Assembly (NCBI GenBank): GCA_018670435.1 | Contig: JABHRC010000008.1 | Span: 1-35,335, forward strand | Length of the DNA stretch: 35,335 nucleotides | Direction: 5' to 3' | Source of the DNA: Gammaproteobacteria bacterium | GTDB taxonomy: Bacteria; Pseudomonadota; Gammaproteobacteria; GCA-002705445; GCA-002716945 | Shown here: positions 1 to 35,335 of the stretch, one piece after another | Layout: each line of letters opens with the position of its first letter | How positions within the stretch are numbered: the first letter of the stretch is position 1 | Translations under genes and position numbers: made by a program | Notes under the pieces: generated by a model | What the model was told of the DNA's origin: nothing | The model's input: only the letters and a program-made list of their open reading frames with translations | Database searches by the model: none

Positions 1-2
1 AT

Positions 3-71
3 ATGAAGTATTGGAATTTAGCCAGCGCAAGTTTCTTTAATTTTTTTAAAAAAGCTATTCAAAAGATATAA
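3..71 (+). other. possible 3' tail of an upstream plus-strand gene
   Basis: The plus strand is open from the window edge to a TAA at 69-71, and an in-frame ATG lies at 3-5. The 22 readable residues are hydrophobic and basic at the end (Phe-rich, then KKAIQKI). This could be the C-terminus of a gene that begins left of the window, converging on tRNA-Arg, or it could be chance. Too little is visible to identify it. Confidence 0.2.
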
Positions 72-72
72 G

Positions 73-146
73 TGCGCCCAAAGAGATTCGAACTCCTGAC
101 CCCAAGCTTAGAAGGCTTGTGCTCTATCCAGCTGAGCTATAGGCGC
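73..146 (-). tRNA. tRNA-Arg (anticodon TCT)
   Basis: The minus strand folds as a full cloverleaf. The acceptor stem GCGCCTA (5' end at 146) pairs with TGGGCGC (74-80) using one G-T wobble. The D-arm is GCTC/GAGC, and the anticodon stem CAAGC/GCTTG encloses loop CTTCTAA, so the anticodon is TCT, reading AGA/AGG. The T-arm contains TTCGAAT. The discriminator is A (complement of base 73). CCA is not encoded, so the 3' end needs a tRNA nucleotidyltransferase. The gene lies 2 bases beyond the rmuC stop codon and on the same strand, so the two may be co-transcribed. Confidence 0.95.
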
Positions 147-148
147 AT

Positions 149-1231
149 TTATTTACCTGATTCTTTATTGACGGTAGACTGATCATCTAAATCTAGTTTA
201 TTGATTTCATGGTCTTTCACGTCAATTGAAAGTCCCATTTTACTCATTTTCTCAGCTTTGTCATTTAATCTTACTAATCTTTTTCCTGCAACCTTAACTT
301 GCCCAAGAAACTTATTTAATGCTTCATGCATTTTTACGTATTCATCCGCGGTTGAAGTAGATAACTTAACTATTTCGTTAGCAGTATCAATAATTTGAGC
401 GACATTATCGTTTTGCTGTTTGATTTTCCAATATTGATGAATAATTTTAATTATCGGCATAAGGGTTGTTGGGCCTACCATCGCAACTTTCTGTTTAAAG
501 CTATAATTAGCATATACCTCTAGAGCTTCTATGTAAGCACCTTCAGATGCCATAAACATCACAGTCATCTCTAACGTGCTATCACCTAGTAAGTCATGGT
601 ATTTCTTCTTAGCAAGATCATCTATATGTTTTTTAACAGCTAGGTGGTGGTCAGTCTTATGACGTTTAATTTCATCTTTAGATGCACCATCAGATGAAGC
701 GTTTAAGTATTTAGCATAAGCTACAAGCGAAACCTTTGAGTCAATAACTACCCTCTTGTTTTCCGGTAACAGTATGACGATGTCAGGTCTTAAATCTCCT
801 CCTCCTTCCCTAGTTCCATGCTTTTTATCTACAAAAAACTGTCCGACACCCGCACCTTCTTCATTTTCTTCTTTGAGACCAGCTGATTCCAACAAAGTTT
901 GTAAAACCGTCTCACCGACGTCACCAGCTTTGGTTCCACCCTGTGTAAGTAGTTGGCGTATATCTTTCAATGCCTCAAACTCTGATTTCCATTGATCTTG
1001 CAATAAGCCAAGAGTTTTTTCCACCCCATCCTTCTCTGCCTCGAGTTTATCGCTTTGCTTTTGTAATCTAGCTGCATGCTCTTGGAGATTTGTATTCTCA
1101 GTCTTTAAGCTACCTAATAGCTCATCGTTTTTGCTTGTATCTTCTTTTGGCACTGGTTTCTTAAATGAATAAACTAAATAACCAATAATGATTAATAGAA
1201 GAGCGCTAAATATATAATTAAATTCGATCAT
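149..1231 (-). CDS. rmuC: RmuC-family DNA recombination protein
   Basis: RmuC limits recombination at inverted repeats in E. coli, and its core has a restriction-endonuclease-like fold; the reaction is unknown. From the chosen start the protein has 360 residues. There is one N-terminal membrane segment (about 4-22), a charged coiled coil (about 30-80), then the conserved core with GDVGE near 103 and PDIVILLP...VVIDSKV around 149-167. I chose the ATG at 1231 over the upstream in-frame start at 1384, because the longer version would overlap the divergent glycosyltransferase and add about 50 residues with no family similarity, while the internal start puts the usual membrane anchor first. tRNA-Arg follows 2 bases downstream. 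Confidence 0.9.
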   Translation of the reverse strand: MIEFNYIFSALLLIIIGYLVYSFKKPVPKEDTSKNDELLGSLKTENTNLQEHAARLQKQSDKLEAEKDGVEKTLGLLQDQWKSEFEALKDIRQLLTQGGTKAGDVGETVLQTLLESAGLKEENEEGAGVGQFFVDKKHGTREGGGDLRPDIVILLPENKRVVIDSKVSLVAYAKYLNASSDGASKDEIKRHKTDHHLAVKKHIDDLAKKKYHDLLGDSTLEMTVMFMASEGAYIEALEVYANYSFKQKVAMVGPTTLMPIIKIIHQYWKIKQQNDNVAQIIDTANEIVKLSTSTADEYVKMHEALNKFLGQVKVAGKRLVRLNDKAEKMSKMGLSIDVKDHEINKLDLDDQSTVNKESGK

Positions 1232-1283
1232 AAAGCTTTTTACGTTAAAGTTTATAATAACATGAGATAAACTGGCCTTATAA

Positions 1284-2489
1284 ATGAAAATCATAATCTT
1301 TACTGAAAATAATAGAGGCGGAGGAATGGACACCTTTATTGGGTCGCTAATAAATAATTGGCCAAAAAAAGAGGATACCTTCACCGTAATATGTAATCAA
1401 AACCATCCTGGGATAACATATTTAGCTAATCTCTTAACAGATGACACTAAGTTGGTAAAACACGCAATACCTTTGAACTGGTCTCTAGGCGCAAGTTTAT
1501 TATCTATACTTCCCTTTATTGCTCAGAGAGCATTAAGACAACTATTTAGGGTTTTATTATCTCCTATTCAATATTTTTTGATTAAAAATCTTCTCAGGCA
1601 AGAAAACGGGGATCATCTTTTTTCTGTAAATGGCGGATATCCTGGTGGCGAAACATGTAGGTTGGCCAATATCGCCTGGAAAAAGCTAAATAAAACACAA
1701 TCTGTCCATAATATTCATAATTTTGCCATTAACTATAGAAGAGTATTCTCAATATATGAGACATTTATGGATAAACAATTGGAGGCATCATGTAGTCATA
1801 TTGTAGCTGTTTCCAAAGCTTGTGCTGATAGTTTAAGCATTAGGCCTGTCTTTTCAAAATCTAATAAAATAATTCATATTTACAATGGCTTAGATGATAA
1901 TTCTAAACTTCCAGTTAAGAAAGGAATCAAGGATATTTTGAATATTAGGGATGAAGAGGCATTGCTTGTGATGATTGGGACCTTTGAGGAGAGAAAAGGT
2001 CATGAATTTCTACTAAAAGCCATGTCTTATGTCTACCAAAAGCATCCAAATGTACATTTAGCTATAATTGGTGGCGGCTCTGAACCTGAAATACTAAGAG
2101 TAAAGGAACATATAGAAAAATATACTCCTAATAAAAATATATATCTACCAGGCTTTATCGACGATGTGCAGCAGGTACTAAAAGGTGCTGACATGCTCTT
2201 GATCCCAAGTCAGGAATTTGAATCATTTGGGTTAACAGCTTTAGAGGCAATGCTGCATGGCATACCAGTAGTTTCTACAGATACTGGAGGTCTCCCAGAA
2301 ACCATAGGAGAGAATCTAGTCACAGGTTTTTACAGTGCAAAAGATAATTATGAGTTATATTCGAAGAATATATCCTATCTACTTGATAATAAAGAAATAA
2401 GTATAAAAATAGGCATAAATGGAAATCGTAGAGCTAAAAAATTATTCTCCTCTTCTAGAATGTCTCAGAACTATCATGATCTAATATAA
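1284..2489 (+). CDS. glycosyltransferase family 4 (GT-B fold)
   Basis: Likely a cytoplasmic or membrane-associated retaining glycosyltransferase that uses a nucleotide-sugar donor for surface polysaccharide or glycolipid synthesis. The 401-aa protein has an N-terminal acceptor-domain glycine run (RGGGMDTF, 11-18). The C-terminal half shows the GT4 signature: GTFEERKGHEF (232-242), the IGGG turn near 262-265, and the donor-binding E-x7-E pair E313/E321 followed by GIPVVSTDTGGLPE. The start ATG at 1284 follows the divergent rmuC start by 52 bases; I see no clear ribosome binding site. Its neighbour at 2497-3573 is a convergent methyltransferase, and together they look like glycan-modification cargo. 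Acceptor and sugar cannot be told from sequence. Confidence 0.88.
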   Translation: MKIIIFTENNRGGGMDTFIGSLINNWPKKEDTFTVICNQNHPGITYLANLLTDDTKLVKHAIPLNWSLGASLLSILPFIAQRALRQLFRVLLSPIQYFLIKNLLRQENGDHLFSVNGGYPGGETCRLANIAWKKLNKTQSVHNIHNFAINYRRVFSIYETFMDKQLEASCSHIVAVSKACADSLSIRPVFSKSNKIIHIYNGLDDNSKLPVKKGIKDILNIRDEEALLVMIGTFEERKGHEFLLKAMSYVYQKHPNVHLAIIGGGSEPEILRVKEHIEKYTPNKNIYLPGFIDDVQQVLKGADMLLIPSQEFESFGLTALEAMLHGIPVVSTDTGGLPETIGENLVTGFYSAKDNYELYSKNISYLLDNKEISIKIGINGNRRAKKLFSSSRMSQNYHDLI

Positions 2490-2496
2490 TCACTCT

Positions 2497-3573
2497 TCAT
2501 GGTGAGTCTATCTTTTCAGATAGATTTCTTGGTTTTCTAATATTTCTGAGCAAATTAAGGAAAAACTTTGGGATATGCTTTCTAATATGGCTTTGTAAAG
2601 TATATTTGAATCTTTTATTCTCTGCAGCAATAAGATCATTTTTTACACGCACAAAGTTATTGCAAACTTTTTCTTGCAAGATACCAGTATATTTAAATAT
2701 ACCTTTGATTTCGCTATCTAAATATACCCTCTCAAAACCATATCTATTCATAATATCTTCAAAAACATAAGATGCAAAGTAATGACGATGAGGTAAATAT
2801 AAGTCACCAAGCAAGTCACCATCTCTTCTTCCATTTTTTAAACTATCAATCCCAGGGAACTCGATGTAAGTAAGAGTATGATTAGGTTTTTGTATTCTAA
2901 TGAGGTTTTGTATTTCGTTTTCAAAATTTGTCCAATGTTCGATGACATGTGATAAAATTATCACATCAGGTTTGAAATTAATATCTTCTAATCCTCCATT
3001 AATTGTTTCTATATTTTTAGTTTTAGCATAGTCTAAATAGGGCTGAAAGTAATCTGCCAAAACTAATTTACATTCTGGCTTGAAGTTTTCTAGAATTCCA
3101 CCGATTCTCCCTCCTATGTCTAAAATAACTGGTTTATTTTCACCAATATTAAGAAATTTTTTTATTAGATTTGATTTTTCAATACCCGCTATTCTTAGAT
3201 TTTCATAGATATCATCTGGATTCTCATACTCATTATCATGTAAATCGTTTTCAATTTTCCAAAAATGGTTACTATAAAAATCAATCGCATCATTATCAGT
3301 GAAATAATTTTTTGCCCTTATAAGGCCACAGTTTTGGCAAATTACAGTAATAAACTCAACCCCAGATCTGTCATTCATAGATAAGGTTAAATCATCTCCA
3401 TTATTACAAAGACATGTTGTTGCCTGGAATGTATATTTTTTCTTTGCGTAATTATTAAAAAAATCAAAATACTTTCTATTTTGATAAGGGGTTTCATAAA
3501 AATATTTTAATTTTGGCCAACCTATTTGATTAAAACGTGGCGATTTATGTAAAAACTTATCTTTATTGTTCAT
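2497..3573 (-). CDS. class I SAM-dependent methyltransferase with N-terminal Cys-rich module
   Basis: 358 residues. The N-terminal third has a likely zinc-binding cysteine set (C54, C56, C79, C82 in a CxC...CQNC arrangement). This recalls the metal-binding head of sugar C-methyltransferases and related polysaccharide-cluster methyltransferases. A Rossmann SAM-binding motif LDIGGRIGG follows at 151-159, and an HVIEHW segment marks the post-II region (SHVIEHW, typical of Methyltransf_23-like enzymes). It converges on the glycosyltransferase gene with 7 bases between the stop codons. A role in modifying a surface glycan is inferred from that neighbour and the Cys module; the substrate is unknown. 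Confidence 0.8.
   Translation of the reverse strand: MNNKDKFLHKSPRFNQIGWPKLKYFYETPYQNRKYFDFFNNYAKKKYTFQATTCLCNNGDDLTLSMNDRSGVEFITVICQNCGLIRAKNYFTDNDAIDFYSNHFWKIENDLHDNEYENPDDIYENLRIAGIEKSNLIKKFLNIGENKPVILDIGGRIGGILENFKPECKLVLADYFQPYLDYAKTKNIETINGGLEDINFKPDVIILSHVIEHWTNFENEIQNLIRIQKPNHTLTYIEFPGIDSLKNGRRDGDLLGDLYLPHRHYFASYVFEDIMNRYGFERVYLDSEIKGIFKYTGILQEKVCNNFVRVKNDLIAAENKRFKYTLQSHIRKHIPKFFLNLLRNIRKPRNLSEKIDSP
2507..2530 (+). terminator. weak hairpin after the glycosyltransferase gene
   Basis: TCTATC (2507-2512) and GATAGA (2519-2524) can form a 6-bp stem with a 6-base loop, followed by TTTCTT. It lies 17 bases past the plus-strand stop and inside the 3' end of the convergent methyltransferase gene. 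The stem is AT-rich and the T-tract interrupted, so terminator activity is uncertain. Confidence 0.25.
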
Positions 3574-3648
3574 ATATCAATTCTTTTCGCTTAAAACAAA
3601 TCTACTAAGATTATACACAGTGAATCATTGCAAATCATCATTAATATA

Positions 3649-3737
3649 TGGAGAAGGAGGGATTCGAACCCTCGATAGAGTATAAACCCTATAACACCTT
3701 AGCAGGGTGCCGCTTTCAGCCACTCAGCCACTTCTCC
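3649..3737 (-). tRNA. tRNA-Ser (anticodon GCT)
   Basis: The minus strand gives a class II tRNA. The acceptor stem GGAGAAG (5' end 3737) pairs with CTTCTCC (3650-3656). The anticodon stem/loop CACCC-TGCTAAG-GTG carries GCT (reads AGC/AGU). A long variable arm with TATAGGGTTTATACTCTA pairing is typical of serine tRNAs, and the T-arm is GAGGG-TTCGAAT-CCCTC. No CCA is encoded. The base after the stem is A (complement of 3649), whereas E. coli serine tRNAs carry G73. The gene lies 26 bases downstream of csrA, the same csrA to tRNA-Ser order as in E. coli (csrA-serV), so co-transcription is plausible. Confidence 0.95.
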
Positions 3738-3763
3738 TAAAGAACGTACTAAACTAATTAGCG

Positions 3764-3958
3764 TTATTTTTTAGATTTAATATTGACAGAACTATCTTCC
3801 GACTGAATTTTGTCATATATTTCTTCCCTGTGAACTACTATATCTTTTGGCGCATTGATTCCAAGTCTTATTTGGCTTCCTTTCACACCTAAAACAACGA
3901 TTTTAGTGTCATCGCCAACCATCAAAGCTTCTCCTACCCTACGTGTTAGTATCAGCAT
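3764..3958 (-). CDS. csrA: carbon storage regulator CsrA
   Basis: Small homodimeric RNA-binding regulator that binds GGA motifs in mRNA leaders and changes translation or stability. The 64-aa sequence carries the family hallmarks: [10 protein letters not shown] at the N-terminus, the [10 protein letters not shown] strand, and VHREEIY, whose Arg (about position 44) is the RNA-contact residue in E. coli CsrA. Length matches the family (about 61-65). The gene sits between lysC and tRNA-Ser, the conserved gammaproteobacterial order alaS-(lysC)-csrA-tRNA-Ser. A strong, GGA-containing ribosome binding site precedes it (see 3959-3975). Confidence 0.98.
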
Positions 3959-3975
3959 GGTGTCCCCTCCCTTTG
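3959..3975 (-). promoter_or_regulatory. csrA ribosome binding site with GGA motifs
   Basis: Directly upstream of the csrA ATG the minus strand reads CAAAGGGAGGGGACACC. The GGGAGGGG core (3964-3971) is an excellent Shine-Dalgarno sequence with 5 bases to the start codon. It also contains two GGA trinucleotides. In E. coli CsrA represses its own translation through such overlapping GGA sites; autoregulation here is inferred from that precedent. Confidence 0.5.
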
Positions 3976-3992
3976 TATTTAAGTTAGACCCT

Positions 3993-5216
3993 TTATTTTT
4001 TTATTTTTTCTAACTTAAATTCATTATGTAACGCCTTAACCGCTAATTCTAGGTTTTTTTGGTCAATTACTACTGAAATCTTAATTTCAGAGGTTGATAT
4101 CATTCGAATATTAACTTTATTTTTCGCTAAACACTTAAACATTTTGCTAGCAATACCCGCATGAGATCTCATTCCAACACCTACAATAGATACTTTTACA
4201 ATATTACTTTTAGATGAGACACTATCATACATCATAGTTTTCTTATTTTTATCAATTACTTGAAGAGCTTTCTTTAATGTATTTCTGCTTACTGTAAATG
4301 TAAAATCAGCAAGACCATTCGAACCGACATTCTGTACAATCATGTCAATTTCGATATTAGCTTCACCTATTGGTCCTAATATTTTAGCAGCGACTCCGGG
4401 CTGGTCTTTAACTCCTTTAATCATGACTTCTGCTTCATCTTTAGTGAAAGCAATACCTGATATAAGCGCACCTTCCATTTTTTTCTCCTCTTTTTTGATT
4501 AAAGTACCCGACCCGTTGCGATGAGCATGCAATACTCTCACCGGGACATTATATTTGCTTGCAAACTCAACTGATCGCAATTGTAACACTTTTGACCCTA
4601 AACCAGACATTTCTAGCATTTCCTCATAAGTTAATACATCCAATTTTCTTGCTTTAGAGCAAACTCTTGGATCTGTGGTATAAACTCCGTCCACATCAGT
4701 ATATATTTGACATTCATTTGCCTTCAAGGCTGCTGCAAGAGCAACAGCAGTTGTATCTGAGCCACCTCTTCCGAGCGTACTAATGTTATATTGAGAATCA
4801 AGGCCCTGAAAACCTGCAACTACCACTACTCTAGATTTTGAGAATTCAGATTTTATTCGTTTTGTATTTATATCTAATATACGTGCTGAAGTATTCGCTG
4901 AATCTGTTTGAATACCTGCTTGCCAACCTGTTAAAGATATAGCTTCAACTCCAAGGTCGTTAAGTATCATAGAAAGCAAAGAAACGCTGACTTGCTCGCC
5001 TGTGGATAGCAACATGTCATAATCTCGTGGATTTGGTGATTTTGATGCTTTAACTGACATAGCTACTAGTTCATCAGTTGTATTACCCATTGCAGATAAA
5101 ACAATAAGTATATTATTTTTAGAATTTTTTTCTAGTACGATAGTTTTGGCAATATTTTTAAGTTTTTGAATACTTGAAACGGATGAGCCGCCGAATTTTT
5201 TAACAATAATTGTCAT
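3993..5216 (-). CDS. lysC: aspartate kinase
   Basis: Phosphorylates aspartate to aspartyl-4-phosphate, the first step toward lysine, threonine, methionine and diaminopimelate. The 407-aa protein opens with the kinase motif KFGGSSV (7-13), followed by the GRGGSDTTA nucleotide-binding loop (about 149-157) and [12 protein letters not shown]. The last third (about 260-405) holds two ACT domains, including DQPGVAAKI and [12 protein letters not shown], as expected for a monofunctional, feedback-regulated enzyme. It lies between alaS (13 bases upstream) and csrA (34 bases downstream), as in Pseudomonas-type genomes. I see no lysine-riboswitch leader; the short gap implies transcription with alaS. 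Confidence 0.97.
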
Positions 5217-5229
5217 TATGTCCTGTAAC

Positions 5230-7794
5230 CTATAAAATTTTATTTATATAACTCAAAACAACTTTCATGTTCTGATTTAAAATTACAGAAGATCCAAAAG
5301 TTGGGCTTCCACCACCCTTAGAAGAGAACTCGTTGTTTAGTTCTTCTATTATTTTTTTTGCATTATATCGATGTTTACATTGCTTGGAAACACCTACATA
5401 GCAATTAATTACTTCTAAATTTTTCTTAAACAATACTGATATAGAGTTCTCGTGTTGATTTTTAATCAGATCTGACAATATTTTAATTTGATTAATCTCA
5501 ATATCCGAACAATCAGCAAGATAAAGTTTAGTCATTGAATCTTTAAGGTCCTTTGATTTTAAATTTTTTAAATATAATAATGCAAGTTTTTTACTAAGCT
5601 CATTAATTTTTATTTGACTCAAATCCTCGTTTGTCTTCACAGAAACTATCTTTTTCTCTAAATCGGATGGTTTAACATTAAGAAGCTTACCTATCTTTTT
5701 AACATCATCATGTAACATCTGAAATGAATGATATGCTTCTTCACCCGTTATAGCTTCAATACGTCTAATACCAGTTGATACGCTAGTCTCATTTAAAATC
5801 TTAAATAATCGTATCGAAGATGTCTTAGAAACATGAGTGCCTCCACATAACTCCATTGACTTTGTACCAATATTGACAACTCTAACATCATCAGAATATT
5901 TTTCATCAAAGAATGCAAGAGCTCCACTTTTTATTGCTTCCTTATACGAGCTAGTTTTCTCTATGGTGTCTCGGTCAGAATTTATCTCAAAAGAAACAGT
6001 AGTTTCAATCTTCCTAATCTGCTCTGCATCAAGTGCTTTATTATGAGAAAAATCAAAACGTAGATACTTGTCTGTGACCAAGGAACCTTTTTGCTCAACG
6101 TGATCACCCAGAACATCTCTTAGGGCTTGATTCAAAAGATGAGTTGATGAATGATTAATTGAAGTTTTATTTCTTCTTTCTTTATTAATTTTTAAAAAGA
6201 TATCATCTCCCATGGAAATGACACCAGTTTCTAAAACTGCCTGATGAACAATCACATTGTTAATTTTTTGTACGTTAGTAACTATTAAGCTAGATGTTTC
6301 ATTCCCAATTTTACCTATATCAGATATTTGCCCACCACCTTCAGGATAAAATGGGGTGTTTTCAGTTATAATTAAAACCTCTGAATTAGGTTTATCACAG
6401 TTTTTAATTTTTTTCTTATCATGGTATAGACCAATCACTTTAGATGTTAACTCATAATCTGTATACCCAAGGAAATTAGTTTGTAAACTTGAGTCGATAA
6501 AAGCAGTATCAGTGATATCAAATTTACTATGTTTTCTGCTTTGCTTTTTTTGAGACTCCATTAAATTATTGAATGTATCTAAATCAAGTTTGAGGTTTTT
6601 TTCTACCGCAATTTCCTGAATTATTTCTGATGGGAAACCATATGTGTCATATAATTTAAATATATTTTCCCCGCTTAATTCATTCCGACTCTTGGTCAAC
6701 TTATTAATAAGTTCTAAACCTTTACTGAGCGTATTTAAGTAATTACTCTCTTCAATCTTGAGGGTTTCTTTTATAGCTACAGACTTATCTATCAACCCAT
6801 TATATGTACTACCCATTGTTTTTTCTAAGATATCTGCGCATGAATAAATAAATGGTTCTTGTATTCCCGCATTATAAAGAAATCTAGTAGCTCGCCTTAT
6901 TATTCTTCGCAGAACATAACCTCTTCCCTCGTTACTAGGGATTACACCATCAGATATTAAGAAGCAAGAAGATCTACAGTGGTCCATAATTATCTTCTTA
7001 ATCGTATAATTAATATTTTTTGTATCCAAAGATTCATCAAGATATTTTTCCAAGTTCGAGAATAATGATGTTTTAAAATTATCAGTCTTTCCTTCAACAA
7101 CTGCATGAATTCTTTCAAGCCCCATACCTGTATCAACACATTTTTCTGGTAAATCATTTAGGCTACCATCACTATCACGATTGAACTGTGTGAAGACTAG
7201 ATTCCATATCTCAATATATCTCTCTCCAGTATCACCTTTTGATGGAATGTTGCCTTTCAACTCCTTTCCTAAATCATAGTAAATTTCCGAGCATGGACCA
7301 CACGGTCCAGTCGGACCCATCTGCCAAAAATTATCCACATCATCTAAATACCATAATTTATCAGCGTCTATTTTAATTTTATCAAGCCAAATTTTTGATG
7401 CTTCCTTGTCATCTTTATGAACAGAGATATAAAGCCTGTCTTTAGCTAAGCCAAGATCTTTAGTTAAAAAATCCCATGCAAAAACAATAGCCTCCTCTTT
7501 AAAATAATCACCAAAACTAAAATTTCCTAGCATTTCAAAAAAAGAATGGTGTCGATTAGTATAACCAATATTTTCGAGATCATTATGTTTCCCGCCAGCT
7601 CTAACACATTTCTGACATGTAACAACTCTAGTATATTTAGGTTTTTTTATTCCTAAAAATATATCTTTAAACTGGACCATTCCAGCATTTGTAAACAATA
7701 GTGTTTTGTCTGAGGCAGGAACCAAAGAGCTGGACTCAATCAGCTCGTGATTATTCTTTATAAAATAGTTAGTATATAATTCTCTAATGTTCAT
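5230..7794 (-). CDS. alaS: alanyl-tRNA synthetase
   Basis: Charges tRNA-Ala and edits mischarged seryl- and glycyl-tRNA-Ala. 854 residues, slightly shorter than E. coli AlaS (876). The class II aminoacylation core includes HHSFFEMLGNFSFGDYF (82-98) and GPTGPCGPCSEI (160-171). The editing domain has the zinc-type residues HSSTH (548-552) and CGGTH (650-654). The C-terminal C-Ala domain ends with the GGGSPTFG motif. The ATG at 7794 overlaps the recX stop by 4 bases (ATGA), indicating translational coupling. The gene is intact. Confidence 0.98.
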   Translation of the reverse strand: MNIRELYTNYFIKNNHELIESSSLVPASDKTLLFTNAGMVQFKDIFLGIKKPKYTRVVTCQKCVRAGGKHNDLENIGYTNRHHSFFEMLGNFSFGDYFKEEAIVFAWDFLTKDLGLAKDRLYISVHKDDKEASKIWLDKIKIDADKLWYLDDVDNFWQMGPTGPCGPCSEIYYDLGKELKGNIPSKGDTGERYIEIWNLVFTQFNRDSDGSLNDLPEKCVDTGMGLERIHAVVEGKTDNFKTSLFSNLEKYLDESLDTKNINYTIKKIIMDHCRSSCFLISDGVIPSNEGRGYVLRRIIRRATRFLYNAGIQEPFIYSCADILEKTMGSTYNGLIDKSVAIKETLKIEESNYLNTLSKGLELINKLTKSRNELSGENIFKLYDTYGFPSEIIQEIAVEKNLKLDLDTFNNLMESQKKQSRKHSKFDITDTAFIDSSLQTNFLGYTDYELTSKVIGLYHDKKKIKNCDKPNSEVLIITENTPFYPEGGGQISDIGKIGNETSSLIVTNVQKINNVIVHQAVLETGVISMGDDIFLKINKERRNKTSINHSSTHLLNQALRDVLGDHVEQKGSLVTDKYLRFDFSHNKALDAEQIRKIETTVSFEINSDRDTIEKTSSYKEAIKSGALAFFDEKYSDDVRVVNIGTKSMELCGGTHVSKTSSIRLFKILNETSVSTGIRRIEAITGEEAYHSFQMLHDDVKKIGKLLNVKPSDLEKKIVSVKTNEDLSQIKINELSKKLALLYLKNLKSKDLKDSMTKLYLADCSDIEINQIKILSDLIKNQHENSISVLFKKNLEVINCYVGVSKQCKHRYNAKKIIEELNNEFSSKGGGSPTFGSSVILNQNMKVVLSYINKIL

Positions 7795-8249
7795 TTTTTC
7801 CAGTACTCATTTAAAGCATGTTCTATAGTTTTATATGAAAAACCCCTGCCTGATAAAAACATTTTTTGTTTGATTTTAGACTTTGCAGGTTCAATATTTC
7901 TATAAATAGTTTTTTTTTCAAGAGCAGCTATTGCAATTAATTGCCAGTCTTCCTCATTATATGATGACAATACATTATCTATAATACTTTCACTAACACC
8001 TTTTGATTTAAGAGAAGCCGAGATGAAATTTGGTCCTTTATGATTATTATATTTAGATCTAACAAATGATTCAGTATATCTATCATCAGACTGAAGATTT
8101 TTTGTAGAGAATTCATCAATGCATTGCAAAATCAAATCCATCTCAAAATATTTTTTTGATAATTTATCAATCAACTCTTTTCTTGAGTGTTCTCTCATAC
8201 TGAGGTATCGCGATATTGAATTCTTTATATCAGCAGTTTGATTACTCAT
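7791..8249 (-). CDS. recX: RecX, regulator of RecA
   Basis: RecX binds RecA filaments and blocks their extension, restraining recombination and SOS signalling. The 152-aa protein is mostly helical with the RecX tandem three-helix repeats, seen in YLSMREHSRKELIDKL near the start, DDRYTESFVRSKYNNHKGP in the middle and GFSYKTIEHALNEYW at the end. Length is typical. The start ATG overlaps the recA stop by 1 base (TAATG), and its stop overlaps alaS. Identification rests on the repeat pattern and on lying immediately after recA. Confidence 0.93.
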   Translation of the reverse strand: MSNQTADIKNSISRYLSMREHSRKELIDKLSKKYFEMDLILQCIDEFSTKNLQSDDRYTESFVRSKYNNHKGPNFISASLKSKGVSESIIDNVLSSYNEEDWQLIAIAALEKKTIYRNIEPAKSKIKQKMFLSGRGFSYKTIEHALNEYWKK

Positions 8250-9289
8250 TACTTTTCAGCTTTTGATGTATCCCCATCCTTGTCTGTAATAACCTCTCCG
8301 CCACCTGAGATGATATCTCGAATCTTGTTCTCTATCTCCATAGCAATATCAGGATTATCTTTTAAAAATATTCTTGAATTATCTTTACCCTGTCCTATCC
8401 TATCTTTTCCATAGCTATACCATGCACCGGCTTTTTCAACGAGATTATACTTTACACCTAAGTCGATAAGCTCAGACTCTTTCGAAACTCCTTCGCCATA
8501 TAGTATATCAAACTCAGCAATCCTGAATGGTGGGGCAACTTTATTTTTAACCACCTTTACTCTTGTTTCATTTCCAACAATTTCATCTCCTTTCTTGATA
8601 GCACCAATTCTTCGGATATCTAGTCTAACTGACGAATAGAATTTCAAGGCGTTTCCACCAGTAGTGGTTTCTGGGCTTCCAAACATAACACCTATTTTCA
8701 TTCTAATTTGATTTATGAATATCACAAGTGTATTAGATTTTTTAATATTTGCAGAAAGTTTTCTCAAAGCTTGTGACATTAATCTTGCCTGAAGCCCCAT
8801 GTGCGAATCACCCATATCTCCATCAATTTCTGCTTTAGGCGTTAACGCCGCAACAGAATCTATCACTATTGTGTTTACAGCTCCAGATCTGACCAATGTA
8901 TCCGTAATCTCTAAAGCTTGTTCACCGGAGTCTGGTTGAGATAGAAGCAAATCGTCTATATTCACTCCTAAGTTTTCTGCATACTTAGGATCTAAGGCAT
9001 GTTCTGCATCAATAAAGGCAGCAGTGCCTCCTTGTTTTTGAGTTTCTGCAATAACTTGCAAGGTCATTGTTGTTTTTCCGGATGACTCTGGACCATAAAT
9101 CTCAACTACTCTACCTTTAGGTAGACCACCTATCCCAAGCGCAGAATCAAGAGTTAAAGAACCAGTAGAAACTGCCTCAATCTCTGGGTAAAGAGACCCT
9201 TCTCCGAGCTTCATTAATGCTCCTTTCCCATGGTCTTTCTCGATCTGACCAATTGCTACTTGTAATGCCTTTTGCTTGTTATCTTCCAT
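8249..9289 (-). CDS. recA: recombinase RecA
   Basis: ATP-dependent strand-exchange protein and co-protease for LexA-type repressors. 346 residues. Walker [10 protein letters not shown] is at 66-74, Walker [11 protein letters not shown] in the middle (about 139-148), the L1/L2 DNA-binding loops around [18 protein letters not shown] (about 195-212), and there is a short acidic C-terminal tail. All catalytic segments are intact. It heads the recA-recX-alaS-lysC-csrA run. Upstream (9290-9400) I see no CTG-N10-CAG SOS box and no GAAC-N4-GTTC box, so LexA control is not apparent. A possible -35 TTGATA lies upstream in the spacer. Confidence 0.99.
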
Positions 9290-9338
9290 AGAATTCTTTA
9301 TGCCTCGTAAATTTAACTAATATCACATATAGTATCAA

Positions 9339-9824
9339 TTAAAGGTCGCTAATGAAATCATATAAATTCATTATTGCAATTTTTGCTGCTTCTTCACGAT
9401 TTTCTTGTCGGCTTTTAGATAATTCCAGATAATTAGAATCAGCTTTAAACTTGTTCATGACGCAAATCCATATCGAACCGATTTTTTTACTTGTATTGTC
9501 AGAATTTGGACCCATTATTCCTGAAACCGAAACAGCTATATCTGCAGAACTTATCTTGAGTAAACCTAGACCCATTTCTCTTACCACCTGTTCTGAAACA
9601 GCTCCATAATTAGAAAGAGTATCAGGATTAACATTTAATAGGGAAATTTTTGATTTATTTGAATAGGATATTATGGATGATTCAAAAAAACTTGATGATC
9701 CAGGTATATCTGTCAAATATTTTGATATTAAGCCACCTGTACAAGATTCAGCTGTGGAAATTAGCTGATTTTTTGATAATGCCATCTTCTTTAAATCTTT
9801 TACTTTCTCTAAGATACTATTCAT
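9339..9824 (-). CDS. pncC: nicotinamide-nucleotide amidohydrolase PncC (CinA C-terminal domain)
   Basis: Deamidates nicotinamide mononucleotide to nicotinate mononucleotide in NAD salvage. The 161-aa stand-alone domain has the signature STAESCTGGLIS (23-34), then FFESSIISYSNKSK and the VSVSGIMGPN loop (about 108-117). The N-terminal MoCF-like domain of full CinA is absent, as in E. coli PncC. It is located just upstream of recA, the classic gammaproteobacterial position (cinA/pncC-recA-recX). It is divergent from nadK, so two NAD(P)-metabolism genes share one intergenic region. Confidence 0.93.
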   Translation of the reverse strand: MNSILEKVKDLKKMALSKNQLISTAESCTGGLISKYLTDIPGSSSFFESSIISYSNKSKISLLNVNPDTLSNYGAVSEQVVREMGLGLLKISSADIAVSVSGIMGPNSDNTSKKIGSIWICVMNKFKADSNYLELSKSRQENREEAAKIAIMNLYDFISDL

Positions 9825-9833
9825 GCTTATACT

Positions 9834-9862
9834 ATGATAAATTAAACTATAATATTTGTTAA
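9834..9862 (-). promoter_or_regulatory. putative sigma-70 promoter for pncC
   Basis: On the minus strand TTAACA (9857-9862) is followed after 17 bases by TATCAT (9834-9839). Each hexamer matches the consensus at 5 of 6 positions. The expected start site falls within a few bases of the pncC ATG at 9824 and there is no Shine-Dalgarno sequence, which suggests a leaderless or very short-leader transcript. Confidence 0.4.
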
Positions 9863-9888
9863 CAGATATATTTTTATATGACTATATT
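9859..9888 (+). promoter_or_regulatory. putative sigma-70 promoter for nadK
   Basis: TTAACA (9859-9864), an 18-base spacer and TATATT (9883-9888) lie upstream of the nadK ATG at 9903. Its -35 overlaps the -35 of the divergent pncC promoter, because the 8-base TGTTAACA (9857-9864) is a perfect palindrome. Confidence 0.4.
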
Positions 9889-9902
9889 TAGGCAAAGTTG
9901 TA

Positions 9903-10793
9903 ATGAAGAAAATTAAAAAAGTTTTATTGTTTACCCATGACAAATATCAAAAGAATGTAGATATACAAAAATTGATTCGATTTCTTAAAAGAAAAAAAAT
10001 CTCTCATGAATTATTACTGCAAACCCTTAATGAGATAAAGTTACATTCGACGGGTGAGAACATAAAGTTATCTTCAATTAAGAAAAAAGTATCTCTCAGT
10101 AGCTATGGCCTTATCATAGTGTTTGGCGGAGATGGATTATTTCTCTCGGCCTCAAAAGTGGCCAATGTTTTAAATCTACCAATTTTAGGTATCAATTTTG
10201 GAAAAATAGGATTTCTCGTAGATGTAGATAAAAAAGATATCCTAAAAAAAGTATATGAAATCATCAATGGTGACTACATCATTGACAAGCGAATGCAGAT
10301 AGATGCAAAAGTTACAGATTTGAATGATGAAAAAATATTGTCCACGTCCTTAAATGATGTGGTTATATATAATTATGGATTACTTAAGATGATACAGGCA
10401 AGTATTTTTATCAATGATGTTCTTATAAATCTTCAAAGATCTGATGGTGTAATAATTTCTACTCCAACAGGTTCTACAGCATACTCAATGTCAAATGGAT
10501 GTCCTATTGTCAGCCCGGATGCAAATGTAATTAGCATTACTCCAATTTCACCTCATACTTATAGTCATCGCCCTATAATCATTAATTCGAGCGAAAAGAT
10601 ACGAATAGTAGTTGACAAAAAATCCATAAAAAACACCCTTGTAACATTTGATGGGTCAAATAACCTTAATATTCCACATCCCAAGGTTGTTGAAATCAAG
10701 AAAAGCAGTAAACAGCTTATGATCGCTCATCCCTTAGAATATAATTATTTTAGAATACTCAATCAAAAGTTAAAATGGGGTGGAAGATCATAA
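9903..10793 (+). CDS. nadK: NAD kinase
   Basis: Phosphorylates NAD+ to NADP+ with ATP or polyphosphate; cytoplasmic. The 296-aa protein has the GGDG motif (75-78), preceded by LIIVF and followed by PILGINFGKIGFLVDV. It also has the second conserved block SDGVIISTPTGSTAYSMS with NGCPIVSP (about 179-203), which contributes the NAD site. Length is near the E. coli enzyme (292). It converges with fur, with 4 bases between stop codons. No frameshift or missing motif. Confidence 0.97.
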   Translation: MKKIKKVLLFTHDKYQKNVDIQKLIRFLKRKKISHELLLQTLNEIKLHSTGENIKLSSIKKKVSLSSYGLIIVFGGDGLFLSASKVANVLNLPILGINFGKIGFLVDVDKKDILKKVYEIINGDYIIDKRMQIDAKVTDLNDEKILSTSLNDVVIYNYGLLKMIQASIFINDVLINLQRSDGVIISTPTGSTAYSMSNGCPIVSPDANVISITPISPHTYSHRPIIINSSEKIRIVVDKKSIKNTLVTFDGSNNLNIPHPKVVEIKKSSKQLMIAHPLEYNYFRILNQKLKWGGRS

Positions 10794-10797
10794 GGGG

Positions 10798-11217
10798 TTA
10801 CTCATTCTGGCAAGACCCGTTTTTACAAACACCAAACAAGGTCATAACATGACTATCTAGTCTAAACTGATACTTGTCTGAAATTTTCTCTTGGAGCTTC
10901 TCTAAATCATCGTTCATAAACTCTATAATTTTTCCACATTTAGTACAAATTAAATGATCATGATGTTGTTTTTTTATTTCGTAACTTGACTGATTATCGC
11001 TAAATTGATTCTTTTGTATTAATCCAGCAATCTCTAATTGAGTGAGTACTCGATAGACAGTTGCAAGCCCGATTGATTGTTTGTTATCCACAAGTTTATT
11101 ATGTATCTCATCTGCGCTAAGATGCATTTCGGGATTTGCTTGAAGAATATCTAATATCTCACTTCTGGGGTGTGTAACCTTTAATCCAGCATCTTTCAGA
11201 GTATCATTATTGCTCAT
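10798..11217 (-). CDS. fur: ferric uptake regulator (Fur)
   Basis: Dimeric metal-dependent repressor of iron-uptake genes. 139 residues. The winged-helix N-terminal half includes KVTHPRSEILDIL (13-25) and ATVYRVLTQLE (52-62). The metal-binding half has HHDH (85-88) with C91 and C94 (CTKCGK) and C131/C136 at the C-terminus (CKNGSC), so both regulatory and structural sites appear complete. Zur and PerR share the fold, but the HHDHLICTKCGKIIEF segment and length match Fur best. The gene is separated from rnfH by 45 bases. Confidence 0.92.
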   Translation of the reverse strand: MSNNDTLKDAGLKVTHPRSEILDILQANPEMHLSADEIHNKLVDNKQSIGLATVYRVLTQLEIAGLIQKNQFSDNQSSYEIKKQHHDHLICTKCGKIIEFMNDDLEKLQEKISDKYQFRLDSHVMTLFGVCKNGSCQNE

Positions 11218-11262
11218 TATTTACCCAAACCTTTAAACTTTCTTTCTATATTATATCAATTA

Positions 11263-11535
11263 TTACCTACTGGTGGCGATATTTTTTCTTCTGATCTTAG
11301 GATCTATTGTAATAGGGCTGTAAAGCTCTAATCGATCATTTTCTTTAATAATATAATCAGGTTTTTTTATTTTTCCAAATACTCCTATCTTATAATTATT
11401 GTAATTCATTTTCGGTATAACAACCGATAGGTTGTTTAATAAGACAAAATCATGGATGGTACAGCCCTCCTTGACCTTAAAAACTATGCTCTTGATTTTA
11501 TCTGAATCTGTATAATAAAAAAGTATATCAAACAT
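11263..11535 (-). CDS. rnfH: RnfH family protein (RatB)
   Basis: 90-residue beta-grasp (ubiquitin-like) protein of the UPF0125/RnfH family; the biochemical role is not established. Family features are a hydrophobic N-terminal strand, VKEGCTIHDFVLLN in the helix region, IGVFGKIKKPDYIIKENDRLELYSP toward the end (GxxGKxxxxxxxLxxGDRxExY pattern) and a C-terminal basic IDPKIRRKN. Its start abuts the ratA stop (11535/11536). The ratA-rnfH pairing is a standard gammaproteobacterial arrangement and supports the call. Confidence 0.88.
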   Translation of the reverse strand: MFDILFYYTDSDKIKSIVFKVKEGCTIHDFVLLNNLSVVIPKMNYNNYKIGVFGKIKKPDYIIKENDRLELYSPITIDPKIRRKNIATSR

Positions 11536-11973
11536 TTAAGCAAGACCTTTTCGTTTGAAAGCTTCAGAAATAAAAGAGTCTAGAATCGTTGACATTATGT
11601 TTGAAAATATGGGTTTGATTGATAATTCGATGAGTCTACTATCAAACTTATATTCAAGATAAAGGTCAACAGTTGTATTATAATTATCAATTTTTTTAAA
11701 TTCCCAGTAACCATCTAAATGATTAAATGGGCCATCAATTAACTTTATGGTTATTTTTTTGTTTAAATCATAAGTATTCTCTGTTGAAAATTTCCAGTTA
11801 ATAAAATTTTTAGATATTTCAATTTCAGCCTGCATCTTATCACCAGTATCTGAGATAATCTTAGAGTCAGAACACCAAGGTAAAAATCTGTGATAATCAC
11901 TAACATTATTTATTAATGAGAATATCAGTTCATGGCCAACATTAATTTCTTCAGATTTATTTATATAATCCAT
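11536..11973 (-). CDS. ratA: RatA-like START/polyketide-cyclase domain protein
   Basis: 145 residues from the chosen start. This is the SRPBCC-fold family of E. coli RatA (reported to hinder 70S assembly) and mitochondrial Coq10 (ubiquinone binding); which activity applies here is open. Conserved segments are SLINNVSDYHRFLPWCSDSKI, LIDGPFNHLDGYWEF and LYLEYKFDSRLIEL. I chose the ATG at 11973 rather than the in-frame ATG at 11997: it aligns with family N-termini and starts one base after the upstream transporter stop (TAAAATG), a coupling arrangement. In most gammaproteobacteria ratA is adjacent and divergent to smpB; here the symporter gene separates them. Confidence 0.88.
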   Translation of the reverse strand: MDYINKSEEINVGHELIFSLINNVSDYHRFLPWCSDSKIISDTGDKMQAEIEISKNFINWKFSTENTYDLNKKITIKLIDGPFNHLDGYWEFKKIDNYNTTVDLYLEYKFDSRLIELSIKPIFSNIMSTILDSFISEAFKRKGLA

Positions 11974-11974
11974 T

Positions 11975-13411
11975 TTACGATAACAATCCATGTGCAAATA
12001 TTAGTGTTACAGCGATTGGTGCAACATATCTTATCAAGAGTAACCAAAAATTAAATACTATCGAGCTGAATCTTAGTTCATCCATTACAATATTTTTCTT
12101 AACGATATAACCTACAAAAATCGCCATCATCAATCCGCCTAACGGCAGCATTACTTTCGAAGTAAGGGCATCTAATAAACTAAAAAAATTCATTCCAAAC
12201 AACTTATAATCTGCAATAAGATTAAATGAAAGTATTGTGCCTAATCCTACTAACCAGGTTAGCATACCCATTTTGATGCTGGCTTCTCCCCTACTGATAG
12301 AATAATTTTCAATCATAAAACTTATAGCAGGCTCAATAAGTGAAATAGACGAAGTAATAGCAGCAAAAAATAGTAAAATAAAAAATAGGGTAGCTATAAT
12401 ATCTCCCCCAGGCATTGCTCCAAAAGCAATTGGCAAAGTTTCGAAAATTAAACCTGGCCCAGCAGTTGAAGGGTCGAGGTTATAAGTAAAAACAATAGGA
12501 AATATAATTATACCTGCTAATATAGCAACAAATGTATCTGCAAATGCAACTAATGTAGTTACTTCTGCTATAGATGCATCATCTGACAAATAAGATCCAT
12601 ATATCATTAACGAACCCATCCCAATACTTAGTGAAAAAAATGCCATCCCTATTGCACTTAACACTACACCAGAAGTAATTTTTGATAAGTCTGGTACAAA
12701 CATATATTTGATCCCATCACTGAATCCATCCAATGTTGATGAGTAAACAGCTAAGCCAATTAATAATAGAAATAATCCTGGGATTAGAAATTTAACTGCC
12801 TTTTCAAGTCCACCTTTAACTCCTTGAGAAACTATATAGCAAGTTATAAACATAAATATCGTATGCCAAGCTAATAATTTTTCTGGATCAGAAACTAAAT
12901 TAGTAAATATTTGTTTAGACCCATCAAGATCAATTAAATTAAAGGCTCCTGAACCAGCCTTCAAAATATAGGACATAGTCCAACCTGCTATAACACTATA
13001 AAATGAAAGTATTAGTATCCCCGCAATAATCCCAGCCCAGCCAACTAGCTGCCAATTAGTATAGTCATCAGAATTAGAATACTTTTGTTTTTTAGTTTTA
13101 ACTCGTTTCAGATCTGCATCAATTTCAGTGACATCGAAGCAGCTCGATTCATTTGACAGATATCTTAGACTAGCCACTGGATTCTGCTTTCCATGTCTTC
13201 CAATAAAAACCTCTGCCAACATTATTGGCAAAGCAATCAAAATGACACTTAATATGTAAAGTAAAACAAAAGCGCCACCCCCACTCTCACTTACCATCCA
13301 TGGAAATTTCCATATATTACCCAATCCTACAGCAGAACCAGTAGCTGCAAAAATGAAGATTATTTTTGAAGACCACTGCCCATGTATTGATTGTCGTTGA
13401 TTAGCTATAAT
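11975..13411 (-). CDS. sodium:neurotransmitter-type (SLC6/NSS, LeuT-fold) amino-acid symporter, probable ATT start
   Basis: Inner-membrane Na+-coupled uptake carrier, likely for amino acids or similar solutes. The first transmembrane segment carries the NSS signature: ATGSAVGLGNIWKFPW (23-38), with the Gly-Asn pair that lines the Na1/substrate site. About eleven or twelve hydrophobic segments follow to residue 478, the usual size of bacterial NSS proteins. No ATG, GTG or TTG allows the complete first helix: a TTG at 13322-13324 would start inside the signature. Reading upstream, the frame stays open to TAA at 13415-13417. An ATT at 13409-13411 lies 6 bases after AAGGAG (13418-13423), so ATT initiation is the best model. 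The substrate is unknown. The gene is inserted between ratA and smpB. Confidence 0.85.
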   Translation of the reverse strand: MIANQRQSIHGQWSSKIIFIFAATGSAVGLGNIWKFPWMVSESGGGAFVLLYILSVILIALPIMLAEVFIGRHGKQNPVASLRYLSNESSCFDVTEIDADLKRVKTKKQKYSNSDDYTNWQLVGWAGIIAGILILSFYSVIAGWTMSYILKAGSGAFNLIDLDGSKQIFTNLVSDPEKLLAWHTIFMFITCYIVSQGVKGGLEKAVKFLIPGLFLLLIGLAVYSSTLDGFSDGIKYMFVPDLSKITSGVVLSAIGMAFFSLSIGMGSLMIYGSYLSDDASIAEVTTLVAFADTFVAILAGIIIFPIVFTYNLDPSTAGPGLIFETLPIAFGAMPGGDIIATLFFILLFFAAITSSISLIEPAISFMIENYSISRGEASIKMGMLTWLVGLGTILSFNLIADYKLFGMNFFSLLDALTSKVMLPLGGLMMAIFVGYIVKKNIVMDELRFSSIVFNFWLLLIRYVAPIAVTLIFAHGLLS

Positions 13412-13417
13412 GTCTTA

Positions 13418-13423
13418 CTCCTT
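13418..13423 (-). promoter_or_regulatory. ribosome binding site fixing the ATT start of the symporter
   Basis: The minus strand has AAGGAG followed by TAAGAC and then ATT. Core and 6-base spacing are ideal, while the in-frame stop TAA (13415-13417) lies inside the spacer and excludes any earlier start. This is the strongest Shine-Dalgarno sequence nearby. Confidence 0.7.
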
Positions 13424-13448
13424 ATACTTTTATGTTATCATAATAATT

Positions 13449-13454
13449 ATTATA
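13449..13454 (-). promoter_or_regulatory. putative -10 element for the symporter gene
   Basis: A perfect TATAAT on the minus strand, about 38 bases upstream of the ATT start. The matching -35 position (about 13472-13477) is poor and lies over the start of divergent smpB. AT-rich surroundings make this a tentative call. Confidence 0.3.
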
Positions 13455-13471
13455 CATAATGTCATAAATAT

Positions 13472-13918
13472 ATGAATATATTGTGCACCAATAAGAAAGC
13501 ATCTTTTAAATTCTCACTTTTAAAAAAATTTGAGGCCGGCCTTAGCCTGCATGGGTGGGAAGTAAAAAGCATAAAGTCTGGACATGCCCAGATATCTGAA
13601 AGTTATATTACAATTAAAAATAATGAAGCTTACCTTATAAATGCACACTTGAAAGTATTATCTACAACATCGGATAGTGATAAGGTTAATTCTCGTAGAT
13701 CTAGAAAATTATTACTCAACAAAAGAGAGCTTATTAATATCTCCAATGATATGAAACAAAATGGGCATGCATTAGTACCAACAAAAATGTATACAAAAAA
13801 TTCTTTAATAAAACTTGAAATAGCTATTGCAAAGGGAAAAAAAGCCCATGATAAAAGAGCTGATATCAAGAATAGAGACTGGGAAAGAAATAAAGACAGA
13901 ATACTAAAAAATAAATAA
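13472..13918 (+). CDS. smpB: SsrA-binding protein SmpB
   Basis: Binds tmRNA and the ribosome in trans-translation of stalled messages. The 148-aa protein has the OB-fold core NKKASFKFSLLKKFEAGLSLHGWEVKSI (about 7-34, given here in overlapping parts: FEAGLSLHGWEVKSIKSG), AHLKVL, and the basic C-terminal tail GKKAHDKRADIKNRDWER, which mimics the codon-anticodon helix. Length is typical (E. coli 160). It has no evident Shine-Dalgarno sequence. I found no tmRNA gene next to it in this window. It converges with dnaQ, one base between stop codons. Confidence 0.96.
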   Translation: MNILCTNKKASFKFSLLKKFEAGLSLHGWEVKSIKSGHAQISESYITIKNNEAYLINAHLKVLSTTSDSDKVNSRRSRKLLLNKRELINISNDMKQNGHALVPTKMYTKNSLIKLEIAIAKGKKAHDKRADIKNRDWERNKDRILKNK

Positions 13919-13919
13919 A

Positions 13920-14576
13920 TTATTTAAAATAATTTAGATGCTTATCTACTTCATCACTTGTTGCACGAATAACTCTTTGAGTTCTGCTTTGTACATTATC
14001 GATTATATCCTGATCAGACTTGTTGACCGATTGTGACAAACCTTCGATATTTGTTTGTCCCTGAGTCATTCTAAGATAAACATTAGCTAATAATCTAGCA
14101 TCAAGAAGAGCACCATGTAAATTTCTATCTGTATTATCAACAGCATACCTTACGCATAACGCATCTAAAGAGTTTCTTTTGCCTGGGAAACTTTTCCTAG
14201 CAATCTTTAATGTATCCAGTATTTCTCTTTTTATACTAATTTTATCTGGATCTTCTCCCGATGAATAAAGCTCTGCTCTTAAAAAACCAATATCAAAAGG
14301 AGCGTTATGAATTATTAAAGCCGAGTCTGATATATAGTCCATAAATTTATCCAAAATTTCTGAAAAAATTGGTTTGTCCTCTAATGAGTCATTTGATATT
14401 CCATGAACTTCATAAGCTTTTTCATCTATAAGTCGTTTGGGGTTTACATATTCATGAAACACATTAGTTGTTATGTTTCTGTCAATAATTTCTACACATC
14501 CAATCTCTATGATCTTGTGGCCGTCATCAACATCTAGTCCTGTTGTTTCAGTATCTAATACTATTAATCTCTCCAT
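13920..14576 (-). CDS. dnaQ: DNA polymerase III epsilon subunit (3'-5' proofreading exonuclease)
   Basis: DEDDh exonuclease that proofreads for the replicative polymerase. The 218-aa protein shows Exo I DTETTG (8-13, acidic D8/E10), Exo II HNAPFDIGFLR (about 107-117) and Exo III NLHGALLDARLLA with the catalytic His and Asp. A C-terminal tail after about 180 would contact the alpha subunit. The start overlaps the 3' end of rnhA by 13 bases. In E. coli rnhA and dnaQ are divergent; here they are co-directional, as in many other gammaproteobacteria. Confidence 0.95.
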   Translation of the reverse strand: MERLIVLDTETTGLDVDDGHKIIEIGCVEIIDRNITTNVFHEYVNPKRLIDEKAYEVHGISNDSLEDKPIFSEILDKFMDYISDSALIIHNAPFDIGFLRAELYSSGEDPDKISIKREILDTLKIARKSFPGKRNSLDALCVRYAVDNTDRNLHGALLDARLLANVYLRMTQGQTNIEGLSQSVNKSDQDIIDNVQSRTQRVIRATSDEVDKHLNYFK

Positions 14577-15016
14577 TTTTCTATCCCATCTCTAGCTAAT
14601 TTATCAGCCATGTTGTTATACATAGTTTCATCCGACAGATCCTCTTGATGCGCCCGAACCCATTTCCATTTTACCTCATATTTTCCACATAAAAGATCTA
14701 GTCTCTGCCATAAGTCCTTATTTTTTACTGGTTTCTTGGCACTGGTAAGCCAATTATTTTTTCTCCAATTAATCACCCATGTAGTGATTCCATCCTTAAC
14801 ATATTTTGAATCAGTATACAGGGTAATCTTTTCTCCTATCTTTTGTTTAGCAATACCTTCAATCGCAGCCATCAATTCCATTCGATTATTCGTTGTATCT
14901 TTTTCATACCCATTAAATTTTTCTATATCAGTTTTCTTTATAACTACGACACCCCACCCACCTACTCCAGGGTTACCACTACATGCTCCATCTGTATATA
15001 TTATAATATCAGTCAT
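14564..15016 (-). CDS. rnhA: ribonuclease HI
   Basis: Cleaves RNA in RNA-DNA hybrids (R-loops, primers); cytoplasmic. 150 residues. The catalytic set is complete: D9 (YTDGACSGNPG), E47 (NRMELMAA), D69 (LYTDSKYV), H123 (WVRAHQ) and D138 (NMADKLAR). The basic handle region INWRKNNW (about 82-89) is also present. The ATG overlaps the upstream methyltransferase stop by 4 bases, and the 3' end overlaps dnaQ by 13, so this is a compact three-gene unit. Confidence 0.96.
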   Translation of the reverse strand: MTDIIIYTDGACSGNPGVGGWGVVVIKKTDIEKFNGYEKDTTNNRMELMAAIEGIAKQKIGEKITLYTDSKYVKDGITTWVINWRKNNWLTSAKKPVKNKDLWQRLDLLCGKYEVKWKWVRAHQEDLSDETMYNNMADKLARDGIEKWRD

Positions 15017-15741
15017 TTGACTCTATTAAGACTAGATTTTGGGAAAGATGAAATCATATATTTATTTGTAAACTTTAATTTTATAGGCGTCAAAGGTATC
15101 ATTTTTTTATCAAAAACTAGAAAATATAGGCCACCGAGGTTGGAAGCAAATATCTTCTGAAGAAATCTTATTTTAGATATGTATCTAGATATACTCTTTG
15201 AAGAAATAGGGATAAATGCTGCTGTTTTTATTAGAGAAGAATCGTAACCTAAAACTTTAAACCATTCCCTAATATTGTAAAGCGAATGGAAATTTAAAAA
15301 CCATGGAGGCGACATTTTATCCATTAATGGCTTAACTAGGCCCCATAAACTAAATTTATTAAAACCTATCAACGTAACATTTGCATCATCTGTTCCAATT
15401 CTATCGATTTCACGTATTAACTCATATGGGTTCGCTGTATAGTCTAAGGCATGAATTATAACGATTACATCATGAGAATTGTCTTCAAAAGGTAATCTTT
15501 TAGAATCTGTTATGTTATCTGAAGATATTATTTCGTCTATAGCAATAAAACTTAGGTATTTATCTGATTTAAATTTCTTCTTAAACTCCGATAACCCTAT
15601 ATAAAGCACATGATTTCCAGAGATATGTTTCTTAATTTCCGGTATCTGATCATTTATAGTTTTTTTAAAAGGCTGATTAACTGATTTTCTATACCATTTA
15701 ATCAGTTCTTTGTACTTATAGTTATTTGTGTTTAATTTCAT
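15013..15741 (-). CDS. YafS-like SAM-dependent methyltransferase
   Basis: 242 residues. Class I methyltransferase of the Methyltransf_11 type, but with a degraded glycine motif I: HVLYIGLSEFKKKF (about 45-58) stands where a GxGxG loop is usual. DVIVIIHALDYTANPYELIREIDRIG (about 90-115, quoted core HALDYTANPYELI) is the motif II/post-II region, and NVTLIGFNKFSLWGL resembles the YafS block. The mltD / yafS / rnhA / dnaQ order known from E. coli supports the orthology. Substrate unknown; the altered motif I makes catalytic activity uncertain. Confidence 0.75.
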   Translation of the reverse strand: MKLNTNNYKYKELIKWYRKSVNQPFKKTINDQIPEIKKHISGNHVLYIGLSEFKKKFKSDKYLSFIAIDEIISSDNITDSKRLPFEDNSHDVIVIIHALDYTANPYELIREIDRIGTDDANVTLIGFNKFSLWGLVKPLMDKMSPPWFLNFHSLYNIREWFKVLGYDSSLIKTAAFIPISSKSISRYISKIRFLQKIFASNLGGLYFLVFDKKMIPLTPIKLKFTNKYMISSFPKSSLNRVK

Positions 15742-15793
15742 AAATTATCGGATAGTAATAAACTCACATGTTTGATAGGCTGTAATTATAATT

Positions 15794-17302
15794 ATGTTTT
15801 TTAAAAAATTTACAACCTCAATCACAATTATATTATGTGCAACTTTTATTACAAGCTGTAACCAATCTATTAGTTACAAACGTCCCCAGATTTTAGCTAA
15901 CTTCGGTAGCTTTGATTGCAATACAAAAAAATTAAGCGCAAGAGAGTATCCGCAGGTCTGGGATAAATTAAGAAGTGGATTTTGCTTAGATACTATCTAT
16001 TCGTCAAGGATAGACAAAGAGATCGTATGGTTTAAAAAAAATAAAGCTTTCGTATATAGATCTATAAAAAGGTCACAACCTTTTATACATCATGTTATAG
16101 CTGAACTAGAAAAAAATAACTTACCACTTGAGCTAGCACTGCTTCCTATCGTTGAAAGTGGCTACCAACCATACGCCTATTCACCGTCAAAAGCTGCTGG
16201 TATATGGCAGTTTATACCGCCCACCGCAAGAGAATATGGTTTATCTAAAACTTGGTCCTATGATGGAAGAAGAGATGTTTTAAACTCAACCAAAGCCGCA
16301 GCACATTTTCTTAGAGATATGCATAGGCATTATAAGCGTGACTGGTTGTTAGCTATTGCTTCATACAATACAGGGGCGGGTAATGTAAGCAAATCTATCA
16401 GAAAAGCTAATTATACTATAGGGAAAAAAACATTCTGGGATCTTGATTTGCCAAGAGAAACAGAGATTTACGTGCCTAAACTAATAGCGCTAAGAGATAT
16501 CATCTCAAATCCTGCGGCCTATGGGTTCAAGTTACCAAAAATATCTAATAAATCTAAAACTAGATTTATAAAAATACCATATCCAATTGATTTTTATACT
16601 ATATCTATACTATCTGGTCTTGATGAAAAGAGTGTCCATGAGCTAAATCCAGGTTTTAGTGGCTGGTATTTTTTACCAGAGATGCAAAATCAATTATTAC
16701 TGCCACATGAAAATGCGGAGCTTTTTAAGAAAAGATTCGCGAAGTTGTCAAAAATCATTTATGTGAATAAAACCCATAAAATCTCAAGAGGAGATAGTCT
16801 TTCAAAGATATCTAGGATTCATAATGTTTCTATTAAGTCCATCAAGGTGCTTAACAACCTCTCATCCGACTTAATAAGAATTGGCGATACATTGAAATTA
16901 CCTATCAAAGGGACTACTGATAATAGTAATTCTGTTACTATAGCTAATAAAAAATATATAATTAATGATAAAACAATAACATATAGACATGTTGTAAAAA
17001 GATATGATAACTGGTATAAAATTGCAAAATATTATAATACTAATCTAAAAACATTGTTGTCGTGGAATAATGCCACAGTCAAAACTAATTTAAAAATATC
17101 ACAGAAGGTTGTAATTAAAATGAAAGCCCCTGTGTTATCTAGTACGGACAATATTAAATTAAGGTACGTGGTTGATCTTGGTGATACAGTTAATCTTATT
17201 AGTACAGGTTTTAAGGTTTCAAAAGAAGAACTATTAAAAACAAACAATATTAAATCCTCGCGATCATTAAGAGCTGGTACAAATCTAGTAATAACTAAAT
17301 AG
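15794..17302 (+). CDS. mltD: membrane-bound lytic murein transglycosylase D with three LysM domains
   Basis: Cleaves the MurNAc-GlcNAc bond of peptidoglycan with 1,6-anhydro product formation; acts in the periplasm as an outer-membrane lipoprotein. 502 residues. The signal peptide has lipobox ITSC with acylated Cys at 22. The SLT domain has catalytic E121 in LPIVESGYQP, followed by AAGIWQFIPPTAREYGL and AIASYNTGAGNV. Three C-terminal LysM peptidoglycan-binding repeats lie at about 327-370, 397-443 and 455-502. It is divergent from the methyltransferase with 52 bases between. The gloB gene that commonly lies between mltD and yafS is missing. Confidence 0.95.
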   Translation: MFFKKFTTSITIILCATFITSCNQSISYKRPQILANFGSFDCNTKKLSAREYPQVWDKLRSGFCLDTIYSSRIDKEIVWFKKNKAFVYRSIKRSQPFIHHVIAELEKNNLPLELALLPIVESGYQPYAYSPSKAAGIWQFIPPTAREYGLSKTWSYDGRRDVLNSTKAAAHFLRDMHRHYKRDWLLAIASYNTGAGNVSKSIRKANYTIGKKTFWDLDLPRETEIYVPKLIALRDIISNPAAYGFKLPKISNKSKTRFIKIPYPIDFYTISILSGLDEKSVHELNPGFSGWYFLPEMQNQLLLPHENAELFKKRFAKLSKIIYVNKTHKISRGDSLSKISRIHNVSIKSIKVLNNLSSDLIRIGDTLKLPIKGTTDNSNSVTIANKKYIINDKTITYRHVVKRYDNWYKIAKYYNTNLKTLLSWNNATVKTNLKISQKVVIKMKAPVLSSTDNIKLRYVVDLGDTVNLISTGFKVSKEELLKTNNIKSSRSLRAGTNLVITK

Positions 17303-17310
17303 CCGAGACC

Positions 17311-18192
17311 TTACAGTTTAGAGAGATATCTGTCACCTCTATCGCATAATATTGTTACAACCCTAGCATTCTCATTTTGCTCTGCTATCCTGCGTGATAT
17401 ATTAATATTTGCAGCCGCAGAAACACCACAGAATATCCCATTCTTTATTGATAATTCACTTGAAGTAAACTCTGCATCTTTCTGACTTATATCAATAATT
17501 TCATCAATAATTGCATTTTTTCTAATTTCAGGTTCATAGCCGTGTCTCCATCTTCTTATTCCAGGTATTTTAGAACCATCCTCTGGCTGAACTCCTATAA
17601 TCTCGATCTCTTTATTTTTTTTCTTTAGGAACATTGAAACACCCGTAATAGTACCAGTTGTGCCCATTGCTGAAACAAAATGTGTAACTTTGCCTTCTGT
17701 TTGCTCCCAAATCTCTGGCCCGGTGCCTTCAAAGTGTGCCATATAGTTTGAATTATTTGAGAACTGATCCAGAACAAATCCTTGGCCAGATAAACTCATT
17801 TTGACAGCAAGATCTCTTGCTCCTTCCATGTCTTCCTCTTTTGATACCAATATCACCTCTGCTCCATATACCTTCATTGTCTTAATTCTTTCTGATGAAA
17901 CAGTCTCTGGCATTATAATAATAATCCTGTAGCCCTTAATTGCTGCAACCATTGATAACGCAATACCAGTATTTCCGCTAGTAGCTTCTATTAACGTATC
18001 ACCTTTTTTAATTTGTCCATTTGCTTCAGCATCGTCAATCATTCTGAGAGCAGCCCGATCCTTAATTGACCCACCGGGGTTATTGCCTTCGCATTTAGCT
18101 AACACAATACTTGTTTTGGAGTTTACAGGCACCTTTATTAGAGGGGTGTTTCCTATAGTTTCTTGGATATTTATAAAATTCATACTACTCAA
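17311..18192 (-). CDS. cysM: cysteine synthase B (O-acetylserine sulfhydrylase)
   Basis: PLP-dependent synthesis of cysteine from O-acetylserine and sulfide; the CysM type can also use thiosulfate. 293 residues (E. coli CysM 303). GNTPLIKV (14-21), PLP lysine K44 in GGSIKDRAA, phosphate loop TSGNTGIA, and GTTGTITGVS are all present. GIRRWRHGYEPEI in the C-terminal half fits CysM better than CysK. The start overlaps the acpS 3' end by 8 bases, at the end of the sdh-pdxJ-acpS run. Sulfur source use cannot be judged from sequence. Confidence 0.9.
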   Translation of the reverse strand: MSSMNFINIQETIGNTPLIKVPVNSKTSIVLAKCEGNNPGGSIKDRAALRMIDDAEANGQIKKGDTLIEATSGNTGIALSMVAAIKGYRIIIIMPETVSSERIKTMKVYGAEVILVSKEEDMEGARDLAVKMSLSGQGFVLDQFSNNSNYMAHFEGTGPEIWEQTEGKVTHFVSAMGTTGTITGVSMFLKKKNKEIEIIGVQPEDGSKIPGIRRWRHGYEPEIRKNAIIDEIIDISQKDAEFTSSELSIKNGIFCGVSAAANINISRRIAEQNENARVVTILCDRGDRYLSKL

Positions 18193-18562
18193 CCAAAACC
18201 ATGGCGGTAGAATGACTATCTGTATCGGATATTGTGAGAAATATATTATTGGCAGAGATTGATTTTAATATTTTAATTAAGGTATTAGTTTTTACGAAGA
18301 AAGGTTTTCCTGACTTGTCATGATCGATGACTAGTTTAGATGGATAAACTCCTTTTCTATACAAACCAGTTCCTAGTGCCTTAGATAAAGCTTCTTTAGA
18401 TGCAAAATGTTTAGATAAATAACTTACAGGTGACTTTGATTTATTAAATTCAGTAATTTCAGTTTCAGATAATATTTTTTTAGCAAATATATGACCATAC
18501 TTTGCATACAGAATCTTAATTCTGGAATTCTCAATCAAATCTATGCCTATACCTTTAATCAC
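18185..18562 (-). CDS. acpS: holo-[acyl-carrier-protein] synthase
   Basis: Transfers the phosphopantetheine arm from CoA to apo-ACP, activating fatty acid synthesis. 125 residues, typical length. GIGIDLIENSRI (4-15) supplies the Mg-binding Asp, and FASKEALSKALGTGL (about 53-67) supplies the second acidic residue and Lys. It overlaps pdxJ by 8 bases upstream and cysM by 8 downstream. The pdxJ-acpS pairing is conserved widely in gammaproteobacteria. Confidence 0.96.
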   Translation of the reverse strand: MIKGIGIDLIENSRIKILYAKYGHIFAKKILSETEITEFNKSKSPVSYLSKHFASKEALSKALGTGLYRKGVYPSKLVIDHDKSGKPFFVKTNTLIKILKSISANNIFLTISDTDSHSTAMVLVE

Positions 18563-19298
18563 AGTTGTCTATTATACTTATGATTTTCTCGATTGCATCC
18601 TTTAAACCTATGAAAACCGCTTGTGAAATAATTGAATGTCCAATATTTAGCTCATGTATATGAGGTATTTCACATATTTGAGTCAAGTTCTCTATATTCA
18701 AACCATGTCCAGCATTCACTATTAATCCAAGATCATGTGCTGTATTAGAAGCCATAGACAGGCTCTCTAATGCCTCAAACTCGTCAATAGAATTGAATTT
18801 ATTAGCATAATGTCCTGTATGTAATTCTACAATCTCAGCACCAAGCTCTTTTGATAATTTCACTGATTCTATATCTGGATCAATAAACAAGGATGTTTTA
18901 ATACCTGCTTCTGCTAACTTTTTAATATTATTTTTAAATAAGTCTAATTCAGAAACATTAAGTTTTTTAAGATTTAAACCGCCCTCTGTTGTTTTTTCTT
19001 CTCTTTTCTCGGGCACTATGCAACAAAAGTCTGGTTTAAGTTTCAATGCAAACTCAATCATTTCCATGGTATTCGCCATCTCAAAATTTAAAGTTTTCGC
19101 GCAGTCACGCACTTCAAAAGCATCGGAGTCCTGTATATGGCGCCTGTCCTCTCTTAGATGTATTGTTATTAAATCTGCACCAGCATCCTCTGTAATTTTT
19201 ACAGCATCAGCAAGACTTGGATATAACGTGTCTCTCGATTTTTTGATAAATGCGATGTGATCTAGGTTTACACCTAAACGTATTCTATTGCTTCTCAT
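18555..19298 (-). CDS. pdxJ: pyridoxine 5'-phosphate synthase
   Basis: Condenses 3-amino-2-oxopropyl phosphate with deoxyxylulose 5-phosphate in de novo vitamin B6 synthesis. 247-aa TIM barrel. RLGVNLDHIA (7-16) with the substrate Asp/His, TIHLREDRRHI (about 45-55), VPEKREE (catalytic Glu region, about 75-81), ELHTGHYA and NAGHGLN are all recognisable. It is separated from sdhE by 12 bases. B6 made here would serve the downstream PLP enzyme CysM, though that link is only positional. Confidence 0.97.
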   Translation of the reverse strand: MRSNRIRLGVNLDHIAFIKKSRDTLYPSLADAVKITEDAGADLITIHLREDRRHIQDSDAFEVRDCAKTLNFEMANTMEMIEFALKLKPDFCCIVPEKREEKTTEGGLNLKKLNVSELDLFKNNIKKLAEAGIKTSLFIDPDIESVKLSKELGAEIVELHTGHYANKFNSIDEFEALESLSMASNTAHDLGLIVNAGHGLNIENLTQICEIPHIHELNIGHSIISQAVFIGLKDAIEKIISIIDNCD

Positions 19299-19310
19299 AG
19301 TATAATGATA

Positions 19311-19544
19311 CTAGTTAAATGATTTCAAGGCTTCAACTATCTTTATAAACTTTTCGTTTTCTGGTTTTTTATCATTAACAAGGACATCTAAAATTGCATA
19401 AGTATCTTGGTCTATAAATTCAACATAAATTTTCTTATCTTCTTCCGAGAGATGAGGGTAAAATTTTTCTGTGTAGCGTGATAATAAGATATCAACTTCT
19501 CTAATACCTTTTCTACATTTCCAAATTACTTCAGATAAACGCAT
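19311..19544 (-). CDS. sdhE: succinate dehydrogenase flavinylation factor SdhE
   Basis: Small five-helix protein (SdhE/YgfY; mitochondrial SDHAF2) that promotes covalent FAD attachment to SdhA. 77 residues, typical length. The motif block reads WKCRKGIREVDILL (8-21), where E. coli SdhE has CRRGMRELD, so the conserved RGxxE becomes KGxxE here; Gly and Glu are kept. HLSEEDKKIYVEFIDQDT follows. It is encoded one base after sdhB, at the end of the sdh genes, which supports a role in this complex. Confidence 0.92.
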   Translation of the reverse strand: MRLSEVIWKCRKGIREVDILLSRYTEKFYPHLSEEDKKIYVEFIDQDTYAILDVLVNDKKPENEKFIKIVEALKSFN

Positions 19545-19545
19545 T

Positions 19546-20313
19546 TTATTCCGATGCTAGCATTTGCTTTATATGAGAGATGGCTTTAGCTGGGTTTAGA
19601 TTTTTTGGACATGTTTTTGTACAATTCATGATTGTGTGACATCTAAAAAGTTTAAATTTATCTGCTAATTCAGATAGCCTTTCTTTCTTAGCTGTATCTC
19701 TACTATCAATGATCCATCTATATGCATGTAACAATGTTGCTGGCCCTAAATACTTATCGGAGTTCCACCAATAACTCGGACAACTAGTAGAACAGCATGC
19801 ACATAAAACACATTCTATTAATCCATCCAACTTCCCCCTTTCCTCTTGAGACTGCAAGTGCTCTCTATCAGGCTTAACATCATTGATTAACCAAGGCTTT
19901 ATTGATTCATATTGTTTATAGAAATCTTTCATATCTGGCACTAAATCTTTTACAACTGGCATATGAGGCAAAGGATATATCTTTAGATGCTTCTCATCTG
20001 CAATATTTAGAATACAAGCCAAAGTATTAGTACCGTTTATATTCATAGAACATGAGCCACAAATACCCTCGCGACATGATCTTCTGAAAGAAAGCGTTGG
20101 GTCTATATTGTTTTTAATATAAAGCAATACATCTAGACCCATTGGTCCAAATTTATCTTTATCAAGTATGTATGTATCCAGATATGGGTTAGAATTCAAA
20201 TCAGGATTATACCTGTATATATCTACACGAAGTCTATTTTTTGGTTCCACAGATGGCTCAAAAGTTTTGCCTTCTGTCACTCTAGAATTAATAGGTAATG
20301 TAAATTTAGCCAT
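19546..20313 (-). CDS. sdhB: succinate dehydrogenase iron-sulfur subunit
   Basis: Passes electrons from SdhA flavin to quinone through three clusters; peripheral, cytoplasmic face of the inner membrane. 255 residues. The [2Fe-2S] cysteines are in [16 protein letters not shown] with a later Cys in LACIL. The [4Fe-4S] set is [16 protein letters not shown], and the [3Fe-4S] set is [17 protein letters not shown]. The pattern and length resemble the mitochondrial/alphaproteobacterial subunit. It lies 3 bases after sdhA and 1 base before sdhE. Confidence 0.98.
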
Positions 20314-20316
20314 AAT

Positions 20317-22095
20317 CTAATACGTCCTTGCTTTTAATTTAACTGTCTCAACCTCATCAGTTAGTGTTTCAAGCTTCACAGGTTTATAGTCAAACTTTTC
20401 TGCACCATCTTTATCTATAGAGACCATTGTATGCTTCAACCACTCTTCATCATCTCTTTCCGGAAAATCATCTCTTGCATGGCTTCCCCTGCTTTCTTGC
20501 CTATTCTGAGCAGAGTATAAGGTTGCCAATGCCTGATATAGAAGATTATTCAGCTCCAAGGTCTCCACTAAATCTGTATTCCAAGTTAAAGATTTATCGC
20601 TTACTGATACATTTTTAAAATCACTGAACAAGCCTTGCATTATACTGATTCCTTTTTTAAGGGTTTCAGCATCCCTATAGACAGGAGCATATCGCTGCAT
20701 AGTTTTTTGCATCTTATTCCTTAACTCTGCAGTGCCAATATCGCCAGATGAGTTCCTTGTTGATTCAAAATTATCCATGATGTCACTAATAGTTGAAGAT
20801 TTGATATCAATGTGATTTTTAGTTTTTTTATCCAATAAAGCACAAGCTCTCTCTGCTGCAGACTTTCCAAATACTATTAAATCTAATAAAGAGTTAGAGC
20901 CTAGTCTATTAGCACCATGCACAGAAACACATGCTCCTTCACCTAAAGCCATTAACCCTTCTACTGTGTCTCCTTCGCCAGTAGCTATGACTTCGGTATA
21001 ATGGTTAGTTGGCGTGCCACCCATATTATAATGAACAGTTGGTATCACAGGAATAGGATCTGTTGTTGCATCGACGCCTGCAAATATTTTAGCAGTTTCA
21101 GTAATACCAGGTAGTTTTTCATGAATTATGCTTGCATCAAGATGTTCTAAATGCAGCAAAGCATGGTCTTTTTCTTCGCCAACACCTCTGCCAGCGTTTA
21201 CTTCCATCTGTATAGCTCTACTCACAACATCTCTAGATGCCAAGTCCTTAGCATTTGGAGCATATTTAGGCATGAATCTTTCGCCCTCAGAATTTGTTAA
21301 GTAACCACCTTCTCCTCTAGCACCTTCAGTTATTAAACATCCAGCCCCATAAATACCTGTAGGATGAAATTGTATAAACTCCATATCCATCAAAGGTAAA
21401 CCTGATCTTAATATCATTCCATTACCATCACCAGTGCAAGTATGAGCTGATGTTGAAGATTGATAAGTTCTGCCATGACCACCTGTAGCAAGAATTACTA
21501 TATGGGCTTGAAAAAGATGTATTGAGCCATCATCTAAACACCAAGCCAAAACACCTACACATTTTCCATCTTCAAAAACTAAATCAATTACAAAGTATTC
21601 AATAAAAAAATCTACATTATTTTTAAGTGCTTGAGTGTACAAAGTGTGAAGGATAGCATGCCCGGTTCTATCGGCTGCAGCGCATGTTCTTTGAGCAATA
21701 CCTTTACCATATTCAGTTGTCATTCCACCAAATGGTCTTTGATAAATCTTGCCTTCCTCTGTTCTAGAAAAAGGAACGCCAAAATGTTCTAGCTCTATTA
21801 TTGATTCCACAGCATTCTTGCACATATACTCGATGGAGTCCTGGTCACCCAACCAATCAGATCCTTTGACAGTGTCATACATATGCCAACGCCAGTCATC
21901 TTCACCCATATTACCGAGTGCCCCACTTATACCACCTTGGGCAGCTACAGTGTGACTTCTAGTTGGAAAAACTTTTGATATACAAGCCACGCTATGATCA
22001 GACTGAGAAATACCCATAGTCGCTCTCAAACCAGATCCTCCAGCACCAATGACTATCACATCATGTGTATGTTTTATGATTTTACTATTATCCAT
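20317..22095 (-). CDS. sdhA: succinate dehydrogenase flavoprotein subunit
   Basis: Oxidises succinate to fumarate; covalent FAD. 592 residues. N-terminal dinucleotide motif [11 protein letters not shown] (15-25), flavinylated His48 in [41 protein letters not shown], the catalytic-site stretch EGARGEGG and [13 protein letters not shown]. The [12 protein letters not shown] segment and overall length are of the mitochondrial/alphaproteobacterial type. All active-site residues I can recognise are present. It sits 1 base after sdhD. Confidence 0.98.
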
Positions 22096-22096
22096 A

Positions 22097-22423
22097 TTAA
22101 TTCCCTTTAATTACTATTAGCGAAACAAGTGTTAATAAAAATAATATAACATGGATAAACTTTGAGAGGTTCACTAATAAACTCTGAGTTTTCATATCAT
22201 GTATATAGTCTTCCAAAATTGTTTCTATACCTAACGAACTGTGCATAAATAAAATTACTGACATAAAAACTATTAATAGAATTGCTGGAATCGATGAAAT
22301 ATCATTTGTAACATCTGCATAAGATAAGCTACCGATATTAAATAGATAAAAAGTTGTATATATCGCAATAGGTATAAGTAATATTGCACTGATTCTTTGT
22401 AATTTCCAATGAAAGATTGCCAT
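22097..22423 (-). CDS. sdhD: succinate dehydrogenase membrane anchor subunit
   Basis: 108 residues with three predicted membrane helices (about 12-32, 45-63 and 83-104). The conserved W(K)LQRISAILL opening (6-15) matches the SdhD family, in which the region near FHWKLQRIS lies by the quinone site. The second helix has [17 protein letters not shown], where the His and nearby Tyr-Ile-His match the heme/quinone-binding pattern. Ten bases separate it from sdhC. Confidence 0.9.
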
Positions 22424-22433
22424 AAATTTCCTA

Positions 22434-22820
22434 CTAACTAATCTTAAGTATTACGAATAAAGTTAAAACTAATGAGAGTAATATCACAAGATATCCAGAC
22501 ATATAACTGTCTTTTATGCTTAATCCTAATCCCATATCCCAAAATAAGTGTCTGACTCCATTGCTTAAGTGAAAAGCTAATGAAAAAACTGTGCCAATTA
22601 AAATAATTTTAATAATAATGTGGTCTAATATCTGTAAGAATAACTGGTAATAATCTGATCCAAATGAAATAAAAACTAATGAAAATGGTATCAATATAGA
22701 AAATAATGACAAAACAACCCCTGTAAATCTATGTGTAATAGAAAGAACAGAAGTCAGCTGTGGTTTATAAATTTGCAAATGAGGAGATAATGGTCTTTTA
22801 TTTTTCATTGTTCTATCCAT
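22434..22820 (-). CDS. sdhC: succinate dehydrogenase cytochrome b556 subunit
   Basis: Heme b and quinone-binding membrane subunit. 128 residues with three membrane helices. The signature RPLSPHLQIYKPQLTSVLSI followed by THRFTG is near the N-terminus (about 9-34, quoted in two parts), and the heme-ligand block HLSNGVRHLFWDMG is near 83-96. The RPLSPHLQIY form is shared with mitochondria and alphaproteobacteria as well as some gammaproteobacteria. The start ATG at 22820 is 1 base past the sdhAF4-like stop; a second in-frame ATG lies 12 bases inside and could also be used. Confidence 0.95.
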   Translation of the reverse strand: MDRTMKNKRPLSPHLQIYKPQLTSVLSITHRFTGVVLSLFSILIPFSLVFISFGSDYYQLFLQILDHIIIKIILIGTVFSLAFHLSNGVRHLFWDMGLGLSIKDSYMSGYLVILLSLVLTLFVILKIS

Positions 22821-22821
22821 G

Positions 22822-22971
22822 TTAAAAATCTATGCAACGACCACTTTTTTCCCAATCACCATACCTAGTCGGATCCAAACCTTTTCGTCCACCAATTTCT
22901 TTAATTTCCTTAATTTTTTTAGGAGTATTTTCTTTTGGTTCAGGCTTGTCTTTATTTTGATTGTTATTCAT
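22822..22971 (-). CDS. SDHAF4-like succinate dehydrogenase assembly factor (DUF1674), 49 aa
   Basis: A short minus-strand gene of 49 residues. The N-terminal half is charged and probably disordered (Asn, Lys, Glu, Pro-rich). The C-terminus reads GRKGLDPTRYGDWEKSGRCI followed by DF, the diagnostic DUF1674 motif (PTRYGDWE-x-x-GR-x-x-DF). In mitochondria SDHAF4 binds flavinylated SDHA before it joins SDHB. GGAGAG lies 5 bases before the ATG, and the stop is 1 base before sdhC, so it is the first gene of the sdh unit. Its size makes it easy to miss; the motif and position make the call firm. Confidence 0.9.
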   Translation of the reverse strand: MNNNQNKDKPEPKENTPKKIKEIKEIGGRKGLDPTRYGDWEKSGRCIDF

Positions 22972-22989
22972 GTAATCTCTCCAACACGT

Positions 22990-22995
22990 ATTATA
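22990..22995 (-). promoter_or_regulatory. putative -10 element of the sdh gene cluster
   Basis: Perfect TATAAT on the minus strand, about 19 bases upstream of the first start codon in the sdh run (22971), with the ribosome binding site GGAGAG (22977-22982) between. The corresponding -35 (about 23013-23018, TATTTA) is weak. This would drive sdhAF4-CDAB-sdhE and possibly pdxJ-acpS-cysM. Confidence 0.45.
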
Positions 22996-23037
22996 TGCAA
23001 ATATAAATTAAATAAATAGTACTTTATTAGGATATAC

Positions 23038-23113
23038 TTATTTTCATCGAAGAGAGTTTAGATATAATAAATTAATAGTAATAATTTTATGGTAATCAGT
23101 TATTTTCATGGAA
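23038..23113. repeat. pair of 14-base direct repeats between sdh and ygfZ
   Basis: TTATTTTCATCGAA (23038-23051) and TTATTTTCATGGAA (23100-23113) differ at one base and are 62 bases apart in the divergent spacer. They flank the putative ygfZ -10 (23063-23068). They could be regulator sites or a chance AT-rich duplication. Confidence 0.4.
23063..23068 (+). promoter_or_regulatory. putative -10 element for ygfZ
   Basis: Perfect TATAAT with a poor -35 (TTTTCA, 16 bases upstream). It lies 58 bases before the ygfZ ATG at 23127, giving a leader of about 50 bases. No Shine-Dalgarno sequence is visible before that ATG. Confidence 0.3.
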
Positions 23114-23126
23114 ATCAATACTTTAT

Positions 23127-24023
23127 ATGAATATTAGAGAATTATCAGGATATTCCAAGGATCCAGAAACAGTTTGTCTAAGAATCTCTGGCGAAGATGC
23201 TGGTAAATTTTTACAAGGTCAACTTAGTAATGATATAGAGTTGGTTGAAGAAAATATTTTCCAATATTCTTCTTACTCAACCAATCAAGGCAAAGTAATC
23301 GCAATACTAAGAATTCTTAAAGATCAAAATGATTATGTAATATTAATTAATAAAGATATTTCTGACTATTTTACTCAAAAATTATCGATGTATATTCTCA
23401 TGTCTAAAGTAGTTATAGAAAGAGACAGTAATTATCTTGTTTTAGGAGTATGCGGAAAGACATTGGATCAATTTTTAGAAAGCAATGTAGGGAAAGACTC
23501 AGATAGTTTTAAAAGAAATGATGACTATTGGGTTTTAAACAATGATTCAAAGCATTTCCGGTCTTTTACCCTAGTTTATAAGAATAAAAAACGCATGGTA
23601 GATGAAATTAATGTATTGACTACTACTGATGAATTGAAGATTAATATAAATAAATTAGCTGACTACTATAATGGTATATTAAGAATAAACATGGAAACTA
23701 AAGAACAATATATACCTCAAGTCTTGAATTTAGAAAAACTAAATGGAATAAATTATAAAAAAGGATGTTATACGGGACAAGAAATTGTAGCAAGAACACA
23801 CTATCTTGGAAAAATTAAAAAACAATTATTCTTAATAAGGCATTCCTCGGATAAGATAAATATTTCTAATAAAATTCACGATGAAAATAATGAAATAGTA
23901 GGTGATATAATGAGTCATAATCAAGTCATTGACCGAGAAATGATATGCTTGGCGGTCATAAGACTAGATTCTGTTGACAAAGGTTTATTTGTTAACAATA
24001 AAAAGGTAAATATAGTTAATTAA
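23127..24023 (+). CDS. ygfZ: YgfZ/GcvT-fold tetrahydrofolate-dependent Fe-S cluster maturation factor
   Basis: Folate-dependent protein that supports assembly or repair of certain Fe-S enzymes (IBA57 homologue). 298 residues. The family signature KGCYTGQE (212-219) holds the redox-relevant C214, followed by IVARTHYLGKIKKQ. The N-terminal half shows GKFLQGQLSND (26-36) and the YSTNQGKV block (50-57). In E. coli ygfZ is divergent from sdhE (ygfY); here it is divergent from the whole sdh run, which ends in sdhE. Respiratory Fe-S subunit SdhB is a plausible client, by inference. The 3' end overlaps convergent mdh by 4 bases. Confidence 0.93.
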   Translation: MNIRELSGYSKDPETVCLRISGEDAGKFLQGQLSNDIELVEENIFQYSSYSTNQGKVIAILRILKDQNDYVILINKDISDYFTQKLSMYILMSKVVIERDSNYLVLGVCGKTLDQFLESNVGKDSDSFKRNDDYWVLNNDSKHFRSFTLVYKNKKRMVDEINVLTTTDELKININKLADYYNGILRINMETKEQYIPQVLNLEKLNGINYKKGCYTGQEIVARTHYLGKIKKQLFLIRHSSDKINISNKIHDENNEIVGDIMSHNQVIDREMICLAVIRLDSVDKGLFVNNKKVNIVN

Positions 24024-24997
24024 TTTTTAAGTATATCTTTTATAATATCTCTTTCAGTCAATAATTCTTTTTCCGTATCCTTTATATATTTCATTGATTC
24101 ATCGCTTATAGCTAATTCATTAATTATAGAAATGTTCGAGTTTGAAATTTTAAGTGGAAACGAGAAAAATATTTCATTACTAATCCCATAAGTATTATCT
24201 CTCATGATTCCCATTGACTCCCAATCATTAGAACCATTAATCAGAATATTTAAATGATCATATATTGCAGATGCTGCTGATGCAGCACTAGATTTTCCTC
24301 TATGCTGAATGATTTCAGCTCCCCTTTTTTGTACTCTCGGGATGAATACATCGTTAACCCAATCAGCATCAAGAGATAAGATAGCTTCGTTACTATTAGA
24401 TACATTAGCATGATTTAAGTCTGGAAATTGAGTAGCAGAATGATTTCCCCAGACTACTAACTGAGAGACTTCTGTAACTGATTTATTAAGTTTATTTCCC
24501 AAGATACTTTTTGCTCTATTTTGATCCAATTTCATAAGAGATGTAATATTATCGGATGGAATATTACTTGCAAAATATTGTACGATCAAAGCATTAGTAT
24601 TTGCAGGGTTCCCAACAACTATTATTTTAGTATTTTTATCAACACACTCATTGATGATCTTTGCTTGTTTTTGAAAAATATTTGCATTATCCAATAACAA
24701 ATCTGCTCTTTGCATCCCTTTAAATCTAGGTTTCGCGCCTACTAATAAAATATAATCTGAGTCTGTAAATGCTAATCCAGGATCGTCTGTAGTAATAATA
24801 TTATCTAAGTTTGGAAATGCACAATCTTCGATTTCATATTTAACACCCTTCAAGATGGGTAGTGATTCAGCTATATCGAGCAGGTTAATCTGTATTTTTA
24901 TATCAGCAGGAAATATGTTGCCAGACAAGATGCGAAATATTAACGAATAAGCTATATTACCCGCTGCACCAGTTATAGTTATAATTACCTTTTTCAT
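24020..24997 (-). CDS. mdh: malate dehydrogenase (cytosolic/thermophile-type, type 2 family)
   Basis: NAD(P)-dependent oxidation of malate to oxaloacetate in the TCA cycle. 325 residues. Nucleotide motif TGAAGNIAYSL (9-19), substrate Arg pair in GAKPRFKGMQRADLL (about 87-101), VVGNPANTNAL, the Asp/Arg of LDQNRAKS, and catalytic His in VWGNHSATQFPD. The GAAGNIAYSL and long loop mark the family with Thermus and cytosolic MDH, not the E. coli mdh type. Start overlaps kdsB stop by 4 bases (ATGA). Placement beside envelope genes is unusual, but sdh is only 1 kb away. Confidence 0.93.
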   Translation of the reverse strand: MKKVIITITGAAGNIAYSLIFRILSGNIFPADIKIQINLLDIAESLPILKGVKYEIEDCAFPNLDNIITTDDPGLAFTDSDYILLVGAKPRFKGMQRADLLLDNANIFQKQAKIINECVDKNTKIIVVGNPANTNALIVQYFASNIPSDNITSLMKLDQNRAKSILGNKLNKSVTEVSQLVVWGNHSATQFPDLNHANVSNSNEAILSLDADWVNDVFIPRVQKRGAEIIQHRGKSSAASAASAIYDHLNILINGSNDWESMGIMRDNTYGISNEIFFSFPLKISNSNISIINELAISDESMKYIKDTEKELLTERDIIKDILKN

Positions 24998-25713
24998 TTT
25001 AAACCTGCCTTCAGTGATTTTAAATCATTAATAGAATTAATACTAATCGAATTATGATTATTAATCTTAATGCAATGTACCGGCACTTTATTATACAAAA
25101 ACCTTAATTGCTCAAGACTTTCAGTTTTTTCAAAATCAGATTTAAGAAAAGATGAATACATATCCAATAACCTTGCTTTATATCCATATATGCCTATATG
25201 TATTGCAACTGAGCCGGTAGAACCATGAGGTATTATTGATCTAGAAAAATATAGTGCATTACCTTGTTTATCTACAACTACTTTCACGGAATCTTTGTTG
25301 CTAATTAATTTTTTATCTATAGTGGTATATATAACTGTTGAAACAATTTCTTTTCTTGAAACTTTTAAATCATTGATAATATTCTTGACTGCAATTAGTG
25401 GAAAATTATATTCATCTCCCTGTATATTAATAATAATATCATTTTTTTTAAAATTTAGATCTTTGGATAAAGCAGATAGCCTTTCTGTTCCACAAGAATA
25501 TTCTTTATCACAGAACCAAACTTGAATACCAATGTTCTCGACTATTTTTTTAATTTTCAAACTATCAGTAGCGATTAACAATGAGTCATAATTTAATTTC
25601 TTAGCTCTTAAAGCTACATGCTCAATAATACTTTTTCCATTAAATACTTTAATGAGTTTATTTGGGAACCGTGTTGATTTTAGTCTTGCTGGTATTATAA
25701 TTCTAGTTTTCAT
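24994..25713 (-). CDS. kdsB: CMP-KDO synthetase (3-deoxy-manno-octulosonate cytidylyltransferase)
   Basis: Activates KDO with CTP for lipopolysaccharide inner-core synthesis. 239 residues. Nucleotidyltransferase opening IIPARLKSTRFPNKLI (5-20), IATDSLKI, the WFCDKEYSCGTERLSAL block (about 67-83; family form T-x-x-x-H/S-x-S-GT-[DE]R), IQGDEYNFP with metal-site Asp, and HIGIYGYKARLL. Slightly shorter than E. coli KdsB (248). It overlaps lpxK by 11 bases. Together with lpxK and msbA it forms a lipid A/KDO operon. Confidence 0.95.
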   Translation of the reverse strand: MKTRIIIPARLKSTRFPNKLIKVFNGKSIIEHVALRAKKLNYDSLLIATDSLKIKKIVENIGIQVWFCDKEYSCGTERLSALSKDLNFKKNDIIINIQGDEYNFPLIAVKNIINDLKVSRKEIVSTVIYTTIDKKLISNKDSVKVVVDKQGNALYFSRSIIPHGSTGSVAIHIGIYGYKARLLDMYSSFLKSDFEKTESLEQLRFLYNKVPVHCIKINNHNSISINSINDLKSLKAGLK

Positions 25714-26692
25714 ACTTTAATAATTTTGATAAGTCTTCCTTAATTTTTTCTAAAAGTAAATTATTGGGGATAACTTCATGCAAAATAACCCAAATATTAC
25801 TATCATTTAGATTACTTAATTTAACATAATCTTTAGAGGTAAGAAAGATTGGTTTGTTAGTCAATGAATTAAACTCGTTTCCAGAAAAATGATGGTGATC
25901 GTCAAATTTATGTGAAACATAATTAATCATATAATGATCAAGTATATTTGTTATATTTTTAATTGAAGCAATTCCAGCAACTAAATTTACTTGCTTATTT
26001 CTAAAATAATCAAAGCTTTTTATTTCTTTTGTGACAATATTTTGGAGCCCGTTATTAATAGAACTTGTGGCATATATTTTATCATTAATAACATTTGTCA
26101 ATACTGAAATATTTGCCCTTAAAATACGAGATTTTAGTTCACGTAATGGCCCAGATGGTAACAAGTATCCATTGCCAAAAAGTTTATCATGGTCTGTTAA
26201 GATAATTTCATAGTCTCTGTTTAGGGAATAATGTTGTATACCATCATCGTGAATTACAACATCCACGTTAAATGTATCTAGTAAAAGTTTTGTTGCATGC
26301 ACTCTATTGCCGCAACTAACAGTTATAGCATTAGTTTTTTCAAATAAAAGTATCGCCTCATCACCAACTATTTTTGGATCTGACTGTTCATTAATTATAA
26401 TGGGTATCTTAGAAGCTCCTTTGTATCCGGAAGATATTACGCCAACTTTTAAGCCCCTGGATAACAAATAATTTATCAGCCAAATACAAAATGGTGTCTT
26501 TCCAGAACCACCAAGAGAAATATTGCCGACAATTATAATGGGTACATTAAATTTAGTTATTTGAAAGAGCTTAATTTGGTATAAATATCTTCTAATCGTA
26601 ATTGTAATTAAATATATTAATGATAATGGTAGAAACAACAAACTAAAAAAATTAAATTTAGAATACCAAATATTATTGAAAAACTTATCCAT
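25703..26692 (-). CDS. lpxK: tetraacyldisaccharide 4'-kinase
   Basis: Phosphorylates the 4' position of the lipid A precursor to make lipid IVA at the inner membrane. 329 residues. N-terminal hydrophobic/amphipathic segment (about 13-33), P-loop NISLGGSGKTP (57-67), DDGIQHYSLNRDYEI (the catalytic-Asp block, DDGxQH), GNGYLLPSGPLRE, and FDDHHHFSGNE in the C-terminal part. The start overlaps the msbA stop by 1 base (TAATG). Intact. Confidence 0.96.
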   Translation of the reverse strand: MDKFFNNIWYSKFNFFSLLFLPLSLIYLITITIRRYLYQIKLFQITKFNVPIIIVGNISLGGSGKTPFCIWLINYLLSRGLKVGVISSGYKGASKIPIIINEQSDPKIVGDEAILLFEKTNAITVSCGNRVHATKLLLDTFNVDVVIHDDGIQHYSLNRDYEIILTDHDKLFGNGYLLPSGPLRELKSRILRANISVLTNVINDKIYATSSINNGLQNIVTKEIKSFDYFRNKQVNLVAGIASIKNITNILDHYMINYVSHKFDDHHHFSGNEFNSLTNKPIFLTSKDYVKLSNLNDSNIWVILHEVIPNNLLLEKIKEDLSKLLKYEN

Positions 26693-28458
26693 TATAAATC
26701 GGGAAATTGTATTTGATGTAATTTTGCATATAATCCTTTTTTCAATATCAGCTCAGAATGTTTTCCTCTTTCTCTAATTTTACCTGTATCTAATACAATA
26801 ATTTGATCTGCTTGTTCTATAGTAGATAAACGATGAGCAATAACTATTGTAGTTCTGTTTTTTTGAAGTTCATCAAGAGCTGTTTGTATAAGTTTCTCTG
26901 ACTCCGAGTCTAACGAGCTTGTGGCCTCATCTAGTAATAATATAGGTGCATCTTTTAAAATTGCTCTAGCTATAGCTATTCTTTGTCGTTGTCCACCAGA
27001 TAGTAATACCCCATTATCTCCAACAAAAGTCTCATAACCTAGATCAAAATTATCTATAAAGTCTGATGCATTTGCACTTTCTGCCGCAAGCTTCACTTCC
27101 TCAAGTGATTTATTTTCTAAAGAGCCATAAGCTATATTATTTCTTATTGAATCATTAAATAATGTTAAATCTTGTCCAACATAAGCAATCATTCCTCTGA
27201 GTTCTTTTAATGAGAATGAGTTGATATTTTCATCATCTATGGATATGTTTCCTTTTTTAATATCATAAAATCTTGGTAATAAATTTATAAGAGTAGATTT
27301 TCCACTACCAGATTTTCCAACTATTGCACAAGTGGTTCCCTTAGGGATTGAAAAATTAATATCATTTAAAACTAAATTATCATTATCATAATATGAGAAA
27401 TTTATCTTATTGAAATTAATTAATTTAAAATTTCTACTAAATATTTTATTAAAGTTATCTGTATTTCTATCCGATTCAGATTGAGAGTCTAAGAGCTTAA
27501 ATACTGATTCGCTAGCAGCAAGTCCTCTCTGTAATACAACATTAATTTCAGCAAGCCTCTTTATTGGTGCAAATATCAATATCATTGCTGTTATAAAAGA
27601 CATAAATGTTCCAACAGATATCACTTCTAGATATTCATCAGAAGTAACAAAATATATTACACCTGAAAGAAAAAGTGCCACTATAAATTGAACCAAAGGG
27701 ATACTTATTCCCTGAATTAATGCTAATTTTAAATGTCTTTCTTTATTATTATTATTTACACCTTCAAAAGATTCTTTCTCACTTTTCTCACCACCAAAAA
27801 TTTTAACAACTCTATGACCAACAATTAACTCTTCTACAACATTAGTAATATAACCCATTGATTCCTGTATGTGCTTGCTAGCATCCCGAAATCTAACACT
27901 CATTACTTTTACGAATATAGCTATTACTGGGCCGATGACAAATAGACCTATAGATAAAATAAAACTTTGATAGAACATCAATCCTAGTAAACCAACAACT
28001 GTTAAACCATCTCTCACTAAAACAGTTATAGCTTTCGTTGCTGCTTCCGCAACCTGTTCCGTATCGTATGTCAGTTTAGATAAAAGTTCTCCTGATGTTG
28101 CAAAGTCATATGTCTTTGTAGGCATATGAACAAGTTTATCAAACATTTCCTGCCGTATTGTTTTAACAACATTTCTTCCAACCCATGAAATACCATATGT
28201 TGATATGAATCCAGAAATACTTCTCAGCAAGAACAAGCCTATAAGCAAGAAAGGAAATAATCTAATTGTATCAGGATCCTTTTCAACAAAACTTCCATCT
28301 AAGAGTGGTTTAATTAATGCAGCAAAAGCTGTATCAGTTATAGCAAACATAGCCATTGCAATTACTGATAATACAAACACAACTTTATGTTTAAAAGTAT
28401 ATTTCAATAATCTAAAATATAAACTAGATTGAAGATTCGAATTTATTGGTTTCTGCAT
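26692..28458 (-). CDS. msbA: lipid A export ATP-binding/permease MsbA
   Basis: Homodimeric ABC flippase that moves core-lipid A across the inner membrane. 588 residues. Six-helix transmembrane domain (about 20-320), then the ATPase domain with Walker A GKSGSGKST (381-389), signature LSGGQRQR (486-493), Walker B ILLLDEATSSLD (506-517) and the H-loop AHRLST. Length matches E. coli MsbA (582). First gene of msbA-lpxK-kdsB-mdh. The lpxK neighbour favours MsbA over other exporters of the family. Confidence 0.95.
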   Translation of the reverse strand: MQKPINSNLQSSLYFRLLKYTFKHKVVFVLSVIAMAMFAITDTAFAALIKPLLDGSFVEKDPDTIRLFPFLLIGLFLLRSISGFISTYGISWVGRNVVKTIRQEMFDKLVHMPTKTYDFATSGELLSKLTYDTEQVAEAATKAITVLVRDGLTVVGLLGLMFYQSFILSIGLFVIGPVIAIFVKVMSVRFRDASKHIQESMGYITNVVEELIVGHRVVKIFGGEKSEKESFEGVNNNNKERHLKLALIQGISIPLVQFIVALFLSGVIYFVTSDEYLEVISVGTFMSFITAMILIFAPIKRLAEINVVLQRGLAASESVFKLLDSQSESDRNTDNFNKIFSRNFKLINFNKINFSYYDNDNLVLNDINFSIPKGTTCAIVGKSGSGKSTLINLLPRFYDIKKGNISIDDENINSFSLKELRGMIAYVGQDLTLFNDSIRNNIAYGSLENKSLEEVKLAAESANASDFIDNFDLGYETFVGDNGVLLSGGQRQRIAIARAILKDAPILLLDEATSSLDSESEKLIQTALDELQKNRTTIVIAHRLSTIEQADQIIVLDTGKIRERGKHSELILKKGLYAKLHQIQFPDL

Positions 28459-28556
28459 ATTTAATTTAACAAAAAAATGAAAGATATGTAGTAGTATATG
28501 ATATTAATACATTTTAAATGAAAAATATCTTTATTTTATTAATGATACTATAGCAT

Positions 28557-29060
28557 ATGAAAAAGTTTTTTAAAAAATATACTCCTAATAAAGATATAGT
28601 TAAGGACTATAAATTTTTAGGTTTTTTGGGTAATGCTCTATTTCATGAGGATCTATGGAGATTCAGTAGAATTCCTTTCTGCAGAGGGGTTGTGATTGGA
28701 ATCTTTTGGGGCTGGATGCCGATGTTTTTTCAAATGATACCCGCTGCATATTGCGCGATTCTGTTTAGAGCGAACCTTCCTCTTTCTGTTGCAGGTGTAT
28801 GGATCAGTAACCCAATTACAATGCCACCAATGATGTATTTTGCCTACCTTTTTGGCAATTATATATTGAATATAAACCCAGTATATGAAGAGTTTCAATT
28901 GAATACTGAATGGATTATGAGCGCAATGAGTAATATATGGGAACCTTTGTTAGTTGGTACATTAACAATAGGAATTTTATCAAGCATAATTAGCTATTAC
29001 ATCATGCATATTATCTGGAGAATATATGCTTATAGGAGATTAAAAAATAGAGGGAAATAA
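28557..29060 (+). CDS. DUF2062 domain membrane protein
   Basis: 167 residues, function unknown. Basic N-terminus (KKFFKKYTPNKD), then a conserved segment RFSRIPFCRGVVIGIFWGWMP (about 39-59, key residues R-G-x-x-I-G-x-F). It continues with the membrane stretches FQMIPAAYCAILFRANLPLS and AGVWISNPITMPPMMYFAYL, and a final helix near 136-155. The SNPITMPPMMYFAY motif is the hallmark of DUF2062. The family is often next to lolCDE or msbA in gammaproteobacteria, as here. Its stop abuts the convergent lolD stop. Confidence 0.88.
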   Translation: MKKFFKKYTPNKDIVKDYKFLGFLGNALFHEDLWRFSRIPFCRGVVIGIFWGWMPMFFQMIPAAYCAILFRANLPLSVAGVWISNPITMPPMMYFAYLFGNYILNINPVYEEFQLNTEWIMSAMSNIWEPLLVGTLTIGILSSIISYYIMHIIWRIYAYRRLKNRGK

Positions 29061-29729
29061 TTAAACTATTTTTCCAGAATCTAGCATAAGGACTTTATCA
29101 AATTCTGAAATAAGACTCTCATCATGTGTGACCATTAAAAGCGATGTGTTATTCATTCTGCAATTACTAATCAGAAGTTTCATGACATTTAATGTATTTT
29201 TAGCATCAAGATTTCCAGTAGGTTCATCGGCTAATATAATTTTAGGTTCCGTTATTAGTGCTCTTGCAATAGCAACTCTTTGGCATTCACCTCCCGATAA
29301 CAAATTAGTTTTATAATCAATACGATCAAGAAGACCAATATTATCAATTAGGACTCTTGCATTTTGTTCTGCAGTTTTTTTAGTAACACCCCTCAATAGC
29401 AAAGGTAAAGATATATTTTCTAAGATTGATAAGTCATTTATTAAATTAAAAAATTGGAAAATAATACCAATGTTATTGTTTCTAAAAGATGAAAGTTCAT
29501 TGATCGAGAGTTTATTCAAACATGTCTTATTTAAATATATCTCTCCATATGATGGTTCTTCTAAGCCTGAAATTAAATTTAGGAGAGTACTTTTACCGCT
29601 ACCAGACGGTCCTTTTAATGCAGTGATTTGACCTGCATCTATATTTAAACTGACGTCCTTAAGCACTTTAACACTTTTCAATGAATTACCAAGAAGAAAA
29701 TGTTTGCTAATATTTTTACAAGATAGCAT
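29061..29729 (-). CDS. lolD: lipoprotein-releasing system ATPase LolD
   Basis: ATPase that powers extraction of outer-membrane lipoproteins from the inner membrane to LolA. 222 residues. Walker A GPSGSGKST (40-48), Q-loop IIFQFFNLI, signature LSGGECQR (144-151), Walker B IILADEPTGNLD (164-175) and switch His in MVTHDE. Close relatives include FtsE and MacB ATPases, but the start-to-stop contact with a LolC/E-type permease (TAAATG) settles the call. Confidence 0.93.
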   Translation of the reverse strand: MLSCKNISKHFLLGNSLKSVKVLKDVSLNIDAGQITALKGPSGSGKSTLLNLISGLEEPSYGEIYLNKTCLNKLSINELSSFRNNNIGIIFQFFNLINDLSILENISLPLLLRGVTKKTAEQNARVLIDNIGLLDRIDYKTNLLSGGECQRVAIARALITEPKIILADEPTGNLDAKNTLNVMKLLISNCRMNNTSLLMVTHDESLISEFDKVLMLDSGKIV

Positions 29730-30977
29730 TTAATTATTCCCTCTAAATATACTTGCAGGATTAACGCTTGAGGCTTTCAAAGCTGGGTATATTGCTGAAA
29801 TCAAGGTGAGTATGAATGTATAGATGACTATAAATAAAATATTAGTATAATCTATAATAGATGGTATTTGGTTTAGATGATATATCTCCGCAGGCATTAA
29901 ATTAATATTGAATAAATTTTCTATAAACAAAATTATACCATCTATATTATTAGAGAGAATAATTCCTAGGAGCACACCAAATATAATACCAATTAATCCT
30001 AATATTAAACCCTGGATAAGAAAAATAAAAATTATATCTCTCTGCTTTGCGCCCAAAGTCAACAAGACAGATATTTCTTTCTCTTTATTAGTTACAAGCA
30101 TCAAAAGAGAAGAGACAATATTAAAAGCCGCTATTGCAACTATTAACATTAGTATTATAAACATAACTCTCTTTTCATTATTAATAGCAAAAAATAATGC
30201 TTGATGAGTATAACTCCAATCCTGGGCATAAAAATTATTTTGGTTCTTATTGAAGATATTAACAAATGAATAAGATTTTAATGGGTCATCAAGCTTGATT
30301 CTTACTGCATCAAAATTAATATGTCTCTTATTATTAGCCTCAAGGTTACGAAGAAGACCTCTTAAGCTAATAAATGTATAAGCATTATTATATTCATATA
30401 TGCCAGCATCAAATATCCCTGTTATGGCAAACCTTTGTTTGAAAGGGAAAAGTTTTGTAGAATTATTAGACTTAAAGTGTGTATATATCTCTATTTCGTC
30501 GCCAATATTTACTGATAATTTTGAAGCAACTCCCGAACCAATTACAATATTGTTTTCTTCGTTATTCAAATCAGAGTAACTACCAAAAATAATATTTTTA
30601 TGTATCATGCCTACATTTTTCTCAAGAGATGGATCTATCGCTCTAAATAATCCATTAGCAGTGCCAGAATCCGATGATAATAAGATTTCTTTTTCAATGT
30701 AAGGTGAATAACCCAAAATATGGTTACTCGATTTAAGCTGCTCAAATTGATCTAGTGAATAAGATTTATCTTGTGGATTTACATACGCAGTAACATGAGA
30801 TGTGAATCCAAGGACTTTTTCTCTCAACTGATATTCAAAACCATTCATAACTGAAATTACAGTAATAAGTATTGATATGCCAAGAATTATGCCTATAACT
30901 GAAATTTTTGATATGATGTTTATGAAACTGGAATTTTGTTTCGATCGCAGGAACCTATATGCTAGTAACAATCGCAT
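29730..30977 (-). CDS. LolC/LolE-type lipoprotein-releasing permease
   Basis: Inner-membrane subunit of the Lol ABC transporter. 415 residues from the chosen ATG (30977), which starts with the family opening MRLLLAYRFLRSKQ and puts FINIISKISVIGIILGIS at the first membrane helix. An in-frame ATG 105 bases upstream would add residues foreign to the family and overlap the divergent aguA. A large periplasmic domain (about 45-260) is followed by three helices (about 275-305, 320-350, 375-400). E. coli LolC has 399 and LolE 414 residues. Only one permease gene is present, so it may form a homodimer (LolF type). Confidence 0.88.
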   Translation of the reverse strand: MRLLLAYRFLRSKQNSSFINIISKISVIGIILGISILITVISVMNGFEYQLREKVLGFTSHVTAYVNPQDKSYSLDQFEQLKSSNHILGYSPYIEKEILLSSDSGTANGLFRAIDPSLEKNVGMIHKNIIFGSYSDLNNEENNIVIGSGVASKLSVNIGDEIEIYTHFKSNNSTKLFPFKQRFAITGIFDAGIYEYNNAYTFISLRGLLRNLEANNKRHINFDAVRIKLDDPLKSYSFVNIFNKNQNNFYAQDWSYTHQALFFAINNEKRVMFIILMLIVAIAAFNIVSSLLMLVTNKEKEISVLLTLGAKQRDIIFIFLIQGLILGLIGIIFGVLLGIILSNNIDGIILFIENLFNINLMPAEIYHLNQIPSIIDYTNILFIVIYTFILTLISAIYPALKASSVNPASIFRGNN

Positions 30978-31017
30978 GGGAAAATTATAACACATAGAAT
31001 GAGCGAAAAAAATATTA

Positions 31018-32040
31018 ATGGTTAAAGAAAAATTTATAATAGATAGTGATACAAACTGCTTAATATTAGCTTGGCCGAGCATATATCGTAAAAAAATATT
31101 TTGGCGCGATTTAATAAAAATATATTATAAGCTAATCAGTATAATAATATCAAATGGGTACCATATAATCTTAATACATCATGAAAATGTAAATATTGAA
31201 AATGAGATAGAATTCATTGGTAAGAAGTTTTCCGATATTAACAGTAATTATAAATCAAATATTTCTTTTCATGAATATGATTTTGATGATATATGGATAC
31301 GTGATTATGGTCCTAAATTGACAAAGTCAGGTATAGCTAGATTGATTTTTAATGGGTATGGTGAAAAATATTTTCATAAAAATGATAGTCTTTTTTTTAA
31401 CTACCTCATGCAGAAATATCCAAGAAACAATAATGATATGTTTAACAACATAGTAATTGAAGGTGGTAATATTATTAACTCATCAAAAGACTGCATATTG
31501 AATATAAACCCCATCATTATGCATAATCAATTATCTTCAAATTCTATAAAGAATAAAACCAAGGAATTATTTGAACAATACATGGATGGAGACTATCATT
31601 TAATAGATATACAAGAATTGACTGGTGATGATACAGATGGGCATATCGATAACATTGTTCGATTTAAAAATGATACTACATTGTTATATATGTCTACCAA
31701 TGAAAAGGATCATCCTGACTATGAGCTTTTGAAGAATTTAGAAAAGCAATTAGGTAAACTAATTAAAAACTCTAATAATATAAATGATATGATTCCTATT
31801 GATCATAATTATCAAGACGTAGTTAGGAATAGAAATGGTTCTATATTGCCTTTCTCATATCTCAACTTTATAATGATCGGGGATTTAATTATCTTTCCAG
31901 TTAACTTAAATACGGATATTCAGAAGAAAAAATATTTAGAAGAGTTGTTCCCTGACAAGAATATATATTTTATAGAATCTTCTGCTTTACTCAATGAATT
32001 TGGAAGCCTACATTGCTGTAGCAATAATTTTGTTATATGA
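31018..32040 (+). CDS. aguA: agmatine deiminase
   Basis: Converts agmatine to N-carbamoylputrescine and ammonia in the arginine route to putrescine. 340 residues of the guanidine-modifying (pentein) fold. The catalytic set is visible: D96 in WIRDYGP, E148 in IEGGNI, H209/D211 in DTDGHIDN and the nucleophile C333 in SLHCCSNN. LAWPS near 18-22 is the family opening. The stop overlaps the next gene by 4 bases (ATGA); that gene encodes the following pathway step. Peptidylarginine deiminases share the motifs, but the size and neighbour favour agmatine. It is divergent from the Lol genes. Confidence 0.93.
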   Translation: MVKEKFIIDSDTNCLILAWPSIYRKKIFWRDLIKIYYKLISIIISNGYHIILIHHENVNIENEIEFIGKKFSDINSNYKSNISFHEYDFDDIWIRDYGPKLTKSGIARLIFNGYGEKYFHKNDSLFFNYLMQKYPRNNNDMFNNIVIEGGNIINSSKDCILNINPIIMHNQLSSNSIKNKTKELFEQYMDGDYHLIDIQELTGDDTDGHIDNIVRFKNDTTLLYMSTNEKDHPDYELLKNLEKQLGKLIKNSNNINDMIPIDHNYQDVVRNRNGSILPFSYLNFIMIGDLIIFPVNLNTDIQKKKYLEELFPDKNIYFIESSALLNEFGSLHCCSNNFVI

Positions 32041-32888
32041 ATAAATTAAATAATAATAAAAAAATAGATGTGGTAATTTTACAACAAGCTATTAGTGATA
32101 GTACTGATAAAAATTTAGAAAGTTTTATTAAAAGTATTAATAATGTTAAGGCATCTAGTAATATAACTATAGTTGTTGGGCATGAGCTTTCATATTTAAA
32201 ATATTTTCCAATAACTAAAAATATAATTAATAAAAAATATGCTATTCAAAAATCGTCAAAAATATTCAAAGATATAAAAAATATATGTATTAAAAAAAAC
32301 ATCTTCTTCCTTTTCTCATTTTTTGAAAAAAGTAAAGAGAGACTATATAACTCAGTATCTCTGATATCCCCAAATGGCAAAGAAGTTGGTAAGTATAGAA
32401 AAAGAAATATACCTAATGAAGAATGTTATCAAGAAAAATATTATTTCAATAAATCTAATAATAAGCATGTAGTTATTGACATTGGGATATGCAAAATTGG
32501 ACTAATGATCTGCTGGGATCAATGGCATCATGAAACATATCAGCAATTAAATAAATTAGGGGCAGATTTAATTCTATGTCCCACATCAATTGGCTATGCT
32601 TATAAAAAAAGTAAATGCATTAGCTTGGCTAATGAAAAAGAAAAGTGGTTAAACATAATCACAGCAAATAGCTTGATGATAAATACTCCTATTGTTATAG
32701 CAAATCGAACTGGATGTGAATGCAGTAAGGACAACATGATCAAATTCTGGGGCTCCAGTTTTGTTACAAATTCTAATGGTGATATAGATTTCATAAATAA
32801 AAACAACAAATTAATGAGCTATATCACTATTGACCTATCCAAGAAGAGTCTCTCTAAAAAAATATGGGGATTCTGCCAAAAGAACTAG
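32037..32888 (+). CDS. aguB: N-carbamoylputrescine amidase (nitrilase superfamily)
   Basis: Hydrolyses N-carbamoylputrescine to putrescine, CO2 and ammonia. 283 residues. The Glu-Lys-Cys triad is seen as E50 (VVGHELSYLKYF), K122 (GKYRKRNIP) and C159 (IGLMICWDQWHHE). YRKRNIP and CYQEKYYF match the carbamoylputrescine-specific form of the superfamily, and ADLILCPTSIG follows. Translationally coupled to aguA. The N-terminal 40 residues are unusually Asn/Lys-rich, in line with the AT-rich genome. Confidence 0.93.
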   Translation: MNKLNNNKKIDVVILQQAISDSTDKNLESFIKSINNVKASSNITIVVGHELSYLKYFPITKNIINKKYAIQKSSKIFKDIKNICIKKNIFFLFSFFEKSKERLYNSVSLISPNGKEVGKYRKRNIPNEECYQEKYYFNKSNNKHVVIDIGICKIGLMICWDQWHHETYQQLNKLGADLILCPTSIGYAYKKSKCISLANEKEKWLNIITANSLMINTPIVIANRTGCECSKDNMIKFWGSSFVTNSNGDIDFINKNNKLMSYITIDLSKKSLSKKIWGFCQKN

Positions 32889-33033
32889 GTTTTAATCAGT
32901 AAATATCTATAAAAGTTGATGCTTGATAGGATGGATTTAATGATAAATAGGTTCATTTAAACATCTATATACTGTAGAATTGTTATTAAAGATGGCTCTG
33001 TGTGGTTATCTATGACTCAAATAGAGGTAATAC

Positions 33034-33192
33034 GTGAGAATAGTAACAATTTTTTTAATGGGTTTATTCACCATAGGCACGACCTACTTAGATAGTTCTA
33101 AATTGCAACAAAGCAATAAATTGTCTAGCTTAGATCAGATTATTTATGAAGAAGAAAAACCAAGCGAAGAAGGAGAGCCAGATTGTGAATAA
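33034..33192 (+). CDS. unrecognised 52-aa peptide with hydrophobic N-terminus and acidic tail
   Basis: A GTG start at 33034 follows AGAGG with a 6-base spacer. The 52-residue product opens MRIVTIFLMGLFTIGTTYL, a single hydrophobic stretch that could be a signal peptide or membrane anchor. A Ser/Gln/Asn-rich middle follows, then a strongly acidic, Pro-containing end (YEEEKPSEEGEPDCE) with one Cys at 51. I see no lipobox. An ATG at codon 9 is an alternative start without a ribosome binding site. It ends 21 bases before the secreted rhodanese gene on the same strand, so co-transcription is likely. Function unknown; that it is a real gene is inferred from RBS, spacing and composition. Confidence 0.55.
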   Translation: MRIVTIFLMGLFTIGTTYLDSSKLQQSNKLSSLDQIIYEEEKPSEEGEPDCE

Positions 33193-33213
33193 TAAAAGTA
33201 AAAGGGAGAAGAT

Positions 33214-33885
33214 ATGAAAATCAATTCAATTTTAAGTGTTGTTTTAGTTTCCGTGTTTACATTCTCTACTGCCTATGCTGATAAACCAGTGGCAATTTCT
33301 AAAGCTGATGGACCAAATTCATTAGAGATAGGAGTTTCAGTAGGTAGCGGTGATGTTAAATTTATGAGAAATCAAAATAACAAAAATACTGTGAACCCAG
33401 CGTTTGCTAAAACATCAAGACCTTGTCCACCATTTTGCGTTCAACCAATGCAATTAAGACCGGGTATTGAGACTATTGGTGAACAAGAGATAATTCATTA
33501 TGCAGTTATGATGAGTAAAGGACAAAAAATGCCTGACGGCTCTGAGATAATGGTAATTGACTCTAGAACACCTGATTGGGTTGCAAAAGGTATGATACCT
33601 GGAGCAGTCAATATACCTTGGACTCACTTAAGTGAAGCTAAAGGTGCTGATCCAATTTCAATTGCAGAGATAATGACTGATAAATTTGGTGCAAAAGAAC
33701 AAAACGGTTTGTTCTATTTCGATGATGCCAAAACATTAGTTATGTATTGCAATGGAATGTGGTGTGGTCAATCACCTAACAATATTAAAAGTTTGCTAAA
33801 ATATGGTTATCCTGCTGATAAAATCAAATGGTACCGTGGTGGTATGCAAAACTGGGAAATACTTGGTTTTAATACTGTAAAATAA
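33214..33885 (+). CDS. secreted rhodanese-domain protein with CPPFC motif
   Basis: Predicted periplasmic sulfurtransferase-like protein, 223 residues. Signal peptide 1-22 with Ala-x-Ala cleavage at STAYA/DKP. A linker region has RPCPPFCVQPMQLRPGIETI (69-88), where C71 and C75 may bind metal or form a disulfide. The rhodanese domain (about 88-222) includes VIDSRTPDWVAKGMIPGAVN, the active-site loop MYCNGMWCGQSPNNI and the closing WYRGGMQNWEILGF. The loop has two cysteines (C179, C184); C184 of WCGQS or C179 would carry the sulfane. GGGAG-like SD (AAGGGAG, 7 bases before ATG) supports the start. The partner is unknown. A strong terminator follows. Confidence 0.88.
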   Translation: MKINSILSVVLVSVFTFSTAYADKPVAISKADGPNSLEIGVSVGSGDVKFMRNQNNKNTVNPAFAKTSRPCPPFCVQPMQLRPGIETIGEQEIIHYAVMMSKGQKMPDGSEIMVIDSRTPDWVAKGMIPGAVNIPWTHLSEAKGADPISIAEIMTDKFGAKEQNGLFYFDDAKTLVMYCNGMWCGQSPNNIKSLLKYGYPADKIKWYRGGMQNWEILGFNTVK

Positions 33886-33903
33886 AATAGACTTACTAGA
33901 ATG

Positions 33904-33935
33904 AAAAGCAGTGCATATTTGTACTGCTTTTTTTT
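33904..33935 (+). terminator. intrinsic terminator after the rhodanese gene
   Basis: AAAGCAGTGCA (33905-33915) and TGTACTGCTTT (33920-33930) form an 11-bp stem with one G-T pair and a TATT loop. It is followed by an uninterrupted T-run to 33935, with a matching A-run at the 5' side. This is the clearest rho-independent terminator in the window. It ends 3 bases before the mfd start codon. Confidence 0.9.
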
Positions 33936-33938
33936 ATC

Positions 33939-35335
33939 ATGAAAAATATTTTTAAAGATAATACTAAGAACTATATCTATGGAGGCCTTTATGGGTCTTC
34001 CGGAAGCTATGTTATCAATAAAATATCTTCCGACTATGATAATACAATTATTCTGCTTAATAATAATAGTGAAATAGTGAATTTTAGTAATGAGTTAAAA
34101 CTATTTTCAGGTGAAGACAAAAAGATAAGCCAGTTTTTAGAAATCGAAAGCTTCCCATACGAGAGTTTTATATATGATATAAATATATTATCAGAGCGAT
34201 TAAAAACATATAAGAATATAATAAATACTAAAAAGAATATTATAGTAACAAGCTACTCAGCTGTCTCAAAGTACTTAACACCAAAAGATACGATAGTAAA
34301 ATATTTTTACCAGATTAATAAAGAGTGTAAATATAATAATTTATTATCTAGTTTAAAAAATCTTAGATATGACAGAACACAAAAAGTTTTGAATAAAGGT
34401 GAATATGCAATAAGAGGATCAATTGTAGATATATTTTCTACTGTTGAAGATCAACCGATAAGAATAAATTTTGATGGTGATGATCCAGAGACAATAAAGG
34501 TATTTAATTTAGATAGTCAGATCTCAAATAATTCTATTGATACTTTTACACTAGGACCAGCAACTGAAGTTATTATAACTAATGAGGTATTAAAAACTTA
34601 TAAAGAAAAATGTAAAAATGTATTTGACCATGAATATATGGATGATATTGAGTATGATAAAATAATAAATAACCTACCACATCCATCAGCATTAAATATA
34701 TTACCAATACTGTTTGATAATGTAACATCTTTATTCGATTTAGTTATAGGAAATAAAAACATCATCCTTTCTTTGAAAAATCCATATACTAAAATACATG
34801 CAATAAGAGAAAGATATAAAGATTTTTATGATAAAAATAAGGAAAAAAAATATATATTAGATTATAAAACATTGATAGTTAGCAATGATGATCTTCTGAA
34901 ATCTACTAGTGAAATGATTAAATGCTCACTATCCTTATATAAAGTAGAGACAAGTCTAGTTGCAATGAACTCACCAATAAGAAAGTTACCATCATTATTA
35001 ATTAATAATACTTTTAAAGATCCCTATAAAAGTCTTAAAGATTATATTCAAAAAAACGACAATACGATAATATTCTGTATAGATAGAAAGAGTTTAGTAA
35101 TAGAGATTCAGAAACTACTTGATAGTTTAAATCTAAAATATGATTTATTAACAGATTTGAATAAAAGTAGTTATTCTAAAAAGATATATATAATTGAAAG
35201 CTATATTGATGACGGATTTATTGATTATGAGAAAAATATTAGTTTTATCTCATCAAAAGATATTTTTGGCTCAAGATCTATTAGTATTCCGAGAAAATCA
35301 AAAAATAGACTTATTGACAATTATGTTAATGACAT
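33939..35335 (+). CDS. mfd: transcription-repair coupling factor Mfd (5' part, runs off the window)
   Basis: Mfd removes RNA polymerase stalled at lesions and recruits UvrA. 465 codons are visible with no stop. The N-terminal UvrB-like domains are recognisable: GGLYGSSGSYVINK (15-28), SFPYESFIYD (the FP-x-E-x-x-x-YD motif), VTSYSAVSKYLTP, NKGEYAIRGSIVDIF with RINFDGDDPETI, and FISSKDIFGSRSI near the window end. The translocase domains lie beyond. The start ATG directly follows the terminator T-run, and no Shine-Dalgarno sequence is visible. An in-frame TAG at 33897-33899 excludes an upstream start close by. Confidence 0.92.
   Translation, partial: MKNIFKDNTKNYIYGGLYGSSGSYVINKISSDYDNTIILLNNNSEIVNFSNELKLFSGEDKKISQFLEIESFPYESFIYDINILSERLKTYKNIINTKKNIIVTSYSAVSKYLTPKDTIVKYFYQINKECKYNNLLSSLKNLRYDRTQKVLNKGEYAIRGSIVDIFSTVEDQPIRINFDGDDPETIKVFNLDSQISNNSIDTFTLGPATEVIITNEVLKTYKEKCKNVFDHEYMDDIEYDKIINNLPHPSALNILPILFDNVTSLFDLVIGNKNIILSLKNPYTKIHAIRERYKDFYDKNKEKKYILDYKTLIVSNDDLLKSTSEMIKCSLSLYKVETSLVAMNSPIRKLPSLLINNTFKDPYKSLKDYIQKNDNTIIFCIDRKSLVIEIQKLLDSLNLKYDLLTDLNKSSYSKKIYIIESYIDDGFIDYEKNISFISSKDIFGSRSISIPRKSKNRLIDNYVND

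Follow-up and report, generated by a model that had tools for sequence, protein, structure and literature searches.

Is the 52-codon reading frame that closely precedes a secreted rhodanese gene in this DNA a true gene, and what might its product do together with the rhodanese? We addressed this question in the window, by which we mean the whole stretch of 35,335 nucleotides analysed (G+C 31.5%), which comes from a draft genome of 972 kb in 41 contigs that is 84% complete. A preliminary description of this DNA had reported a GTG start with a good ribosome binding site, a peptide 21 bases before a secreted rhodanese, and a hydrophobic N-terminal segment followed by an acidic tail with a single cysteine. 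All of these were confirmed (Table 1), including the 21 nt from the stop codon of the peptide gene to the ATG of the rhodanese at 33214. The window peptide has the sequence MRIVTIFLMGLFTIGTTYLDSSKLQQSNKLSSLDQIIYEEEKPSEEGEPDCE.

Table 1. Coordinates of the peptide-rhodanese locus in the window
Feature	Position	Strand	Details
Ribosome binding site of the peptide gene, AGAGGT	33023..33028	+	5 nt before the GTG start; read directly
Peptide gene, 52 codons	33034..33192	+	GTG start at 33034, TAA at 33190-33192; kept in the family
Peptide codons 1-19	33034..33090	+	N-terminal charge and hydrophobic segment; candidate signal peptide or uncleaved anchor
Acidic tail of the peptide, EEGEPDCE	33166..33189	+	Cys51 codon at 33184-33186, penultimate residue
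Secreted rhodanese, 223 aa	33214..33885	+	PF00581, E 2.4e-13
Intrinsic terminator-like hairpin	33903..33932	+	13 bp and T-run, 3' of the pair; -16.7 kcal/mol

The length of the frame is weak evidence for a gene, because shuffling the intergenic stretch 2000 times yields an ORF of at least 52 aa in 57 cases. Conservation is the stronger argument. We searched 25 genomes of the window's family, 21 of which carry the rhodanese (the four without it are 69-78% complete), and in 21/21 a peptide ORF ending in P-[D/E]-C-[D/E]-stop lies upstream of it, the pair being split across two contig ends in G004 and the rhodanese match consisting of two adjacent pieces in different frames in G005. Where the distance between the two genes could be determined, it is 18-28 nt. 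The family peptides are about 47-61 residues long and combine a hydrophobic N-terminus and a variable middle with an unvarying end, and E48, P49 and C51 are invariant in an alignment of 13 sequences. Among the four closest genomes, dN/dS of the peptide is about 0.24-0.52 in five pairs and 0.86 in the closest pair (G004/G006), in which just 8 codons changed. Identity within the family is 82-96% for the rhodanese, where complete, and 42-68% for the neighbouring carbon-nitrogen hydrolase (PF00795). Judged by its sequence, the frame at 33034-33192 is a true gene, because it is conserved in all rhodanese-bearing family genomes. A chance ORF, a frame artefact and a leader peptide were considered as readings of the ORF and were rejected because of this conservation.

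The peptides are a genuine small-protein family for which the libraries searched contain no model. The window peptide matched nothing in Pfam and NCBIfam at E<=1, PHROGs likewise returned nothing, and three relatives matched no NCBIfam family. A literature search by title and abstract start, with subscription journals outside its coverage, found nothing on such a peptide. The window peptide has no AxA signal-peptidase site, and clear SYA/SFA-type sites occur in several relatives. Its predicted structure is a single helix (residues 3-39) and a coiled tail, with a mean pLDDT of 66; this model would suit an anchor with a flexible arm, and proves neither.

The rhodanese of the window carries a CPPFC segment at codons 71-75 and an active loop, C179-N-G-M-W-C184. 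C71 and C75 are kept in 106/106 aligned relatives, and C179 and C184 in 105/106. An AlphaFold2 model built from 52 aligned sequences (mean pLDDT 79.7) is confident over about residues 81-220, with the CPPFC segment in a part of lower confidence; in the PDB its matches are generic rhodanese folds, and a search there by sequence likewise gave generic rhodaneses only. No relative of the rhodanese was found on viral contigs. Rhodaneses occur in 10 plasmid records, all below 60% identity, and the one plasmid rhodanese region that we opened has no peptide annotated. The preliminary description had the pair closed by a strong terminator; the hairpin and T-run are there, but the hairpin by itself is statistically unremarkable, because the scan found one site and shuffles average 0.5.

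How far does the pairing extend beyond the family? In a class-wide sample of 274 genomes, 61 have the rhodanese at E <= 1e-20, and we scanned 52 rhodanese loci, which come from 49 of the 61 (3/52 have under 200 nt of DNA upstream), for an upstream ORF with a cysteine among the final three residues and four or more acidic residues in the last nine. Such an ORF precedes the rhodanese at 17/52 loci, from 16 genomes. Control anchors passed the same scan in 3/394 cases, two being tandem rhodanese copies in Marinobacterium-type loci; with these set aside, one of 392 unrelated control genes passed. The frame, Cys51 and the adjacency to the rhodanese, whose conservation the preliminary description had proposed to check, are thus kept throughout the rhodanese-bearing family genomes and at a third of the class loci. 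The remaining 35/52 loci (three with less than 200 nt upstream) lack such an ORF, and the rhodanese can therefore function without the peptide. A frame broken in relatives that keep the rhodanese had been named as the contrary observation; we found none in the family, whereas outside it many rhodaneses have no recognisable peptide. On named genome contigs, reading of 60 rhodanese loci gave 26 with such an ORF, 12 of them again from the window's family. Loci with the peptide ORF include Thiohalobacter thiocyanaticus, Thioalkalivibrio sp. HK1, Marinobacterium sp. xm-d-530 and a Gallionellaceae MAG.

A search for the exact DNA pattern of the tail matched 13/274 class genomes (reversed control 0), of which 11 have the rhodanese (Fisher p 1.7e-6). 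In a phylum sample the pattern occurred in 3/398 genomes (reversed control 2), with no small secreted ORF among them; these phylum-wide matches are background only. On reading, two of the 13 class matches are spurious. The pattern matches in G172 and G029 were judged to be chance, as were the matches in G643 and G316. A motif ORF at L100 (ending SSDPNCICR) was dropped as spurious.

The tail also varies. Endings other than EPDCE are EEDCD, EDDCD, EPNCE and a C-terminal Cys alone. The tail is weakly acidic in L121, L123, G118 and G155, and the homologue in G148 is lipoprotein-like with a C-terminal Cys. At eight Litoricola/HIMB30-type loci (L110, L112-L115, L118-L120) the upstream ORF, read by eye, has CADGKPC and ends in CSDEGESL or similar, so that its last cysteine lies several residues before the end, without a terminal-cysteine motif. 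This small secreted ORF looks related and has CADGKPCPTDAELEDSCSDEGESL in place of the EPDCE tail. Marinobacterium (CDDGSLCVPEGEPEPECD) appears intermediate. In a further group, which includes L100, L102, L104 and L116, the peptide is absent and another upstream ORF of about 100 aa is present, which is conserved and secreted and carries MDxVL..FGEP...GEPPI.

The surroundings of the pair belong to sulfur oxidation. Depending on the locus, it has sox genes nearby, is accompanied by a secreted DsrE-like protein, or follows an SQR-like gene. By eye, the order at L151 (G237) is SoxB-like and TusA genes followed by peptide, rhodanese, SoxZ and SoxA, and at L159 (G287) SoxB-like and SoxZ-like genes lie a few genes upstream of the pair. 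L088 has peptide, rhodanese and a DsrE-like gene (PF02635) in this order, with similar downstream genes, by eye, in L103 and L155. L109, L121 and L157 contain an SQR-like flavoprotein, which scores about 106-113 bits with the type III SQR model, below the cut-off of 525; at L121 and L123 an SQR-like gene comes first, followed by peptide and rhodanese. In G161 a second peptide copy (L149, about 11510-12157) precedes another, secreted DsrE-like protein and lies about 6 kb away from the one that accompanies the rhodanese. Standalone peptide genes were seen at L150 (about 6150-6301, G237:C9) and L142 (1-117, G117:C371), where the adjoining genes are not sulfur genes; both adjoin the same neighbour gene, and their two genomes belong to a single genus. 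The description of the peptide as paired with a rhodanese thus holds in the family and is slightly too narrow, with one copy beside a DsrE-like protein and two standing alone. In the window, an agmatine-deiminase-like (PF04371) and the carbon-nitrogen hydrolase gene precede the pair (31018-33885 in all), and similar genes do so in L088 and L155, which are distant; this synteny is old and has no obvious functional reason.

Sigma-54-type sites (20-22/23) lie 5' of the peptide in L107, L109, L149, L154 and L157, and all five loci have a sigma-54 activator with C-x10-C-x6-C that resembles FisR. Eight loci with such activators near the rhodanese were examined, and GAFTGA is kept in six. At L121 and L123 a 23/23 site stands before the SQR-like gene. 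We take the C-x10-C-x6-C regulators at these loci to resemble FisR in their cysteines. The part of PMC7315123 available to us reports that FisR activates an SQR operon in Acinetobacter. At the other peptide loci tested, the window included, no sigma-54-type site was found at shuffle p < 0.05, and sigma-54 control of the window copy was rejected for want of a site.

SoxZ is present in 60/61 rhodanese genomes and in 92/213 without the rhodanese (p 2e-17, uncorrected for shared ancestry). Within the family, SoxZ was found in 22/25 genomes, SoxB in 19/25 and a DsrE-family pair in 18/25, and the window's own genome has SoxY, SoxZ, SoxA and TusA together. SoxC scored above the cut-off in 0/25 family genomes, and SoxY-bound sulfur therefore needs a transferase route; from established knowledge of Sox, we infer that the family has a truncated pathway that requires the removal of sulfur from SoxY. 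In the class sample, the comparison for absence of SoxC (1/17 peptide genomes vs 12/44 other rhodanese genomes) is not significant (p 0.088), the 44 including all 12 of the 61 rhodanese genomes unexamined for an upstream ORF and the 17 including G072, counted through two contig ends, so that an anti-association of peptide and SoxC is only suggestive.

What, then, might the peptide do? A partnership of the peptide family with sulfur transfer is very likely. On the sequence evidence we consider it an even call that the peptide is a tethered or periplasmic sulfane-sulfur carrier paired with the SoxL-like rhodanese. It would be co-expressed with this periplasmic enzyme in sulfur-oxidizing bacteria, its N-terminus serving as an export signal or anchor and its acidic middle and tail as a flexible arm. 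The penultimate cysteine could be persulfidated by the rhodanese, or give a persulfide to it, and sulfur would move between the rhodanese and sulfide- or thiosulfate-oxidizing proteins outside the inner membrane, for which SoxYZ, SQR-type flavoproteins and periplasmic DsrE-like proteins are candidate partners. We infer export, co-transcription in the window, persulfidation, the direction of transfer and physical contact, and we put the odds on the carrier mechanism at about even. The membrane-tethered partner or thiol carrier of the preliminary description fits the sulfur-oxidation contexts, with the role itself still a proposal; its idea is largely supported.

The peptide can be compared with two known sulfur carriers. 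SoxY is an extracytoplasmic carrier with its cysteine on a swinging arm. The peptide would resemble it in having a cysteine near the C-terminus on an arm, but has no SoxY fold, no match to a SoxY domain (Pfam, NCBIfam), and a tail of GEPDCE rather than the GGCGG tail named for SoxY by NCBIfam TIGR04488; a true SoxY is present elsewhere in the window's genome. A precedent is DsrC, which according to PMC3397948 receives sulfur from DsrEFH and bears it on the penultimate cysteine. The peptide shares with DsrC/TusE, as described there, a strictly conserved penultimate cysteine, a flexible C-terminus and DsrE-type partners, whereas DsrC is folded and cytoplasmic and the peptide is hydrophobic at its N-terminus, with an acidic body that looks disordered; the DsrC family model gave no match to the peptide (Pfam, NCBIfam, E<=1). 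By analogy, the peptide may work like a DsrC- or SoxY-type carrier arm while belonging to neither family. A third likeness, to SoxK/SAXB-SoxL of Allochromatium vinosum, is a small protein together with a rhodanese in sox clusters; the accessible part of the Allochromatium genome paper (PMC3368242) proposes that SoxL "probably" takes sulfane sulfur off SoxY. SAXB, however, is another, larger small protein. At L187 (G026), which has soxY, soxZ, soxA, a SAXB-like gene, rhodanese and soxB, the rhodanese relative lies between the SAXB-like gene (70.5 bits with the SAXB model, below the cut-off of 95) and soxB, and the peptide is missing. Such a sox cluster/SAXB neighbourhood is not found at the window, and sox genes stand near the relative in L151.

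Among the alternatives, the one that survives best, though we think it unlikely, makes the peptide an accessory subunit that binds the rhodanese through its acidic tail and either anchors the enzyme at the membrane or, by way of a mixed disulfide, maintains the active-site or CPPFC cysteines in the reduced state. The adjacency of the genes, the fixed tail, the four nearly invariant cysteines of the rhodanese and the lipoprotein-like homologue of G148 with its C-terminal Cys would all suit such a subunit, but some copies of the peptide lie elsewhere than at the rhodanese, one of them beside a DsrE-like protein, and many rhodaneses have no peptide. Rather improbable is a precursor from which cleavage or modification releases a small acidic Cys product that binds thiols, metal or sulfur extracellularly (RiPP-like or related to sulfur globules): the signal-like N-terminus, the low-complexity middle and the confinement of conservation to the last residues are as expected of it, yet neighbourhood lists read by eye revealed no recurrent modifying enzyme, protease or exporter beside the peptide. 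A translated leader that couples or attenuates rhodanese translation, its sequence being immaterial, is scarcely credible: just 21 nt separate it from the rhodanese, but its C-terminal residues are invariant though its length varies, and copies occur without a downstream rhodanese.

Returning to the sulfane-sulfur carrier, the finding bears on how sulfur leaves SoxY without SoxCD and reaches storage or import outside the inner membrane. The accessible text of PMC3397948 proposes low-molecular-weight persulfides as sulfur carriers into the cytoplasm. We tentatively raise the possibility that the peptide, of about 50 residues and nearly structureless, is the carrier still missing from the branched (SoxCD-less) Sox and SQR pathways, in which the rhodanese would move sulfane sulfur derived from SoxY or SQR to the terminal cysteine and the peptide would deliver it to storage or to import for reverse Dsr. 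For such a carrier, a conserved peptide that has a single terminal cysteine and is encoded together with a rhodanese of this kind offers a concrete candidate that can be tested cheaply. If this is true, it would be an unusually small protein sulfur carrier, in which an anchor and a linker bear a single thiol.
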